Assembly: GCA_016187935.1 (NCBI GenBank)
Contig: JACPIU010000017.1
Coordinates: forward strand, 1-64,000
Source: Bdellovibrio sp.
GTDB taxonomy: Bacteria > Bdellovibrionota > Bacteriovoracia > Bacteriovoracales > Bacteriovoracaceae
Direction: 5' to 3'
Length of the DNA stretch: 64,000 nucleotides
Both the position numbers and the translations under genes were made by a program. Below, in pieces: positions 1 to 64,000 of this stretch. Positions within the stretch are counted from its first letter, which is position 1. Each line of letters begins with the position of its first letter. The notes beneath the pieces were generated by a model. It was given only the letters and a program-made list of their open reading frames with translations, searched no databases and was not told the DNA's origin.

Positions 1-259
1 CCATCTCTGCAAACAAAGTCACTTTTTTTAAAAAAAGAACATGTTAAATTAGGGCAGCCATGGTTCATTCCCTTTGATATGCAACATGAGAATTGAATCC
101 CATTGCATAACAGCTTGAAATTATTATTAGAGAAAAAAATGCCAGATCAAAAGTTCGCTGCTTTCAACAAAACCTACCCCATTGTTGTGGGCCAGTTTTT
201 ATTGCCTTTTCATCTCAATTTTTTTATCTTGTGCCACTTAATTAAAAAAAGGTCTGCCC
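1..259. other. Left edge, no recognisable gene
   Basis: This A/T-rich stretch holds no reading frame with a credible start and ribosome-binding site. I see no tRNA or terminator. It presumably contains the promoter of the secreted protein that starts at 260 and the tail or spacer of whatever lies to the left. Confidence 0.4.
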
Positions 260-691
260 ATGAAAAAGAAAGTTGTTCGTCTGATAGAAACGATAGTGCT
301 CATAGCAACTTTGGGCTTTGCCCTCGCGCAAGTGATGGCACATGCAAGTGCGAATGAGGGGCATTGTCGTGATCTTCTAACCGCACAATTCTCTCGTGAT
401 TCCCGTTATGTGAGCTATCACGCTGATGACCTCAATGTTCCCGATTTTGGAAGAGATTATTTGGCCTACGCTGTGAAAACGATCAGACTTTTTATCGAGC
501 GTCTGGGGTGCAATCCGCAGGATATTAATTTTGGCCGTGGGGGTCAGGGTGTTGCCCATTCTCGCTGCGAAGCAATTGTTCGCGATCGTGATAATTCCCG
601 CATGTGCTATGTCGAATCGAACCTTGGATACTGGTTTATTCACAAGGATTTTGTGGATGATATCCACATTACATTCCATCGCTGGGACTAG
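260..691 (+). CDS. Small secreted protein of unknown function
   Basis: A 143-aa protein that I do not recognise. The N-terminus is basic (MKKK) followed by a hydrophobic stretch ending near Ala-Ser-Ala at about residue 30, which reads as a Sec signal peptide, so the mature protein is probably periplasmic or secreted. The mature part has four cysteines, enough for two disulfides. Its last 23 bases overlap the 3' end of the convergent rarA gene. No domain can be named. The start is the only ATG upstream of the signal sequence, and the ribosome-binding site is weak. Confidence 0.6.
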   Translation: MKKKVVRLIETIVLIATLGFALAQVMAHASANEGHCRDLLTAQFSRDSRYVSYHADDLNVPDFGRDYLAYAVKTIRLFIERLGCNPQDINFGRGGQGVAHSRCEAIVRDRDNSRMCYVESNLGYWFIHKDFVDDIHITFHRWD

Positions 692-1976
692 TGTTACCCC
701 AAAGTTTATTTAATCTTTCTTTTAAAAATTTTTCCCTGCCTTCCTCTGTCGGTCTGTAAAACTGGGGTGTCGCTGCGTTCGGAGTGTATTGCTGTTTCAC
801 AAAGTGCTGATTGAAGTCATGAGGATATTTGTAAGGTTTCGTGCCAGGACGAGGATAATTTTTTAAATGCTCGGGTACTTCTTGGGTTCCATTTTCACGC
901 ACAAAATCAAGTGCTTCATTAATGGCCACATAGGCGGCATTGCTTTTGACTGTCGAGGCCAGGTAAGTTACTGCTTGGGCGAGGATAATTCGTGCTTCGG
1001 GGAGACCAATTTTTTCCACTGCTGCAAGGGCCGAAGTGGCCAAGTTTAGAGCGCTAGGGTCGGCGTTTCCTACATCTTCACTGGCGAAAATCAACATCCT
1101 ACGGGCAATGAAGGCAGGATCTTCTCCACCATCAAGCATTACCGCGAGCCAAAGGATGGCCGCTTGAGGGTCACTGCCGCGCATACTTTTAATAAAAGCA
1201 GAGATTACATCATAATGGCGAATTCCACCTTTATCATAACGGCGGGAATTTTCCAGAATGGATTTTTTGAGTGATTCGAGATCGTCTAAGTTTTCTCTAT
1301 TTAGGCATATTTCCAGAGAGTTTAGGGCGCGTCGGGCATCACCACCAGTCACTGATGCTATGAAGGGAATCAAATCTTTGGGAAAAGAGTTATAGACATC
1401 TGTTCCTAATCGAAACAAAGCACGGTCGAGGAGAGTCTCGACGTCTTTTGTTTGTAATGCTCTAAGTTCAACTATGTGCACGCGAGACAGAAGGGCAGGA
1501 TTGATGGCCGCTTTGGGATACTCTGTTGTGGCCCCGATTAAAATAAAATCGCCTTTTTCCACATAAGGTAGCAGGGCATCTTGCTGCGATTTGTTAAAGC
1601 GGTGTATTTCGTCAATGAATAGGACGCTTTTTTTTCCCATGAGGCTTTTAATTTCAAGAATTCGAGAAATCACTTTTTTTAGTTCAGGAATTCCCGCCAA
1701 GACGGCACTAAATGGATAAATTTCCAATTTGTGTTCATTGGCCAAGAGTTGCGCCAGGGTAGTTTTTCCTGAGCCTGGGGGACCATGGAGAATAATGGGC
1801 GGAAGAGCGGTTTGTGCGAGAAAAGGAAATGACTTAACAAGTGTAGGCCATCCTACAAACTCAGATAAATTTTGTGGTCGTGATCGGTGGGCCAAGGGTG
1901 CCAGTGATTCCTCTTGTGTGGATTGTTGAGGTTCATTAAAAAAGGGCAGATCAGGTTGAATAGAATCAATAGTCAT
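669..1976 (-). CDS. rarA: Replication-associated recombination protein A (RarA/MgsA), AAA+ ATPase
   Basis: A 435-aa clamp-loader-like AAA+ ATPase of the RarA/MgsA/WRNIP1 family, which acts at stalled replication forks. A Walker A motif (GPPGSGKTT) lies at about residues 65-73 and a Walker B motif (FIDEIHRFNKSQQD) at about 120. Sensor and arginine-finger regions follow (GATTEYP, LLSRVHI), and the C-terminal half matches the family's tetramerisation region (a VMLDGGEDP-type motif followed by ASEDVGNADP). The length is normal for the family. The N-terminus has a short PFF-type motif that could bind the sliding clamp, but that is inference. The gene converges on, and overlaps by 23 bases, the secreted-protein gene to its left. 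Confidence 0.95.
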   Translation of the reverse strand: MTIDSIQPDLPFFNEPQQSTQEESLAPLAHRSRPQNLSEFVGWPTLVKSFPFLAQTALPPIILHGPPGSGKTTLAQLLANEHKLEIYPFSAVLAGIPELKKVISRILEIKSLMGKKSVLFIDEIHRFNKSQQDALLPYVEKGDFILIGATTEYPKAAINPALLSRVHIVELRALQTKDVETLLDRALFRLGTDVYNSFPKDLIPFIASVTGGDARRALNSLEICLNRENLDDLESLKKSILENSRRYDKGGIRHYDVISAFIKSMRGSDPQAAILWLAVMLDGGEDPAFIARRMLIFASEDVGNADPSALNLATSALAAVEKIGLPEARIILAQAVTYLASTVKSNAAYVAINEALDFVRENGTQEVPEHLKNYPRPGTKPYKYPHDFNQHFVKQQYTPNAATPQFYRPTEEGREKFLKERLNKLWGNTSPSDGM

Positions 1977-1985
1977 GAGTATTTC

Positions 1986-2014
1986 TTGACATGCAAGTTT
2001 GAGTTCAATAGTTT
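1986..2014 (+). promoter_or_regulatory. Possible promoter of rpsU copy 1
   Basis: A perfect -35 hexamer TTGACA lies at 1986-1991. With a 17-nt spacer the -10 would be TAGTTT at 2009-2014, only a 3/6 match; a better-looking TATAAC at 2014-2019 would need a 22-nt spacer. The site lies just outside the divergent rarA start. The -35 is clear and the -10 is not, so the call is weak. Confidence 0.3.
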
Positions 2015-2101
2015 ATAACACCATTTTTAGAGGCAGGAAAAGCTCTAATAATAAAACCTCAGTAGAGGTTAAGAAAGTTGATAGGAAGGGGGTGATTTTC
2101 C

Positions 2102-2326
2102 ATGGCCACCAATAGTTCGGTTGTTGTCCCAGTTGATGAGAGACTCGGAATGGAAAAAACTTTACGGAAATTTAAGCGTCTTTGCGAATCCTATGGAATT
2201 GTGCGGGAATACCGTAAGCGTCAAGATTACAAGAAACCCTCCGTTCAAAAAAAGGAAAAAATAGAAGCAGCGGTTAAGCGGAAGGTTAAATCAGAAATCC
2301 GTTCTGTGCGTAGTTATCGCGATTAA
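2102..2326 (+). CDS. rpsU: 30S ribosomal protein S21, copy 1
   Basis: A 74-aa, very basic protein with the S21 core: KFKRLCES, then EYRKR, KKPSVQKKEK and a Lys/Arg-rich tail. S21 sits near the 3' end of 16S rRNA in the small subunit and aids initiation. The start ATG follows a strong GGAAGGGGG-type ribosome-binding site. The gene is monocistronic, with its own terminator immediately downstream. A second, different S21 gene lies at 63514-63744, so this genome has at least two forms. Confidence 0.93.
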   Translation: MATNSSVVVPVDERLGMEKTLRKFKRLCESYGIVREYRKRQDYKKPSVQKKEKIEAAVKRKVKSEIRSVRSYRD

Positions 2327-2353
2327 ATTGAAACTTAGAGTTGTATTTCCAAG

Positions 2354-2380
2354 GGAGGAGCTTAGCTTCTCCTTTTTTTT
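2354..2380 (+). terminator. Rho-independent terminator after rpsU copy 1
   Basis: An 8-bp stem (GGAGGAGC pairing with GCTTCTCC, one G-U pair) closes a 3-nt loop and is followed directly by eight T residues. It lies 27 nt after the rpsU stop codon. Confidence 0.9.
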
Positions 2381-2415
2381 GAAATTATGTTAGACTTGTT
2401 TATTAGGAGATAATC

Positions 2416-3945
2416 GTGTTTCTACCAATGCTGTTTTTTATCTTCATCGCTCTTCCTGATGCGGGCCACGCTTCACTCCCGGAAGGTATTGATTGGTATA
2501 AACATGATACAAAAGCGGCTTTTGAGCATGCTCGAAAATCTTCTCAACCACTTTTCCTTTACTGGGGGGCTGTGTGGTGTCCTCCTTGCAATCAGATCAA
2601 GAAAACTATTTTTTCCAGTCCCAAGTTTCAACAAGCTATTAAAGCATTCATTCCCGTCTATCTGGATGGGGATGCTCCAGATGCACAGAAGTGGGGGGCA
2701 AAACTCAAAACGGCGGGATATCCCACGATGCTTATTATGAATGGACAGATGCAGGAAATCATGCGTTTGCCCACAGGGGTTACGGTGGATGAATATGTTC
2801 GCTTGATGCAGGATGCTCTCGAAACGATGCGTCCAATGAAGGAAATTTTGGCCCTGGCACTTCAGGGAAAGCGTAAGCAAAAGGCCACCAATGCAGATTG
2901 GGAGCGATTGGCCGGTTATTCTTGGTCTCAGGATGAGGAGCGAACGATCGCGGACAAAGACAAGTTAAAGACCTTTGAAAAATTATGGAAGAAATCGGTC
3001 AATTTAAACCCCATCATTCATTCCCGTTTCTTTTTGCTCTATCTTTTGACTCAAGCTGAATTAGAGAAAGAGAAGCATAAAAATGAACCCAAGAAAAAAA
3101 AGAAAGATGTAAAGTTCACGTTACCTTCTCAGAAAATAGTTCAGGAATTTGTCGCATTATTGAAATCTTCAGAACTTTATCTTGCCAATTTGGAAACTGT
3201 GAATTGGCAATCAAAAGAGATCATGGAGTATCTCTTCCCTGTTGAAAGTGAATCACGACAAGAGGCCAAAAAATTGTGGCGTGAAACCGCCTTTCGAACC
3301 ATTGAAAATGCTCAGCTCTCTTTAGATGAGCGTCTGTCTTCACTTGCTCCGCTTCTTACGGTCGATGAATCTTCAGACATGGGACAACTGATTATTGAGA
3401 AGGCCCGCTGGGCAGATCAGACCGCTCAAGGAGTTTATGAACGGCAAGCAGTTATGAGCACGGCCATTTATCTTTTAAGAGAAAGTAAGCAGTATGACGA
3501 AGCGGTTCGTTTGGCCCAGAGTGAGTTGGCCAAATCAAATTCTCCTTTTTACTTTATGAGTGAGTTGTCGGGAATTGCCAAAGACAGAGGATATAAAAAG
3601 GAATCGATAGACTGGTCACGCAAGGCCTGGGAAGCCGCCACCGGAGACAATACCCGTTTTCAGTGGGGAACAGCGCACATCTTAAACGTGCTTGATTTGA
3701 CTCCAGAAGATGCTACGGGTATTGAAACAGCACTCACTCAAGTGGTGCGGGAAGTTTTACCTAAGCCAGACGCCTTTGCAGGAAGGAATTTAAAACGTTT
3801 TGAGCGTTTGTCAAAAAAAATAGGTGCGTGGGGAAATGAAACCCCGAGGGCCGTTGCTCATAAAAAGATTAAACTGACTTTGTTGCCATTCTGCCAACAA
3901 GCAAAGAATAAATCACAGTGTGAGAAGTGGGTACGATCTATTTGA
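2416..3945 (+). CDS. Secreted thioredoxin-fold protein with long helical C-terminal region
   Basis: A 509-aa protein. It begins with GTG, chosen because AGGAGA lies 5 nt upstream and a hydrophobic signal peptide follows, ending near residue 19. Residues about 25-140 are a thioredoxin-like domain with the redox motif CPPC (55-58) in a WCPPCNQ context and a cis-proline region (GYPTMLI). This resembles the DUF255/thioredoxin_7 class of periplasmic thiol reductases. The remaining 370 residues look helical and repeat-like (TPR-type character) with a Lys-rich patch near 220. A role in periplasmic disulfide or redox handling is likely; the partner is unknown. The gene stands alone behind its own ribosome-binding site and converges on the next gene. 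Confidence 0.75.
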   Translation: MFLPMLFFIFIALPDAGHASLPEGIDWYKHDTKAAFEHARKSSQPLFLYWGAVWCPPCNQIKKTIFSSPKFQQAIKAFIPVYLDGDAPDAQKWGAKLKTAGYPTMLIMNGQMQEIMRLPTGVTVDEYVRLMQDALETMRPMKEILALALQGKRKQKATNADWERLAGYSWSQDEERTIADKDKLKTFEKLWKKSVNLNPIIHSRFFLLYLLTQAELEKEKHKNEPKKKKKDVKFTLPSQKIVQEFVALLKSSELYLANLETVNWQSKEIMEYLFPVESESRQEAKKLWRETAFRTIENAQLSLDERLSSLAPLLTVDESSDMGQLIIEKARWADQTAQGVYERQAVMSTAIYLLRESKQYDEAVRLAQSELAKSNSPFYFMSELSGIAKDRGYKKESIDWSRKAWEAATGDNTRFQWGTAHILNVLDLTPEDATGIETALTQVVREVLPKPDAFAGRNLKRFERLSKKIGAWGNETPRAVAHKKIKLTLLPFCQQAKNKSQCEKWVRSI

Positions 3946-3953
3946 CCTTAATC

Positions 3954-4778
3954 CTAGAGTGCCTGGATTTCAAAATAATACCCTGTAATAGAATTAAATT
4001 GTTCAAAGGTAAACGGTTTCTTAAAAAATACACATTCCAGAGTAAATGGTGTGAATTCCTCCGATTCCGATTTCGTTTTACCGGCGGCAAAATCGACGAA
4101 GCTTAAAGACCAGACCATTTCATTTGAGTTGTTCTGGTTTACACTGGTTGAGAGAACAGGGTAAGAATCACGCACAGGTGTCCAAATTCCTTTTTTCACC
4201 TTGGATTGAATGGTAAAAAAACAGCGCGGTATTTTTTTATCAATGGTTTTATCTTGTGGCAGGACTGAACCATTTTGAAAATTTGCAGTCCACATTTGTT
4301 CGGCGGCATTCTCGAATTGAACATAGAATGAACGTGCTACAGTCACCTTGAACGGAGGCTGAAGGAGTAACAGATCAGAATCTCTTTTTAAATTTGTTAC
4401 GTCGAGAGAACCACTATTGGGTTGGGGACCAGGGTGTTGACATGTCAAAGAATTGTTTGCACCAAGTTGAAATGAGATGCGGGCCTGAGTTGGCATAAAA
4501 GTAGCTTGGGCCTTATTATCAGTCTTGAGCTCTTTGAGAAGGATGTGAATATGGTTTGCTTTGGTTACAAGAAAGGCACTAATTTCGCCATTATCAAACT
4601 TTTCTCCACGAGGAGCTTCTTGCGCCTTATAGTTAAAATTTTTTACTTTCTTGGCATATTCTGTTGCCGGAAGTTCAACCCCGGGGGCATTGGAATTCAA
4701 CTCGCAATTGTAAATCGCCTCTGCCAAACCTGATAAAGGCATTGATAGTGAACAAACTAACAGTAAAAAACATTTCAT
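3954..4778 (-). CDS. Secreted protein of unknown function
   Basis: About 274 aa. I start it at the ATG at 4778, because the following residues (MKCFLLLVCSLSM) form a clean signal peptide ending before AEAIYNC, and because this start sits just past the stop of the upstream gene. An in-frame start 10 codons earlier would overlap that gene. The mature part is rich in beta-type sequence and has four cysteines. No domain is recognised. It is the last gene of the apparent ileS operon. Confidence 0.6.
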   Translation of the reverse strand: MKCFLLLVCSLSMPLSGLAEAIYNCELNSNAPGVELPATEYAKKVKNFNYKAQEAPRGEKFDNGEISAFLVTKANHIHILLKELKTDNKAQATFMPTQARISFQLGANNSLTCQHPGPQPNSGSLDVTNLKRDSDLLLLQPPFKVTVARSFYVQFENAAEQMWTANFQNGSVLPQDKTIDKKIPRCFFTIQSKVKKGIWTPVRDSYPVLSTSVNQNNSNEMVWSLSFVDFAAGKTKSESEEFTPFTLECVFFKKPFTFEQFNSITGYYFEIQAL

Positions 4779-4779
4779 T

Positions 4780-5634
4780 TTATTCCAATATGTAACGTAA
4801 GATGGCATTCCAACGATTGTGCATCAATTCGATTAGATTTACGATCTCTTTATCAATATGTAAGGAACTTTTTGCCATTCGCATATGAAATCCATTCCAT
4901 GCCATATTGAGATCGCCTAAACCATTGAACAAAAATGTTTGATCATCTTCAATGATAAGGCGGCGTTCGATTTGCTTAAAAAAACCTTCCCAAATATACT
5001 CGATTTCCTTCCGATAGAGAGAATCAATTTGAGAGGTCATAATAAATTCTGACGAGAGCAGCATACTGTGCAAGATTGGGGATAGATCGGGGTGACTTTT
5101 ATTATAGTAGTACCCTGTATTGATGGTAATGAGAAGCTCCTCCATTTGATGTGAAAGAGCATATGATTCCAATGTTACCTTATCCAAATCTCTCATCAGG
5201 AGAAGTGTCGCATCGATGTCACTTTGATCTTTTAGACCTTTCAGTTTTATTTTACTCAAGAGAGTGTCATTAAGAATAAAGTCCAATTTATGTAAGAGTT
5301 GATAAACTCCAAGAAGTGGAGCTTCACATTCCTCAGACATCTTGGGACAAAGTGATAGCCAATTTTTCCATGCCAAATTAATATCCATAATTTGGTTTCT
5401 TAAGGTAATAATTTCATATTGCACCGGATTTGCTTTCCTAAGTACGAGAAAAAATTCTGTTAACATTCCTTTCAACTGAGGTTTGACGTATTTTTTGAAT
5501 AGTTCTTGGGTAAGTTTCGGCCTTTCCTTATCCTTCAGGAAGTAGTTGTAATCAGCATCGGCCTTCATGGAAAACAAGGCCGACGAGAGAAAGAAAAAAA
5601 AGACAAAAATAATATTCAAAACGTTGAAACTCAT
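4780..5634 (-). CDS. Secreted helical protein of unknown function
   Basis: A 284-aa protein with a strongly hydrophobic N-terminal segment (residues about 7-25) ending near ADA, so probably exported. The rest reads as alpha-helical, with few prolines and many Leu/Ile heptad-like positions. The start ATG overlaps the stop codon of ileS by 4 bases (5631-5634), so the two are almost certainly co-transcribed. I do not recognise the family. Confidence 0.6.
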   Translation of the reverse strand: MSFNVLNIIFVFFFFLSSALFSMKADADYNYFLKDKERPKLTQELFKKYVKPQLKGMLTEFFLVLRKANPVQYEIITLRNQIMDINLAWKNWLSLCPKMSEECEAPLLGVYQLLHKLDFILNDTLLSKIKLKGLKDQSDIDATLLLMRDLDKVTLESYALSHQMEELLITINTGYYYNKSHPDLSPILHSMLLSSEFIMTSQIDSLYRKEIEYIWEGFFKQIERRLIIEDDQTFLFNGLGDLNMAWNGFHMRMAKSSLHIDKEIVNLIELMHNRWNAILRYILE

Positions 5635-8600
5635 GCTTTCTCTAAATCTAATTCGAGTTTGGTCCCCTCAATGTCGAAAGAGATGGCATTTGATCGTTTA
5701 CTCATATCTTCCCTTTCCATAAAAATATGAGTGGCCAAGGTCTCACGCATAATATAATTCAGATGTTTTTTGACGGCATTGATGATTTCACTGTCACCAC
5801 TTAGCCAGATCTGAATGCGATCTTCCACATTGAGTTTTTTGTCCTTACGAGTTCGTTGGATACGATTAACCACTTCGCGCGCCATGCCCTCATCAATTAA
5901 GTCTTGATCCATGGTGATATCTATGTCGACTGAGATCAATCGGTTTGAAAGTGTATTGGTGCCCGGAAGAGCTTCACGATAGACAAAAATATCGTCTCTT
6001 TCAAAAGTCTTTCCCTGAATAATAATGCTTCCGGTTTCTTCCAATTGGACAAGAGACTCTTGTGGTAATTTCTCAATGAGCCCCTTATAACGGCCAAAAT
6101 CTTTACCAAGTTTTTTGCCTAAAACAGGAGAGTTAGGTTTTGCAAAAAAACTAATGAACTGTTCTTCCTTGGTGGAATATTCAATCGTTTTAATATTGAG
6201 TTCGCTTCGAATGTAGTGCTCCAACTTTTGCATCTCACGCAAAATGTTTTCATTCTTGTTAATAACAGTCAGACGGCGAAGCGGTGTTTTGACTTTTGTA
6301 TGGATTTGATTGCGTTTTTGGCGGCCGAGTAGAATCACTTGCTGCATACGTGATACAGCGTCTTCCAAGGTTCGGTTGATGAGTTTCTCATCGGCAACAG
6401 GATAGATACATAAATGAACGCTTTCTTCTTTATGTCCGACTTGATTCCCGTCAACCATAAATTGGGTGAGTTCCTGATACATGTATTCACTCAAGAAAGG
6501 AGTGAAAGGTGCCATGGCCTGAGAAATTTCCACCAGGGCGGTATAGAGTGTGGAATACGCTTGCCATTTGTCGGTAGTTGGTTGGTCATCCCAATAACGG
6601 GAACGGTTCAATCGGATGTACCAGTTGGTTAGATCCTCAATAAATGTCAGAAGGGCAGGGACGACATTGTAGAGGTGATATTTCTCCATCTCGCGTGAAA
6701 TATTCGCCTTTAGAGTTTGGAGGTTTGAGATCAGCCATCGGTCTGTGATGTTGTCACTGATTTCATAAAATTTTTGAGTGTTCCAACCATCAATTTTTGC
6801 GTAGGTTTGAAAAAATTTAAAAGCATTATACCAAGGAAGAAGGGCACGACGGACCATATCCTTTACGCCACTGTCTGCAAAACGTTGTTCGTCGGCCTTC
6901 ACCAGTCCCGAGGTGATGAGATAGAGGCGAAGAGCATCAGCTCCGAACGTTTCCATCAATTCATCTGGTGGTGTGTAATTCTTGAGACGCTTGCTCATTT
7001 TCTTGCCATCTTCTGCCAAAACCATGCCATTAACGATAACGTTTTTAAAGGCCGGTTCATTATAAAGTGCCGTCGACAAGATGGTTAAAGTATAAAACCA
7101 TCCCCGAGTTTGATCGAGGCCTTCGGCAATAAATTCTGCCGGGAAGCCATTCTTAAACAATTCTTGATTTTCAAAAGGATAATGTAATTGAGCATACGGC
7201 ATTGAGCCGGATTCAAACCAGCAATCGAACACTTCAGGAATTCGGTGATAAACACCCGGCTGGCCCTTAATGCTAAAGGTTAAATTGTCCACCGACTCAC
7301 GGTGGAGATCGATGATCTTGGTACCTGTGAGTTGTTCTAATTCGGCACAGGAACCCAGGCATTTTCGCTCTCCAGTTTGATCATTGATCCAGACGGGGAG
7401 TGGGGTTCCCCAGACGCGATTGCGTGAGATCGCCCAGTCTCGGGCGCCTTCAAGCCATTTTCCAAAACGACCTTCTTTGATATGATCGGGCACCCAGTTT
7501 ATTTTTTGGTTAGAGGCCAGTAGACGCTCTTTGAGCGATTCCACATTGACGTACCAGCTGGGAATTGCTTTGTAGATGAGCGGTGTATCCGAGCGGTAGC
7601 AGTAAGGATAACTATGGACGATGGTGCTTTGCTCGTATAATAATCCGCGGCCTTTAAGATTGCGGATTATCTCCTTGTCGGTATCTTTGACATACTGGCC
7701 CTGGTAATCAGGCACTTCCTGAGTGAATTTACCAGCGTCATCCACTGGGCAGACGATGGCCTTAATGCCGGCCTCTCGCATCACTCGATTATCATCCTCA
7801 CCAAAGGCCGGTGCTGTATGCACAATTCCGGTACCGTTGTCAGTGGTGACATAATCATCGTTTAAAACGACGAAAGCTCCTTCTCTAGCGAGATGAGCAA
7901 AGTAAGGGAAGAGAGGCTGATACTTCCGTCCTTTAAATTCTTGCCCCTTGTGTGTGCTTAAGATTTCATAGTTGCGTTTTTTGGAATAACTGTCGACTCT
8001 GGCCTGTGCCATGATCAAAATTTTTCCCAAATCCTTATCGCGCAATTTGACATAATCAATGTCGGCCCCCATACATAGGGCCAAGTTAGAAGGAAGTGTC
8101 CAGGGAGTCGTCGTCCAAGCGGCCATGTAAGCATCTTCATCGGCCATTTTAAAGAGAATGGTGATGGCCGGGTCTTGCACGTCCAAATAATTGAGTCCTG
8201 CTTCAAAATTTGAGAGAACCGTACCGAGGGCAGTAGAAAAAGGGACAACTTTGGTACCCTGATAGACTAAGTTTTTATCCCATAGTTGTCTGAATACCCA
8301 CCATACAGATTCCATGAAGGTAATATCCATGGTCTTGTAGTCATTAACAAAGTCAACCCAGCGGCCGATGCGCGAAATAGTTTTTTCCCATTCGGTAGTA
8401 TAGCGCTGAACAATGCTACGACATTCGTCGTTGTATCCCTTGATTCCCAATTTTTTGACGGCATCATGGGCGGTCATCCCCAATTTTTTATCAATTTCGT
8501 GTTCGATAGGAAGGCCGTGGCAATCCCAGCCAAAACGTCGATCGACATAGCGCCCTTTCATAGTGAAGTAACGAGGTACAATATCTTTTAAAATGGAACC

Positions 8601-8813
8601 GACGAGGTGTCCATGGTGAGGTAGTCCAGTAGCAAAGGGAGGACCGTCATAAAAAATATAGGGTTTACCCTTTGCCGTTTTCGCTAGAGATTTTTTAAAA
8701 ATATTGTTTTGTGACCAAAATTTAAGAATCTGATGTTCCGCCTGAACGAATGAAAACTGATCATTTTGGTTGGATTCTGCAACTGAATCGAGACCCGATC
8801 TCTCTTGATTCAC
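5631..8813 (-). CDS. ileS: Isoleucine-tRNA ligase, type 2 (eukaryote-like)
   Basis: About 1060 aa, longer than the roughly 930-940 aa of the common bacterial form. It charges tRNA-Ile with isoleucine in the cytoplasm. The HIGH-type motif is HHGH near residue 69, inside PPFATGLPHHGHLVGS, which is the form typical of type 2 IleRS. The KMSKS-type motif KMSKR is near residue 605, and the CP1 editing-domain region (TTPWTLPSN) is present. Type 2 enzymes are generally insensitive to mupirocin (known for the class, not shown here). An ATG at 8819 is also in frame, but GAGGAG abuts it directly, whereas the same site is 6 nt from the GTG at 8813, so I favour GTG. Confidence 0.95.
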   Translation of the reverse strand: MNQERSGLDSVAESNQNDQFSFVQAEHQILKFWSQNNIFKKSLAKTAKGKPYIFYDGPPFATGLPHHGHLVGSILKDIVPRYFTMKGRYVDRRFGWDCHGLPIEHEIDKKLGMTAHDAVKKLGIKGYNDECRSIVQRYTTEWEKTISRIGRWVDFVNDYKTMDITFMESVWWVFRQLWDKNLVYQGTKVVPFSTALGTVLSNFEAGLNYLDVQDPAITILFKMADEDAYMAAWTTTPWTLPSNLALCMGADIDYVKLRDKDLGKILIMAQARVDSYSKKRNYEILSTHKGQEFKGRKYQPLFPYFAHLAREGAFVVLNDDYVTTDNGTGIVHTAPAFGEDDNRVMREAGIKAIVCPVDDAGKFTQEVPDYQGQYVKDTDKEIIRNLKGRGLLYEQSTIVHSYPYCYRSDTPLIYKAIPSWYVNVESLKERLLASNQKINWVPDHIKEGRFGKWLEGARDWAISRNRVWGTPLPVWINDQTGERKCLGSCAELEQLTGTKIIDLHRESVDNLTFSIKGQPGVYHRIPEVFDCWFESGSMPYAQLHYPFENQELFKNGFPAEFIAEGLDQTRGWFYTLTILSTALYNEPAFKNVIVNGMVLAEDGKKMSKRLKNYTPPDELMETFGADALRLYLITSGLVKADEQRFADSGVKDMVRRALLPWYNAFKFFQTYAKIDGWNTQKFYEISDNITDRWLISNLQTLKANISREMEKYHLYNVVPALLTFIEDLTNWYIRLNRSRYWDDQPTTDKWQAYSTLYTALVEISQAMAPFTPFLSEYMYQELTQFMVDGNQVGHKEESVHLCIYPVADEKLINRTLEDAVSRMQQVILLGRQKRNQIHTKVKTPLRRLTVINKNENILREMQKLEHYIRSELNIKTIEYSTKEEQFISFFAKPNSPVLGKKLGKDFGRYKGLIEKLPQESLVQLEETGSIIIQGKTFERDDIFVYREALPGTNTLSNRLISVDIDITMDQDLIDEGMAREVVNRIQRTRKDKKLNVEDRIQIWLSGDSEIINAVKKHLNYIMRETLATHIFMEREDMSKRSNAISFDIEGTKLELDLEKA

Positions 8814-8999
8814 GGCCATCTCCTCGGAAGTTAAAGGGGTAATCTAAACTTTTCCCTACGCCATTCACTTATGCTTAGGCATTGTGAGTGTGCAACGAAG
8901 GGCCTTAAAAAGCAAGAGTTGAAAGAGGAGTTTTCTGCCGTGTTAAAACTCTGAGAGAGAGATTCTTGATGGTCAACTCTTTCCGTCGATAAGAGCGGT

Positions 9000-10538
9000 A
9001 TGCAATATCGTTCTTTGAATCTATTGTGCATGCTGACGATGGTAGCATTATTCATGCACCCTGGGAGAGTTCCCGCCCAGGAGGCCAGCTCCTCGGAATT
9101 TCTAAACCTTCTCGATTGGGGAGTGGGAAGACCGATTGAGCAAAAGGCCCTCGGTACTGCCAAAAGTATTGTGATGGATGGAGGTGTGGAATTACCTTCA
9201 TGGATGGAGCCCATGCCGAAGAGCTACATTCGTTGGGAGCGCATTAACACTGATACCTGGTTAAATTTCCAAGATTGGAAACGTGAATCTGCACTTAAGG
9301 ATCAAAATCCACAATGGCGAACAAATCGACAGGATTTGGCCATGCAAGAAAATATCGGACGAGTCCTGCATTGTATCGGTTTTTGCCGTATTTACCGTGG
9401 TGAGGGATTTGGCAATGTAGAATTTCGTTCGCGCTTTCAAGAAGGTGATGAAATTGTCACCATGAAAAACAGCTACATGTGGGTGGTATTATTGGACGGG
9501 ACGATGGTCCGTATTTCTCCTGAAACATCTCTCACAATGAAGGAGATTAATCTTTCTCCCAAAGAAATTTTCTATCATGTCCGTCTCAATGCAGGGCAAA
9601 TAATTTGGCTTTCTCGTAAATTAACTGCCCCATCAATTAAGGCCGATCGAGAGACCGATCCATTATTCTACCCTGTGCCACTTTATGTCGCGAATAAGAC
9701 AATAGACAGGATACCAGTTAAAGAGGGAGAACTTTTTAATTCTTTGATTTCTCCTTCCCCGGCCTTTGCACAAGCTATTCGCTTGCGGGATTTCATGAGT
9801 AAAAATACCTCATATATGAAAAACAAAAAAACCAAAACATTTTTGGTCATGCCGAATGGAACTGTTAAAGGAGAGTCCTTAACCGGTGAATTTATAGTTC
9901 TCTTAGGCGACAAGTCCATGATAAAGATATATCCGGATAGTCTTCATCACGATGAGAACAATGGAGCGGTGGCTGAGATACCTGCCCCCACATTCTTTTA
10001 TCGAGGTCATGAAAATACCACTACAGAAAATTTGGAAAAGGGGAAATGGTATGTCGTTGACCCTAAAGGAAGATCACTTGGTGATTTGCCCGAAGAAGAG
10101 CAAAAAACCATGGGTTTGGGGGAGTTTTTCATCTCGCAAATCCCAACATTGATGTTGGTGCGTGAAATGATGATGCAACAATATACCAAGCCTTTTTTTT
10201 CTTTGCCGCCAACTCTTGACCTTTTTGGAGGATGGCAATATCGAATGTGGAATCGACCGTCGTTGAAAGAAGATGAGCTTAAGAAACGAGAGGATTTTTT
10301 GGTGGAATACACCCGACGCGAAGAAACTACGGGATTATTGGTGGCGAAAAAGTTCCGGGCCAAAATGGAGGCAAAGGGTGAAGTGTTCAATGCTATGTCT
10401 TATGGTCCCAATTTCTACCATCTTGCCATTGATAGTTATATGGCCAATGGTGAATTCTTAGAGCATAATGACCAAGATCGTGAGGAATTGAACTCCACCA
10501 AAAATCCTTTCTGGAAATATGTTAAGAACAAACCCTAA
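9000..10538 (+). CDS. Secreted FecR-like domain protein
   Basis: A 512-aa protein with an N-terminal signal sequence (cleavage near VPAQEA). A FecR-like segment lies at about residues 140-200: RFQEGDEIVT, then LLDGTMVRISPETSLTMKEI and a beta-rich stretch. In classical systems FecR passes a periplasmic signal to an ECF sigma factor. Here there is no cytoplasmic anti-sigma part and no sigma factor gene nearby, so the domain is probably structural or ligand-binding. It overlaps the next gene, maf, by 20 bases. The C-terminal 200 residues are unrecognised. Confidence 0.65.
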   Translation: MQYRSLNLLCMLTMVALFMHPGRVPAQEASSSEFLNLLDWGVGRPIEQKALGTAKSIVMDGGVELPSWMEPMPKSYIRWERINTDTWLNFQDWKRESALKDQNPQWRTNRQDLAMQENIGRVLHCIGFCRIYRGEGFGNVEFRSRFQEGDEIVTMKNSYMWVVLLDGTMVRISPETSLTMKEINLSPKEIFYHVRLNAGQIIWLSRKLTAPSIKADRETDPLFYPVPLYVANKTIDRIPVKEGELFNSLISPSPAFAQAIRLRDFMSKNTSYMKNKKTKTFLVMPNGTVKGESLTGEFIVLLGDKSMIKIYPDSLHHDENNGAVAEIPAPTFFYRGHENTTTENLEKGKWYVVDPKGRSLGDLPEEEQKTMGLGEFFISQIPTLMLVREMMMQQYTKPFFSLPPTLDLFGGWQYRMWNRPSLKEDELKKREDFLVEYTRREETTGLLVAKKFRAKMEAKGEVFNAMSYGPNFYHLAIDSYMANGEFLEHNDQDREELNSTKNPFWKYVKNKP

Positions 10539-11157
10539 ATTTCAACTTGTCTTGGCCAGTCAAAGTCCTCGACGTAAGGAATTACTCTCTTATCTCGGTA
10601 TTAATTTTGAGGTCATCGTCAGCAACATTAATGAAGATCGTGCGATATCAGCACCGATCCAAGATGTGCAAGATTTGGCCAAGGAGAAGGGCGAAGCGGT
10701 CTTGAATATTCTGCGGGTAAGCAAGAAGTTTGAGAATCCTCTGGTCATTGCCGCTGATACCATTGTTGTCCTGGGAAAAAAAGTTTATGGCAAACCAACA
10801 TCGCGCCAAGATGCCGGAAGAATGTTGCTAGAACTTTCCAATCGAAGCCATATTGTCTACACCGCCGTGAGTATTCAAAGCTTTGATGAATCTATTGTTT
10901 TTTGCCAGCAATCAGAAGTTGAGTTTGGGGCAATTACACCAGACCTATTGGAAATGTATTTAGATACAGGCGAGTCAATGGATAAGGCCGGTGCCTACGG
11001 TATTCAGGGCGCAGGTCTAGTTTTCATAAAAGCAGTACGCGGTAGTTATTCAAATGTTGTTGGTTTCCCTCTCGATTGTTTTATTGTCGAACTCAAAAAG
11101 TTTCTTCATGTAGGTAGTACAAATGAAAAAACCTGGCGGCGTGATTTATTCGCCTGA
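10519..11157 (+). CDS. maf: Maf family nucleoside-triphosphate pyrophosphatase
   Basis: A 212-aa house-cleaning enzyme that hydrolyses non-canonical or modified nucleoside triphosphates to the monophosphate. Family motifs are clear: ASQSPRRKELL at the N-terminus, the central AADTIVVLG with the catalytic-type aspartate (about residue 79), then YGKP, and a GAYGIQG motif near residue 157. Which Maf subgroup (dTTP/UTP or m7GTP preference) it belongs to cannot be decided by eye. It is co-transcribed with the FecR-like gene upstream (20-base overlap) and the YggU gene downstream (35-base overlap). Confidence 0.93.
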   Translation: MLRTNPKFQLVLASQSPRRKELLSYLGINFEVIVSNINEDRAISAPIQDVQDLAKEKGEAVLNILRVSKKFENPLVIAADTIVVLGKKVYGKPTSRQDAGRMLLELSNRSHIVYTAVSIQSFDESIVFCQQSEVEFGAITPDLLEMYLDTGESMDKAGAYGIQGAGLVFIKAVRGSYSNVVGFPLDCFIVELKKFLHVGSTNEKTWRRDLFA

Positions 11158-11524
11158 TCATCCTCTGTCTCAAATCTGCAAAATAATGAAAGCCGTTTTG
11201 CGTGAAGGTAAAGGTGAATATGATATTTTTTTAGAAATTGAAATTCGTGCCAAACCTGGTGCCAAACGTGAGGAAATTGTATTGAAGGAAGGAGTGCTTT
11301 ATTTGGCCACTCGTGCTCGTGCTGTTGAAGGAGAGGCCAACGAGGCATTAACGAAAATTCTCGCTGAAGCTTTGGAAATTGCGCCCACCCATTGTGCGCT
11401 TATACGTGGTGAAAAATCCAAGTATAAGACTTTTTGTATAGGGTTAACCGAGAAGACCCGGCATGACCCCGGAAAAGTTGCACAATTACTCTTGAATTTA
11501 TGTCTTACAAATCCACAGAAGTAA
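11123..11524 (+). CDS. YggU/DUF167 family protein
   Basis: A 133-aa protein. The core (residues about 38-120) has the DUF167 pattern: RAKPGAKREEI, then ARAVEGEANEAL and LIRGEKSKYKTFCI. Family members are small cytoplasmic proteins of uncertain role, often encoded near RNA- or cell-division-related genes. The N-terminal 35 residues are an extension compared with typical members and lie over the end of maf; a later start is possible, although no better internal ATG with a ribosome-binding site is obvious. Confidence 0.85.
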   Translation: MKKPGGVIYSPDHPLSQICKIMKAVLREGKGEYDIFLEIEIRAKPGAKREEIVLKEGVLYLATRARAVEGEANEALTKILAEALEIAPTHCALIRGEKSKYKTFCIGLTEKTRHDPGKVAQLLLNLCLTNPQK

Positions 11525-11543
11525 TCTTTGATTGTAAAATAAG

Positions 11544-11570
11544 ATGAGACTCGTTAAAGTGGTATCTCAT
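11544..11570 (+). promoter_or_regulatory. Possible hairpin over a start codon
   Basis: ATGAGA (11544-11549) can pair with TCTCAT (11565-11570), which includes the first two bases of the initiator ATG of the next gene at 11569. No Shine-Dalgarno sequence precedes that ATG. The stem is only 6 bp, so it may be chance. Confidence 0.2.
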
Positions 11571-12072
11571 GCGTACCAAGTTCATTGGATTATTTATTTC
11601 CTGCTTTTTTTGCATCTACGGACAGGGTGTTGTTGCCCAGGTCCCAAGTGTATCTCAGGGAGAAAGCACGTTTGAATATACCAAAAGAATGTATCGGGAG
11701 GTTGAAGCGCTTAAAAATATTGCGCCAGAGGTTTTTGCGCGGGAAATTGATCATTTTCGTGAGCAAATGGAGCGTTATATTTTTCATAAGAAACGAGTTT
11801 GCAATGGTGAGTTTTCAACTTTTGCTTTAGCTCCCAATGAGGCCATCATCAATACGGTTGATTCAGGCCCGCATATGCAACGCAAATTAAATCCTGAAGA
11901 GAAGAAATTATGTTTTAAAGAGTTGAAGGCGTTTGAAGTTACCTATATAAATAATCTTTTCACCTCGAGACGACGCTATTTAGATTATTTACATGAACTT
12001 CGCACTAAAGAACTTGACCAGGCCCGCGAAGAGGCCTTGAATTCCATCAAGCGATCATTTGCCTGGCCCTAA
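11569..12072 (+). CDS. Small secreted helical protein of unknown function
   Basis: A 167-aa protein with a short signal peptide (hydrophobic residues about 6-20, cleavage near GVVAQ). The mature part is highly charged and probably helical, with two cysteines that could form a disulfide. No domain is recognised. The start lacks a clear ribosome-binding site and may sit in a small hairpin. The gene converges on the minus-strand small gene that ends at 12079. Confidence 0.55.
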   Translation: MRTKFIGLFISCFFCIYGQGVVAQVPSVSQGESTFEYTKRMYREVEALKNIAPEVFAREIDHFREQMERYIFHKKRVCNGEFSTFALAPNEAIINTVDSGPHMQRKLNPEEKKLCFKELKAFEVTYINNLFTSRRRYLDYLHELRTKELDQAREEALNSIKRSFAWP

Positions 12073-12078
12073 ATACCA

Positions 12079-12315
12079 TTACACCAATTCAGACTTGCAT
12101 CCACCGACTTTTGGACGACAAGACTTTCTTACCAGGGACTTTGCCGGACGCAAGGAGTCGGGAGTAGACAAACTGCGTCCCATTATCGGGATTGTACGCA
12201 GATTGAAATCCTCGGTACTCAAAATTGGTCCGGATGCTGTTTCAGCACACGCATCATGATTCGTGAGAATTGATTGCTCCTGAAATTCTTTGGGAACTTT
12301 CTGTTTTAGATTCAT
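12079..12315 (-). CDS. Orphan 78-aa protein behind a structured leader
   Basis: The reading frame encodes a 78-aa basic, Ser/Pro-rich protein with three cysteines, no signal peptide and no membrane segment. Support for coding is a GGAG ribosome-binding site 7 nt before the ATG, and a strong promoter candidate (12562-12590) that yields a transcript across it. I do not recognise the family. A caution is that the frame contains a perfect 7-bp inverted repeat (GGACGCA at 12146-12152 and TGCGTCC at 12174-12180). Part or all of this region could therefore be a structured RNA instead of, or as well as, a gene. Confidence 0.5.
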   Translation of the reverse strand: MNLKQKVPKEFQEQSILTNHDACAETASGPILSTEDFNLRTIPIMGRSLSTPDSLRPAKSLVRKSCRPKVGGCKSELV

Positions 12316-12555
12316 GGCCCATCTCCAGTTTTAAAGTTTTGACACTTCATCTTGCTTGCGAAGTGCCTTCATAACCCTTTAACAACCAGATGGTAGGCCA
12401 CCATAACTTAGGTGGGCTTGGTCTTGTAAGTCACTTCACATGCTTAAGTTGTCTGACTTCAATACCTGCCTCCTATTTAAAAACCGACCCTCGTAACACC
12501 TTATCGGTACAACCCTCGGGTCTATTAATGGTTTGACCGGACTCATGTCCAGCGT
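12316..12555 (-). ncRNA. Candidate structured 5' leader RNA (about 240 nt)
   Basis: Read on the minus strand, the predicted transcript starts near 12555 and can form a series of hairpins. These are 12537-12552 (6-bp stem, 4-nt loop, right at the 5' end), 12486-12522 (GACCC/GGGTC with an inner ACC/GGT), 12428-12459 (AAGTCA/TGACTT), 12385-12422 (an 8-position stem with one mismatch inside an outer ACCA/TGGT), and 12341-12367 (8-bp stem with one G-U). The last ends 25 nt before the start codon of the 78-aa frame. I do not recognise a known riboswitch, tmRNA, RNase P or 6S signature. This is the main non-coding gap of the window. Confidence 0.5.
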
Positions 12556-12561
12556 AATTTC

Positions 12562-12590
12562 ATTTTAGCATAGAAGCTTATTTTTCCCAA
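12562..12590 (-). promoter_or_regulatory. Sigma-70-type promoter for the structured leader
   Basis: On the minus strand, TTGGGA (12585-12590) is followed by exactly 17 nt and TAAAAT (12562-12567). Matches to consensus are 4/6 and 5/6 with ideal spacing. It predicts a start near 12555, just before the first hairpin of the leader. Confidence 0.6.
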
Positions 12591-12742
12591 CGGGGGGCGA
12601 AAATATGGCCCCATGGTAGGGATTCTGTCATCATTTTCAAGCTCTTAAGTTGCCAGTGTTGTTGTAAATACTCAAAAGGTGAGGCAAGCTATTATGGATA
12701 ACTCTAAATCAATTTTAAAGATATTTTATTTAGGGGCTTTCT

Positions 12743-13708
12743 ATGTCAAAGTTTATCCTCACCCTCTTGGTGTTGATCAGTTCGTCTTGCGGCCTAGTCC
12801 AGAAGGTCGCCATAAACACCACCGCGGATATGTTATTTGACGCCACTAAGGAAATTGAGACCGAAGGTAATTGGGAGATTTTTAAGGATGGAATACCAGG
12901 CAATTTAAAAATGATGGAGGGGATGGCCTTTATTCAACCTAAAAACAAAAAGCTCCTTGTGGGTCTGGTTAAAGGTTATACAGGCTATGCTTTTGCCATT
13001 ACCGAAACTCTCTACATTCCAGATCAGCTCAAAGATCGTGATTCCAATTTGCGGATTCAACTTATCGCCAACTATACCAAGGCCTTGGATTTTGGCCTGA
13101 GATTTATGGAAGTGAAAGGGGTCAGTTTTGAAGATTTAAAGCAGAAAATAAATGAAGATCAGGGAATCGTAAAATTACTCGATGAAAATTTTGGAGATTC
13201 TACATTAGATTTAGAAGGAGTCCTTTACACCGCTCAAAGCTTGGGTTCACTTATCTTCTTGCAAAAAGATAAGATGAAAATGGTCTCTCTGCTTCCAATT
13301 GTGAAAGGCATGTTTGATTGGATTGCTTTGAAGCGCCCGGATATCAATTATGGCACTTGTGACATTTTCTTTGCCGCTTACGAGGCGGGGCGACCTAAAA
13401 TGTTGGGTGGAAATCCTGCCAAAGGCCAGGCACTCTTCAAGAGCTTAATTAATAAGTATCCTAATAATTGGTTGGCACGCATTGCTTATTTACGGTTCTA
13501 CGTGATCCCTCTGGCGGATGAGGATGAGTTTAAAAAGGAAATGACCTTTTTGAAAAATATGCGTGAGAAATTTTTGGCCCATATTCCTTGGCGTCCCAAA
13601 GATGAACCTGAGCAACCGGAATTTCAGGATAAGGGACTTTTGCTTTATCAAACTATTGCTATAAAACAATTTGAAATGATTCAAAGTGTAGAAAAAGATT
13701 TACTGTAA
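12743..13708 (+). CDS. tatT: TRAP transporter T-component lipoprotein (TatT family)
   Basis: A 321-aa protein with a lipoprotein signal and a lipobox ending at Cys16 (LISSSC). The opening region (NTTADMLFDATKEIETEGNWE), the FIQPKNKKLL segment and the repeated helical pattern fit the TatT family. The family's founding member is the Treponema lipoprotein whose trimer, built of TPR-like helices, docks onto the TRAP solute-binding protein. The position directly before dctP, dctQ and dctM agrees. An AGGGG ribosome-binding site precedes the ATG. It is likely membrane-anchored and facing the periplasm, delivering ligand to the P subunit. Confidence 0.85.
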   Translation: MSKFILTLLVLISSSCGLVQKVAINTTADMLFDATKEIETEGNWEIFKDGIPGNLKMMEGMAFIQPKNKKLLVGLVKGYTGYAFAITETLYIPDQLKDRDSNLRIQLIANYTKALDFGLRFMEVKGVSFEDLKQKINEDQGIVKLLDENFGDSTLDLEGVLYTAQSLGSLIFLQKDKMKMVSLLPIVKGMFDWIALKRPDINYGTCDIFFAAYEAGRPKMLGGNPAKGQALFKSLINKYPNNWLARIAYLRFYVIPLADEDEFKKEMTFLKNMREKFLAHIPWRPKDEPEQPEFQDKGLLLYQTIAIKQFEMIQSVEKDLL

Positions 13709-13719
13709 AGGTGTGATGT

Positions 13720-14691
13720 ATGAAATTTTGTTTTTTTGCTATCGCGATGTTGATCTCCTTTCAGCTCAATGCTCAAACTTTTAAAATTGGGGTGCTGGCA
13801 CCGGAGGGAACTGGTTGGGCCAAGAATTTAAAAAATATGGCTTCTGAAATTGAAAAAAGCACTGATGGAAAAGTGAAGTTTAAGATCTATTTCGGTGGGG
13901 CACAAGGAGATGAACCTGATGTTTTAAGAAAAGTCCGGATCGGACAACTGCACGGTGGGATTTTTACCGGCAAAACTCTGGGTGATATCAATGGCGATGT
14001 GCGGGTGATGGAATTGCCTTTTACTTTCTATGAAAATCGAGAATTGGCGCTGGCCACGTTAAAAAGGATGGCCCCCTTTTTAAATACCGGTTTTAGTAAG
14101 AACAAGTTTGAAAATTTAGGTTTTTTTGAACTTGGTTTAATTTACTTCGTATCGAAACAGAAGACAGAAAGTATTGATGCTCTGAAAGGGCTTAAAATTT
14201 GGACATGGGAAGGTGATCCATTAGTGATGGCCATGATTCAAGAAATGAATTTAGTTTCTGTGCCTTTGTCGCTTCCCGATGTATTATCATCTTTATCGAC
14301 GGGTATTATTGAAGCCGCCTATGCCCCTCCTCTGGCGGTTATTGCACTCCAATGGAATACCAAAATTAAATATTTGGTGGATTTTCCTCTCGCTTATAGC
14401 ACGGGTGCTTTTTTGATTGGGAAGGATGCCTGGGCCAAGATACCCGCTGATTTGCAGGGCAAAGTACGGGAAACTGCTGCCAAATTTATTGATTTGGTTA
14501 ATGAGCAGAATGCTAAAGACAATGTTGAGGCCCTCTCTGCTATCAAATCAATGGGGGTTGAATTCCTGAAGTTCAGTGATAAGGATGTAAAGACCGCCAA
14601 AGGATTACGCGCGAAAATCATAGAACGCTTAAAAGGGAAGCTCTTTTCTGCTGAAGCACTAAAAAAATTGGATACAGAGATGAAACTGTAA
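13720..14691 (+). CDS. dctP: TRAP transporter solute-binding protein (DctP/TatP type)
   Basis: A 323-aa periplasmic binding protein with a clear signal peptide (cleavage after LNAQ). DctP-family features include the opening FKIGVLAPEGTGWAKNL, the GGAQGDEPDVLRKVRIGQLHGG segment that shapes the ligand site, and the W-containing strand LKGLKIWTWEGDP before the domain hinge. The usual arginine that clamps a carboxylate ligand is not obvious at its customary place, consistent with the TatT-associated subgroup, whose ligands are thought to be hydrophobic (family knowledge). It follows tatT by 11 nt in the same operon. Confidence 0.9.
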   Translation: MKFCFFAIAMLISFQLNAQTFKIGVLAPEGTGWAKNLKNMASEIEKSTDGKVKFKIYFGGAQGDEPDVLRKVRIGQLHGGIFTGKTLGDINGDVRVMELPFTFYENRELALATLKRMAPFLNTGFSKNKFENLGFFELGLIYFVSKQKTESIDALKGLKIWTWEGDPLVMAMIQEMNLVSVPLSLPDVLSSLSTGIIEAAYAPPLAVIALQWNTKIKYLVDFPLAYSTGAFLIGKDAWAKIPADLQGKVRETAAKFIDLVNEQNAKDNVEALSAIKSMGVEFLKFSDKDVKTAKGLRAKIIERLKGKLFSAEALKKLDTEMKL

Positions 14692-14702
14692 GGGTAAAAG
14701 TT

Positions 14703-15269
14703 ATGTTCAGAGTACTTAAGGCAATTGACATGGGGATTGATAGGTTGTCGCACTATTTATTAGTGATATGCATCTTCCTCATGCTTTTTTTTAGCGTATT
14801 GACCATTCTTCTGCGATGGTTTGGCCAATCGCTGGAATTTGTGGAGCCTTTTGTCCGGCATCTGGTTTTTCTGAGTACTTTTTTAGGAGGGGTGCTCGCC
14901 ACAGGAAGAGGGACTCATATCGGTATTGATGTTCTCGGAAAAATATTGGAAAGCATGCACAAAGAATTTCTTTGTGATCAGTTAAAGAGAGTTATTTCTT
15001 TGGCCTCTTTGGGAACATTATGTTGGTTGGTGGTTGCTTCAATTCATTTTGTGAAAATGGAAATGGAATTTGGTCGTGAATCTTTTTTTGGTCTTTCCAC
15101 CGGCATGTTGGTTTTAATCATCCCCTTCGGTTTTAGTCTAATTGCCTATCGGTTTTTTTATCTATTTGTGGCCAGTTTTGGTCCTGACGCCGCCGTTATT
15201 TTGGATGCAGGCGCGACTCCAGGCATTCCTTCCTCTCGTGAGCATGAAGGAAAAGGAGGGCAATCATGA
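14703..15269 (+). CDS. dctQ: TRAP transporter small membrane subunit (DctQ)
   Basis: A 188-aa membrane protein with four predicted transmembrane helices (about residues 17-37, 55-75, 95-115 and 128-150), as in DctQ. The family pattern FVEPFVRHLVFLSTFLGG followed by a Thr-His-Ile-Gly-Ile-Asp motif is visible. It is the partner of the large DctM subunit in the inner membrane. The last codons overlap the dctM start by 4 bases (ATGA), so translation is coupled. The C-terminal tail of about 25 residues is Gly/Glu-rich. Confidence 0.9.
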   Translation: MFRVLKAIDMGIDRLSHYLLVICIFLMLFFSVLTILLRWFGQSLEFVEPFVRHLVFLSTFLGGVLATGRGTHIGIDVLGKILESMHKEFLCDQLKRVISLASLGTLCWLVVASIHFVKMEMEFGRESFFGLSTGMLVLIIPFGFSLIAYRFFYLFVASFGPDAAVILDAGATPGIPSSREHEGKGGQS

Positions 15270-16528
15270 TTGCGTCCCTTTCTGTTGTAGGTATTTTGTT
15301 TTTGGCCATCATAGGTACACCGCTTTTTGTTGTCATGGGATTGGCGGCCATGGTGGCCTTCACTTTCGCCCAGATTGATGTTTCGGCCGTTATTGTTGAA
15401 TTGTACCGAATCGCTTCCGCCCCAACCTTGCTCACTATTCCTCTTTTTACTTTTGCCGGCTATGTCATGGCAGAATCGAAGGCACCAATTCGCCTTCTTC
15501 GTTTGGCCAATGCCTTGATTGGATGGATGCCTGGCGGTGTGGCCATTGTTTCTCTGGTGGTATGCGCTTTTTTTACCGCCTTTACTGGAGCTTCGGGCGT
15601 AACCATTATCGCGCTCGGCGGACTTCTCTATCCCATTTTAACCAAGGAAGGATATTCAGAAAAATTTACCCTTGGCTTGATTACCACTTCCGGTTCTCTC
15701 GGATTACTCTTTCCTCCCAGCCTTCCCATCATTTTGTATGGTCTCGTTGCCAAAGTTGATATTGATAAACTATTCAAGGCCGGAATTCTTCCAGGTGTTC
15801 TCATTATTATTATTCTCTCTGCTTGGTCGATTAAGAATGGTCGCTTTGATGGTTCTCATAAGAAATTTGAATTAAAAGAAGCAGTAGCGGCTTTGCGCTC
15901 GTGCATTTGGGAAGCCTTGCTCCCGGTTTTTGTCCTGGTAGGCATTTATGGTGGTTTTACTACCCCCTCAGAAGCTGCTGCTATTACCGCTTTTTATATC
16001 TTAATCGTGGAATGTTTTGTTTACAAAGACGTGCACATCATTAAAGACATTCCACGCGTCGTGATGGATTCCATGTCTTTAGTTGGGGCCATTCTTCTTA
16101 TCTTGTGTTGCGCTTTGGGCCTGACTAATTACTTGGTCGATGAAGAAGTTCCCATGATCATCATGGATTGGATGAGGAAATTCCTGACAGATAAATATTC
16201 TTTTTTACTCTTTCTCAATGTCTTTTTGTTAATCGTCGGTTGTATGATGGACATCTTTAGCGCCATTATTGTGGTTGTGCCGCTGATTATTCCAATTGCC
16301 AATGAGTTTGGGATTAGTCCTATTCATTTGGCGATTATCTTTTTAACCAATTTGGAAATTGGTTATCTCACTCCTCCAGTAGGTATAAATTTGTTTATTT
16401 CATGTTATCGTTTTAAGCGACCGGTAACGGAATTGTATCGGGTTTCTATTCCTTATTTGTGTTTATTATTATTTGCACTGGCCATAATTACCTATGTACC
16501 GACACTTAGTTTGGTTTGGTTTGAATAA
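15266..16528 (+). CDS. dctM: TRAP transporter large membrane subunit (DctM)
   Basis: A 420-aa polytopic protein with about 11-12 membrane helices, the ion-coupled translocation channel of the TRAP system. DctM hallmarks are seen: an N-terminal LAIIGTPLFVVMGLAAM, the motif GASGVTIIALGGLLYP near residue 110, the SGSLGLLFPPSLPIILYG segment, TPSEAAAITAFY near 235, and the C-terminal TPPVGINLF. The length is normal. It overlaps dctQ, and its end overlaps the start of the next gene. Confidence 0.95.
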   Translation: MIASLSVVGILFLAIIGTPLFVVMGLAAMVAFTFAQIDVSAVIVELYRIASAPTLLTIPLFTFAGYVMAESKAPIRLLRLANALIGWMPGGVAIVSLVVCAFFTAFTGASGVTIIALGGLLYPILTKEGYSEKFTLGLITTSGSLGLLFPPSLPIILYGLVAKVDIDKLFKAGILPGVLIIIILSAWSIKNGRFDGSHKKFELKEAVAALRSCIWEALLPVFVLVGIYGGFTTPSEAAAITAFYILIVECFVYKDVHIIKDIPRVVMDSMSLVGAILLILCCALGLTNYLVDEEVPMIIMDWMRKFLTDKYSFLLFLNVFLLIVGCMMDIFSAIIVVVPLIIPIANEFGISPIHLAIIFLTNLEIGYLTPPVGINLFISCYRFKRPVTELYRVSIPYLCLLLFALAIITYVPTLSLVWFE

Positions 16529-18119
16529 GAAAGTATTGTGGTCATGTGCTTTTTTAATCCTGGCCACACTTCCTTTTAATCCATCTTATTCCAGAGAAGT
16601 TGCAGCTCTCAGCAATCCTTCCATCGATTCATGGGCCCTCAGACCCAGCTATGGTGAAGGGGCGTTACTGGGTTATTACGACGGGCCGCTTTGGCCCAAG
16701 GTTGTCACGGACCGTAAACATGGCCCCATCGCCCTGTCGGAAGATAATTTCGAAATCGTGACGAAGGCCACACTTGATGAAATAAACCGACTTGAGGCAT
16801 TTTGGTTTTTAGAATTTCCCGATCGCGAAATATGCCCGGACGAAATGCTCAATGAGCATGCAGAATTTCTGCAATATCTTTTCCGTTTAATTAGTCTAAG
16901 TTATGTCTATGAAGCTTTAAAAGATATTCATGTATATCTGGCCAAATTAGGAACTCAGGAAAAATGCTCGATATCTTCCATGGAGTTATGGGGGAAATGT
17001 CATTCTAATGATGTGGAGATGTCAAAATTCATCAAGCGTGCAATGAATGACCAGCAAACGGATTTGGTGGATAAACTTTCCTTTCCACGACAGAAAAAGG
17101 CCCTCGCTGATTGGTGGGAGCGAGAGCTTCACCAGTTAAAAGATCAGAATGTCAGTTCTGCTGTCTCAATCTCCACCATGCTATTGCGCACCAGTCTAAA
17201 CAAAACAATACAGCCTACACAATCCTGGGCGGTACAGAATTTAAGCGAGCAGTGTAAAAAAATTAAGAGTGATTTGCGATTGATCTGCAGTGGCAAGGAT
17301 TTACTATATGGCATGTCGTCTGTTAAAGAGGCCCGTTTGTTAATTGAAAGATCGCATGCCTTTGCTCAAGTGAACAAAACAGGTTACGGAGCAGGGTGCT
17401 TGCGCCGTTTCGTGGATTTATTTCAACGATTGGAAAAACCAATCTTCTACTTTCCAGATCTTTTTCCCGCCGTGATGAGCACTTTAGTCAGAGAGGATGC
17501 CCCTTATCTACAGGGTAAATTATTTCTTCTTGGTTCACTGCAGGAATTTGAGCAAAAGGGCTTGGCCGGTCTTTTGTACCAAGATCAAGCTACACCAACT
17601 CCTGTGCCCACGCCAGTTGCAAAAAAAGTGACGATCATTCCAAAGAGCACCCCTACTCCGACTCCCACACCTGCTGTTGCAGTTATTCCAACACCGACCC
17701 CCAAGCCAGTTCCTAAAGTGGCACAATTTGAATTGGCTGTTCGTGAGCGCATCCAATTCGACAGTGAAAAGGTTCCCGTGAATATGGTGCTGATGCGCAC
17801 TGACTATCCTTTCAGTGACAAAATGATTGTGGCCTTGAGTGAGCCAATTAAAAATTTTCAAACCCGTAAGGCCATTAGAGATATGAAAGAATTGGATCAT
17901 TTGGGATCGAGAGAAGAGCCTGTTCATCTCATGTTTTTGAAATTTCTCATCGACAATGATTACCACCAAGGACTGTTTAACTTTCAAGCGGAAATTGGCA
18001 ATAAGTTCTGGGTGATCAATGATTTTGAAAAAAATGTGGCACCACAATGGATTGAATTAATTAATGATTCATCCACTCAATCACGTTGGCAGATCTATAT
18101 CTTAAAACCACCTAAGTAA
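16494..18119 (+). CDS. Secreted protein with Pro-Thr linker, unknown function
   Basis: A protein of up to 541 aa. The hydrophobic segment VLWSCAFLILATLPF is a signal sequence or anchor. The first ATG lies inside dctM, and a TTG nine codons later could be the true start; neither has a good ribosome-binding site. Residues about 30-360 are an unrecognised helical region with several cysteines. Residues about 364-405 are a linker of repeated Thr-Pro pairs, and a C-terminal beta-type domain of about 130 residues follows. The 35-base overlap with dctM suggests it is co-transcribed with the TRAP genes, but a transport role is not shown. Confidence 0.55.
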   Translation: MYRHLVWFGLNKKVLWSCAFLILATLPFNPSYSREVAALSNPSIDSWALRPSYGEGALLGYYDGPLWPKVVTDRKHGPIALSEDNFEIVTKATLDEINRLEAFWFLEFPDREICPDEMLNEHAEFLQYLFRLISLSYVYEALKDIHVYLAKLGTQEKCSISSMELWGKCHSNDVEMSKFIKRAMNDQQTDLVDKLSFPRQKKALADWWERELHQLKDQNVSSAVSISTMLLRTSLNKTIQPTQSWAVQNLSEQCKKIKSDLRLICSGKDLLYGMSSVKEARLLIERSHAFAQVNKTGYGAGCLRRFVDLFQRLEKPIFYFPDLFPAVMSTLVREDAPYLQGKLFLLGSLQEFEQKGLAGLLYQDQATPTPVPTPVAKKVTIIPKSTPTPTPTPAVAVIPTPTPKPVPKVAQFELAVRERIQFDSEKVPVNMVLMRTDYPFSDKMIVALSEPIKNFQTRKAIRDMKELDHLGSREEPVHLMFLKFLIDNDYHQGLFNFQAEIGNKFWVINDFEKNVAPQWIELINDSSTQSRWQIYILKPPK

Positions 18120-18199
18120 GCGAATTATTAAATCACAGCACTATTTTGCCTGGGGCCTCTTTGCTGAGAAATTTGCTACAATAAGATGAGGTGAGTTTT

Positions 18200-18520
18200 A
18201 TGCGCATTGGAACTCTTGATCCCAAAATTGCCGTGGAACAACCCAAAACGGAAAAGAAGGCCCCAACCAGAGGTAAAGTGGTTAGTGCAGAAACAATTCG
18301 CGCTAAAGTTGCCGCCAATAAATCTCAACCACGCGAGAAATTGAAATTAGGGGAAAAAATGGGTTTTTCTCGAAACGAAACAGGACCTTCCGACGTTGGT
18401 CTGAATGATCCGAATGATCCTGCAACTCGTGGCAAACTCAAAGATCTTCTGTCAAAAGACGCCATCAATTTTAATGAGCGTGAGCGTGGTGTTTTAGAAA
18501 AGATTTTAAAGGAAGAGTAG
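18200..18520 (+). CDS. Small charged cytoplasmic protein, unknown function
   Basis: About 106 aa, very rich in Lys, Glu and Asp, with no signal peptide or membrane segment. The N-terminal half looks disordered and the C-terminal part (KDLLSKDAINFNERERGVLEKIL) is probably helical. An in-frame GTG lies three codons upstream (18191). I favour the ATG at 18200 because AGGTGAG sits just in front of it. No family is recognised. It ends 3 bases before the convergent DHH gene. Confidence 0.55.
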   Translation: MRIGTLDPKIAVEQPKTEKKAPTRGKVVSAETIRAKVAANKSQPREKLKLGEKMGFSRNETGPSDVGLNDPNDPATRGKLKDLLSKDAINFNERERGVLEKILKEE

Positions 18521-18523
18521 TAC

Positions 18524-19513
18524 TTATTTTTCTGAGAGCATGCGTTCCAATTTTTCCAAAGTTGCCGGTAAGAGATCATCCAGGGAGCCTTCGAGGATGG
18601 CCGCTGCTGAATGATCATGTCCGCCACCGCCCAGGGCCTGCGCCATGGCCCCAGCATCGACCGTTTCCACTGTTGAACGCAAACTGATTTTGACCTGATT
18701 CTGCGGTAATTCACGAAACATACAAGCGAGTTGTATGTTGTCCAGCACCAAGAGATGATTGATGAAAGCATGCGTGTCTTCGGCATCGACTTTGTGCTCT
18801 TTTAGGTCCTTCTCGTAGACAGTAATCCATGCCATAGAGCCACTTTTATTTGTTTTGGTTTGGGCAAGTATTTTTCCCAGCAGTCGAATATGATCGGTTT
18901 TTTTTGTCCCATAGATCATATTGTAAGCATCACTGGGGGCAACTCCGGCATTCATGAGTTTTGCCACCATCAGGTGCGTATTCCCTGTGACCGTAGGATA
19001 GCGAAATGATGAGGTGTCAACTAAGATGCCTGTATAGAGGGGAAGAGCTATTTCAGGGGTAAACTCCACCCCCATCAGGTCAATAAATTCTCCCACTAAT
19101 TCACTGGTGGCGGCCTTGTTAGTATCGATGCAATGAATGGCGGCAATTTCTTTTGGGCAGGGGTGATGATCGATAAATAGAACATCACGGGCCCGCGCGA
19201 CTGCTTTTTCTGTTTCTGGACCGATTCGGGCAATGTAATTCGTATCAGTTACAATAAGTAGATCGATTTCCTTTTTGCTGTGATTTTTTTGAAATTCTTT
19301 CGCCGAGATGACGAGGTTTGAAGTATCAAGATAATGGTAGCGCTGAAGAAGAGATTTTTGGTTAACCCCAATAACCCATTTCCCCAGTTTATGCAGGGCC
19401 AGACAAAGAGCGATCTGAGCACCTATGCCATCAGCATCAGGGTAGATATGTGTTGTGACAACAATGTTTTTGGCCAAACTGATGGCCTGTTTAAAGCGTT
19501 CTTTTATGTTCAT
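18524..19513 (-). CDS. DHH/DHHA1 phosphoesterase, NrnA-like
   Basis: A 329-aa cytoplasmic phosphoesterase. The DHH domain shows DADGIGAQ (motif I), DTN (motif II) and DHHPCP (motif III), with the Mn-binding Asp/His set. The DHHA1 domain ends in GGGGHDHSAAA. The order and length match the NrnA group, which degrades nano-RNA or pAp and in some species cyclic dinucleotides. Which substrate applies here cannot be read from the sequence. The gene is divergent from the ABC operon and stands alone. Confidence 0.9.
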   Translation of the reverse strand: MNIKERFKQAISLAKNIVVTTHIYPDADGIGAQIALCLALHKLGKWVIGVNQKSLLQRYHYLDTSNLVISAKEFQKNHSKKEIDLLIVTDTNYIARIGPETEKAVARARDVLFIDHHPCPKEIAAIHCIDTNKAATSELVGEFIDLMGVEFTPEIALPLYTGILVDTSSFRYPTVTGNTHLMVAKLMNAGVAPSDAYNMIYGTKKTDHIRLLGKILAQTKTNKSGSMAWITVYEKDLKEHKVDAEDTHAFINHLLVLDNIQLACMFRELPQNQVKISLRSTVETVDAGAMAQALGGGGHDHSAAAILEGSLDDLLPATLEKLERMLSEK

Positions 19514-19694
19514 TGATTAGCTTTTCGGAGAATTGCGGGAAGAGAAGAGATAAATCTCTCAAAGTAACGGAGTAAAAGACACAAGCTTTTATGTTCATTA
19601 TAAAGGGAAAATATATAGCTTATGAATTACATCGATTGTTTTTCAAACAGATCGGGATTTGCTACTATTTTTTTGGGCGAATAATGAGGAAACC

Positions 19695-20648
19695 ATGACT
19701 GTTGCCGTGCAATTTCAGGAAGTCACAAAATTTTATCTACAACATTTGGCCCTTCAAAATGTCAATTTGGAGATTACTTCTGGGACAATTCATGGGTTGC
19801 TCGGTCCAAATGGAGCAGGAAAGTCAACCATTCTTCGATTAGTGAGCGGATTACTGGCACCATCGAAGGGGAAAATTTTTGTTGATGGTCTTGATGTCAC
19901 ACAAAGGCCATCACGATTTCGTGGTCTGATTGGTTTGCTTGGTGAGAATGCCCCATTATACCCACAAATGACGGTACTGGAATATTTGCATTTTGTAGGC
20001 AAACTTTTTGAAATTCAGAATTGCAAAAATAAAATAGATGAACTGATCGGGCGTTTGGCGCTGGAAGGATTTCTAAATCGTCCGAATCGAACTCTTTCTA
20101 AAGGACAACGTCAAAGAGTGGGATTGGCGCAAGCGCTGCTTCCAGATCCAAAAATTCTTATTTTAGATGAGCCTACTTCGGGACTCGATCCACAGATGGC
20201 CATGGAATTTCGTGAGACGATCAAGGTGCTTAGAGGTGACAAGACGATTATTCTATCCGGCCATATCCTCAGCGAAATTGAAATGATGGCCGATGAGGTT
20301 ACAATTTTGCATAAAGGTGTGGTTCTGGAGACGGGATCGCTATCATTGATGCGCAACAAATTTAAACTGCATACGATTTTGGAAATTGCCACTAAAGAAT
20401 TTCCAGATGATTTGGAGGCGGCGTTGTTGCAATATTTTCAGGCCAACTGTGAAATAGTCCATAGATCGAGTGAAGAAGTCCGGTGGCGTTTGAATTTTTT
20501 TGAAGATAAAGATCATCGACATGATGTCGCCCAATTTCTGCTTGAAAGGAAGATTGTTCCCTTGGAATTAAAAGCACACCATCCTTCATTGGAAGAGGTC
20601 TTCAAGCAAGTCATTGATCGAAGAGACAATGCTCTGGGGCGAATATGA
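19695..20648 (+). CDS. ABC transporter ATPase, GldA-like
   Basis: About 317 aa. The ATG at 19695 is chosen because GAGGAAA lies just upstream and the ABC domain begins at once; an earlier in-frame start would add a 12-residue tail of no recognisable character. Walker A is GPNGAGKST (about 37-45), the Q-loop region is GLLGENAPLYPQMTVLEYL, the signature is LSKGQRQRV (a Lys in place of the second Gly of LSGGQ), and Walker B is ILILDEPTSGLD. The C-terminal extension is of the type found in ABC-2 exporters. It is the first gene of a five-gene operon with permease, GldG-like, DUF4340-like and membrane proteins. Confidence 0.92.
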   Translation: MTVAVQFQEVTKFYLQHLALQNVNLEITSGTIHGLLGPNGAGKSTILRLVSGLLAPSKGKIFVDGLDVTQRPSRFRGLIGLLGENAPLYPQMTVLEYLHFVGKLFEIQNCKNKIDELIGRLALEGFLNRPNRTLSKGQRQRVGLAQALLPDPKILILDEPTSGLDPQMAMEFRETIKVLRGDKTIILSGHILSEIEMMADEVTILHKGVVLETGSLSLMRNKFKLHTILEIATKEFPDDLEAALLQYFQANCEIVHRSSEEVRWRLNFFEDKDHRHDVAQFLLERKIVPLELKAHHPSLEEVFKQVIDRRDNALGRI

Positions 20649-21400
20649 TAGCGGCCAAGAATTATTTCAAGATTTTGCAGGTCTTGTACGTCAAGGAATT
20701 GAAAGAGACTTTTGGTAATTCGGCAGTTTATATTTTGGCCGGACTATTCTGTTTTCTGATAGGTGGGCTTTTTTATAATTATGTGGCCTTGTCGCCTAGT
20801 TTACATTCCGGAAATCTGAATTCCAATGTTCTTGTACCCCTGTTTGGAAACATGAATTTTATCTTTCTTTTCATTGCCCCTCTCCTCACCATGCGAATGT
20901 TTGTGGAAGAGAGACGCAACGGCACTTTCGATTTGTTGACTTTGGCCCATGTCACGAATTATCAAATTTTATTGAGTAAATTGGCCGCTTCGGCAACTAT
21001 TACATTACTCATGTTAGTCCCCACTCTCATCTTTCCCGCCATCTTGGCCATCTCGGGCTATCATGATTTTGGCGTCGTGGGGGCTTGCTACTTGGGTACA
21101 TTTTTGTCTGTTCTTTGCTACCTATCGGTGGGATTGTTTAGTGCCTGTGCTGTGGATAATCAGGTGGTCGCAGCGATTCTTGGCTTTGCTATTTTATTAT
21201 CTTCTATGCTGATTGTGATTTTAGGTCAGCTATCACAAAACTATCTGGTATCGCAGATGATTAGTTATCTCAGTGTTCCTTTCCATTATGAGGGCTTTGT
21301 ACGAGGAGTGGTGAAAACCTACAATTTGGTCTATTTCGCTTCTTTTGTTACGGTTTTTACTTACTTGTCACATCAAGTTCTCGAAGGGCGCAGGCAATAA
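20645..21400 (+). CDS. ABC-2 type permease, GldF-like
   Basis: A 251-aa membrane protein with six predicted helices. It contains the ABC-2/GldF features LYVKELKETFGNSAVYIL at the N-terminus and LLTMRMFVEERRNGTFDLLTLAHV in the cytoplasmic coupling region. It overlaps the ATPase gene by 4 bases (ATGA). Paired with the ATPase it should form the membrane part of an exporter or an envelope-assembly machine. The substrate is unknown. Confidence 0.88.
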   Translation: MIAAKNYFKILQVLYVKELKETFGNSAVYILAGLFCFLIGGLFYNYVALSPSLHSGNLNSNVLVPLFGNMNFIFLFIAPLLTMRMFVEERRNGTFDLLTLAHVTNYQILLSKLAASATITLLMLVPTLIFPAILAISGYHDFGVVGACYLGTFLSVLCYLSVGLFSACAVDNQVVAAILGFAILLSSMLIVILGQLSQNYLVSQMISYLSVPFHYEGFVRGVVKTYNLVYFASFVTVFTYLSHQVLEGRRQ

Positions 21401-21402
21401 AA

Positions 21403-22953
21403 ATGAATGAAGGAATCAAACTATTTCTTTTTTTAATTAATGGAATCTTGTATCTCGCCTGTGGTGGACTATGGCTCCTCTCGCCAGATGCAAAAACCCT
21501 CAATTACACGCTTACTATCTTTGCGTTGGCGATGACTTCCATTCTTCTTTACTCAGGCCGCAATGATCTGAAAACAATGGAACAAAGTTATATCTACCGC
21601 CGTTGGGGTTATACCACGATTAATCTGTTTCTAGTTCTTACCATTTTGGCCTTTCTCAATTATCTGAGTTTTAAAAACAATGCGCAGCTTGATCTATCAG
21701 AAACAAAAATAAATTCCCTATCCTCGACTTCTGAGATGCTCATTAAAGGTCTTAAGAAAAACCTCGACGTAAAAGTGTTTGCGAAACGCGATGAAGCACG
21801 GGCCATCGTTTCTCTCTTGGATTTGTATAAACAACATAAGTCCAACATGAGAATTGATGTGTACGATCCTGAAACTCGCCCCGATCTCATGCGCGCCAAT
21901 GAGATTGACAAAGAAAATTCGGTTATCATGGAATACGAAAAGCGAAAACAATATATCAAGGAACATACTGAACTTGAGTATTCCAATGCCTTAAGAAAAC
22001 TGGGACGTAAACGAGATCCCATTATCTATCATACTGTTGGACATCTCGAGTTTGATTTTAAAGGACCGGCCCCGGAGGAAGGAGGGGTGATTGCAAGTGC
22101 CCTTAGTCGTTCCCTGATTCATTTCAAACCCGTTGACCTTTTGGCCAAAAACGCAGTACCGACCGATGCTGATATGCTTGTGGTGTGGGGGCCGAAGCGT
22201 GCATTCTTCAAACCCGAAATCGATGCTCTCCACGATTATCTTTCTCGTGGTGGCCGACTGCTTTTGGCGCTAGATCCGGCAGTTGTCGATGACAGAGTTA
22301 TTGAACTTAGAAAATATTTTAAGAGAACTTGGGAGATAGATATTCCCAACACCATTGTGGTTGATCGAAAGAATTTTGTAAGCGGAAGCAATGGGAGTGT
22401 TCCTTTAATCAAGAACTTTGAACTTAAGCATCTCTTGACCAAATCTTTTGATGGGCAAGTATTCTTTCCTCTTGTTTCATCGGTTTCCAAATTTGAAACA
22501 GAACAAGGGCGAGGTAAATTTGTTGCTCTCGCCATGACGACGCCTTTTCCTGGTAGCTGGATCGATTTCTCTCCTCTGGAAATTGTTTCTGGCACCCTCA
22601 TTTACAACAGCAAACAAGATCAAAAGGGACCTGCTTCAGTCGTGGGCATTTGGGAGGAGACGACAGATACTTCTGAGAGCAAACCGCGAACAAAAATTAT
22701 GGCATTTGGTAATTCCACTTTCATTCAGAATCAATATGCCCATATGGTGGATAATTTCTCTTTTTTTCTTAAATCGACAAATTATTTGGCCAGTGATGAT
22801 GAACTACTGACTTTAAATCTGGCGATCAAGAAAAACTCGCCCATTTTAATTGATGATAAGCAACTCAAGTTGGTATTTTATGTCAGTGTGATTGTCTTGC
22901 CAGTAGTGCTCTTTATCCTCGCCTTTTTGTTCTATCGAAGAAGGCGGGCATGA
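21403..22953 (+). CDS. GldG-like ABC-associated membrane protein
   Basis: A 516-aa protein with two N-terminal membrane helices, a large extracytoplasmic region and a C-terminal helix followed by basic residues (FYRRRRA). The pattern LDLSETKINSLSSTSEMLIKGL and the region around DMLVVWGPKRAFFKPEIDALHDYLSRGGRLLLALDP match the GldG/ABC_transp_aux type, which has a glutamine-amidotransferase-like periplasmic fold. In Bacteroidota GldG works with GldA and GldF in gliding; elsewhere the role is not known. It starts 2 bases after the permease stop and overlaps the next gene. Confidence 0.85.
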   Translation: MNEGIKLFLFLINGILYLACGGLWLLSPDAKTLNYTLTIFALAMTSILLYSGRNDLKTMEQSYIYRRWGYTTINLFLVLTILAFLNYLSFKNNAQLDLSETKINSLSSTSEMLIKGLKKNLDVKVFAKRDEARAIVSLLDLYKQHKSNMRIDVYDPETRPDLMRANEIDKENSVIMEYEKRKQYIKEHTELEYSNALRKLGRKRDPIIYHTVGHLEFDFKGPAPEEGGVIASALSRSLIHFKPVDLLAKNAVPTDADMLVVWGPKRAFFKPEIDALHDYLSRGGRLLLALDPAVVDDRVIELRKYFKRTWEIDIPNTIVVDRKNFVSGSNGSVPLIKNFELKHLLTKSFDGQVFFPLVSSVSKFETEQGRGKFVALAMTTPFPGSWIDFSPLEIVSGTLIYNSKQDQKGPASVVGIWEETTDTSESKPRTKIMAFGNSTFIQNQYAHMVDNFSFFLKSTNYLASDDELLTLNLAIKKNSPILIDDKQLKLVFYVSVIVLPVVLFILAFLFYRRRRA

Positions 22954-24401
22954 AGAAAACGATCATCCTACTGGTAACGGCAGTTTCTTTGGGAATTTTC
23001 ACCTATTATTTTGAAGAAATAGGCGGAAGGAAAAAGGTCGAAGAGGAGAAACATGCTCGGGCCCTTTTTGATCAGACTCATCTCGGGGAACTGACAGGAT
23101 TACGATTGCCCCAGACCACAATTAAAAAAATGAATGGACATTTTCGAGTTATGGAAACTCAGCAACTGGTTGATGAAGGAAAATTGCAAGAGGTTTTTGA
23201 TATTTTAGGATACCTACAAGTGAAACGTATTTTGACTGATGAGGAATTAAGACTTGTAGGGCGTAAGGAATTTTTTCCTTCTGAGGAAGAAAAATTTTCT
23301 TTTGTCTTTGAAAATGGCGAAGTTCCCGTTCTTATCGGTAACAAAGTCGATCACGACCAGAGTTTTTATGTCGAGGTAAAAACTCCCTCTGGTATTAAAA
23401 CAGTTTTAGCTTACGATTCATCTCCACAAGTTCAACCTGTTTCGGAGGAAGAATATCGTCTCAATCCTTTCAAATATCGCAGAATTTTGTCGATTATCCA
23501 TCTTGGTCCCGGTTTTTTTCACGATACTTTTTTATTTCGTGAATGGAAGAGAAAATATGGTCCGGAGAGTTTTGCTAAGGTTGAGCTGAAAAATGTGCGC
23601 AATGTTCCTTTTACGGTAGATATCAAAAATAAATCGACCATCCCTGCAGCTCCCCCAGGTATCATGTATTTGGAAAGTGCTTTTCAAGATTATGCCACAT
23701 CCTTGTATAAGATGCAGGCGGGGCAGTTGTGGGACCCCCATGATTTAGGGGTACTCAAGGATAAGGTGGCAACACTTTCGATCACGACGACCACTGGAAA
23801 GAAATTTATGTTGGAACTTTTCAAAAAAGCTCAAGCTGCCAACAAACAAATACGCATAGGACAATTCGTCAAGATAACCACCGAGCCTCACGAGCCCCTG
23901 ATTTTTGAAATTTCCCCAACCTCTTCAAAATTATTGTTTGCGTCTTCTCAAGATTTTCTGGAAAAACGCATTTATAAAAATATGGGGACAGCGGGAATAA
24001 CTTTAGATGGGAATAAAGAAGAACCATTCACCGTCATATTCGCGCGGGGAGCGACGGCCAACTTATCAATTGTAAAAGGTGATGATTTCGAAGTTAAGCC
24101 GTTGGATTCCTCTTGGTCAATGAAGCCTCTCAATAGCTCATTTGCTCAACTTTTTTCCTTTCTGTTTACCCCTGGGGAGCGCGTGTCGATCATGGATCGA
24201 GATGATTTTGAGATGATTGGCAGGGCCTTTTTAACCATTAAATACCAAGACCATCCTATTCATTTAGTTTATGATGACCGTGAAATTTTGGTGCTCAATC
24301 CAACTTCAGGTATTAAAATAAATTATTACGTAGGAAATGAGATTCCTATTGCCATGGAAGCGGATGATTATTTTGATACTCGTGTAGGTAACATTAAATG
24401 A
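22950..24401 (+). CDS. DUF4340-like protein of the Gld-like operon
   Basis: A 483-aa protein with one N-terminal membrane helix and a long extracytoplasmic part of repeated beta-type modules. The size, topology and position right after a GldG-like gene fit the DUF4340 family, commonly found in this gene context. No catalytic motif is visible. It overlaps the genes on both sides by 4 bases, so the set is translationally coupled. Confidence 0.75.
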   Translation: MKKTIILLVTAVSLGIFTYYFEEIGGRKKVEEEKHARALFDQTHLGELTGLRLPQTTIKKMNGHFRVMETQQLVDEGKLQEVFDILGYLQVKRILTDEELRLVGRKEFFPSEEEKFSFVFENGEVPVLIGNKVDHDQSFYVEVKTPSGIKTVLAYDSSPQVQPVSEEEYRLNPFKYRRILSIIHLGPGFFHDTFLFREWKRKYGPESFAKVELKNVRNVPFTVDIKNKSTIPAAPPGIMYLESAFQDYATSLYKMQAGQLWDPHDLGVLKDKVATLSITTTTGKKFMLELFKKAQAANKQIRIGQFVKITTEPHEPLIFEISPTSSKLLFASSQDFLEKRIYKNMGTAGITLDGNKEEPFTVIFARGATANLSIVKGDDFEVKPLDSSWSMKPLNSSFAQLFSFLFTPGERVSIMDRDDFEMIGRAFLTIKYQDHPIHLVYDDREILVLNPTSGIKINYYVGNEIPIAMEADDYFDTRVGNIK

Positions 24402-25090
24402 AGGAAATGTTCAAATATTATCTTGAGGGTGCCCTCCATCCATTTTTGGTGCATGAACGTTATTACCAGTTTCGTCACAAACCGATTTCATTGCTTGAAT
24501 CTGAGGAAGATAAGGATAACAATGATTATTTCGAGAAAGGAGTGAATTTTGCCACTTTGATTTTGTTGTCATGGCCTTTTATTATCTTTGAAGCTTTTTA
24601 CCGTATTGGTGGATTTCATCTAAGTGAATGGTTGGTAGACAATTTTCTTGGCGATGGGGAGTTGGCGACTTATTTTATCCGCGCTCAATCAACTTTAAAT
24701 TTTCAGATTTTTATCATTCTTTTAAAGGTAGTAAGTTTTCCAATTATCGCCTGGATTATGGTGAAAATCTGGGAGGCCATTATTACTTTTTTTCATCATT
24801 TTCTGGGAAAGGATGATGGTGATTTGCCGGGGATCGCTCAAACCGTGAATAACACTTTAACTTCACATGTTTTTCTGTTAATTCCTCTTTTTGGCCCCTT
24901 ATTAAAATGGCTATCCATGTTGATACAGATGTATGGCGGGTTACGCTATAATCTGCGCTATTCTCGTTTGCAGGCAACCATAGTCCTCTTATCGCCCTTC
25001 ATTCTGCTGGCCTTTTTCATTTTTTGCGGGTTCTTTTTCATTACATTTTTTATAAGTAAACTCTTTTTTGGCCTTTTTGACGTATTATAA
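24398..25090 (+). CDS. Polytopic membrane protein, possibly Yip1-like
   Basis: A 230-aa protein with about five predicted membrane helices and an N-terminal cytoplasmic region of about 50 residues. The arrangement (soluble N-terminus, helix cluster, paired C-terminal helices) resembles Yip1-domain proteins, but no diagnostic motif is decisive. It is the last gene of the ABC operon, overlapping its predecessor by 4 bases. No terminator is visible after it; 160 A/T-rich bases separate it from tdk. Confidence 0.6.
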   Translation: MKEMFKYYLEGALHPFLVHERYYQFRHKPISLLESEEDKDNNDYFEKGVNFATLILLSWPFIIFEAFYRIGGFHLSEWLVDNFLGDGELATYFIRAQSTLNFQIFIILLKVVSFPIIAWIMVKIWEAIITFFHHFLGKDDGDLPGIAQTVNNTLTSHVFLLIPLFGPLLKWLSMLIQMYGGLRYNLRYSRLQATIVLLSPFILLAFFIFCGFFFITFFISKLFFGLFDVL

Positions 25091-25252
25091 TTTTGTCCAA
25101 ATTTCATGTTGGCAAGCTATCTGGTTGAAATCCTAAAATGTAAAAAAGTTTAAGAAATTTTGGTAATTGCCAAGGCCTTAAAGTTTTGAAATTATCGAGA
25201 CTCGCGAAATTAATTTTTTCGTATAACAGTCACCTTAAACGAGGAGTTTGTC

Positions 25253-25882
25253 GTGGCCAGTTCGGTCCCTTTCCATACAGGAAGTATCGAAGTTATCTGT
25301 GGTCCAATGTTTAGTGGAAAAACCGAGGAATTAATCCGCAGGGTAAAAAGAGCGCAGATTGCCAAGCAAAAGGTGCAGATCTTTAAACAGAAAATTGATA
25401 ATCGCTACCATGAATCCGATGTTGTAAGTCATTCGTCCATGACCACGCCCGCAGTTGCGGTAAAAGATTCTCTCGATATTTTAAGACGCGTACTCGACTC
25501 AACAAGAATTGTCGCCATTGATGAAATTCAGTTTTTTGATGATCTAATCGTTAAGGTTGTTTCGAAGTTGGCTTGCCGCGGGTGTAGGGTTATTTGTGCT
25601 GGTCTTGACCAAGATTATAAGGGTCAACCGTTCGGCCCAATGCCGCACTTACTTGCCATTGCCGACCAAGTTGATAAAGTCCATGCCATTTGTACCGTTT
25701 GTGGGCACCCTGCAACAAAGACTTTTCGCAAAAATAATGCAAGAACAACCGAGCAGGTATTAGTAGGCGAATCGGATGTCTATGAGGCCCGCTGTCGTCT
25801 TCATTTCGATTATTTTGACGAACAAGATGATTGGTCATTATACTTGGCAAAAAATTTAGAATCGGCCCATACTAATGCATAG
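25253..25882 (+). CDS. tdk: Thymidine kinase
   Basis: A 209-aa type II thymidine kinase that phosphorylates thymidine to dTMP for salvage. The N-terminal P-loop is GPMFSGKT, then VAIDEIQFFDD carries the Walker B and catalytic Glu region. The lasso region and the zinc site follow, with CTVCG and a later CRLH, so the zinc ligands are three Cys and one His. The start is GTG, supported by GAGGAG 8 nt upstream. It is followed by two phosphoribosyltransferase genes, making a nucleotide-salvage cluster. Confidence 0.95.
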   Translation: MASSVPFHTGSIEVICGPMFSGKTEELIRRVKRAQIAKQKVQIFKQKIDNRYHESDVVSHSSMTTPAVAVKDSLDILRRVLDSTRIVAIDEIQFFDDLIVKVVSKLACRGCRVICAGLDQDYKGQPFGPMPHLLAIADQVDKVHAICTVCGHPATKTFRKNNARTTEQVLVGESDVYEARCRLHFDYFDEQDDWSLYLAKNLESAHTNA

Positions 25883-25930
25883 TCAATTTTCCCTTGTGGG
25901 CTGAAACTTTCAGACGCAGGGAGGCAGTTT

Positions 25931-26770
25931 ATGCCAGCAATGACTACAGGTATGAGTATCGACAGTGTTTACAAAAATCTTAATTATAGTGTGAGTTGCC
26001 ATGAGCATAAATATGGAGATGGGGTTTATATTTTAAAAAACCCGCGTGCCCAGACCTTTCTTGGCAAATTATGTCGACCTGATATTGAGCAACCCCTCTT
26101 AAATACTCTGATCATCAAATTATATGGAATCTTGTTAGGCGAAGTGGTTTCTGCTCTTTTTCCACGAGAGATTGTATCTTGGGATACACGCATGAAGCAA
26201 TATGTGCCACAAGGAGTTTATCGTGGCGAAGTTATAAATCAGCAAGCGAAGGTTATTTGTGTGGATTTGGCCAGGGCGGGGATTCTTCCTGCACAGTTTT
26301 GTTTTGAGGAATTGTCCTTACTTCTCTCTCCTAAAAATATTAGACAAGATCATTTTTACATACAGCGCAAAACCAATGAACGCCATGAGGTTATTGGTGT
26401 GGATGTGAGTGGTTCGAAGATTGGAGGCGACCAAGAAGACTCATGGGTTCTCTTCCCTGATCCTATGGGGGCCACTGGTTCGTCACTTTCATATGCAGTG
26501 GGTAATTATAAACAAACGATCAAAGGTAAGGCACGAGGTTATGTGGCCATGCACTTGATTGTGACGCCAGAATATATTAAACGTATGAAGAAAGACCATC
26601 CTGATGTTAAAATCTTTGCCCTACGTCTGGATCGTGGACTAAGCGAAGAGGCCGTTTTGACCAGTACCCCAGGGCATTTCTGGGAGAAAGAGAGAGGCCT
26701 GACGGATAATCACTATATTGTGCCTGGGGCCGGTGGCGTTGGTGAGATATTAAATAATTCATTTGTTTAA
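25931..26770 (+). CDS. upp: Uracil phosphoribosyltransferase-like protein
   Basis: A 279-aa protein with UPRT motifs: DLARAGILPAQ, the PRPP-binding loop DPMGATGSS (about residues 178-186), and the C-terminal YIVPGAGGVGE that corresponds to the uracil-binding loop. UPRT converts uracil and PRPP to UMP. It is about 70 residues longer than the usual bacterial enzyme, mostly at the N-terminus and in the middle, so it belongs to a divergent branch and the base specificity should be held loosely. AGGGAGG precedes the ATG. It sits between tdk and hpt. Confidence 0.8.
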   Translation: MPAMTTGMSIDSVYKNLNYSVSCHEHKYGDGVYILKNPRAQTFLGKLCRPDIEQPLLNTLIIKLYGILLGEVVSALFPREIVSWDTRMKQYVPQGVYRGEVINQQAKVICVDLARAGILPAQFCFEELSLLLSPKNIRQDHFYIQRKTNERHEVIGVDVSGSKIGGDQEDSWVLFPDPMGATGSSLSYAVGNYKQTIKGKARGYVAMHLIVTPEYIKRMKKDHPDVKIFALRLDRGLSEEAVLTSTPGHFWEKERGLTDNHYIVPGAGGVGEILNNSFV

Positions 26771-26800
26771 CCAAGTGAACTTATTAAAAGGGAGCAAGTT

Positions 26801-27319
26801 GTGGCGGTCGAAATTTATATTTCAGAAGACCAGATCAAAAATAAGATCACTGAACTGGCCTATAGAATTAATGAGGATTTTTCAGGACAAGAATTAGTTG
26901 TCATTTGTGTTTTAAATGGTGCCTTCATGTTCTGTGCTGATCTTCTAAGAGAGATAACACTTCCTGTGACGATGGAATTTATTAAAGCATCGTCCTATAT
27001 CTCTGGGACCCAATCTTCTGGGGAGATCAAATTTGAAGTTGATGTTAAAAAGAATTTGGCCGGGAAGAATGTCTTGATTATCGAAGATATTGTAGATACA
27101 GGACTTACCATTACGAAAATCATGGAAAAGCTTAAGACCCATGTTCCCGCAAAAATAAAACTTGCTTCACTTTTATTTAAACCATCACGCAATATTCACC
27201 CTGTTAAAATCGATTATCTTGGTTTTGAAATTCAAGATAAATTTGTTATTGGATTTGGACTGGATTACGATGGGAGATTTCGTGAACTCCCGTATATAGG
27301 TATCTTTGATGAAGATTAA
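26801..27319 (+). CDS. hpt: Hypoxanthine(-guanine) phosphoribosyltransferase
   Basis: A 172-aa purine salvage enzyme making IMP or GMP from base and PRPP. The PRPP motif is VLIIEDIVDTGLT (about residues 91-103), the N-terminal VLNGAFMFCADLLREI helix and the SGEIKFEVDV flexible-loop region are as in Hpt, and KFVIGFGLDYDGRFRELPYIGI closes the protein as in the family. GTG start behind AAGGGAG. It is the third member of the salvage cluster. Confidence 0.95.
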   Translation: MAVEIYISEDQIKNKITELAYRINEDFSGQELVVICVLNGAFMFCADLLREITLPVTMEFIKASSYISGTQSSGEIKFEVDVKKNLAGKNVLIIEDIVDTGLTITKIMEKLKTHVPAKIKLASLLFKPSRNIHPVKIDYLGFEIQDKFVIGFGLDYDGRFRELPYIGIFDED

Positions 27320-27332
27320 TTGAAGAGATCAC

Positions 27333-28349
27333 ATGCAAAAAATCGTACAAGCAGGCAGCGTCCGTGTTGATCTTCTGGGGGGAACGATAGATCTTCCTCC
27401 TATTCATATGATTTTACAGCATGTTGTGACTATTAATCTTGCAACGACTTTGCAAGCACGAGTGAGCATCGAAGAAATTGCATCTCCGGCAGTCGTCTTT
27501 GAATCTGTGGATTATGCCGCGAAGACGGAATTTTCTCTCTCTCTTTTTCAAGATTGGGATCAAGTTTCAAATCCTTTTAAAGAACTACAGTTTGTCGCCT
27601 TGATTGTTGCGCTTTTTCGTCCTCAGAATGGATTGAAAATTATCTTAGAATCTGGTTCTCCTCCAGGGGCAGGGTTGGGTGGCTCATCTGCAATGGGCAT
27701 TACTTTATTTCGGGCATTGGCAAAATTCTATGGGCGAAGTTTTACTAAGAAAGAGATGTTTCTGCAGGTCAATGCCGTCGAATCAAAAATTTTGAACAGA
27801 GGCCCAGCTGGCTACCAAGATTATTTTCCAGCATTATTTGGTGGAATTCTGGCCTTAAGGCCGGTGCCCGGAGATATCTTGGTGGAACAGTTTTATAATG
27901 ATGATTTAAGAGCTTTTTTAGAAAAAAGATTAAGTCTCATTTATAGTGGCGAAACGCGTCTCTCGGGCATTAATAATTGGGAAGTATATAAGAAGTTCTT
28001 TGACGGTGATGAAACGATTCGAAATGGATTGCGTGAAATCGCCGATCTTTCTCAGATGGCATATCAGGCGATTTTGAAGAGTGATTACGATAAACTCCCA
28101 TCATTAATGATTAAAGAAGGACAAACCAGATCGCGATTGTTTCCCAATATTTTATCTTCAACGATGCAAAAATTTGAAAGTATTCTTGTCAGAGATGTAC
28201 AGAATGCAGGAGTGAAGGTTTGTGGGGCCGGTGGAGGCGGATGCTTTTTGGCCATTCATAAACCCGAGGACCGCCCCAAAGTGGAAGTCTTGATCCGTGA
28301 ACAAAAGCTGCGTATGCTTGATCTTAGAGTGATGCCACCTTCTGAGTGA
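27333..28349 (+). CDS. GHMP kinase (sugar kinase-like)
   Basis: A 338-aa kinase of the galactokinase/homoserine/mevalonate/phosphomevalonate superfamily. The N-terminal motif VRVDLLGGTIDLPP, the ATP loop PPGAGLGGSSAMG (about residues 110-122) and the C-terminal GAGGGGCFLA are present. The set resembles the heptose-7-phosphate and fucokinase-like group. A role in a heptose or other sugar-nucleotide route is plausible given lipopolysaccharide genes elsewhere in the window, but the substrate cannot be named. It starts 13 bases after hpt and its stop overlaps the next start. Confidence 0.82.
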   Translation: MQKIVQAGSVRVDLLGGTIDLPPIHMILQHVVTINLATTLQARVSIEEIASPAVVFESVDYAAKTEFSLSLFQDWDQVSNPFKELQFVALIVALFRPQNGLKIILESGSPPGAGLGGSSAMGITLFRALAKFYGRSFTKKEMFLQVNAVESKILNRGPAGYQDYFPALFGGILALRPVPGDILVEQFYNDDLRAFLEKRLSLIYSGETRLSGINNWEVYKKFFDGDETIRNGLREIADLSQMAYQAILKSDYDKLPSLMIKEGQTRSRLFPNILSSTMQKFESILVRDVQNAGVKVCGAGGGGCFLAIHKPEDRPKVEVLIREQKLRMLDLRVMPPSE

Positions 28350-29299
28350 TGATGAGTGTTAAGCGCAATATTGCCGGCATGAGTATGAAAGGAGGACGAA
28401 AGGATAATTTTTTCTTTTGTCTTCTAGAATATTTTGATGACGGAGACCGTTGGTTTCTACGTTCCCTATTACAAGTTAAAGATGAAGAATACCTTGCAGG
28501 AGACGAGGCCCTTCGTGAATGGATCAAGCAGTATGATATACGCCAACTGGTCTTGGATTTCCCTCTGACGAATCCGCCTTGCCATGAATGTACATTGCAA
28601 TGCCCTGGGACTTTAAAATGTCCGGTAGATTCCGTCTGTGAGGTTAGATCAAGGATTGATCATTTATTACAGGAAGATGTTACCAGAATCGAGCAACATC
28701 CCAAGACGTATGAATTGGATAGAGGTAATGATGATCTCGTCCAACATGGCAAGGAATGGCATTTAAAAGTTTCAACGGCGCATATTCTCTCCCGCTCATT
28801 TAAACGAAGGCTAAAAAGAGGCCTTCTTCCTTATTGGAATAGACCTTTGGATTTTCTAATTTGGACCCATTATTACGATGCCCTTTTAAAAATTTTCAAT
28901 CAAACTTATGACAGCTTTGGCAACACCTCTCTCGTAATCATAAGTCGTTTTTCTTATCTACGGCGGCATTTCCCGAAGGAACTCGAATTATTTGAGGGCC
29001 ATATACTACTGATCTTGATTGAGATGTTACGCGCCAATTTAGTCCGCCAGCAAGATTTGCAAAATCTATATGATCTTGAGCAAGGCAAGTCTGTTCGTTT
29101 GGGGATTACCCAGGCTTTAGAGAAAAAATTTAACATCTTTATTTATGATTACGATATGGACCTATTGTTAAGGCAACCCCGTGCTTTTGAGTCGTTTTTA
29201 ATGGCCATTGCAGGAATCTGCCTTCACCAAAAACAGATTCGTCCGCTTCCTTCTTGGGTCGGCAGTGAAGGTGCTAATTTTATTATTCCCAAGTTTTGA
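28349..29299 (+). CDS. Cys-cluster protein, possibly RNase H-like (DUF429-type)
   Basis: About 316 aa. In the first 110 residues a strand resembling an RNase H-fold (QLVLDFPLT) is followed directly by a cysteine cluster, CHEC, then CPGTLKC, then C and a further C, spaced like a metal site. The rest is helical with many aromatic residues and ends in GANFIIP. The fold suggestion (DUF429-like predicted nuclease) is tentative. The ATG overlaps the kinase stop (TGATG); GTG at 28346 or later ATGs are also possible. It is translationally coupled to the GHMP kinase. Confidence 0.5.
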   Translation: MMSVKRNIAGMSMKGGRKDNFFFCLLEYFDDGDRWFLRSLLQVKDEEYLAGDEALREWIKQYDIRQLVLDFPLTNPPCHECTLQCPGTLKCPVDSVCEVRSRIDHLLQEDVTRIEQHPKTYELDRGNDDLVQHGKEWHLKVSTAHILSRSFKRRLKRGLLPYWNRPLDFLIWTHYYDALLKIFNQTYDSFGNTSLVIISRFSYLRRHFPKELELFEGHILLILIEMLRANLVRQQDLQNLYDLEQGKSVRLGITQALEKKFNIFIYDYDMDLLLRQPRAFESFLMAIAGICLHQKQIRPLPSWVGSEGANFIIPKF

Positions 29300-29316
29300 G
29301 ATATTCCGAAAGACGT

Positions 29317-29814
29317 CTATTTCTTAATGGCCTTTGGGACTGGGTAGATGCGTAAGCCCCATGCCACAAAGAAGAATAAAAAGCCTTGAATGATAAAGAG
29401 AGTTCCATAAACAGGCCATTCGTGAAAAATGATTATGCCCATCAATGGAGCAAGAAAAGTGGCACTCCAAGAGAGCATGGTGATGTAGAGATGTGCAAAG
29501 CGTTTTTTGAAGACAAAAAAAGTATAATTGAGGAGATGAAAAACGATAAAAATGCCTAAACAAAGCAGCACACCTGTCACCACCATGAGATAGATGCGTT
29601 CTTTAAAATTTTCCGGCCAATCGACTTGTACGCCTTGTCTTTTGTAGACTTCTTGAACTAGCACCATCGCTTGAGCAAATTGTTTGTCAAAAAGCGCGGG
29701 GGTTGTGAATTTGTCGTAGATGTATTTAGATAATTCTAAGTCGCCTAAAAAACAGAATGCCACAGCGAGATAGCGGTAGGTTTTTTCACCAAGCTTGAGA
29801 TATAGTTCTTTCAT
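29317..29814 (-). CDS. Small membrane protein of unknown function
   Basis: About 165 aa starting at the ATG at 29814 (MKELYLKLGEKTYRYL). A longer frame starting at 29856 would overlap the divergent gene. It has a soluble helical N-terminus with a TPR-like feel, then three predicted membrane helices from about residue 73 onward. No family is recognised. It lies between the plus-strand kinase pair and the exchanger-like gene, with no clear operon partner. Confidence 0.55.
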   Translation of the reverse strand: MKELYLKLGEKTYRYLAVAFCFLGDLELSKYIYDKFTTPALFDKQFAQAMVLVQEVYKRQGVQVDWPENFKERIYLMVVTGVLLCLGIFIVFHLLNYTFFVFKKRFAHLYITMLSWSATFLAPLMGIIIFHEWPVYGTLFIIQGFLFFFVAWGLRIYPVPKAIKK

Positions 29815-29844
29815 AGATTCTGTTAAAAGTATCGGGCAATTGAG

Positions 29845-30762
29845 ATGTTTTCGCAAGTCCTATTGTTAATCTTGGCCATTGTTGTAATGCTGATCTCGGC
29901 CAAAATGTTGCTCGATCTTATTGAAAAAATTTATAAGTACTTTAGTCTTTCTTCTTTTGCCGCAGGGGTTTTATTTTTTGGCTTTATTTTTGCCGTTCCT
30001 GGATTGATTTTTTCGCTGCTGGCCGTTCAGCAAGGGGATTTTGGGACTGTTCTCGGTCTCATGATCGGAATGATGGTGAATAACTTATTTCTGGTTTATG
30101 GAATATCGGGTTTTTTTGGGAGACTTTTAATTTTACGAAAAGAAATATTAAATCAGTTTCTTTTTCAATTGGCTGCCGTATTGCTTCTCGGGCCTATTTT
30201 ACTTTTTGGATATTACCATGTGGCCTATGGCATAGTTCTCCTGGCTTTTTTTATTTTCTTTCTTCTAAAACTGCCATACTGTGAAAAAAATGTCGGGGAT
30301 ACAGTCATCCCGTTATCTGTGGGTGTTTGGCTCAAAACCTTTATGGCCCTATCCGTTTTAATGGGGGCCGAGGTGTACTTAATTTTACGAGGCCAGGAAA
30401 TAGGCCAAGGATTAGAAGTATCCTCATTTGTGATATCGACTGTGGTGATCGGTTTTATTGCGACATTACCACAATTGTTTGTATCATTAATTGCAATCAT
30501 TACCAAAAAACATACGGATGTCATCACAGGCAATATTATCGGTTCCAATTTTTTTAATGGATGCTTAATGCTTGGTTTGGTGTGTTTTTATAATTTTGAT
30601 TATAAGAGAGATCTTTTGACCGAATGGATAATACTTCTTTTGGGCGCTTTCTGCTTAGTGCTGTTAGTTAAAATAAAAAGAAATTTTTATCGGATTAGTG
30701 GTGCGATTTTTTTAACCTTTTATTTGTCTCTTATTTTTTATTGGTCAGCCTATTCATCATAA
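29845..30762 (+). CDS. Sodium/calcium exchanger-like membrane protein with degenerate alpha-repeats
   Basis: A 305-aa protein with about ten membrane helices in two inverted halves, the layout of the CaCA cation-exchanger superfamily (YrbG-like). The second alpha-repeat is easy to see (ATLPQLFVSLIAI, then GNIIGSNFFN). The first is worn (AVPGLIFSLLAV, then a MIGMMVNNLF in place of GNxxGSNxFN). In both repeats the normally conserved Pro-Glu that binds the cation is changed, to Pro-Gly and Pro-Gln. Transport activity or ion choice may therefore differ from the family. Its last 13 bases overlap smpB, which runs the other way. Confidence 0.75.
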   Translation: MFSQVLLLILAIVVMLISAKMLLDLIEKIYKYFSLSSFAAGVLFFGFIFAVPGLIFSLLAVQQGDFGTVLGLMIGMMVNNLFLVYGISGFFGRLLILRKEILNQFLFQLAAVLLLGPILLFGYYHVAYGIVLLAFFIFFLLKLPYCEKNVGDTVIPLSVGVWLKTFMALSVLMGAEVYLILRGQEIGQGLEVSSFVISTVVIGFIATLPQLFVSLIAIITKKHTDVITGNIIGSNFFNGCLMLGLVCFYNFDYKRDLLTEWIILLLGAFCLVLLVKIKRNFYRISGAIFLTFYLSLIFYWSAYSS

Positions 30763-31205
30763 AGTCCGCGCCGCAATCGTTTTTCCACATCTTTCTTGGC
30801 CGTGTCGGCCCGTTTATCATGATGTTTTTTACCTTTGGCCAGAGCGATTTCCAATTTTACTATAGATTTTTTAAAATAGATTTTGGTAGGGACAATAGTC
30901 ATGCCCTGGGCCTGGGCCTTGTGTTGCAAATAAGTAAGCTCTTTTTTTTTCAGTAAGAGCTTACGTTTTCGACTCTCTTCGTGATTGTTGATGTTCCCAA
31001 ATTCATAATGGGGGATATTAATATTGTAGGCCCAGGCTTCTCCGTTTGTATCGATCGAGATGTGGGCCTCATTTAGGGAGCACTTACCAAGTCGCAGTGA
31101 CTTTACTTCCGTTCCTACCAATACGATGCCCGTCTCAAACTTTTCGATGATTTCAAAGTCGTAACTAGCACGTTTATTATTGGCAATTATTTTTACTGCG
31201 TTCAT
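30750..31205 (-). CDS. smpB: SsrA (tmRNA)-binding protein SmpB
   Basis: A 151-aa protein needed for tmRNA rescue of stalled ribosomes. Family signatures are clear: an N-terminal NNKRASYDF, the GTEVKSLR motif, EAHISI, HYEFGN, RKRKLLL and the C-terminal Lys/Arg-rich tail with KKDVEKRLRRG. The length is normal. It is the last gene of the long minus-strand run starting at pal. No tmRNA gene is visible in the window. Confidence 0.96.
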   Translation of the reverse strand: MNAVKIIANNKRASYDFEIIEKFETGIVLVGTEVKSLRLGKCSLNEAHISIDTNGEAWAYNINIPHYEFGNINNHEESRKRKLLLKKKELTYLQHKAQAQGMTIVPTKIYFKKSIVKLEIALAKGKKHHDKRADTAKKDVEKRLRRGLYDE

Positions 31206-31208
31206 TTT

Positions 31209-32531
31209 TTAGAATGCAACCTTCAGCCCGATGGAGGCCATATAAACATCTCCACCAACTTTATATCCTGGGGCGCCTATTTTAGAGCCACCTGATCCAT
31301 TTTCCTGGTTTGCGCTTTTAACCACTGTACGATCTTCAAGCTGATGCCATTGGAATGCGCCGGTGATGTCCATAAGCAGGCCGAACATCTGAGTACTCCA
31401 TTTAGGACCAGCACAGAGGATTGTTGAATCCGTGTCGACCGAATTGCCAGAACCGCTAAAATCTCCTTTAAGAGGAGTGGGGCGATGGGAGATTCCTGTA
31501 AAAAAAGACAAGCTATCGCTCATATTCCATTGAAAGCCAACCTTCGGGACAAGGATATTTTTGGTTTGAATTTTTTCATAATTATCGGAAGACAAGACTG
31601 ATGCTCTTTGGGTGATTATCACCACGGGCGTTTGGTAATTTTCCCACATCTGATATTCTAAGAGGCCCATCATTGAAATACGATCCCCCCTTCTTTGGAT
31701 GCCAAAGCGTAAAATGGCGGGGTCGTAGTAGGGAAGTGAGGCAATACCAATATCGAAGGGCAGCGACGAAGTTCCACCGAGAGGAGCATCTCCCACGACA
31801 TTGGCATCAAGATTTGATTTCATTTCTTGCTTGTATGCCAAATAACTCGTCCAATTGTCTAACTTGAAGGCCATGCTCATAAGACCTGCCAGAGAGGGGG
31901 CGACCTTGGCCTTCGCCGCGGCCGATGAACCATAGGTCGTGCCACTTATTGAGGCCTGGGTATTAACGTCTGCACGGACCTGAAAACCAACATAAGCACC
32001 CAAACTCAGGGAAAAGTTTGTTGTAAATGGGTGGGCATACTGTAAAAAAGCTTCGGTTCTCTTGTAACGAGCATGATAGAAAACATATTCTGGCAGTGTT
32101 GGGTGACCTGTATTTGTTTCAAGAAAGTGGCCGACAGGAGAAAAAAGATTGAGCACCAAATTACCGGCACCCGGGTAGCGAATAGGTAGAACAGCGTGAA
32201 GACCGCTATGACGGAATTCACCATAATCCGTAACGGCACTGCCACTTTGAGTTGTTGAGAAGTTGGTGTTGTTTTTTACTATGATATTGTCGATAGGATA
32301 AAAATCGTGATTGACGTAATCATAGCTAACATTGAGTGCCAGTTTATCGCTAAACGCTGTGAGTGCCCCGGCGTAATAGGCATTGGCCGGATCAGAATAA
32401 TCAATGTTGGCCTGCGAACCTATAACAGATGTGGAAGGACTCGCGCCAAAAAATTCAGGGAAACTGGCCCAAGCATTTTGGAGAAAAAAAGAAAGACATG
32501 TCAGGACAATAAGTTTGGCAAAATCTTGCAT
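31209..32531 (-). CDS. FadL/OmpP1-like outer-membrane protein
   Basis: A 440-aa beta-barrel protein with a signal peptide (cleavage near AWASFP). Alternating hydrophobic strands rich in Tyr and aromatic residues run throughout and it ends in a terminal aromatic (GLKVAF), the usual outer-membrane sorting signal. The N-terminal part with DYSDPANAYYAGALTAF resembles the FadL plug and hatch region. FadL proteins bring hydrophobic compounds through the outer membrane. It lies between rsmA and smpB with only short gaps, inside the same run of genes. Confidence 0.75.
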   Translation of the reverse strand: MQDFAKLIVLTCLSFFLQNAWASFPEFFGASPSTSVIGSQANIDYSDPANAYYAGALTAFSDKLALNVSYDYVNHDFYPIDNIIVKNNTNFSTTQSGSAVTDYGEFRHSGLHAVLPIRYPGAGNLVLNLFSPVGHFLETNTGHPTLPEYVFYHARYKRTEAFLQYAHPFTTNFSLSLGAYVGFQVRADVNTQASISGTTYGSSAAAKAKVAPSLAGLMSMAFKLDNWTSYLAYKQEMKSNLDANVVGDAPLGGTSSLPFDIGIASLPYYDPAILRFGIQRRGDRISMMGLLEYQMWENYQTPVVIITQRASVLSSDNYEKIQTKNILVPKVGFQWNMSDSLSFFTGISHRPTPLKGDFSGSGNSVDTDSTILCAGPKWSTQMFGLLMDITGAFQWHQLEDRTVVKSANQENGSGGSKIGAPGYKVGGDVYMASIGLKVAF

Positions 32532-32543
32532 GAAACACCCACT

Positions 32544-33353
32544 CTATTTAGTAAGATGCTTATACAGTAGCTGAACTTGCTCAAGATTGAAAGTTTCAGC
32601 ACGGGCATGAGGATCAAGATTAAGCTCTTGAAAGGCTTTGTCGATAGTGGTTGTGGGATAACTGGCGCGTAAAACACCCACGAGTTGTTTTCTTCGATGC
32701 TGAAACATTGTGCGTAGGAAGTTCTCAAAGGAATGATAGCTACTGAGGGCCAAAGCTGGTTTTGGGTTTTTACTGAAACTGAGAACCACCGAATCAATTT
32801 TGGGAGGTGGAACGAAAGCACTTGGAGGAACTTTGACGACCAATTTTATTTCAAACCATGTACCCACCAGGGAATGAAGTGAATTCATCCCGTTTTTTTG
32901 TTCTTTTAGAGAGAGAAGGGAAGGCAAAATTCGTTCTCCCACTTCTTTTTGAACCATGAGAGTCATAAAAGTGATGGATGGGATTTGAATAAATTTCAAC
33001 AGCAATGGAACACTGACATTGTATGGAAGATTAGAGACCAACCAAAGGTTGTTGTCAGGAAATTGCTTTTGCTGCAAAAGATGGCCAAGGTCAATGGAGA
33101 GAGCATCCTCAATAACCAGTTGATCGGGAGTGAGAATATTATCTAAGTATTCCCGCATCCGATGATCCTTCTCAATACACACAAGAGGCTTGTGATGATG
33201 CTGAAGTGTCGTGGTTAAGATACCGGGGCCAGAACCAACTTCAATAATGGCTGAAGCATGCGATGCATGATCATGACAAATGGTGTGGATGATGCTGGCA
33301 TCCTTTAAAAAATGCTGGCCCATTTTTTTATCCGCCCATGGAAGTTGAGTCAT
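32544..33353 (-). CDS. rsmA: 16S rRNA dimethyladenosine transferase RsmA (KsgA)
   Basis: A 269-aa enzyme that dimethylates two adjacent adenosines near the 3' end of 16S rRNA during 30S assembly. Motifs: KKMGQHFLKDASII, the SAM-binding EVGSGPGILT, CIEKDHRM (acidic loop), DALSIDL, and the catalytic NLPYNVS. The length is normal. Its start overlaps the tsaD stop by 4 bases (33350-33353). Confidence 0.96.
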   Translation of the reverse strand: MTQLPWADKKMGQHFLKDASIIHTICHDHASHASAIIEVGSGPGILTTTLQHHHKPLVCIEKDHRMREYLDNILTPDQLVIEDALSIDLGHLLQQKQFPDNNLWLVSNLPYNVSVPLLLKFIQIPSITFMTLMVQKEVGERILPSLLSLKEQKNGMNSLHSLVGTWFEIKLVVKVPPSAFVPPPKIDSVVLSFSKNPKPALALSSYHSFENFLRTMFQHRRKQLVGVLRASYPTTTIDKAFQELNLDPHARAETFNLEQVQLLYKHLTK

Positions 33354-34447
33354 GGCTTCACACTTTTTTGAATATAGGTGCTGGTAGCATCGAGCGCCAA
33401 GGATTCGGGGTACGGTTTATTATTCTGAGGAGTCCTGAGAGCATAATTAGCAATCATGGCCCCATTATCTGTGCAAAATTGGAATGGCACAAATAAGCAG
33501 TCGGAAAAAAACGAGGTGAAGATTTGACGAAGTCCACGGTTGGCAGCAACGCCACCACCGATAACCAGGGGAATGCGTTTGGAATTAATACCTGCATTGG
33601 AAGCCGCCATGATCATACGATAGGCAGCTTCTGTTTTCAGGCGCAAAGCCGTTATGATCGCCATTTGATAAGAGGCACAGAGGTCTGCAATAATGGGGCG
33701 GTTTTGATCTTCAGGAGTTCTACAGACTAACGATGGGTCTTCATCGAGGATATTTTTTAGGGACGTTTTGAGACCAGAAAATGAGAGGATAGGACCATCA
33801 ACATTTTTCAGACCGATAGGGAAAGAGAAGCGTGTAGGGTCACCTTTTTGGGCCAGATCATCAATCACTTTTCCGGCAGGGTAACCAATTCCCAGCATTT
33901 TTCCGCCTTTGTCAAAGGCCTCTCCGGCAGCATCATCAGTGGTTCCCCCCAAGTATTGAAAATCTATCGATGATTTAACCAGGAAAAAGGCCGAGTGGCC
34001 TCCAGAAACCAGGAGACCGAGATAGGGATATGAAAGAGTGTGAGTCAAAAAAATTGCCTCTAAATGAGCGAACAGGTGGTTTACCGGATTAATAGGTAGT
34101 TGGTGAAAAAGGGAGAGAGTTTTGGCGACATTAATCCCTGTGAGAAGGGGACCTAAAAGTCCAGGATGAGTTGTCACGCCAATCCAATCGATCTGTTTGG
34201 CCGCAATATTGGACTCCAGCAAAAGTTCCTCAAATAAAGGGGCAAGTTTCATGAGATGATTGCGTGCCGCTAATTCTGGTACTACGCCTCCCCATTTACG
34301 CAGAATGAGTTCTTGCGAAAATGATTTATGGCCTAAGATGATCGGTGGCCGATTGCTCTCGGACCTAGTTCCGCGGATCAAGGCCAAACTGGTATCGTCA
34401 CAACTTGTTTCAATTCCCAGAATAATTTTTTCATGAGAGTCTGACAT
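33350..34447 (-). CDS. tsaD: tRNA threonylcarbamoyladenosine synthase subunit TsaD
   Basis: A 365-aa ASKHA-fold protein that installs t6A at position 37 of ANN-decoding tRNAs together with TsaB and TsaE. It starts GIETSCDDTSLAL. The metal-binding HxxxH is in NHLFAHLEA, followed by LLVSGGHSAFFL and GKMLGIGYPAG, and near the end GGGVAANRGLRQ. The length is slightly above average. It lies 9 bases after the cytochrome-fusion gene and is coupled to rsmA. The partners tsaB and tsaE are not in the window. Confidence 0.96.
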   Translation of the reverse strand: MSDSHEKIILGIETSCDDTSLALIRGTRSESNRPPIILGHKSFSQELILRKWGGVVPELAARNHLMKLAPLFEELLLESNIAAKQIDWIGVTTHPGLLGPLLTGINVAKTLSLFHQLPINPVNHLFAHLEAIFLTHTLSYPYLGLLVSGGHSAFFLVKSSIDFQYLGGTTDDAAGEAFDKGGKMLGIGYPAGKVIDDLAQKGDPTRFSFPIGLKNVDGPILSFSGLKTSLKNILDEDPSLVCRTPEDQNRPIIADLCASYQMAIITALRLKTEAAYRMIMAASNAGINSKRIPLVIGGGVAANRGLRQIFTSFFSDCLFVPFQFCTDNGAMIANYALRTPQNNKPYPESLALDATSTYIQKSVKP

Positions 34448-34456
34448 GAGTTTCTT

Positions 34457-36163
34457 TTACTCTTCAATATAGGCAGGACATCTAATTTTCTTGTAGAGTG
34501 TACCAAACTTATTTTCATCCAAGGCCCCTGCAAGACCTTTTGCCGTTGCTTGATACCACTCAGGAGATTGCTCGGGTGTATGGCACTCAAGACAAGCATT
34601 TTTTATTTTGTCACGACGTGCGATAAGATCAGTGGGGATATCACCGGGTTGCTTAATTGAAAAAGGGTGATCACTGGCCTGATTATGGCAGTTTAAACAT
34701 TGGACATTGGCGAAATTGGAGATTGTTGATAATTTCTGATCCAAGGTGACCCAAGCTTTGGTAATTTTCAGCCTTTCGCTTGGAAGTCGAGAGCGTAAAT
34801 CGCTATTTCCCTTAGTATCGAGATCGGCCAGTTTGGAAATTTTTTTCCAATAAAGTGTTTTCATTTTATTAGTCTTAACATCTTGAACAGGCGCAGATTC
34901 ATCTGCGTCCAGGCCTTGATGAGACACGGTCAACTCAACGACATCTGCCGCACGCTCAAAACCACGGGAATTTTCCAGTCCGAGAGAGTGGCATTTTATA
35001 CATGCCAAATTATTTTGTTCCTTGGCCCGGATGAGGGTTAAAAAGGCAACCGAATGTGCTGTTTGCCCCCAATGTTTCCCCTGCGGTTTATGGCAGTCAA
35101 TGCAATATTGAGCTGGAGGAAATTTAGGCATGTCATTGTTGTCTGTCACCATGGCAGACTGTTCTTGTGCCTGAAGTTCTGCCACTCTTTTCTTGTGTTC
35201 AGCAATAAAGGAGGTCATCGGATTTGGGGTTAGACCCGCCTCGAGTTCTTGACGAACCTCGATTAAATCATAGGCGTCTGAAGTGGGCCCATTAATTGGA
35301 TCCAAAATTAAATGACCGAGGTAGTGGTTTTTTGACAGAACTTGCACCAATTGGGTGCTTCCTGATTGAGTCGGAATGCGAATAAAACTTTGGCTGTGGC
35401 CGCCAAATACCCAAGCAATCTCAGGCCTATCTGCCACCAACGCGATATCGAAATCCATGCCGGAATGAGAGAGAAGAATGATTCGGTGCTGAGGATTGGA
35501 TGCTTTGAAACCATCCTCGCGAACTTCCTTCAGAGCTTGTTCAAGAGCTTGGGCCGGGTCGGTAAAATAGCTCTGGTGCTCGGGAATAAAAACATCAGGA
35601 TTGACCAACCCTATAATATAAATTCTTGTTGGACCTGCATCGACACGCGCCCAGGGTTTGGTAATCAAAGGGGCTTGTGGAGCAATATTGGCCACAAGAA
35701 CCTGGATACCAGAATTCTTAATTAAGTCGTTAAAAAAAACCGGGCCTTTCGACAGATCATAATCACCGATCACCATATATCGTAGCCCAAGTTGTTGCAT
35801 ACCTTTGAAAAGATTTTGTGCCATAAAAGTTAGAGATTTATCGACCCCATGAGGAACATTATTGGAAGGAAAAAGCAAATCTCCCGTATCAAGATAGATA
35901 AAAGGGCCATATTTATTTTTGGTTTGTTCGAGCACACCTGCAACTGCGGGCAAACCACCTAAAGGAAAATGGCGGCATCCGCAAGGATGGGTTTCGCCGT
36001 TAATGCTCCCACCAAAAATAAGATGTACAGTCTTGTCCGATGGGACATCGAGATGTTGGACTTGTGGCCCTTGCGCGCGATCAATCTTGCCCATCATATA
36101 ACTACAAGAAAAAAGCGCGAGGGTGAGGCAACCTAATGTCATGACTGAAATTTTTCTTTTCAT
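34457..36163 (-). CDS. Metallophosphatase-like / tetraheme cytochrome c lipoprotein
   Basis: A 568-aa protein. The lipobox ends at Cys20 (LALFSC). Residues about 45-310 follow the calcineurin-like, UshA/5'-nucleotidase layout: a first strand with HPCGCRHFPLGGL, LDTGDLLF, VIGDYDLSKGP where GNHE is expected, LLSHSGMD and FGGHSQ. The first and third metal-binding motifs are thus altered. The C-terminal third has four CxxCH heme motifs, at about residues 354 (CIDCH), 388 (CIKCH), 490 (CLNCH) and 525 (CLECH). The protein is therefore a periplasm-facing lipoprotein combining a possibly inactive metallophosphatase fold and c-type hemes. It lies between cpoB and tsaD. Confidence 0.8.
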   Translation of the reverse strand: MKRKISVMTLGCLTLALFSCSYMMGKIDRAQGPQVQHLDVPSDKTVHLIFGGSINGETHPCGCRHFPLGGLPAVAGVLEQTKNKYGPFIYLDTGDLLFPSNNVPHGVDKSLTFMAQNLFKGMQQLGLRYMVIGDYDLSKGPVFFNDLIKNSGIQVLVANIAPQAPLITKPWARVDAGPTRIYIIGLVNPDVFIPEHQSYFTDPAQALEQALKEVREDGFKASNPQHRIILLSHSGMDFDIALVADRPEIAWVFGGHSQSFIRIPTQSGSTQLVQVLSKNHYLGHLILDPINGPTSDAYDLIEVRQELEAGLTPNPMTSFIAEHKKRVAELQAQEQSAMVTDNNDMPKFPPAQYCIDCHKPQGKHWGQTAHSVAFLTLIRAKEQNNLACIKCHSLGLENSRGFERAADVVELTVSHQGLDADESAPVQDVKTNKMKTLYWKKISKLADLDTKGNSDLRSRLPSERLKITKAWVTLDQKLSTISNFANVQCLNCHNQASDHPFSIKQPGDIPTDLIARRDKIKNACLECHTPEQSPEWYQATAKGLAGALDENKFGTLYKKIRCPAYIEE

Positions 36164-36167
36164 AAAT

Positions 36168-36968
36168 CTACATCTTTTCTAAAAGCTTTTTGGCTTCTAT
36201 CGCTGCTTTGGTTTTGGAAAATTTGTCTTGAAGTTCTTGGAAGGCCTGCTTCGCTTCTTCTTTCTTTCCAATTTTTACCAATGCCTTTCCCAGAGTTAGC
36301 AGACCAGTGCTATTGAGAGTGGAGCTTGGAAAATCAGTATAGAGTCTGCCGAAATAGGCGGTAGAACCCTCAAAATTTCCTAATTTGTACTCAGCCATCC
36401 CGAGATTGTGCAGTACTTTTGCCAGCTTTGATCCTTTGACGCTTTTATCATGCAAAAGGATTGTGAGCATTTCACGTGCTTCTTGATATTTCCCCTGGTT
36501 AAAGGTGGTCATGGCGTTATCATAGGCCGAAGTCTCGGCATCATTCTTTTTACTTTTTTTGTTCGATACAATCGGGGCTTGACTTAATTTTTCTAAAGTG
36601 CCGACAATTTGGTCGAGAAATTTTTGTTGTTCATTTTGCCGCGATTCGATTTGAGTAAAACGCTGTTCTTGACCCAGTTTAAGCGCATCGATTTCTTCTT
36701 TGATAAGGCGCATATTATTTTTTATACTCTCAAGTTCACGTTGAAGATTTTGATCCTTTCGATGCGCCATTTCTTCAATCCGACCATCCATAACGTTCAT
36801 GCGTTCTTGGTATTCTTGAATCTTAGAGATGACCTCAGAAGAAGTTTTTTGTCCGGTTTGGACTTCCTCCGAAAGAGTCTTTAAAAGTTCTCGTCGCTGA
36901 ATTTCCTCGCGTGTTGCACAGGACGCTAGTATGACCAGAGCTATAATTATGAAGCAGAATTTTTTCAT
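36168..36968 (-). CDS. cpoB: CpoB/YbgF-like cell-division coordinator lipoprotein
   Basis: About 266 aa with a lipobox ending at Cys17 (VILASC). After it comes a coiled-coil region of roughly 100 residues, a Lys-rich linker, and a C-terminal TPR domain of about 120 residues (YDNAMTTFNQGKYQEA, then YKLGNFEGSTAYFGRL and LGKALVKIGKKEEAKQAF). CpoB links outer-membrane constriction by Tol-Pal with peptidoglycan synthesis. In the best-studied species it is a soluble periplasmic protein, so the lipobox is a difference. The second of two adjacent ATGs is preferred, 7 nt from GGAGG. Confidence 0.82.
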   Translation of the reverse strand: MKKFCFIIIALVILASCATREEIQRRELLKTLSEEVQTGQKTSSEVISKIQEYQERMNVMDGRIEEMAHRKDQNLQRELESIKNNMRLIKEEIDALKLGQEQRFTQIESRQNEQQKFLDQIVGTLEKLSQAPIVSNKKSKKNDAETSAYDNAMTTFNQGKYQEAREMLTILLHDKSVKGSKLAKVLHNLGMAEYKLGNFEGSTAYFGRLYTDFPSSTLNSTGLLTLGKALVKIGKKEEAKQAFQELQDKFSKTKAAIEAKKLLEKM

Positions 36969-37026
36969 CATTTATCCTCCGCTCCGCTTAACCTTACTGA
37001 AGCTACTTTAAAGAAATTTTATATTA

Positions 37027-37347
37027 CTATAAATTTTCCAGAGTGGCTTTACGAACGGAGACAAATTCAGCCTGTTCGGCGTATTTGATAGATAAAATGG
37101 CGTACTGTTTTGCCTTATTAAAAAACTTTTTGCGATAGGAAGCCTTGGCCTTAAGAAAATAAAATTCAGATTTACGGAAAAGTCCCGGGGCGAGAGTTTG
37201 TGCTTTGGCCTTCTTTGCCGCCAAAAAAGCCGAAGCTGCCAGGCTCATTTCAAGCTTGGGTCTTGTCGCTGTAAGCCCACATGACCCAAGCAAGACGATT
37301 AAACATACAATGATAAGCTGATGTAATATGGTTCCTGATCGGGGCAT
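37027..37347 (-). CDS. DUF4398-type small lipoprotein
   Basis: A 106-aa protein with a signal sequence and lipobox ending at Cys23 (VLLGSC). The mature part is a short helical hairpin rich in Ala, Lys and aromatic residues (LAAKKAKAQ, then FLKAKASYRKKFFNKAKQYA), the DUF4398 pattern, often found next to ompA/pal genes. It lies between pal and cpoB, so an envelope role tied to Pal is likely. The ATG is 3 bases after the pal stop and has no obvious ribosome-binding site, which suggests translational coupling. Confidence 0.75.
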   Translation of the reverse strand: MPRSGTILHQLIIVCLIVLLGSCGLTATRPKLEMSLAASAFLAAKKAKAQTLAPGLFRKSEFYFLKAKASYRKKFFNKAKQYAILSIKYAEQAEFVSVRKATLENL

Positions 37348-37350
37348 TAC

Positions 37351-37890
37351 TTATTTTGCGGTTACAACAAAGTTGGCCCGACGATTTTTACTCCATGCTG
37401 TTTCATCATGGCCAAAAGCGACTGGGCGTTCTTTGCCAAAGGAAATGGTAGAAAGTCTTTTTCCGGCAATGCCAAGGGCCGTCAGATAACTCTTCACTGA
37501 TTTAGCGCGATTTTCTCCCAAGGCAATATTATATTGAACACTGCCACGTTCGTCGCAATGTCCTTCGATTTGCAATTCAACCGCCGAATTGGTTTTTAAA
37601 AAATCTGCATTTGCTTTGAGCGCCGTTTTAGTATCTTCCCGTAAAGCTGCTGAATTATAGTCAAAGTAAACTGTTTGAAGTGCTCCAGCTCGATTGGAGT
37701 CAGAATCGCCGTTGACCTCCAAAGCCAAATCACCATTAGGAGATTCGAGCGTGACAGGGGCTTCTGTTGTTGTTGTTGGAGCAACTTCCGCTTTTTTTTC
37801 TTTTGTGCTTGAACATGAGATCGAGAAGCCAAGGCAGAGTGCCAGTAAGATGCTCAACTTTAGGGTTCTTTTTAAAACAGTGTTCGCCAT
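37351..37890 (-). CDS. pal: Peptidoglycan-associated lipoprotein Pal
   Basis: A 179-aa outer-membrane lipoprotein. The lipobox ends at Cys26 (SISC), then a Thr/Ala-rich linker leads to an OmpA-like peptidoglycan-binding domain: VYFDYNSAALRED, then IEGHCDERGSVQYNIALGENRAKSVKSYL, and NRRANFVV at the end, with the Asp and Arg residues that hold the diaminopimelate side chain. AAGGAGAAG precedes the ATG. It heads an unusual minus-strand run that has no tolQ, tolR, tolA or tolB. Confidence 0.95.
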   Translation of the reverse strand: MANTVLKRTLKLSILLALCLGFSISCSSTKEKKAEVAPTTTTEAPVTLESPNGDLALEVNGDSDSNRAGALQTVYFDYNSAALREDTKTALKANADFLKTNSAVELQIEGHCDERGSVQYNIALGENRAKSVKSYLTALGIAGKRLSTISFGKERPVAFGHDETAWSKNRRANFVVTAK

Positions 37891-38040
37891 ATTCTTCTCC
37901 TTATGCGTTAATTTAAACTATGATAAAACTTCACTATTGTCTTTCATTTGATACAGTTATGCATTAAAAAAATAGATAGGTTTTGTCGAATGCCAAGAAT
38001 GATAATTAAGAGTGCCTTGAGTAGGATTTTGCTTTTTATT

Positions 38041-40848
38041 ATGATGAAAAAAAATGTTGAGCGGCTGGGTCGGATACTTTTAGTATTGGTAGGATTACTT
38101 GGAATCGTCGTAAATGTTCATGGGAATGTAGGGGCCTATAACGACTCACCATACAAAACTTTTAATAAAGATCATTACACCTATATCTACTCAACTGATT
38201 GGGAAAATTATTTGGATTGGGTAATAGATTTCAATGAACGATTGCGACAGCACTATCAGGATACTTTTGGCTACCGTTTGGACGAAAAAACAGCGTTAAG
38301 CTTAACTTCCAATCATAATCAAGTCGCTAATGCCTATGCCACTATGATGCCATATTCGCAAACCGTATTTTTTTTTGGGGCAGCAGAATCCATTGATGAA
38401 TTTTCCGTACGCTCGTGGGTTGCCGATCTTCTCATTCATGAATCTTCACATCTGTATCAATTAAATGCCAAGCATGGACTGTCAAAAATTGGGCATGCTA
38501 TATTTGGAAATACTATTCCTGGTAATCTTCCAGTGCCTATTGCCACCAGTCCCTTATTCATTTTGCCATTGCCATTTTTGACTCATCCCAATGTGTTGTT
38601 ACCCACCTGGTTATTGGAAGGGAACGGAGTTTTTAATGAATCGCGGTTCGGAAATGGTGGGCGTCTTTTTTCTGGCGCATCCCGTGCACTTTTTTATTCC
38701 CTGTTGAAGGCCGGTTTATTAGATGAGACTCGTTTAACTAACAACGGACTGTATTTCCCCTTCACGACAGAGAAATATATTATTGGTGGATATTTTAATC
38801 TTTATTTGGCAGAACGTTTTGGAACTCAGACCCTCAACCGGATGTTTTGGGCCCATGCCATTCATTATTTTAATCCTCTGCGACTCAATTCAACCTTTAA
38901 AAACCATTTCGGTGTCAGTTATTCGGATTTAATCGGTGATTTTATTAATTCGCATAAACAGACCGCAGCTCATCATGCTGTAGAGAGCGGAGAAATCCTT
39001 TTTACTTCCATGCGCGCCACTCCGCTGAATCGAATTGGTGATTCTATCGTATTTTTATCGGCAGGTGATGGGCGTGATGATGCCGAATTGGTGGTTCTAA
39101 ATACCGAAGGAAAAATTGTACGGTCGCAGAAAACCGGACTTCCGCCTGGAAAAATTTTTTGGCATGATCATAAATTGAAATCAGCGGCCACGGGAAGAGT
39201 GCAACGAAAATATATTCACGCTTCTCTTTTTACTGAACATGGTCAGGATACTCCTGAATTCGATTCGAAACTTGTGCAGGATATGGATCGAAAAAATGGT
39301 ACGCTTTATTATAAAATGACCGAAGGTTTTCATGCTCCGGTCCTCTATCATGATGAAACTAAAATTGCTGAGGCCCATTCCAGTGCCATTTTATCCCATG
39401 ACGGTGAAGCTATTTATTTTCGTCAATTTAAAGATGAGCGGACATGTTTTAAAGGGAAGCGTCCACTCTTTTCACTCCCTGGATTCTACGGTGCCCCGAT
39501 GGACGTGGGACCTGAAGGAGAAATTTATTTTACTGGAGCGACGGCCTATGGTTCAGGACTTTTTGTATGGCGTTCTGGACGCATTTTTCGCTTAGGCTTT
39601 TCTGATGCAGTTTATTCCGCAAAAAAATTGCAAAACGAGCGCTATTTGTTGGTAGAATTCACGCCACAGGGATATGAGTACAAATTAGCGACTCTATCCA
39701 GGAAAGAAGAGACTCCTGTTAAATATCAATATTTTTTTGAGAATGAAGCCGGGCGAAATTTATTCGATGGGTTGCTTAATGATAATGTTAGAGAACAGTC
39801 CTCAGCTCCCAGCTATTCTGTTGCTTCAAGTGAAGTCAGCAATTATTCCATGCTTGGCAATCTGAGATTTTCCAGTTGGGTGCTTCGCCATCAAATGGGG
39901 GATAAGAATGGCAATTTTCAGGCCGATTTCTATTTTGTTGATCCCATGGGATATAATCAGTTTGTACTTAATTACGAAAATGATACTGAAAAGATCGAAC
40001 AGATAATTAATACAGACTATCGAGTAACTCGATGGCTGCTCAACTTCGGGTTTGCTCTCGAATATCAACAGCTGGAAAAATCCAGAGAGCTTCCTACCAC
40101 ATTACGAGATAATACTCTCTTGGTTGAATTACCGATTTCTTACAATTTTTTAGATTGGCAGAGATGGAAAATGGATATTGAGTTTCGCCCGGGATATTGG
40201 CAGACACTCAAAAATAAACTTGGAAGGGATTATCCCAGTCTTTATGAATCGCTGATCGCTTATAAACGTGATCGTGCTTTCCTAGGATTTTACCCCATGC
40301 GTGCATTCTCGGCAGAACTGGAAAATTCGCAGGATTTTTTATCGCGAGGAACAGAGAACACTTTGGCGTTTACTACCAAGGGGACTTATCATTTGGGGGC
40401 CCAATTCTATATTATGGCTGAGCTTAGCATGGCCCAGACCGATTCCCCGTATCTGGAAATAGGTCATGAACTACGTGACGAAAGACCACTTGTGCCTGCA
40501 AAGTCAGTGCGGGGAATTAAAGATCCTGGAGAAAATGTTCTTTATGGATTGCGCTCGGGGGCGATGCTTAAAACAGTCATCGACAGCAATTGGCAGGGAC
40601 GGGTTTTTCCTCTTGGATTGCGCCGGTGGTCTCCTGGCATCTTTGGAAATTATTTTTCCACCAACACGATAAGCGCTACTGCTCCCGAGCAGCATTTTTT
40701 TCAAACCGGCGTAACTTTAGAAGCAGAACTTCTCTTGGCGCACTCATTTCCGGTACCGATTGAAATTAGTTATATTGAGCAAGTCTCTGCCATGCAGGAT
40801 AGACCTAGAAATTCAGAGTTGCAGGTTAACTTGAAGAGTTCATTTTAG
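38041..40848 (+). CDS. Large secreted HExxH protein with likely C-terminal outer-membrane barrel
   Basis: About 935 aa. The start at 38041 (MMKKNVERLGR) is chosen because a signal peptide follows it; an earlier in-frame start at 37948 gives a leader unlike a signal sequence. An HESSH motif lies at about residue 132 (LLIHESSHLYQ), and a glutamate in WLLEGNGVFNE about 55-60 residues later matches the HExxH...E layout of gluzincin zinc peptidases. The central region has repeated beta-blades like a TolB or WD propeller (for example YYKMTEG and AIYFRQF). The C-terminal 300 residues are alternating aromatic beta-strands ending in Phe (LKSSF), typical of an outer-membrane barrel. It may be a surface-anchored peptidase. 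Confidence 0.7.
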   Translation: MMKKNVERLGRILLVLVGLLGIVVNVHGNVGAYNDSPYKTFNKDHYTYIYSTDWENYLDWVIDFNERLRQHYQDTFGYRLDEKTALSLTSNHNQVANAYATMMPYSQTVFFFGAAESIDEFSVRSWVADLLIHESSHLYQLNAKHGLSKIGHAIFGNTIPGNLPVPIATSPLFILPLPFLTHPNVLLPTWLLEGNGVFNESRFGNGGRLFSGASRALFYSLLKAGLLDETRLTNNGLYFPFTTEKYIIGGYFNLYLAERFGTQTLNRMFWAHAIHYFNPLRLNSTFKNHFGVSYSDLIGDFINSHKQTAAHHAVESGEILFTSMRATPLNRIGDSIVFLSAGDGRDDAELVVLNTEGKIVRSQKTGLPPGKIFWHDHKLKSAATGRVQRKYIHASLFTEHGQDTPEFDSKLVQDMDRKNGTLYYKMTEGFHAPVLYHDETKIAEAHSSAILSHDGEAIYFRQFKDERTCFKGKRPLFSLPGFYGAPMDVGPEGEIYFTGATAYGSGLFVWRSGRIFRLGFSDAVYSAKKLQNERYLLVEFTPQGYEYKLATLSRKEETPVKYQYFFENEAGRNLFDGLLNDNVREQSSAPSYSVASSEVSNYSMLGNLRFSSWVLRHQMGDKNGNFQADFYFVDPMGYNQFVLNYENDTEKIEQIINTDYRVTRWLLNFGFALEYQQLEKSRELPTTLRDNTLLVELPISYNFLDWQRWKMDIEFRPGYWQTLKNKLGRDYPSLYESLIAYKRDRAFLGFYPMRAFSAELENSQDFLSRGTENTLAFTTKGTYHLGAQFYIMAELSMAQTDSPYLEIGHELRDERPLVPAKSVRGIKDPGENVLYGLRSGAMLKTVIDSNWQGRVFPLGLRRWSPGIFGNYFSTNTISATAPEQHFFQTGVTLEAELLLAHSFPVPIEISYIEQVSAMQDRPRNSELQVNLKSSF

Positions 40849-40855
40849 GCACTCT

Positions 40856-42133
40856 ATGCAAGATGCATTGCGCGCAATCTACAATTGTTTGGCGATTCGA
40901 GAACTACTAAAAAAATCCTGTAATTTTCAGGCAGATTTTTCTGCTCAAACTAAACTTTTTATTGTCGGGTTAGGCAAAGTCGCTTGTCATCACGTGCAGG
41001 CAATTTCTGAAGTCTACCAAAGGGTTGAGAGTAAGATTGCCGTTGTTCCCAAGGATTTCGCTTGCGTATCGGATAGTATTCTAATTCGTGGTGCTCATCC
41101 CGAACTAGAGTCCCTCTCATTTCAGGCCGCACGAAAGTTAATGAACGCTCTTCAGCAAATCCCTCATGATGGCACCTTAGTTTTTTGTCTATCGGGCGGA
41201 GGAAGTGCTTTAACAGAAATTCCGGCACCCGGGTTAGATGAAGCCTTTCTTCAGTCGGTCAATTCGCATTTATTAAGAAGTGGTATTTCCATTATGGAAA
41301 TGAATTTAATCCGCATGGCGCTTTCTGCCTTCAAAAACGGTGGCCTCTTATGCAGTTTCGCAGGACAAGCAGATATCTATCTTTCCGTTCTATCTGATAT
41401 CCCAACCGATGATTGGTCCTCGGTATCCTCATCACCGCTCCTCTATAGGGAAATATCGACAGATCAGGTCAGGCATGTGGCAAGTCGATGGTTACCTGAG
41501 GACTGGGCGAGGAAGATTAATCGTTTCCTTGATACAAGTGAATATCAAAAATTACAAGAGACGAAGAGGGCGGCTGCCCGAAGGTTCAAAATAAAAACAG
41601 AGCTTGTTGCGGATGGGAAACAAGCTCTCGCGTATGTTGCGGCCCAATTGCCTAAGCGAAATATTCAAAACTTAGGGATATTGTCTTGCTCGTTTGAAGA
41701 GTGCATAGATATTCATATTCAATGCCTAAAGCAAATGCCCTTAGGTCCCTTCGCCCTAATTTCTGGAGGCGAATGTCCTGTTAGGATCACTTGTCAAAAA
41801 CCTGGGATGGGTGGACGTAACACCCATTTCACTTTGGCCTTGGCAGAAAAAATCTTTTACCAAAATATTTTGAACCTTTCATTGCAAGAATTAGGTGAAT
41901 GGTGGATTGCGTCTCTTGCCACCGACGGACGAGATGGCAATTGTCCTTGCGCGGGTGCTTGCTTTCAGCGAAAAATGCAAACCTCGATTATTCCCAGACA
42001 ATACTTGGAAAATTTTGACAGCTATTCTTTTTTTAAAAAAATGCCACCTGAACATCAATCGCTGATCCATTTCGAAGAATATCAATCGAATCTTATGGAT
42101 GTGCGAGTTATCTGTGGGGTAAAGAATTCTTAA
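40856..42133 (+). CDS. Glycerate 2-kinase-like protein (DUF4147/MOFRL family)
   Basis: A 425-aa protein of the glycerate kinase II family. Recognisable elements: VGLGKVA, RGAHPELES, FCLSGGGSALTEIPAPG, LSDIPTDDWSSVSSSP (the family's LSDV-SGP segment), GGECPV with PGMGGRNTHF in the MOFRL domain, and ATDGRDGNCPCAGA near the end. Family enzymes phosphorylate D-glycerate, usually at C2. It follows the peptidase-barrel gene by 7 nt, so they may share a transcript with no clear functional link. It ends convergently on ppk2 with a 4-base overlap. Confidence 0.82.
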   Translation: MQDALRAIYNCLAIRELLKKSCNFQADFSAQTKLFIVGLGKVACHHVQAISEVYQRVESKIAVVPKDFACVSDSILIRGAHPELESLSFQAARKLMNALQQIPHDGTLVFCLSGGGSALTEIPAPGLDEAFLQSVNSHLLRSGISIMEMNLIRMALSAFKNGGLLCSFAGQADIYLSVLSDIPTDDWSSVSSSPLLYREISTDQVRHVASRWLPEDWARKINRFLDTSEYQKLQETKRAAARRFKIKTELVADGKQALAYVAAQLPKRNIQNLGILSCSFEECIDIHIQCLKQMPLGPFALISGGECPVRITCQKPGMGGRNTHFTLALAEKIFYQNILNLSLQELGEWWIASLATDGRDGNCPCAGACFQRKMQTSIIPRQYLENFDSYSFFKKMPPEHQSLIHFEEYQSNLMDVRVICGVKNS

Positions 42134-42927
42134 AAAGATTTTACGATATTTTTGCCAAAGACTTTTTTTGCCATTTCATAAACTTCCGGATTGACTGGAA
42201 GAGGTTCAAGATCAACATTGCGCGAAAGTTCCTTAACTAAGAGACGTAGAGCTTCAATTCTAGACCAACGTTTATTATCCGATCTAACGATATGCCATGG
42301 GGCCCACTTTGTGGATGTTTTCTCAAACATCTTTTTAAAGGCGTGTTCATAGTCCTGTCGTTTATCACGATTTCTAAAATCTTCGGTTGTCAGCTTCCAT
42401 CTTTTTTCAGGATGAGTGAGACGTTCCTTAAAACGTCTTTCTTGCTCTTTATTGGAAATATCTAAAAAAAGTTTGATAACTTTGCAGCCATCATCGACCA
42501 GCAGCTTCTCGAATCGATTTATTTCTTCATAGCCCCTGCTCCATTCGTCATGAGAGGCAAAACCCTCGATACGCTCAACCAAGACACGGCCGTACCAAGA
42601 TCGATCAAAGATGGACATGGTCCCCTTGCGAGGAAGGCTTCGCCAAAAACGTTGCAAGTAATGTTCTTTTTTTTCACTTTCAGAAGGCGCTGATATTGGC
42701 CAGACCTGAAATCCTCGGGGATCGAGGGCCCAGGTCATCCGGCGAATCAATCCGCCTTTCCCGGCGGCATCTACTCCTTCGAGAACAACAACCGCACGCT
42801 CCTTTCTTACCAGATAGGCCTGTTGAATGGTGGTAAGCTTTTTCTGCATTTCAAGTACTTTTTCAAAGTAGTATTCATCGGACATGGGATGTTTGCTTTT
42901 TTTTTGCTTTAAAATATTTGGTTCCAT
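42130..42927 (-). CDS. ppk2: Polyphosphate kinase 2 (PPK2) family protein
   Basis: About 265 aa starting at the ATG at 42927. Earlier in-frame starts exist, up to 43092, but would run through the divergent GIY-YIG gene. The Walker A is GVDAAGKGG, followed by RRMTWALDPRGFQVW, a Walker B-type FDRSWYGRVLVERIEGF and the lid region ERRFKERLTHPEKRWKL. PPK2 enzymes use polyphosphate to phosphorylate nucleoside mono- or diphosphates; which class (I-III) cannot be set by eye. It shares a short intergenic region containing a 12-bp palindrome with the divergent gene. Confidence 0.9.
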   Translation of the reverse strand: MEPNILKQKKSKHPMSDEYYFEKVLEMQKKLTTIQQAYLVRKERAVVVLEGVDAAGKGGLIRRMTWALDPRGFQVWPISAPSESEKKEHYLQRFWRSLPRKGTMSIFDRSWYGRVLVERIEGFASHDEWSRGYEEINRFEKLLVDDGCKVIKLFLDISNKEQERRFKERLTHPEKRWKLTTEDFRNRDKRQDYEHAFKKMFEKTSTKWAPWHIVRSDNKRWSRIEALRLLVKELSRNVDLEPLPVNPEVYEMAKKVFGKNIVKSF

Positions 42928-42944
42928 AGAAGTCTCACGCATAA

Positions 42945-42974
42945 TAGGCATTATGCATAATTTTAGCATATAAT
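42945..42974 (+). promoter_or_regulatory. Promoter of the GIY-YIG gene
   Basis: TAGGCA (42945-42950), an 18-nt spacer and a perfect TATAAT (42969-42974). The -10 is only 10 nt from the ATG, so the transcript would have a very short leader of about 4 nt. Confidence 0.5.
42950..42961. repeat. 12-bp palindrome in the promoter spacer
   Basis: ATTATGCATAAT is a perfect palindrome located between the -35 and -10 of the GIY-YIG promoter and just upstream of ppk2. The position is that of an operator, but A/T-rich palindromes of this size also occur by chance. Confidence 0.35.
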
Positions 42975-42984
42975 AGAGATTGTC

Positions 42985-43269
42985 ATGGCAAAAAAAAAGA
43001 AATCGCTTTGGGATGTGTACATTATTGAAACCAAGTCGGGGCGTTATTACACTGGAATATCCTTGGATATGCATCGAAGGTTTTTGGAACACAAAAATGA
43101 CAGGCAGAAAAAGGCAAAGTTCTTCCGTTCAGATACTCCCTTAAAAATAATCTATAGTGAGCAGTATGCCACGCGAAGTGAGGCCTTGAAACGCGAATAT
43201 CAGATTAAGCAATTAAGCAAAACAAAGAAAAACATGCTGATCAAGGCGATTAAAGAACACAATTCTTAA
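42985..43269 (+). CDS. GIY-YIG nuclease domain protein
   Basis: A 94-aa single-domain protein of the UvrC-N/Slx1-like GIY-YIG family. WDVYIIETKSGRYYTGISLDMHRRFLEHK contains the GIY- and YIG-equivalent strands (VYI and YTG) with the Arg and His of the active site. A later glutamate in SEALKREYQIKQLSK completes the set. Such small proteins are common and mostly uncharacterised (YhbQ/YazA-like). It is divergent from ppk2 and its last 20 bases overlap the pseudopilin gene on the other strand. Confidence 0.9.
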   Translation: MAKKKKSLWDVYIIETKSGRYYTGISLDMHRRFLEHKNDRQKKAKFFRSDTPLKIIYSEQYATRSEALKREYQIKQLSKTKKNMLIKAIKEHNS

Positions 43270-43960
43270 TAGCAACTTTTTTAGGATCACCTTGAAGGCA
43301 TGGAGCGATGAAGATAATCGTTCCATCATCCAACTGATATTCCCGTCCTGGTCCAACAAAATTAAAGGGGTGTGCAGTGCATGTCGCTGAATCGGAAATC
43401 AATGTATTGATAAAGAAATTATCAAATTTCAAGAGTTCAAATTTAGAAACGCTGCTTCCACCGAAGATTTTGGGGGCACCACTTATCGATTTATATTTTT
43501 CATACTTGAATTCGGCCACAATCGTCCAGCCGTGTTGATCTTGAACAACAACGCTACTGTCTTTATTGGCGACATCTGGTAGTTTTTCATCGTGTCCATA
43601 AAGCTTTATTCCAATGAGTTTTACAGGAGCTTTTTCCCCTGTAAGTCCTTTAAACGTGTTATCTTTTTTGCCATCCTTGAGCGCCCGCGCCAATGGGATA
43701 TTGTCATCGCCAAAATAATGATCACGAAATGTTTGATAACAATTGTCGTAATTTCGCAGGTGAAGGAGAACTTGGTTGTGCAGTTGAGTTACTTCCATGG
43801 ATGCCATGATGGTATTAGAGGACTGTGTTGAAGATTGCATGAAGTGCATGATGGCTAAGGACAGTCCACCGAAAAGACCGGCCGCAACCAGTACTTCGGC
43901 AAGAGAAAATCCTTTTCTAGAACAGATTAATGAATGCAAAAAAGTTGATTTTTTTTCCAT
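43250..43960 (-). CDS. Type IV pilin-like (pseudopilin) protein
   Basis: About 236 aa. The prepilin signature is clear: a basic leader, then KGFSLAEVLVAAG, with cleavage after Gly, Phe at +1 and Glu at +5, followed by a hydrophobic helix. The globular part is large with five Cys. Such proteins build type IV pili or type II secretion pseudopili. The ATG at 43960 is preferred, 9 nt after GGAGG; a TTG two codons earlier is in frame. It lies after a secreted orphan in what looks like a two-gene operon with no other pilus genes. Confidence 0.8.
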   Translation of the reverse strand: MEKKSTFLHSLICSRKGFSLAEVLVAAGLFGGLSLAIMHFMQSSTQSSNTIMASMEVTQLHNQVLLHLRNYDNCYQTFRDHYFGDDNIPLARALKDGKKDNTFKGLTGEKAPVKLIGIKLYGHDEKLPDVANKDSSVVVQDQHGWTIVAEFKYEKYKSISGAPKIFGGSSVSKFELLKFDNFFINTLISDSATCTAHPFNFVGPGREYQLDDGTIIFIAPCLQGDPKKVAIKNCVL

Positions 43961-43998
43961 GAGCAACTTCCTCCGTGAAGTTACAAAAGTAAAAATGG

Positions 43999-44925
43999 CT
44001 AAGGCGCAACTGTTGTCAAATTTAGCTTGTGGTTATTATAAATAGTTCGTTCCAGTTCTGCCCTTTCTAATAAATCAAAGCGTCGAGTTTCCCTGACAAG
44101 CCCGTTGGCCAAGGACAATCTCCATCCCAGGTCGATGAGATGCCATTTCCATTTAGATGGATTGCACCCTCCACCGGAACTACCCTTTTCATCTTCAGTT
44201 TCTTCAATATCACTCGACAATCTAACTTTGGGTACTTTTAATTCGTAGCATGGTGTATGTAGGTAGCTTACGGCGCTGATGATTTTTTTCCATTTCCCAT
44301 CATGGTAAACTTCGCAAAAAAGTTGTTCATGGTCTCCAATTGTGGCCCGAAAACTTTTTTCGTCGGCGGAAAAGACCACTGGTTTGGGGGTGCTATCCTC
44401 ACCACTTCCTGAACCTGGAGTGGCCGTGAATCCTGAGAGATCAATCTTTTCAACATTGTTAAAATCAAGTTTAACAGTCTCGGCGACATTCAGCAATTCA
44501 GCTTCACCCACATTAAATCTGCCTGAATTTCTTAAGATCAGCCGGGCCGATGCTAAGGCCTTCATATCTTCTGTGAAAGCAATGGGGCCGGGATTGATAG
44601 CAACGGCAAAACGACGATCAACAGCACTGATTTTTTTGAATAGAATTCGTTGAAGCCGCGACTTATATCCTTCAAATTGACTTTGATCAATACTTGCGAG
44701 ACAGGGATGATATTTTAAAATCAGATTGCGATTGAGGCCATCATTGAGAACATTATCAAAATTATTCGACAAACCACTACTGTTTAATTCCTGTTTAAAG
44801 CGACTATCATCTAGTTTTAAAACGGCAACCTCCTCATTTATCATCATTGCATTTACATAAAAGGGCGGTACGACTAGAGTGAGCGTAGCTACAAGAAAGA
44901 TATAAACGTTATAATGGATTTTCAT
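43999..44925 (-). CDS. Secreted protein of unknown function, partner of the pseudopilin
   Basis: A 308-aa protein with a signal peptide (hydrophobic about 9-22, cleavage near YVNA). The mature part has four cysteines, a Gly/Ser-rich patch near residue 185 and another Gly/Cys-rich patch near 255 (GSSGGGC). No domain is recognised. GAGGAATT lies 7 nt before the ATG. The 38-nt gap to the pseudopilin gene and the shared direction suggest an operon, so it may be an accessory surface component. Confidence 0.6.
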   Translation of the reverse strand: MKIHYNVYIFLVATLTLVVPPFYVNAMMINEEVAVLKLDDSRFKQELNSSGLSNNFDNVLNDGLNRNLILKYHPCLASIDQSQFEGYKSRLQRILFKKISAVDRRFAVAINPGPIAFTEDMKALASARLILRNSGRFNVGEAELLNVAETVKLDFNNVEKIDLSGFTATPGSGSGEDSTPKPVVFSADEKSFRATIGDHEQLFCEVYHDGKWKKIISAVSYLHTPCYELKVPKVRLSSDIEETEDEKGSSGGGCNPSKWKWHLIDLGWRLSLANGLVRETRRFDLLERAELERTIYNNHKLNLTTVAP

Positions 44926-45174
44926 AAAGAATTCCTCAATTCAAATGTTTCTAGTAATTGTATAATAATTGATGATTCCAACCTAGGGTGAACCAATTAA
45001 GAACATCTCTATAAATCTGACTAGTTACCTAATGTATATCAGGTCCCTTCATTGACAATTTATTGAGGCAGATGATCGGTCTTTTCTCTCCTGGAAAAAA
45101 TATCTCAGGCATTGTGAAAGTAAAATTTGCGCTAGAATTAAATTTACAATTTTTATTTCTTAGGTGGCGAAGAC

Positions 45175-45636
45175 ATGGAGTCAGGGCAAGAGTTACGCAA
45201 ACAACGATCTTTTAAAAATATTGTCATCAACCCCAAGTTACAATGGGGGATGTTGGGATATTTTGCATTTGTGGCCTTACAAACTATTGGCTATCTTTTT
45301 TATGCGGCAATCGAAAAAAATAAAGGATTACAAAATATTGTCGGCTCTTTAGGCATAGAATCTCCTGAGTTAACGGCGATGCTTCAGCGGCAAGAGTTTC
45401 TCATGTCGGTGGAATTTGCGGGAATTGCCGTTATGTATTTTTTATTTTTTGCCGGAGGGCTTTACCTCTCCCATAAAATTGCTGGACCAATTTATAAATT
45501 GCAAAAACACCTGCGAGAAAGTCGTGAGCAAGGCAAACTCGATCATGTTTCATTTCGCCCCGGAGATTTTTTTAGTGAGCTTTCTGACGAGTACAATGCC
45601 TTTGTTGATTTCATCAAATCGCGAGAACAGAAATAA
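45175..45636 (+). CDS. Two-helix membrane protein with HAMP-like region
   Basis: A 153-aa protein. Two membrane helices (about residues 27-47 and 78-100) flank a short periplasmic loop, and the C-terminal 50 residues (AGPIYKLQKHLRESREQG, then SELSDEYNAF) read as a HAMP-type signalling helix pair with the conserved Pro near its start. There is no kinase, cyclase or chemoreceptor domain attached, so it is a stand-alone HAMP module. TTAGGTGG precedes the ATG. It lies 66 nt before the ArsR gene. Confidence 0.7.
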   Translation: MESGQELRKQRSFKNIVINPKLQWGMLGYFAFVALQTIGYLFYAAIEKNKGLQNIVGSLGIESPELTAMLQRQEFLMSVEFAGIAVMYFLFFAGGLYLSHKIAGPIYKLQKHLRESREQGKLDHVSFRPGDFFSELSDEYNAFVDFIKSREQK

Positions 45637-45667
45637 ATCAAATACTTGCGTTTATATGCAAATGTTG

Positions 45668-45696
45668 TTGACACGTTTGCAAATACGTGCAAATAT
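45668..45696 (+). promoter_or_regulatory. ArsR promoter with overlapping inverted-repeat operator
   Basis: A perfect TTGACA (45668-45673) with a possible -10 AAATAT at 45691-45696 (17-nt spacer) or TATAAA at 45694-45699 (20-nt spacer). An inverted repeat CACGT-8 nt-ACGTG (45672-45689) overlaps the -35 and spacer, and TGCAAAT occurs there twice more as a direct repeat. This is the expected place for an autoregulatory ArsR/SmtB operator. Confidence 0.55.
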
Positions 45697-45702
45697 AAAG
45701 GC

Positions 45703-46074
45703 ATGAAGAAAAAAAACAGTTGCTGTTCTTATTTCGATTACGACAAACTTTCAGCGGTCTTTAAGGCCCTGAGTGATCCCCATCGTTTGGCCATGTTCAA
45801 TTACATCTGCCGTTGCCATTTGCAAGGCGCCCGGAACTGCAATGTAAGCGAACTCTCAACATGTTGTGATGTGGATTTTTCAGGGGTGTCCAGACATTTA
45901 GGAACGCTTAAAGATGCTGGAATTTTGAAGGCCATTAAACTGGGGAAGGAAGTGCACTATTCCCTAGAGGGAAAAGATTTGGCCGAAACATTGCGCGCAC
46001 TGGCCGATCTGGTCGATCAGTGTAGTCGTTGTGAGTGTGAAGAAAAACAAACCAAAGGAGAAAAAAATGAGTAA
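45703..46074 (+). CDS. ArsR/SmtB-family metal- or thiol-sensing repressor
   Basis: About 123 aa. The winged helix-turn-helix is plain: LSAVFKALSDPHRLAMFNYI, then NVSELSTCCDVDFSGVSRHLGTLKDAGIL as the DNA-recognition helix and HYSLEG in the wing. It is unusually Cys-rich: CC near the N-terminus, CRC and C in the loop after helix 2, CC at the recognition-helix start and CSRCEC at the C-terminus. Any of these pairs could bind As(III), Cd, Zn or a similar ion. The ATG at 45703 is used because the promoter and operator cover the earlier in-frame codons. It overlaps the 42-aa Cys-rich gene downstream by 8 bases. Confidence 0.88.
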   Translation: MKKKNSCCSYFDYDKLSAVFKALSDPHRLAMFNYICRCHLQGARNCNVSELSTCCDVDFSGVSRHLGTLKDAGILKAIKLGKEVHYSLEGKDLAETLRALADLVDQCSRCECEEKQTKGEKNE

Positions 46075-46195
46075 AGAAACGAAAGAGAAAAAAGTTGAAT
46101 GTTGCTCGACGGAATCTTGCAGTTGTTGGTGCTGCGATCCTAAAACAATTGCGGCTTTCTTGCGTCATGTCGCTGAATTTTTTGAGAAACGTTAG
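46067..46195 (+). CDS. 42-aa Cys-rich peptide co-transcribed with the ArsR regulator
   Basis: A very small gene: MSKETKEKKVECCSTESC is its start. The AAAGGAG ribosome-binding site is well placed, and the ATG overlaps the ArsR stop region by 8 bases. Six Cys lie within 12 residues (positions 12, 13, 18, 20, 22, 23), next to a Trp. An amphipathic helix (KTIAAFLRHVAEFF) follows. The density of Cys recalls metallothionein-like or metal-chaperone peptides. I know of no named family. Function is inferred only from composition and from the neighbouring sensor. Confidence 0.65.
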   Translation: MSKETKEKKVECCSTESCSCWCCDPKTIAAFLRHVAEFFEKR

Positions 46196-46210
46196 AATTA
46201 CTTAGTCCTA

Positions 46211-46238
46211 ACAGACCGTGGTTTAAACCACGGTCTGT
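46211..46238. terminator. Perfect 28-bp palindrome, probable bidirectional terminator
   Basis: The half-site ACAGACCGTGGTTT is followed directly by its exact reverse complement, giving a 14-bp perfect inverted repeat. It lies between two convergent genes (ArsR/Cys-peptide on plus, secreted protein on minus), where a terminator is expected. Neither side has a run of T, so a protein-binding site is an alternative. Confidence 0.5.
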
Positions 46239-46249
46239 ATTATAACATC

Positions 46250-48034
46250 TCAATTCCCCTGTGATCCTGAATGAACTTCTTTACTGGCCACAATCGTAAA
46301 ATTATATTGCTGACACGTTTTTTGCAGCTCAGCTAGTTTATTCTTGAACTTGTCAGCTTCTGACTCTGTTTTTTTCGTTCTGCCTGATCTTGAACCTGAA
46401 GCATTGGCAATGGTGGTGGCCGTTTGGGTCTGACTATTTCGATTGATATAAATTGGTTCTACAGCATTTAAATTGGTATTGGCCTTCATTTCAATTGTGC
46501 TTATAGTGGCACTCGCCTCCCCATAGTTGTTATTGTTAATGGCATTTAAGAGCTGCTGCTTTAAGCTGTGTGATTCCTCGGAATCAAGGAAGGCGTCAGC
46601 AATTTTAATGTAATTTTTGATGACTTCTATGTTGTTTTTATAGGCCGCGATAACCTCGGGATCAGGATTGGAAGCTGAAGTGTTTTTTATATTTGAAATT
46701 TTGCCAGGGATTGGCGGAGCTTTTTCCATCGGAGATAATCTTGCTTGATTAAGTGGCTTGAATAGATTTCTAGATTTGGGTGGGATTAGTTTTTTCTGGG
46801 TCAAATTGCTTAATTTTCCTCTTGCTCGGGATGGCCCCAAGGTTGAAACCGCCGCAAAAGCAGAGAAAAGTTGTGGTTGGTTTTGTATTTGGGAAGGGGA
46901 AGTTTGTCTCATATCTGTGAGAATTTTTCGATACAGAACTTTGCAACAATCTTCTCCGGAAAGAGATTTGTTATTGGGATCGAGAGATACGACCTGCTTC
47001 CCGTTAAAGAGATCGTTACATGACTTCTCGAAGTCCTGTTCGTGTTGCTGGATTAGCGTCATTGCTACTGAGGTTCCTGGCGTCATGTCCGAAGCCCCTC
47101 CCAGAGCACTTGATACAGAGTTTGAAGCCCCTTGATCAGGAGTAGTCGGCCTAGGGGCGTTTGTAACATCTCTGAGAGTCTTCTTAGTCGGCACTTCTTC
47201 AGTGCGGACGATCTCTTGTCTGGCATTAATGCGATCCTGGCGAGCAGTGAAAATATTGGACGCACGATTTGGTCTCTGAAATTGATCAGAAACTTGTGTT
47301 GACGTTTTTCCGGTTAAACTGGCGCGAGGGACATTCGCCGATGTCGACCGAGCTGCTGGTCTCAATGTATTTGCATGATTAGAATTATCAACGGTTCGCT
47401 CCCGAATGACATCGCGGGCGGCATCTCTGGCCCGATCATGCACATTGTTGCCGTTGGCGTTAGTTCTTCCTGCATTATTAATCACTGCTCTTTCTGATAT
47501 GGTCGCTGTCCTGGCCGCAGTTCTCCCGAGTCCACCAGGAGTATTATTGGAAGTGGGGCGATTAATATTGGCATTTTCATTTCTTAGATTTGCCACAGTA
47601 CTAGGTCTGAGGGTATCGAGAGCGGCATTTCCTGCTGCCTTTCCTTTCGCTGGGGTGTTGTCTTGGGCCTGTTGTTGATTCCCCATCTCTTGAGCGAGTG
47701 CCGAGATCGCAGCTCCTGCATGTTGGATGTCCTTCCCCTTTGTTGGGGGGGATAAACGCGCTTTGACCTCACTACAAATGGTCAAATAATTATTATAAGA
47801 AGCGGTGGTGAGAAAGGCAGTGGAAGCCAAAGATGGATTTCCATTGATACAACTTTGCTCCAATTGAATCCGGGTCATTTTGTCACCCGCTGGCATTGTT
47901 TGATTATGAGCGGCGGCCACGGCATCGGTTTTTGATCTACCGGCGATATTTCCACGTTGGCCATAGGATGCTGGTATGAGGAAAAAAAGGAAAAGAAGAG
48001 TGAAAAACTTCAGTAAGTCACATTTTGTATTCAT
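46250..48034 (-). CDS. Large low-complexity secreted protein
   Basis: A 594-aa protein with a signal peptide (cleavage near SYGQ). Most of it is rich in Asn, Thr, Ala, Arg and Ser (for example around 150-290), giving a disordered look. A more ordered segment with paired Cys lies near residues 330-365. No domain is recognised. It could be a surface or matrix protein. The gene is bounded by a terminator-like palindrome downstream and an A/T-rich promoter region upstream. Confidence 0.5.
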   Translation of the reverse strand: MNTKCDLLKFFTLLFLFFLIPASYGQRGNIAGRSKTDAVAAAHNQTMPAGDKMTRIQLEQSCINGNPSLASTAFLTTASYNNYLTICSEVKARLSPPTKGKDIQHAGAAISALAQEMGNQQQAQDNTPAKGKAAGNAALDTLRPSTVANLRNENANINRPTSNNTPGGLGRTAARTATISERAVINNAGRTNANGNNVHDRARDAARDVIRERTVDNSNHANTLRPAARSTSANVPRASLTGKTSTQVSDQFQRPNRASNIFTARQDRINARQEIVRTEEVPTKKTLRDVTNAPRPTTPDQGASNSVSSALGGASDMTPGTSVAMTLIQQHEQDFEKSCNDLFNGKQVVSLDPNNKSLSGEDCCKVLYRKILTDMRQTSPSQIQNQPQLFSAFAAVSTLGPSRARGKLSNLTQKKLIPPKSRNLFKPLNQARLSPMEKAPPIPGKISNIKNTSASNPDPEVIAAYKNNIEVIKNYIKIADAFLDSEESHSLKQQLLNAINNNNYGEASATISTIEMKANTNLNAVEPIYINRNSQTQTATTIANASGSRSGRTKKTESEADKFKNKLAELQKTCQQYNFTIVASKEVHSGSQGN

Positions 48035-48147
48035 GATTGTTCCCTCAAACGTGAACTGCTAATATTATCCCACTAAGATAAAATATTATCAGCATAGAAT
48101 TGTACATTTGTTATACTCAGTTCATAACATCTTAATTTTTGTTGTAA

Positions 48148-49539
48148 ATGAGCATGATTAATAAATTATTCTTCGGTATTTATTTCCTGACCAGTGTCAA
48201 TTTTTTATGTCAGTTTGAAGTTGCGGCACAGGAGCAGGAAAGTGAGATTAATTATGGTCTTGTTCGCTATGTTAAGGGAGATGTTTTCATCTTGCCAAAA
48301 GGCGAAAAAGATAAGAAGCCAGTGAAGGCCATGGAAAAATTCTTCGATGGAAGTGAAATCACGACAGAGATCAATTCCTTTGCTATTTTGAAATTACCCG
48401 ATGGAAGTACCTTGAAACTTGATCCTGAAACAAACCTAAAGGTTGAAGGTCTTATTCAAAAGAAGGGAGAAAGTTATAAGGGAAGCTCTTACTTTGTTCT
48501 TACCATTGGTGGGGCGATGGTTGATGTTGTGAAGAAATTCTCCGGTCCCCCATCTCTTGAAATCGAAACGGTGAATCAAGTGGCCTTTGGTGTGCGAGGA
48601 ACCACCTTTTATATTTTTCATGATAAAGATACCAGCGATGTCTGGGGAACTGTCCGGCAAGGCCAAGTCATGGCCATGGATTATGGAAAAGATGACAGTG
48701 AAGCTATCGATGCTGGCATGTCGATGGCCGTGGTTGAGGGGCAAGTCCTCACTAAGCCGCACAAATATAAGTGGGCCGAAAAGTTGAAATGGTCCTTTAC
48801 AGAAAAAGATAGCGAGCTGGATACGAAACGATCAACAATCATAGAAGAGCGTTTTAAGGAGCTGCAGACTCTCTATAAAAAATTACGCAATCGCTCTAAG
48901 AAAGAATTTGTAAAAGAGAAGAAGGCCAAACAGAAGAGTTTGGGTGATGGATATAGGACTTCGACCGGTGAATATGAGTCTCACGATGCTGGTCTCTTTT
49001 CTACGCGAGGTGGAGGAGCGGGATTTTATCCGATAGAAGGCGATGCGAACAGCGATTCGCTTTTACCTGGAGATTTTGGTGGGAGCGACAAATTGCCTCC
49101 TGCGGGGTCTAAAAGCGGTGGAGGTATTGAGCAATCTGGAAGTTTGCCTTCATCTGGAACCGTTACTGGGGCCGGAACCGGAAATTCGGTCCCATCTGGA
49201 ACTGGGACAGGAACAGGAAATTCACTTACTTCTGGAACTGGCACAGGAACAGGAACAGGAAATTCACCCTCATCTGGAACTGGCACGGGAACAGGAACAG
49301 GTACAGGAACAGGTACAGGAACAGAAACAGGAAATTCGCACTCACAGGATATGGTAGAAACCCCTCCCATAACAGGGATTGACCCTCAGGTGGCATGTTC
49401 GACTAATATTCCTGGATCCATTGCATTGGCGGCCTGTGAGTCGGGGAAAAACTATGCTTTTGGGACAGTGATGAGTGCCGATGGATCGATGCAGATGTTT
49501 TGCTGTGTTCCGATAGATATGGATGGCAACGTCCCCTAA
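48148..49539 (+). CDS. FecR-domain protein with Gly-Thr repeat linker
   Basis: A 463-aa protein. A signal peptide ends near residue 27. The FecR core follows: VRYVKGDVFIL, then LPDGSTLKLDPETNLKV, FVLTIGGAMVDVVKKF and NQVAFGVRGTTFYIF, which is the typical FecR strand pattern. Then come a Lys-rich coiled stretch, a Gly/Ser linker, a (Gly-Thr)n repeat at about residues 337-396, and a short C-terminal Cys-containing domain (four Cys). There is no sigma factor gene near. Such proteins may anchor or sense at the cell surface. No ribosome-binding site is obvious before the ATG. Confidence 0.75.
   Translation: MSMINKLFFGIYFLTSVNFLCQFEVAAQEQESEINYGLVRYVKGDVFILPKGEKDKKPVKAMEKFFDGSEITTEINSFAILKLPDGSTLKLDPETNLKVEGLIQKKGESYKGSSYFVLTIGGAMVDVVKKFSGPPSLEIETVNQVAFGVRGTTFYIFHDKDTSDVWGTVRQGQVMAMDYGKDDSEAIDAGMSMAVVEGQVLTKPHKYKWAEKLKWSFTEKDSELDTKRSTIIEERFKELQTLYKKLRNRSKKEFVKEKKAKQKSLGDGYRTSTGEYESHDAGLFSTRGGGAGFYPIEGDANSDSLLPGDFGGSDKLPPAGSKSGGGIEQSGSLPSSGTVTGAGTGNSVPSGTGTGTGNSLTSGTGTGTGTGNSPSSGTGTGTGTGTGTGTGTETGNSHSQDMVETPPITGIDPQVACSTNIPGSIALAACESGKNYAFGTVMSADGSMQMFCCVPIDMDGNVP
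49160..49335 (+). repeat. Hexanucleotide-based repeat coding for Gly-Thr
   Basis: Repeats of GGAACA-type units (also GGTACA and GGCACA variants), broken by AATTC-containing spacers, encode runs of Gly-Thr inside the FecR gene. The unit is 6 bp, so unit gain or loss keeps the reading frame and only changes the linker length. Confidence 0.8.
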
Positions 49540-49676
49540 TCGACGAATGAGATATTTTGGGCAAAAAATGCCTAGGCAAGAACCTCCCTTTCAATCTATT
49601 TAGAAATCTCTCTTAAAAATATCGTCATGAGCTGTCGATGAGATAGATGTCCAATCGATGTATCAGGAGGTTCAAA

Positions 49677-50378
49677 ATGGACATGACTATCGAAGCGAAA
49701 AAACGTAATGACAATGTGAAGGCCAGTACTCTAAGAAGGGAAGGCCAGGTGCCTGGTTGTCTCTATGGCAAGGGTGTTGAAACAATTCAAATTCAGATTC
49801 CCGCCAAAACAGTGAAGAGCTGTTTGCAAAAGCACGCCAAGAGATTCAATGTTAAAGTGCAAGGTCTTGGCACCTATGCTGTGGGTCTGCAGGAATTGCA
49901 AAAAAGTGTTATGGGAGATGAATTAATCCACATCTCTCTGCATATTTTAAATAGCAATGAGATCACTCATTTGACAGTGCCTATTTACTTTGTTGGCAAG
50001 GCCAAAGGAACCACCGCAGGTGGAATTCTCAAGGAAACCTGTCATGAAGTCACGATCAAAGGATATCCGAAAGATTTAGTTGATGAAATTAAAATTGATG
50101 TTACCAACCTTGAATTGGGTGATAACATTCATGTTAAAGATATAGCAGGTAAATATAAATTTGCCTTCGATGATAGTGATCTGGATAAGGTTCTTGTATC
50201 TTGCAACTATCCGAAACTCAAGACCATCGAGACCACAGAAACTGCCACGACCGTTGAAGCGGCAGTTGCGACTGATGAGACAACCGCAAATGCTGATGGG
50301 GCGGTCAACACCGGCGCAACAGCGACGACGGAAAAAGCTCACGATAAGAACGACAAGAAGATTAAAAAAGTGGCCTGA
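49677..50378 (+). CDS. rplY: 50S ribosomal protein L25 (Ctc type)
   Basis: About 233 aa, starting at the ATG after AGGAGG. The 5S rRNA-binding domain occupies the first 95 residues (IEAKKRNDNVKASTLRREGQVPGCLYG) and the second TL5/Ctc beta domain about 100-180. A C-terminal tail of roughly 50 residues is Thr/Ala/Glu-rich and ends in Lys. The two-domain form is common outside gammaproteobacteria. In many genomes L25 precedes pth; here a mannose-1-phosphate guanylyltransferase follows, after a terminator. Confidence 0.93.
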   Translation: MDMTIEAKKRNDNVKASTLRREGQVPGCLYGKGVETIQIQIPAKTVKSCLQKHAKRFNVKVQGLGTYAVGLQELQKSVMGDELIHISLHILNSNEITHLTVPIYFVGKAKGTTAGGILKETCHEVTIKGYPKDLVDEIKIDVTNLELGDNIHVKDIAGKYKFAFDDSDLDKVLVSCNYPKLKTIETTETATTVEAAVATDETTANADGAVNTGATATTEKAHDKNDKKIKKVA

Positions 50379-50419
50379 TGTCCGCCACAGCGATACTGTA
50401 GGACAGTTCGATTGGAAAG

Positions 50420-50443
50420 ACCCCACGCAAGTGGGGTTTTCTT
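50420..50443 (+). terminator. Rho-independent terminator after rplY
   Basis: ACCCCAC pairs with GTGGGGT (7 bp) around a GCAA tetraloop, followed by TTTTCTT. It separates rplY from manC, which has its own ribosome-binding site 8 nt before its ATG. Confidence 0.85.
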
Positions 50444-50462
50444 ATATGGAGGAGTTGTTGAT

Positions 50463-51551
50463 ATGTCATTTTTTGCAGTCGTTATGGCGGGTGGAAAAGG
50501 AACCCGTTTTTGGCCCTATTCGGTCAGGTCTAAACCCAAACAATATTTGCAGTTGGTGGGAACCCATTCGCTTTTAGAACAAACGCTGATGCGCTTAGAC
50601 CCGCTCATTTCTCCCGAAGATCGCTTTATCGTGACCGTACAGGAGCAAAGTGTTTTAGCACAAGAAAATTCTCATAATTTAATAAATAAATCTGGTCTTA
50701 TTTTCGAACCCGAGGGACGCAACACTGGCCCGTGTATTTTGTTGGCCCTCGCGCATTTGCTCGTCCATGCAACGGTGCGTGGCGTGAACCATGATTCAGT
50801 GGTTGCCATCCTACCCTCAGATCATGTGATCTTAAATACCCAAGCTTTTCGCACGACTCTTAATAAGGCCTTCTTAGCGGCACAAAAACATAACGCCATC
50901 GTGACAATTGGGATTCGTCCCAATTTTCCACATACCGGATATGGCTATATCAATGCTAAAGACTCTTTGGGAGATGCTCTCTATAAAGTCCATGCTTTTA
51001 AGGAAAAACCCAATTTAGAAACGGCCACACAATACTTAAGAGAGGGCGGTTATTACTGGAATGCGGGAATGTTTGTCGGATCGATTGGTACTTTTTTAGA
51101 AGAGTTTAAGCTCTATGCTCCGGCCATGTATCAACACATGGAAGAGCTGATCCAGGCCATCAAGAAAGCAAATACAGATGCTGTAACGACTGTATATAAA
51201 AAAATGCCCAAGGAATCTATTGATTATGCTGTGATGGAGAAATCACAAAAGATATTAGTCTTGGAAGCGGCCTTTGACTGGAATGATTTAGGAAGTTGGG
51301 ATGCGCTTGAAAGCGTTTGTCAAAAAAATGAAGGAAACGTTTTGGAAAAAGTCCGCGGTGCTTATGCCAATAATGCCAAAGGCAATATTGTCTTTGCTCC
51401 TTCTAAATTTGTTGCGCTCATTAATGTCAATGATTTGGCCATCGTTGAATCGGGAAAGGTTCTCATGGTGTTGCCAAAGAAAGATTCCCAACAAGTCAAA
51501 CAAGTGGTGGAGTTCTTGGAAAAATCTTCGCAATACCGTGATTTATTATAG
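50463..51551 (+). CDS. manC: Mannose-1-phosphate guanylyltransferase
   Basis: A 362-aa nucleotidyltransferase making GDP-mannose from mannose-1-phosphate and GTP. It opens VVMAGGKGTRFWPYSVRSKPKQYL (the AGGKGTR-type phosphate loop) and carries the family patterns EPEGRNTGPCI, LPSDHVI, GYGYI, FKEKP, YYWNAGMFV and DYAVMEKS. It ends after the beta-helix, so it lacks the fused isomerase domain of some ManC proteins. GGAGGAG precedes the ATG. It provides sugar nucleotides for surface polysaccharide. Confidence 0.93.
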   Translation: MSFFAVVMAGGKGTRFWPYSVRSKPKQYLQLVGTHSLLEQTLMRLDPLISPEDRFIVTVQEQSVLAQENSHNLINKSGLIFEPEGRNTGPCILLALAHLLVHATVRGVNHDSVVAILPSDHVILNTQAFRTTLNKAFLAAQKHNAIVTIGIRPNFPHTGYGYINAKDSLGDALYKVHAFKEKPNLETATQYLREGGYYWNAGMFVGSIGTFLEEFKLYAPAMYQHMEELIQAIKKANTDAVTTVYKKMPKESIDYAVMEKSQKILVLEAAFDWNDLGSWDALESVCQKNEGNVLEKVRGAYANNAKGNIVFAPSKFVALINVNDLAIVESGKVLMVLPKKDSQQVKQVVEFLEKSSQYRDLL

Positions 51552-51555
51552 CGGC

Positions 51556-52878
51556 TTAAGAGGGCAGAGGGAATGTTCGTAGCGTGCGAGCGAAAATATG
51601 CGCGGTATGACCAAGATAAATCCGTCTAATTTCTTCACGTGTTGATGGCAACAAAGTAACTTGAATATTATTTTTTCTCAAAATTTCTTCTAGTGCCTGG
51701 GTAAATGCTTCAGGTCTGTCGGCCATCTTGGTGTGGAACGCGGCCTCTTGAACAAAGTAATAAAGTTCCTCTCTCTTGTAATCGGTCTGTTCAATCAGTT
51801 GATGGAGATAATAACTGGAAAGATAGTTATATTGACTCCACACGCGGTTTTCAATTTCTTCGATTAAAAAATTTCCACTTTCAATAGTTTGGGCCAAACG
51901 CTCAAGGGCGTAGGCCAGCAATCCGAAATGATCTGGCAAATAGAGTCGCTCTGCACTGGAATGACTTATGTCTCGTTCGTGCCAAAGAACGACATTATCA
52001 AGCGCGATCTGGTAGTGAGATTGTAATACTCTTGCCAGACCAGTGAGATTTTCCGCTGAAATAGGATTCTTTTTATGCGGCATAATTGAGGAACCTTTTT
52101 GTCCTTTGGAAAAACCTTCCTCAAATTCATGCACTTCACTTCGATGGAGATGGCGCAGTTCAACACACAGTCTTTCGATGGCGGCAGCCAGAAGGGAGGT
52201 GCAGGATAAAATTTTTGCGATACGATCACGAGGGATAATTTGGGTTGAAACAACCTCGGTGATGGAACCAAGCCAGGCGCAGGCGCCTTCTTCCAGTGCG
52301 GGTGAAACAATAGTGTAATTTCCTACAGCACCGCTAAATTGAGAGGTGAGTTCTTCTTCATAGACTTTCTTGAGATCGCGATACCGGCGTGAGAATTCAC
52401 TGTAGTGTCCCAACAATTTTTGACCGAAACTCATGGGCTCCCCATACATTCCGTGAGAGCGACCAATCGTTATGACATTTTGTAATTCAACAGCGCGCTT
52501 ATAAAGAGCGTGCAAAGTTCGTGCAAAAATGGGGAAAATAACATCGAGACTGGCCTTGATTTGCAGATTGGTCGAAGTATCAATGATATCAGATGATGTA
52601 ACACCAAAATGAAAATACTTTCCGATGGCAGGTGCTAATTTTTCAGTAATAGAAGTGGTAAAAGCAATCACGTCATGTTTTACAGTCTTCTCAATTTCTT
52701 CAATCCGGGCCACGTCTATCGTGGCCTGAGTTGCGATCTTTTCACAAATTCCGTCGGGGATCCGTTTGGCCTTTTCCAATGAATTCAAAATGGCCAATTC
52801 CACTTTTAAATAGGTGTTAAATTTGTTTTCATCTGTCCAGATGGCCGAGATTTCTTTTTTTTCATAGCGAGGAATCAT
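51556..52878 (-). CDS. purB: Adenylosuccinate lyase
   Basis: A 440-aa fumarase-superfamily enzyme acting twice in purine synthesis, on SAICAR and on adenylosuccinate, releasing fumarate. The signature SSIMPHKKNPIS lies at about residue 260, and TSSDIIDT plus the GRSHGMYGEP motif supply the catalytic His and Ser/Thr residues. The length is slightly below the longest forms but normal for this class. It is the final gene of a minus-strand set with outer-membrane genes, 9 bases after the preceding stop. Confidence 0.95.
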   Translation of the reverse strand: MIPRYEKKEISAIWTDENKFNTYLKVELAILNSLEKAKRIPDGICEKIATQATIDVARIEEIEKTVKHDVIAFTTSITEKLAPAIGKYFHFGVTSSDIIDTSTNLQIKASLDVIFPIFARTLHALYKRAVELQNVITIGRSHGMYGEPMSFGQKLLGHYSEFSRRYRDLKKVYEEELTSQFSGAVGNYTIVSPALEEGACAWLGSITEVVSTQIIPRDRIAKILSCTSLLAAAIERLCVELRHLHRSEVHEFEEGFSKGQKGSSIMPHKKNPISAENLTGLARVLQSHYQIALDNVVLWHERDISHSSAERLYLPDHFGLLAYALERLAQTIESGNFLIEEIENRVWSQYNYLSSYYLHQLIEQTDYKREELYYFVQEAAFHTKMADRPEAFTQALEEILRKNNIQVTLLPSTREEIRRIYLGHTAHIFARTLRTFPLPS

Positions 52879-52887
52879 GTAATCTTC

Positions 52888-53667
52888 CTAAAAGTAAATG
52901 GAAAAATCAAAGGCAACACTGGTCCATGAGATCGATAGATGTCTTAAAGGTTGCGGTTCATCGACATATTCTTCCGGCCTCTTAGTGGAAAATAAGTTGT
53001 AAGAAAATTTGAGCCCAAAATGCATGGCCTTTGAAAAGCGATAGTGCACGCCATAGTCAGCGCGAATACCGGGACCAGAATAATTTTCGTTCATATAAGA
53101 TTCATGAAAACGTAAATAACTGGCGGAGGCGGTTATTGTTTCAAACATTTTTTCATAGTTTAAAAAATCTTGAATGTAGCTGGTCTCATAGGAAAGACCC
53201 AAACCAAAGAGGATAGCGGTTTCGTAGGTATTTTCCAGCTCCCAAGTATTGAGACTGCGATATTGATTAAATTCACTCATGGCCCTAAATTTTATTTTAG
53301 CCGTTTCCAGATAACCTACTAACCATGTGCGGGGCCACATTTTTGCCGCAAGGGCGAAGTCCAATCCCGCCATGTCGGAAAAAGTCATAGGATGAGAATT
53401 CACGTGATAGCCAAAACTCAATTTCCAAGTATCGTCCTTTAAATGATAAGTCGAACTCAAGCCGCTATCTGAGTCTTGGCTGGTGATGCTCAGTTCTTCT
53501 TTAGCCCCCTCAGTCACTTTGAGTTGCTCCATGGCGTCCCGTACCGAGAGAGGCATCATCTCTTGCGCTTGTGTCTGCTCGTCAGAGAGGGGCGTTTCGG
53601 CCGCTTTTATCTGTGGTATTGCGATCAAGATGATTGTAACAAGAAGGAGTAGCGAATATGTTTTCAC
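52888..53667 (-). CDS. Putative outer-membrane beta-barrel protein
   Basis: A 259-aa protein with a signal peptide (cleavage near IKAAE). The mature part, from about residue 65, is beta-strands alternating hydrophobic and polar residues with many Tyr/Phe/Trp, and it ends FSIYF, an outer-membrane sorting-type terminus. It looks like a small 8-10 stranded barrel. Its start overlaps the TolC-like gene stop by 4 bases, so the two are coupled. Confidence 0.65.
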   Translation of the reverse strand: MKTYSLLLLVTIILIAIPQIKAAETPLSDEQTQAQEMMPLSVRDAMEQLKVTEGAKEELSITSQDSDSGLSSTYHLKDDTWKLSFGYHVNSHPMTFSDMAGLDFALAAKMWPRTWLVGYLETAKIKFRAMSEFNQYRSLNTWELENTYETAILFGLGLSYETSYIQDFLNYEKMFETITASASYLRFHESYMNENYSGPGIRADYGVHYRFSKAMHFGLKFSYNLFSTKRPEEYVDEPQPLRHLSISWTSVAFDFSIYF

Positions 53668-55469
53668 GGTGCACTTCCTTCAGTTGGCGTAGTCGTGTCT
53701 GGTTCTGCCTCAGGAGGAGAGGGAATGGCATCTAATTCGGGAGTTGGTGTTGTTGTCGTTTCTTCAGGCGCAGTTGTGTCACTGGGAATTTCGCTTGGAA
53801 TTTCACTGGGAGTCTCGGTTGGTGTTTCACTCTGAATTTCTGAAACAGGGGTGGATGTATCGGCAGGTTGCTCGACTGTGGTTGTTTCTTCTTTCGCTGC
53901 TTCCTCTTTAGGAGATTCTTCAATGGTGGGAGGAGTTTTTTTACGTTTTTTAGTTTTACTTGTCTCTTCCACGTCCTGCAAATCTTCATTTTCTCGCATG
54001 ATATCATCGAGGGATTTTGCTTTTAGGGCAAGAGCTTCAAAGCGTTCGCCGGGAAAATCCTCGACCCCGGTCATACTGGCAAGTTCAACTTTTGCTTTTA
54101 AGTGTTGAAACTTTGTATTGGCATTGGAAATCTCTGTCTCGGTAAAATCACGAAGTGCGTGCAGGAAATCAGTGAAGTTGGCTTTTTTCTTGGTGTAGTT
54201 ATCCAAGGCGACATCAAAAGTTTTTCGAGCATTTTTAAGTCTTGGTTCGAGGATACCGATTTGTTTTTGATAATTATTGATTCTATCAAACAGAATGTGC
54301 AATTGGGCGGCGACGAAATCATTGGCCTCAAGGAAATTTCTTGAAGCAATGCCCTTATTAAGACTGGCTTCTTGCAAATCTCTTTTATTCAAAAAACCTG
54401 CATCGCCATATAAAGTCCAAGTTGCATTGACCGTTGCCACCATTTCAATGGAGGAATTACCGGCCGAGGTTTGATAATCTTGGACATAGGTACTTCTTCC
54501 AAAAGTTTGGGAATAGGCCCCCAAATCAATAGTAAACTTGGGAAGGGGAAGATTTTCTCTGCGTGCCTTTTCTAAGCGTCGATCGGCAACTTCTTGTTGC
54601 ACTTTTGTGTTCAGAATGGCCGGTGAGTTCTTTTTCGCTAACTCATAGGCTTCATCGAATTCAACTTTTGAGTCCTTATATTCCAGACTTTCCTGATAGA
54701 CATATCGTGTTCCGGGCCCGTCATCGATTTGATGACCTAATTCCTCTTGGGCCTGTTCCAGATCGTTTTTAGCGGTATAGTATTCTTGTTGGGCCTTCAG
54801 AAACTCGGCCCGTGCCTGTTGGTAATCCAGCCGTGCTATTTTTTGGGCCGCAACTTTTTCGCGATTGAGTCGATAAACAAACGATGCGTGTCTTAGTTGG
54901 TCACGCATAGATACTTCAATTTCTTTTTTAGTGAGGACGTCAAAATACATAATGATGAGGCGGTGCTTGAGGGTGCGTTTCTCCTCTGTCAAGATCTGCT
55001 TGGAGCGTCGGATAGTTTGTTTGTTATTGAGGTAATCGAGATAATCTTTTCCCCAGTTAAAAACGGTATAATCTCCAAAGTTTAGACTGGCGACACCCGT
55101 GGGGGCGGTTGGAGTGGGGAAGAGGTCCGATGTTCCCGTGCGAAAACGAGCTATGCGCTGGGCCTGGGTGGATAAAGAAAGCGTGAGGGTGGGAATCCAA
55201 AAAGAATCCCACACTCCTGCCCACTGGAGTTCGAGAATGGCATCTTGCATTTCACGAGATTTTTGATCGTGATTTTCTTTTAAACCTTGTTGGATAACCT
55301 GGTTGAGTGTGATCGGCTTAAAAGTTTCCTTAAGTTCAAATCTTTCATTTTGGGCAAATGATGGTAGTGCAATAAAAGACGAAATAATCGTGGCCGAAAG
55401 TACGAGATTAAAAAATTTATCTATCACACGAAAACTATAGAGGATGCGAAATGATGTGTGAAGTACCAT
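53664..55469 (-). CDS. TolC-like outer-membrane efflux protein with disordered C-terminal tail
   Basis: A 601-aa protein. Residues about 50-480 have the OEP/TolC pattern: TLNQVIQQGLKENHDQ, long helices with LDYQQARAEFLKAQQEYYTAKNDLEQAQEELG, and a second, internally repeated half (SLNKGIASRNFLEANDFVAAQLHILFDRI). TolC proteins form the outer-membrane channel of tripartite exporters. The last 110 residues, unusual for the family, are Lys-rich then Thr/Pro/Glu-rich and probably unfolded. No HlyD, RND or ABC partner is nearby. The start is uncertain, with no clear ribosome-binding site. Confidence 0.75.
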   Translation of the reverse strand: MVLHTSFRILYSFRVIDKFFNLVLSATIISSFIALPSFAQNERFELKETFKPITLNQVIQQGLKENHDQKSREMQDAILELQWAGVWDSFWIPTLTLSLSTQAQRIARFRTGTSDLFPTPTAPTGVASLNFGDYTVFNWGKDYLDYLNNKQTIRRSKQILTEEKRTLKHRLIIMYFDVLTKKEIEVSMRDQLRHASFVYRLNREKVAAQKIARLDYQQARAEFLKAQQEYYTAKNDLEQAQEELGHQIDDGPGTRYVYQESLEYKDSKVEFDEAYELAKKNSPAILNTKVQQEVADRRLEKARRENLPLPKFTIDLGAYSQTFGRSTYVQDYQTSAGNSSIEMVATVNATWTLYGDAGFLNKRDLQEASLNKGIASRNFLEANDFVAAQLHILFDRINNYQKQIGILEPRLKNARKTFDVALDNYTKKKANFTDFLHALRDFTETEISNANTKFQHLKAKVELASMTGVEDFPGERFEALALKAKSLDDIMRENEDLQDVEETSKTKKRKKTPPTIEESPKEEAAKEETTTVEQPADTSTPVSEIQSETPTETPSEIPSEIPSDTTAPEETTTTPTPELDAIPSPPEAEPDTTTPTEGSAP

Positions 55470-55508
55470 GTGCAGGATGTGCGAGTGCTGGCGAAAGTTG
55501 GAACAGGT

Positions 55509-55865
55509 CTAAAGAGCAATTCCGGGACAGCCTTTACGAATAATACCCTCTTCTAATTGCTCGATCGTGAGGCGTGTGAGATCGAGTTCCTGATTGAGTT
55601 GTCCTTCATTAATTTCCAGCTTGAGCTTGACGGTACGTCTATTTGGAGGCGCGATTTTTTGGAGATGGTTATTGCGTTTTAACAGCGCCATTAATTTCTG
55701 CTTATGCCCTAGTTTTTGCTCTCTCTTTTTTGCCAAATCATCACAGCGTTTTGAAATGGCAGGATCAGTGATGACATTGCCGAGCCATTCTTGAGACCAT
55801 GCAAGAGGGCCGAACATAATCAGGCCAAGAAAGAGGATAAGCTGTATTGGGATACGTATAATCAC
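55509..55865 (-). CDS. Small secreted protein of unknown function
   Basis: A 118-aa protein beginning with GTG. It has a clean signal peptide (cleavage near AWSQE) and a short basic helical mature part with two cysteines. No domain is recognised. It lies 39 nt upstream of the TolC-like gene on the same strand, so it is likely part of that transcript. Confidence 0.5.
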   Translation of the reverse strand: MIIRIPIQLILFLGLIMFGPLAWSQEWLGNVITDPAISKRCDDLAKKREQKLGHKQKLMALLKRNNHLQKIAPPNRRTVKLKLEINEGQLNQELDLTRLTIEQLEEGIIRKGCPGIAL

Positions 55866-55915
55866 GCAGAAACCTACTTTTATAGTCGGATGTTTGGCAT
55901 AAAGTTGCCTCTGCT

Positions 55916-55938
55916 GCTATGCTTAACTGTAACATAGC
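55916..55938. other. Short inverted repeat in the divergent gap
   Basis: GCTATG pairs with CATAGC around an 11-nt loop. It lies in the 180-bp gap between the divergent small secreted gene and kdsB, which must hold promoters for both. Nothing else stands out in that gap. Confidence 0.25.
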
Positions 55939-56045
55939 TTTTCAGAGTTTTTACAAGAGTGATACATTCTACCTCCATGGGTTCATGGTTAACGTTTTAA
56001 ACAATAAAAAATTATAGAGCAAACTAAGAAAGGCCGAGTGAATCT

Positions 56046-56804
56046 ATGGATTACCCCAAAATTGTTATTTTGATTCCCGCCCGATTTGCGGCCATGCGTT
56101 TTCCAGGGAAGCCACTGGCATTGATTGCCGGCCGTCCCATGATACAACATGTGTATCAAAACTTATCCAGATCATCAAAAAATATGCCCTATGCGGTTGA
56201 TGTTTATGTTGTGACTGATGATGAGCGGATTGAAACTGCCGTGAAACAGATTGGCGGCCAAGTTTTGCGTGTGAATGATGATGTTGCTTCGGGTTCTGAA
56301 AGGGTTTTCTTGGCCTATCAGCGTTTTTTAAAAACAAAATCTCCAGCGCTTGTGGTTAATGTTCAAGGGGATGAACCCCTTTTGTTTTTGCAAGACCTGC
56401 TGCCGCTTTTTGATTTTCATCTGAAAAGTACTTTTGATATCACAACTCTCATCCGGCCTCGAAAGGATGACCCTGAAGGATTTATGAACCCCAATCGAGT
56501 GAAGGCGGTGGTCACTCAGGGAGGCAAATGTCTCTATTTCTCCCGATCTCCCATTCCATACGGAGATTCCAAGGGAGAATGGAATTTGCATGTCGGAGTT
56601 TATTCTTATACCACCTCTGCACTTGAGCGGTTTTTTACGCTGACGCCTTCTCCCTTCGAACGGCGGGAGAAATTGGAACAGTTACGTGCTTTGGAAGGGA
56701 ATTTGAATATTGGGGCCTTGAGCATTCACAAAGAGTTATTGGGTGTCGATAGTCCTGAAGATATTCCTATTATTGAAGGAGTTCTGCGTGGTCAAAACAA
56801 CTAA
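56046..56804 (+). CDS. kdsB: 3-deoxy-manno-octulosonate cytidylyltransferase (CMP-Kdo synthetase)
   Basis: A 252-aa enzyme that activates Kdo with CTP for lipid A core assembly. The N-terminus IPARFAAMRFPGKPLALIAGRPMI is characteristic, followed by DVYVVTDDERI, NDDVASGSERV, VNVQGDEPLL, and HVGVYSYTTSALERF with the C-terminal EKLEQLRALEG. The next gene, pyrG, starts inside its last codons, so supply and use of CTP are encoded together. Confidence 0.95.
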   Translation: MDYPKIVILIPARFAAMRFPGKPLALIAGRPMIQHVYQNLSRSSKNMPYAVDVYVVTDDERIETAVKQIGGQVLRVNDDVASGSERVFLAYQRFLKTKSPALVVNVQGDEPLLFLQDLLPLFDFHLKSTFDITTLIRPRKDDPEGFMNPNRVKAVVTQGGKCLYFSRSPIPYGDSKGEWNLHVGVYSYTTSALERFFTLTPSPFERREKLEQLRALEGNLNIGALSIHKELLGVDSPEDIPIIEGVLRGQNN

Positions 56805-58401
56805 GAAATTTATCTTTATTACCGGCGGTGTGACCAGCTCTCTTGGGAAAGGCTTGGCATCGGCCAGTCTGGCGGCTTTGATGGAGCGTCGTGGTATCAG
56901 AATTGGGATGCTCAAAATGGACCCCTATATCAATGTTGATCCTGGAACCATGAGCCCCACTCAACATGGTGAGGTTTTTGTCACGGATGACGGTGCCGAA
57001 ACCGATTTGGACTTGGGACATTACGAAAGATTCACTTCTCTGACTTTGAAACGTTCATGTAATTTTACCACCGGTCAAGTCTATATGAGTGTTATTGAAC
57101 GGGAACGGGAGGGAAAATATCTGGGTAAGACCGTGCAGGTTGTTCCCCATATAACGGATGAGATCAAAAGTCGCATCCATCTTGCCGCTGAAGATTGCGA
57201 CCTTTTATTGGGAGAGATTGGCGGCACGGTTGGTGACATTGAATCGCAACCTTTTTTGGAGGCCATCCGGCAGTTTTCGCTTGATGTGGGAAGCGACAAT
57301 GTGTTGTTAATTCATCTCGTTTTATTGCCTTATATTGCGGCCGCAGGGGAGTTGAAAACCAAACCGGCGCAACACTCGGTCAAGGAATTGCGTTCTTTAG
57401 GTCTAATTCCAGATATTTTAATTTGCCGATCTGACCGAGATTTCGATCACTCGATCGCTGAAAAGTTGGCACTTTTTTGTAACGTAACTCCAGGTCAGAT
57501 ATTTAAATCAATTGATGTTGATAGCATCTATAAGCTTCCTCTCGATTTCCATCGGCAAGGACTGGATCAAAAAGTTGCCGAACTTCTTGGGATGTGGACG
57601 GCGCGGCCGAATGTCCAAGATTTAGAGCGCGTTGTTTATAATTTTGACCATCCTTTGCGTACAGTGAAGATTGGTATCGTCGGCAAATATACTGAGTTGA
57701 TTGAATCGTATAAATCATTGGATGAAGCCATGAGACATGGGGCCATTGCCAATCAAGTCAAGCTAGAGCCCGTTTATATTGATGCTGAAGAATTAGAAAA
57801 AGATAACGCTCAGGCAACAGAAATTCTCTCTCATGTTCAGGGTATCTTGGTGCCGGGAGGATTTGGCGAACGTGGCACTGAAGGGAAAATCCGGGCCATA
57901 CGCTATGCACGTGAAAATGGCGTTCCTTTCTTTGGTATTTGTCTTGGTTTGCAGCTGGCCATTATCGAGTTCGCCCGTCATGTGGCGGGAATCAAAGATG
58001 CCACGAGTGAGGAATTTTCATGGCCAGGAACTTATGTGATACACTATATGCAGGGTCAATCCAAGGACGGACAGAAAGGCGCCACGATGCGATTAGGCGC
58101 TTACAACTGCCATTTAGAAAAAAATACGTTGGCAGCAAGAATTTACGGCGCAGATCAAATTAGCGAAAGACATCGCCATCGTTTGGAGGTGAACAATCAG
58201 TATGTTCAGAGCTTGACCAAGGCAGGCATGGTGATTTCCGGTACTAACCACGAACTCAATTTAGTGGAGATGATCGAATTGTCTTCCCATCCATTCTTCA
58301 TTGCCTGTCAATTTCATCCGGAGTTTAAAAGTCGACCGTATGCACCTCATCCCATCTTTGCTCATTTTATTGAGATGGCGAAGGGCGGAGGTAACAATTG
58401 A
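56788..58401 (+). CDS. pyrG: CTP synthase
   Basis: About 537 aa. The GTG at 56788 is chosen because AAGGAG lies 8 nt upstream and the protein then begins VKTTKKFIFITGGVTSSLGKG as in all CTP synthases; the start lies 17 bases inside kdsB. The amidoligase domain (SSLGKGLASASL, then MDPYINVDPGTMSPTQHGEVFV) is followed by a glutamine amidotransferase domain with nucleophile Cys near residue 384 (FFGICLGLQ) and the His-Glu pair in CQFHPEFKS. It makes CTP from UTP and glutamine. Confidence 0.97.
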   Translation: MVKTTKKFIFITGGVTSSLGKGLASASLAALMERRGIRIGMLKMDPYINVDPGTMSPTQHGEVFVTDDGAETDLDLGHYERFTSLTLKRSCNFTTGQVYMSVIEREREGKYLGKTVQVVPHITDEIKSRIHLAAEDCDLLLGEIGGTVGDIESQPFLEAIRQFSLDVGSDNVLLIHLVLLPYIAAAGELKTKPAQHSVKELRSLGLIPDILICRSDRDFDHSIAEKLALFCNVTPGQIFKSIDVDSIYKLPLDFHRQGLDQKVAELLGMWTARPNVQDLERVVYNFDHPLRTVKIGIVGKYTELIESYKSLDEAMRHGAIANQVKLEPVYIDAEELEKDNAQATEILSHVQGILVPGGFGERGTEGKIRAIRYARENGVPFFGICLGLQLAIIEFARHVAGIKDATSEEFSWPGTYVIHYMQGQSKDGQKGATMRLGAYNCHLEKNTLAARIYGADQISERHRHRLEVNNQYVQSLTKAGMVISGTNHELNLVEMIELSSHPFFIACQFHPEFKSRPYAPHPIFAHFIEMAKGGGNN

Positions 58402-59210
58402 TGATACAAGCATCCAAGCCTCCTTTGCTGCTTTTTATTGGGCCTTGCGTCCTCGAGAGTGAGGCTTTGGCTTTAGAAATTGCTCACCAGGTGAAAGAAG
58501 ATTTGTGCGAATTTGATGGAAAGATTCAACTCTTTTTTAAAGGAAGTTTTGATAAGGCCAATCGTACATCGTTTGATGCTTACCGAGGGCCGGGAATAGA
58601 GAAAGGCCTGGCCATTCTTGAATTAGTGAAAAAGCGTTTTGGTTTGCCGGTTATTACCGATATCCATCTTCCCGACCAAGCCGAAGTTGTTGCCAGTGTT
58701 GTGGATGTTTTGCAAATCCCGGCATTTTTATGTCGCCAGACGGACCTGATTTGTGCTGCTGCCCTATCAGCGAAAAAGTTCAACCGCATGTTAAAAGTTA
58801 AAAAGGGACAGTTTTTGAGTCCCGAAGAAACCGGCAATATTGTTACTAAGGCCGAACATTATTTATCCAAAAACAAAATTCTGATGACTGAGCGGGGTAG
58901 TTCATTCGGATACAATAATCTGGTTGTTGATATGTCGAGCTTCAAAATTATGAAGAGTTTTGGAGTACGCGCTATTTATGATGCTACTCACTCAGTTCAA
59001 AGACCCGGAGGTCTTGGCACGGCCACTGGTGGCAAGCGTGAGTATGTCGAAGTCCTGGCGCGCGCAGCAGTTGCCGCTGGTGCGGATGGTGTTTTTATCG
59101 AAACACATCCAACTCCTGAAAAGGCCCTCTCGGATGCCTCAACAGCATTGCCATTGATTTCGATTAAGTCCTTAGTGGAAAAATTAGTAACGATTTATCA
59201 AGTCGTATAG
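58401..59210 (+). CDS. kdsA: Kdo-8-phosphate synthase
   Basis: About 270 aa. It condenses phosphoenolpyruvate with arabinose-5-phosphate to Kdo-8-phosphate. Motifs: FIGPCVLES, FKGSFDKANRTS, GPGIEKGLAIL, PVITDIH, LCRQTDL, KKGQFLSPEE, and TERGSSFGYNNLVVDMSS, with DATHSVQRPGG near the end. The ATG overlaps the pyrG stop (TGATG) and is preceded by GGAGGTAA. Confidence 0.96.
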   Translation: MIQASKPPLLLFIGPCVLESEALALEIAHQVKEDLCEFDGKIQLFFKGSFDKANRTSFDAYRGPGIEKGLAILELVKKRFGLPVITDIHLPDQAEVVASVVDVLQIPAFLCRQTDLICAAALSAKKFNRMLKVKKGQFLSPEETGNIVTKAEHYLSKNKILMTERGSSFGYNNLVVDMSSFKIMKSFGVRAIYDATHSVQRPGGLGTATGGKREYVEVLARAAVAAGADGVFIETHPTPEKALSDASTALPLISIKSLVEKLVTIYQVV

Positions 59211-59221
59211 AGGTTTTACTC

Positions 59222-59797
59222 ATGTCAAATGTTTCTGAAGCTCCTGACTTGCGTGCTCTTGCGTCTAAGTTCAAGTCAAAGCTTACGCACATCAAGGTCG
59301 CCCTCTTTGATGTTGACGGAGTGCTGACTGACGGTCGTGTTTTTTATCATGGTGAAGAAGTTGGTTTCAACCGATTGTTTCATGTGCGAGATGGGTATGG
59401 TTTGAAAATGTTACGTGAGGCCGGAATAAAAGTGGGAATAATCAGTGGCGGAAATTCGCTGAGTATTGTCAAGCGCTTCACCGAAAATTTGACGGTGGAT
59501 TATTTTTTTATTGGAAGTGAAGATAAGCGCGGACCCTATTTGAAAGTCTTGAGTGAAGGTTTTACTGATGAACAGATCCTTTATATGGGCGATGAGTTTT
59601 TTGATCTGCCTCTTTTAAAGAGAGCAGGTTTTTCAGCTGCTCCCCGAACTGCCAGTATGGAAATATTGGAAGAAGTTGACTATGTTCCTCATTCTTGGCC
59701 GGGAAACGGTGCGGTCCGCGAAGTCATCGATTTGCTTCGTTACGCTCAAGGGATTGTTCCGCCAATTCCAGGTTTTGTGAATGATTTTAAAGAGTGA
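59222..59797 (+). CDS. kdsC: Kdo-8-phosphate phosphatase (HAD family)
   Basis: A 191-aa HAD phosphatase. The catalytic motif is LFDVDGVLTDGRV, motif II is IISGGNS, and the metal-binding end motif is MGDEFFDLPLL. The small, capless form with this placement after kdsA is KdsC, which removes the phosphate to give Kdo. AGGTTTTACTC precedes the ATG. It is the third Kdo step in the same operon; the isomerase kdsD is not in the window. Confidence 0.93.
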   Translation: MSNVSEAPDLRALASKFKSKLTHIKVALFDVDGVLTDGRVFYHGEEVGFNRLFHVRDGYGLKMLREAGIKVGIISGGNSLSIVKRFTENLTVDYFFIGSEDKRGPYLKVLSEGFTDEQILYMGDEFFDLPLLKRAGFSAAPRTASMEILEEVDYVPHSWPGNGAVREVIDLLRYAQGIVPPIPGFVNDFKE

Positions 59798-59804
59798 TTG
59801 AGAT

Positions 59805-60074
59805 ATGCCTGAATTTCAAAAATTGAGAGTGCTGCTTGAGAAAAATTACACTTGGCCGGCGCTGTATCTGTTTAAATTTATCATTCCCATTGAAAAGGAA
59901 CCAGAGTTCAAAAGGATCTTAGGCCTTGATATAACGATAAAAGAGTATGAAGTGCGTGCTTCAGGAAAAGGGAAATATCTTTCATTCACATTCAGAATGA
60001 ATATGGTTTGCTCGGATGAAGTAATCGAAGTTTATCAAAGAGCAATTGCTATAAAAGGTGTTTTGTCGTTATAG
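59805..60074 (+). CDS. DUF493 family protein (YbeD-like)
   Basis: An 89-aa protein with the DUF493 ferredoxin-like pattern: YTWPALYLFKFIIP near the N-terminus, YEVRASGKGKYLSFTFRMNM in the middle and VYQRAIAIKGVL at the end, resembling an ACT-type regulatory fold. The role is unknown. It sits 7 nt after kdsC and 21 nt before gpsA, in the same transcript. Confidence 0.85.
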   Translation: MPEFQKLRVLLEKNYTWPALYLFKFIIPIEKEPEFKRILGLDITIKEYEVRASGKGKYLSFTFRMNMVCSDEVIEVYQRAIAIKGVLSL

Positions 60075-60095
60075 CAAAAGAAACTGGAGGGGGAA

Positions 60096-61124
60096 ATGGG
60101 ATATCGTACGGCCTTAGTTGTTGGGGGAGGGGCTTTCGGAACATCCATAGCCAATGTGCTTGCGCTTAATTTTAAGAAAGTTATTCTGAAAGTGCGTTCC
60201 TCCGATGTGTACGCAGGATTAAAAACCGGGGAAAATACCATTTATCTACCCGGACATAAGTTGGCCTCCAATATTCATGGCGCGCTTACTTGGGATGAGG
60301 TCGACGATTTGGTCGAAGATGGAGTCGATCTGGTTGTCTCAGGGCTCCCGACCCATTCAATCCGCAGCTATTATAAGGAATATTATGAGCGTTTCTTAAT
60401 GTATTTGAAACGCGATATTCCCTTCGTTTCCTTAACCAAAGGAATTGATCCGGATACTTTGGAACTTTCCGATGATCTCTTCTTTGATCTCTTTCCCCTC
60501 TATCGTGATCAATTCTGCTTTCTCTCAGGACCAAGCTTTGCCAATGAAATCATGCAAGAGCAGATAACTCTCGTTTCCCTTGCGGGACGTTCCAGAAAAA
60601 TTTTGCATGCCGTGGCCACCATGATCGATACTCCTTATTTTAAAGTTTTCTGTACCTATGATGTTAAAGGGGTTTTGCTCGGAGGCGCTTTAAAAAATAT
60701 CTTGGCGATTGCCGGAGGAGTTATTGAAGGTCTGGGATATAACCATAATACTCGTGCCGCCATGATTACTCGGGGAATTGCTGAAATGTTACGTTTTGGG
60801 CAAGTCTATAACGCTCGACCGGAGACCTTTTACGGCCTCTCCGGTATGGGCGATTTAATTTTAACTTCTACCGGCGATCTTTCACGAAATAAACTTTTTG
60901 GTTTGGAAATTGCCAAGGGACGTAATGCCGAAGATGTTATCAAGTCTCAACGCTACACCGTCGAAGGTTACAAAACCACCCGGGCGGTTCATGCTTTGGC
61001 CGAGAGATATCAAATTCGCGCTAGAATTGTGAATGGTCTTTATCAAGTCTTGTTTGAAGGTGCTGGCCCGCGCGATATTATTGCACAGATGATGCAATTA
61101 CCTGATCGTTTCGACATAGACTAG
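60096..61124 (+). CDS. gpsA: Glycerol-3-phosphate dehydrogenase (NAD(P)+)
   Basis: A 342-aa enzyme that reduces dihydroxyacetone phosphate to glycerol-3-phosphate for phospholipid synthesis. The N-terminal dinucleotide fold is VVGGGAFGTSIANVLA. Then SLTKGID, FLSGPSFANEI, the catalytic-Lys region GALKNILAIAGGVIEGLG and GLSGMGDLILTSTGDLSRN match the family. The length is normal. It follows DUF493 with a GGAGGGGG ribosome-binding site and ends convergently 1 base from the reductase gene. Confidence 0.95.
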   Translation: MGYRTALVVGGGAFGTSIANVLALNFKKVILKVRSSDVYAGLKTGENTIYLPGHKLASNIHGALTWDEVDDLVEDGVDLVVSGLPTHSIRSYYKEYYERFLMYLKRDIPFVSLTKGIDPDTLELSDDLFFDLFPLYRDQFCFLSGPSFANEIMQEQITLVSLAGRSRKILHAVATMIDTPYFKVFCTYDVKGVLLGGALKNILAIAGGVIEGLGYNHNTRAAMITRGIAEMLRFGQVYNARPETFYGLSGMGDLILTSTGDLSRNKLFGLEIAKGRNAEDVIKSQRYTVEGYKTTRAVHALAERYQIRARIVNGLYQVLFEGAGPRDIIAQMMQLPDRFDID

Positions 61125-61125
61125 A

Positions 61126-63423
61126 CTAAGGTTCAATTGCCTTGCGGATTTCATCTAGGGTGACGGTTTCACCGAGAAATTTTAATTCGCCGTTGGCCTT
61201 TTGAACGTAGTAGGCCGGAACACCCGCTGCTCCATGATTGAGCAGCCACCGTCCGATGACTTCATCTCTTTTCGTCCAATCGCCCAACAAAAGTTTTAAT
61301 TTGTAATCAGCGGCCAATTGCTTGAAAGCATCGGTATCAATCACGAATTGCTCGTTGGCCTTACAGGTAAAGCACCATTGTGCTGTAAAATCAATGAAGA
61401 CGTTCTCTGATTGCGCCTTGGCCTTTTCCATCTCAGCTTCACTCCATGGAATCCAATTCAAACCATGGGCCTGTTTTTCCACCAGGAGATCAGGGGAAGA
61501 AGCGGTACTGGAACTCGTGGAATTAGGCCATAACATCAAATGTGTAAAAGCGAGTAAAGGCATAATGAAGATCAATGCACGCCAGCGAAATTTTTTAGAA
61601 ATATTTTTCTGAAAATAAAAAGCAAAGAAAGTAAGCGTCATCGTCGTGGTTAACTTGGTGGTGGGAAATGTTCCATCGGTCAATGCCTGGAACACATCGA
61701 GCAGCCAAACCACGGTCAGTAAAAGAGTGAGACCTAAGAATTTTTTCAAATGCTCCATCCAATGTCCCGGCTTGGGCAGGAGCTTCATGCTACTGGGGAA
61801 AATTGAAGTGATAAAAAAGGGCACACTAAAACCAATCCCCACCGCGATGAAAATAAAAATAATTTCCATCGGGCCACGGGTAAAAGCAAACGTTATGGCC
61901 GTCCCCAAAAACGGAGCACTACACGGGGTTGAGAGAATCGTGGCCAAAACACCGCTGAGAAAATCCCCAATAAATCCCTCCCTAAAGGAGACATTACCTA
62001 GGATTTTTCCACCTGGAACCATAAACTCAAAAAGGCCGAATAAATTCAGGGTTAAGACAAAAAGAAGAATGCACATAATGGCCACAAATCTTGGGGATTG
62101 TAGTTGCAATCCCCAACCCACCGTTTGACCGCTGAATTTCAATAAGATCGCCAAGAGTCCCAGAACGACGAAGGAGATGAGAATTCCAAAGACATAGGCC
62201 ATATTGTGTCGCCATAATTTGGTGGGAGAGTCAGCGCTATGTTTTATAAGTCCAAATAATTTGAGTGAAATAACCGGCAGGACACAAGGCATGAAGTTTA
62301 AAATAAATCCGCCAAAGATGGCGAGTAGGATAATCCATAAAATGCTTTGCTCGCTTTCAGCGCTCGCTCCTGCTTCACTTGGAGTGGACTCGATTGCTTC
62401 TTTTTGCACATCTGCGCTGGCGGTATGCTGGACTTGGGGTATTTTGTGCAGAAGAGCATAGAACGAATCCATCTCTTTTAATTGCCCTCTTTGAAAATGT
62501 TCAATTTTTTTTTCAATAATAACTGGTGCTTCCCCTGTTGGTGGATAAAAAAGAAACTTAAAATTTAGAGCTTTGGCGAACTGTCCGTTACTGGGAAGAG
62601 TAACCGGAGGTTCTTGATAGTGGCCATTCCACTCGATAGGGGTTTTGCCAAAGAGATCAGGCCCTTTGCCTCGGTACCATTCGGAATGTCCCATACTAAA
62701 GAGAGGATTGGGAAAGGGAATCAGGAGTGTTTCCCCGGCATAGTTTGGAGCGATTTCATACACTCGTGGAAAATTTAAAAACAAAATTAATTCTTTATCT
62801 TTTGCCCCTTCGTGCAATGTGAGATCGAGATAAGGAGGCCAGGGCGCGTCTTTTGGCAGTAAAGCAAACCGTGATTGCATTTCCTTCTGGGGGAGATCAA
62901 TTTGTGGAATATTGTCAGGCGTGGATTTTACAATCCTAAATTGGTTATTTACAAATTGGAGATCGGCTTCCCAATGTCCCGGAATACAAATATTTTTACA
63001 GGCCAACCATGAGACCTTGATAACAAAAGGGGCTTCTAACGTAGCTAAAATTTCTGACGGAATTTTGAAAAAAAAGGAGTAAGCCCCTTCGTGACCGTAG
63101 GCCCACAAATCACCTTCCTCGACATATTTTTTGGGAGCAAGCCGTTCTTGCTCGATGAGTGAAAGTTCCTTGCCTTGTTGAAAAAATGAAACTTTTGTTG
63201 GTAGACCGGCATCACCCGGATTATGCCAGTAGGTGTGCCAGCCGGGAAAATTTTCAAAGTGGGTGACGAGGAAACGATCTGGGCCTGTTTGAAAAAAACC
63301 AACCCCAACTTTGACGGGAAATTCTGGTGCTCCATTTTGGCCTTGAGCAAAGGCTTCCTGGGTACAAAAGAGGAAATTCAACGCATAGAAAACGACAAAG
63401 CTCATCACTCGTATTTTCATCAT
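61126..63423 (-). CDS. dsbD: ScsB/DsbD-type transmembrane thiol-disulfide reductase
   Basis: About 765 aa starting at the ATG at 63423, since a signal peptide (RVMSFVVFYALNFLFCTQEAFAQ region) follows; an earlier TTG is in frame. The N-terminal periplasmic part has GWHTYWHNPGDAGLPT and a Cys pair (CKNIC), as in the ScsB group. The middle has about eight helices carrying the redox Cys in FMPCVLP and TPCSAPF. The C-terminal thioredoxin domain has CFTC in AQWCFTCKANE. It carries electrons from cytoplasmic thioredoxin to periplasmic partners. It lies 90 nt downstream of rpsU copy 2 with no visible terminator between them. Confidence 0.9.
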   Translation of the reverse strand: MMKIRVMSFVVFYALNFLFCTQEAFAQGQNGAPEFPVKVGVGFFQTGPDRFLVTHFENFPGWHTYWHNPGDAGLPTKVSFFQQGKELSLIEQERLAPKKYVEEGDLWAYGHEGAYSFFFKIPSEILATLEAPFVIKVSWLACKNICIPGHWEADLQFVNNQFRIVKSTPDNIPQIDLPQKEMQSRFALLPKDAPWPPYLDLTLHEGAKDKELILFLNFPRVYEIAPNYAGETLLIPFPNPLFSMGHSEWYRGKGPDLFGKTPIEWNGHYQEPPVTLPSNGQFAKALNFKFLFYPPTGEAPVIIEKKIEHFQRGQLKEMDSFYALLHKIPQVQHTASADVQKEAIESTPSEAGASAESEQSILWIILLAIFGGFILNFMPCVLPVISLKLFGLIKHSADSPTKLWRHNMAYVFGILISFVVLGLLAILLKFSGQTVGWGLQLQSPRFVAIMCILLFVLTLNLFGLFEFMVPGGKILGNVSFREGFIGDFLSGVLATILSTPCSAPFLGTAITFAFTRGPMEIIFIFIAVGIGFSVPFFITSIFPSSMKLLPKPGHWMEHLKKFLGLTLLLTVVWLLDVFQALTDGTFPTTKLTTTMTLTFFAFYFQKNISKKFRWRALIFIMPLLAFTHLMLWPNSTSSSTASSPDLLVEKQAHGLNWIPWSEAEMEKAKAQSENVFIDFTAQWCFTCKANEQFVIDTDAFKQLAADYKLKLLLGDWTKRDEVIGRWLLNHGAAGVPAYYVQKANGELKFLGETVTLDEIRKAIEP

Positions 63424-63513
63424 CCTGCTGACTCCAATGAAATTATTTTGGCGCAAAAAAAATCGTTGCATATGCAGGAACAATTTTACGTGAGAGATGA
63501 ATAAAGGGCGAAC

Positions 63514-63744
63514 CTAAACTTTGTAAGTGGAACGACGAAATTTAGAAGCCTCTTTGGCCTTGCGCTTTTGCGCCGATTCAGTTTTTTCTTTTTTACGCAC
63601 AGAAGGTTTTTTGAACTCTTTTCTTTTCCGGTATTCTTTTAATACACCTGCTGATTCGCACAGACGTTTGAATTTTTTTAGTGAACCTTCGACACCATAC
63701 TTTGAACCATCGATGTCGATTTTTACAGACGAATCATTGGGCAT
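63514..63744 (-). CDS. rpsU: 30S ribosomal protein S21, copy 2
   Basis: A 76-aa S21 starting at the ATG at 63744, 7 nt after CTGGAG. It shares KFKRLCES, EYRKR and KKPSV-KKEK with copy 1, but differs in the N-terminus (a Ser-Val-Lys-Ile-Asp stretch) and in the C-terminal tail, so the two are diverged paralogues and not a recent duplication. It has a near-consensus promoter at 63790-63818. Confidence 0.93.
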   Translation of the reverse strand: MPNDSSVKIDIDGSKYGVEGSLKKFKRLCESAGVLKEYRKRKEFKKPSVRKKEKTESAQKRKAKEASKFRRSTYKV

Positions 63745-63789
63745 GAAATACTCCAGCAAAAAAGGCCGTTAATAATGTGAAAACGCGCC

Positions 63790-63818
63790 ATTATATAACT
63801 CATGGAAAAGTCATGCAA
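63790..63818 (-). promoter_or_regulatory. Sigma-70-type promoter of rpsU copy 2
   Basis: On the minus strand, TTGCAT (63813-63818) is followed by exactly 17 nt and a perfect TATAAT (63790-63795). It predicts a start near 63783, about 40 nt before the S21 start codon. Confidence 0.8.
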
Positions 63819-63951
63819 GGGGGGTGATTAGTCCTTACAGGGGCACTATTTCCAGATACCTAGACGAATTCAAAACTGTGTTAAACTAATAGAAAGGCGC
63901 GAAACCATCGAGCACAAGCGCTTTTCGAGCGATCTGAAGGAAGTTATTGTT

Positions 63952-64000
63952 ATGCGCACTCTTCTACTGGACTGTACCTATTTCCCCATTAAAGTGGTTA
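63952..64000 (+). CDS. 5' end of a gene, perhaps HNH endonuclease
   Basis: An ATG behind GAAGGAAG opens a frame reading MRTLLLDCTYFPIKVV to the window edge. The opening resembles the N-terminus of short HNH endonuclease-domain proteins (a pattern of hydrophobic residues followed by an Asn/Asp, Tyr/Phe-x-Pro-Ile/Leu). Sixteen residues are too few to be sure. The gene continues past the window. Confidence 0.35.
   Translation, partial: MRTLLLDCTYFPIKVV

Follow-up and report, generated by a model that had tools for sequence, protein, structure and literature searches.

The window analyzed here is the 64,000-nucleotide stretch that opens contig JACPIU010000017.1 of Bdellovibrio sp., a member of the Bacteriovoracaceae with a genome of 4.4 Mb. 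Comparisons within the source genus used three sequences, the source genome and two relatives (the genus mates are MAGs). The original prediction had drawn attention to a long gap, and this gap (12073-12742) is real, being flanked by a gene for a secreted protein (+) and by tatT (+). The latter is the divergent neighbor of a small-protein gene and served as our synteny anchor. The following features frame the gap.

12743-13708, plus strand: tatT, lipoprotein gene of the TRAP operon (TRAP transporter T-component), PF16811 with E 9.1e-28
12562-12590, minus strand: sigma-70-like promoter TTGGGA-17-TAAAAT with an extended -10 TG, start predicted near 12555
12323-12326, minus strand: Shine-Dalgarno sequence (SD) GGAG of the small-protein gene
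12079-12315, minus strand: small-protein gene, 78 aa, start codon 12315-12313, C-terminal SLRPAKSLVRKSCRPK, family-wide and syntenic

The minus-strand promoter is present as predicted, at 12590-12562 with a TG before the -10 element, and its spacing is identical in both genus relatives (genus alignment, n = 3). In the family, the pattern TG.TA...T lies 5' of an upstream ORF (uORF, see below) in 62 of 70 leaders vs. 8.1 in shuffles. The start codon with a GGAG site that had been read downstream was also found, at 12315-12313 and 12326-12323. We propose that the gap encodes a single minus-strand mRNA, which would consist of the promoter, a structured leader of ~240 nt, and then the 78-aa small-protein gene. 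At the other end of the gap, on the plus strand, a TTGTAAA box (within GTTGTAAATA..., 12660-12672) lies ~90 nt upstream of tatT. It occurs in 46 of 91 family leaders vs. 5 in shuffles (leaders of L067-L166), is often followed by ...TCTAGGGCAATCT, and might serve the TRAP operon as its promoter or as an operator.

The ORF behind the leader had been taken for an orphan, a description that did not hold. When the three genus copies were built into a profile, its matches elsewhere were weak, but one of them (L008) proved syntenic. We searched ~2.5 kb around the tatT start at 100 loci, and the iterated profile detected a small minus-strand ORF in the equivalent position at about 92 loci, in most cases preceded by a plausible SD, which disposes of a protein restricted to the genus. 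Among matched genomes of the phylum, 41 of 44 belong to the family; the other three matches are marginal, and a spread beyond the family was rejected. One family genome, G065, has two tatT loci (L099 and L101). Both come with a small-protein gene and with a uORF leader, the two leaders being of different subtypes, and the assembly is either mixed or contains a duplication. Lys, Arg, and Ser are abundant in the small protein, which has a variable N terminus and a C-terminal motif SLRPx[RK]S...[KR]SL[RK]P, in which two S-L-[RK]-P units are ~11 residues apart. S54, P57, S60, S65, and P68 are invariant in 32 diverse members. It has no match in Pfam, NCBIfam, or PDB, and AlphaFold gave no folded model (pLDDT 62, pTM 0.13). 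Within the genus, the small ORF shows many synonymous codon changes, all of them after the first 11 codons (12281-12315, minus strand), which are identical at all bases in the three genomes. This suggests that a constraint at the RNA level reaches into the coding region.

We then turned to the leader, for which the original prediction had listed five potential hairpins in a candidate cis-regulatory RNA. Its features are as follows, all on the minus strand.

12536-12553: hairpin I, 7 bp, including CUGGAC/GUCCGG (12537-12552), with one compensatory change (UA/CG) and another three that affect one side only
12486-12522: hairpin II, GACCC/GGGUC with inner stems, followed by U5 at 12479-12483, with one compensatory change (AU/GC)
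12502-12507: CCGAUA motif (CCGA(U/C)A across the family), ~45 nt 5' of the start codon of the uORF
12469-12474: SD AGGAGG of the uORF, missed in the original prediction
12436-12462: uORF, UUG AAG UCA GAC AAC UUA AGC AUG UGA (MKSDNLSM*), 100% identical in three genomes, also missed in the original prediction
12428-12459: third hairpin, AAGUCA/UGACUU, present
12384-12401: 5' arm of a long helix pairing with the small ORF's ribosome-binding site and start codon (about 12311-12330), in the minimum free energy (MFE) fold of all three genus members and in the consensus fold
12341-12367: hairpin V, GGCACUUC/GAAGUGUC, 8 bp, present

Four of the five hairpins are thus in place (12537-12552, 12486-12522, 12428-12459, and 12341-12367). 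The remaining one, at 12385-12422, does not form locally in the best fold, where its bases pair with the SD/AUG region of the small ORF. The source leader has an MFE of -78 vs. -60.4 ± 4.8 in 200 shuffles (z -3.66, no shuffle as good), and the two relatives give z of -3.44 and -5.08. The family mean z is -2.46 (91 leaders, 20 shuffles each), with -1.91 for the reverse strand. Within the genus alignment, the three genomes share a stretch of ~50 nt without a single difference. Compensatory changes, which had been sought in at least two stems, amount to one pair in each of hairpins I and II in only three sequences. Helices 4 and 5, which are the switch stems discussed below, are almost invariant in these sequences and hence give no covariation support.

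The view that the leader matches no known riboswitch, tmRNA, 6S, or RNase P pattern was upheld, with no Rfam match at gathering score in the window plus 15 relatives and only noise at E values up to 10. Two other identities were discarded: a tmRNA, since that of the genome was found elsewhere, and a dispersed element, since a DNA search found one copy and pattern matches elsewhere look like chance. A ligand- or protein-sensing 5' element around CCGA, working as a riboswitch or through the small basic protein regulating its own synthesis, might control translation of the uORF or the small ORF. CCGA occurs in 58 of 70 family leaders vs. 7.0 in shuffles, the compensatory changes sit in hairpins I and II, and the small protein has the Lys/Arg/Ser-rich composition that RNA binders often have. 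However, Rfam offers no match, and there is no stem common to the family: per-genus alignments show a CCGA/UCGG stem in some genera but not in others, so that no family-wide aptamer-like fold was found. We regard such an element as quite unlikely. In some genera, visual inspection suggested a candidate pseudoknot, in which UUAAG close to the 5' end of the RNA would pair with a CUUAG further downstream.

The most conserved stretch of the leader is the uORF, which makes translation-dependent attenuation likelier than a ligand riboswitch. UUG-started uORFs are present in about 70 leaders from 24 genera, and the strongest feature shared by the per-genus alignments is an AGGAG, 5-8 nt, a TTG, and a short frame. 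Of 66 AGGAG sites located 60-200 nt ahead of the small-protein start, 63 have a TTG at a spacing of 5-8 and the other three carry ATG, vs. a spaced TTG at 11.9% of 419 background sites. The peptides are unrelated between genera (MKSDNLSM in the source genus; elsewhere MKTTxxR-like, M[AT]T[LI]PSK, M[KS]LAL..., MRTSEY..., and others), and no conserved stalling peptide was found among them. Indels are multiples of three in 38 of 62 cases inside uORFs vs. 42 of 254 outside (pairs not independent), and the two uORFs end at the same position in 70 of 100 genus pairs. The frame is imperfect in the L129/L133 pair, which has a one-base indel late in the uORF. Comparison of sequences thus establishes the conservation, the uORF, and the protein family, together with the alternative pairings described below, and makes it very likely that the uORF is translated. 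The original idea of a structured cis-regulatory leader with its own promoter is supported by the folding z-scores and the conserved promoter, except that the leader is not purely noncoding. That there is no RNA element at all, the conservation reflecting DNA sites of two divergent promoters plus chance structure, appears highly improbable. While the frequent TTGTAAA box upstream of tatT would fit, it is near tatT and not part of the leader. The leader itself is most conserved at the SD-start codon unit, where the reading frame is largely kept, and it runs into a protein-coding gene.

How might the uORF act on the small ORF? In the source genus, a middle segment is able to pair either with the end of the uORF or with a segment near the main SD (UGUGAAGUG / CACUUCGCA and GGCACUUCG / UGAAGUGUC), which defines four predicted switch segments on the minus strand.

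12454-12459: segment 1, AAGUCA, uORF codons 2-4
12428-12440: segment 2, UGUGAAGUGACUU, uORF stop codon and after
12357-12367: segment 3, GGCACUUCGCA
12341-12349: segment 4, UGAAGUGUC, pairing with segment 3 in hairpin V, which is the 3:4 pairing

Overlapping 2:3 and 3:4 pairings reach p 0.01-0.02 against shuffles in all three genus members, and of the 70 leaders tested, 40% contain such a triple with p ≤ 0.05 (5% expected). In the predicted ground state, the unpaired fraction of the main SD/AUG is 0.16-0.24 in the three genus members vs. 0.38-0.46 in shuffles, with a family-level trend for hiding (p 0.037). The SD of the uORF is also paired in the source-genus MFE. We next folded the leaders while a simulated ribosome footprint was placed on one uORF codon after another. 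In the source genus, the main SD and AUG stay hidden except with a ribosome at codons 1-3, where predicted accessibility peaks at 0.44-0.52; the predicted unpaired fraction is 0.40-0.52 with the ribosome on codons 1-2 vs. 0.16-0.24 on later codons, a gain of 0.28-0.36 vs. 0.06-0.07 ± 0.07-0.09 in shuffles. Two of the three genus members have the alternative 2:3 helix in their MFE fold. In G002, the MFE with a ribosome on the uORF start keeps the sequestering hairpin, and accessibility is only 0.41.

Across genera, the maximal gain exceeds that of shuffles (p 0.028), with gains of at least 0.2 in 7 of 24 genera vs. 0. The position that frees the SD is the uORF start in the source genus and in most of g60, and the uORF stop in the Halobacteriovorax genus, while in certain other genera accessibility stays the same. 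A universal rule, that a ribosome at the uORF start opens the site more than one at the stop, was not significant (p 0.34) and was dropped. Since the opening position differs among genera, uORF attenuation would be the common theme in these models, with an exact trigger position that either depends on the genus or is beyond the reach of simple folding. The translated uORF could also regulate by another route, such as termination-coupled opening, stalling at the uORF end, or transcription attenuation or Rho termination in the leader, start-codon stalling then playing no special part. Such a route, which we consider possible but not very likely, would fit the Halobacteriovorax genus, where predicted SD accessibility rises from 0.11 to 0.54 with a ribosome at the uORF stop, as well as hairpin II with its U5 and the Rho-dependent termination included in the toiL system (PMC12121999). 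In the source genus, however, a simulated ribosome on the stop codon changes nothing. Moreover, a terminator scan did not call hairpin II, which precedes the uORF and so could not be under classical control by uORF translation.

The best explanation, to which we assign about half of our confidence, is a stalling-switched, uORF-controlled translation attenuation of the small protein. A very strong SD would drive the short UUG-started uORF inside the leader. In the ground state, segments 1:2 would be paired and 3:4 would cap the long hairpin over the SD and start codon of the small-protein gene, which would therefore be off. When the uORF is fully translated, with a ribosome over segment 2, the hairpin would stay intact. 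Ribosomes dwelling on the first uORF codons would instead mask segment 1, leaving segment 2 to pair with segment 3, upon which the hairpin would open and the small protein would be made. The system would thus report slow initiation or early elongation, i.e., translation stress. We infer the switching and its direction from thermodynamic folding only. In our estimate, attenuation of the small ORF by the leader is likely, and release by stalling at codons 1-3 in the source genus has slightly less than an even chance.

No earlier description of this leader/small-gene unit in Bacteriovoracaceae was found in the literature searched, which had little coverage of subscription journals and included no preprints. 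Attenuators of the ermC type have four segments, a switch between 1:2 / 3:4 and 2:3 pairings, and a leader peptide. The leader of the source genus is predicted to share this design but is without a downstream resistance gene or a conserved stalling peptide, and its predicted stall is at the uORF start rather than inside the peptide (for a general statement on ermC-type translation attenuators, see PMC11264731). For the toiL uORF, which controls topAI-yjhQ in Escherichia coli, ribosome profiling and reporters have demonstrated stalling at its start codon (PMC12121999). Both systems have a short uORF and a leader hairpin over the downstream ribosome-binding site, which start-codon stalling opens, as is only predicted here. 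In contrast, toiL belongs to another lineage, its controlled gene is a toxin-antitoxin operon (PMC12121999), and it is the Bacteriovoracaceae unit whose UUG start has been kept in about 24 genera. Comparative genomics has also revealed the odc1 and uORFC motifs, which likewise combine a structured bacterial leader with a conserved uORF, but in other taxa and with other genes, and Bdellovibrio and Bacteriovorax are unmentioned there (PMC8632094).

Taken together, these findings suggest that a conserved structured leader with a UUG-started uORF probably switches on an undescribed small protein via ribosome stalling. A further, unlikely extension is that the unit is a family-wide sensor of translation initiation, the obligatory UUG uORF and near-perfect SD making initiation the sensed step, and that it controls an intrinsically disordered basic small protein whose target in Bacteriovoracaceae would be the ribosome or nucleic acids. 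The regulatory unit has two ORFs, a UUG leader peptide and a small protein with the SLRP motif, is found in ~24 genera of a predatory-type family, and neither of its parts matches a catalogued family. It provides a test case for two questions, namely why evolution would fix a weak start codon when the ribosome-binding site ahead of it is very strong, and how translation stress is sensed where no resistance gene is involved, and it offers a near-universal lineage gene to research on bacterial predators.
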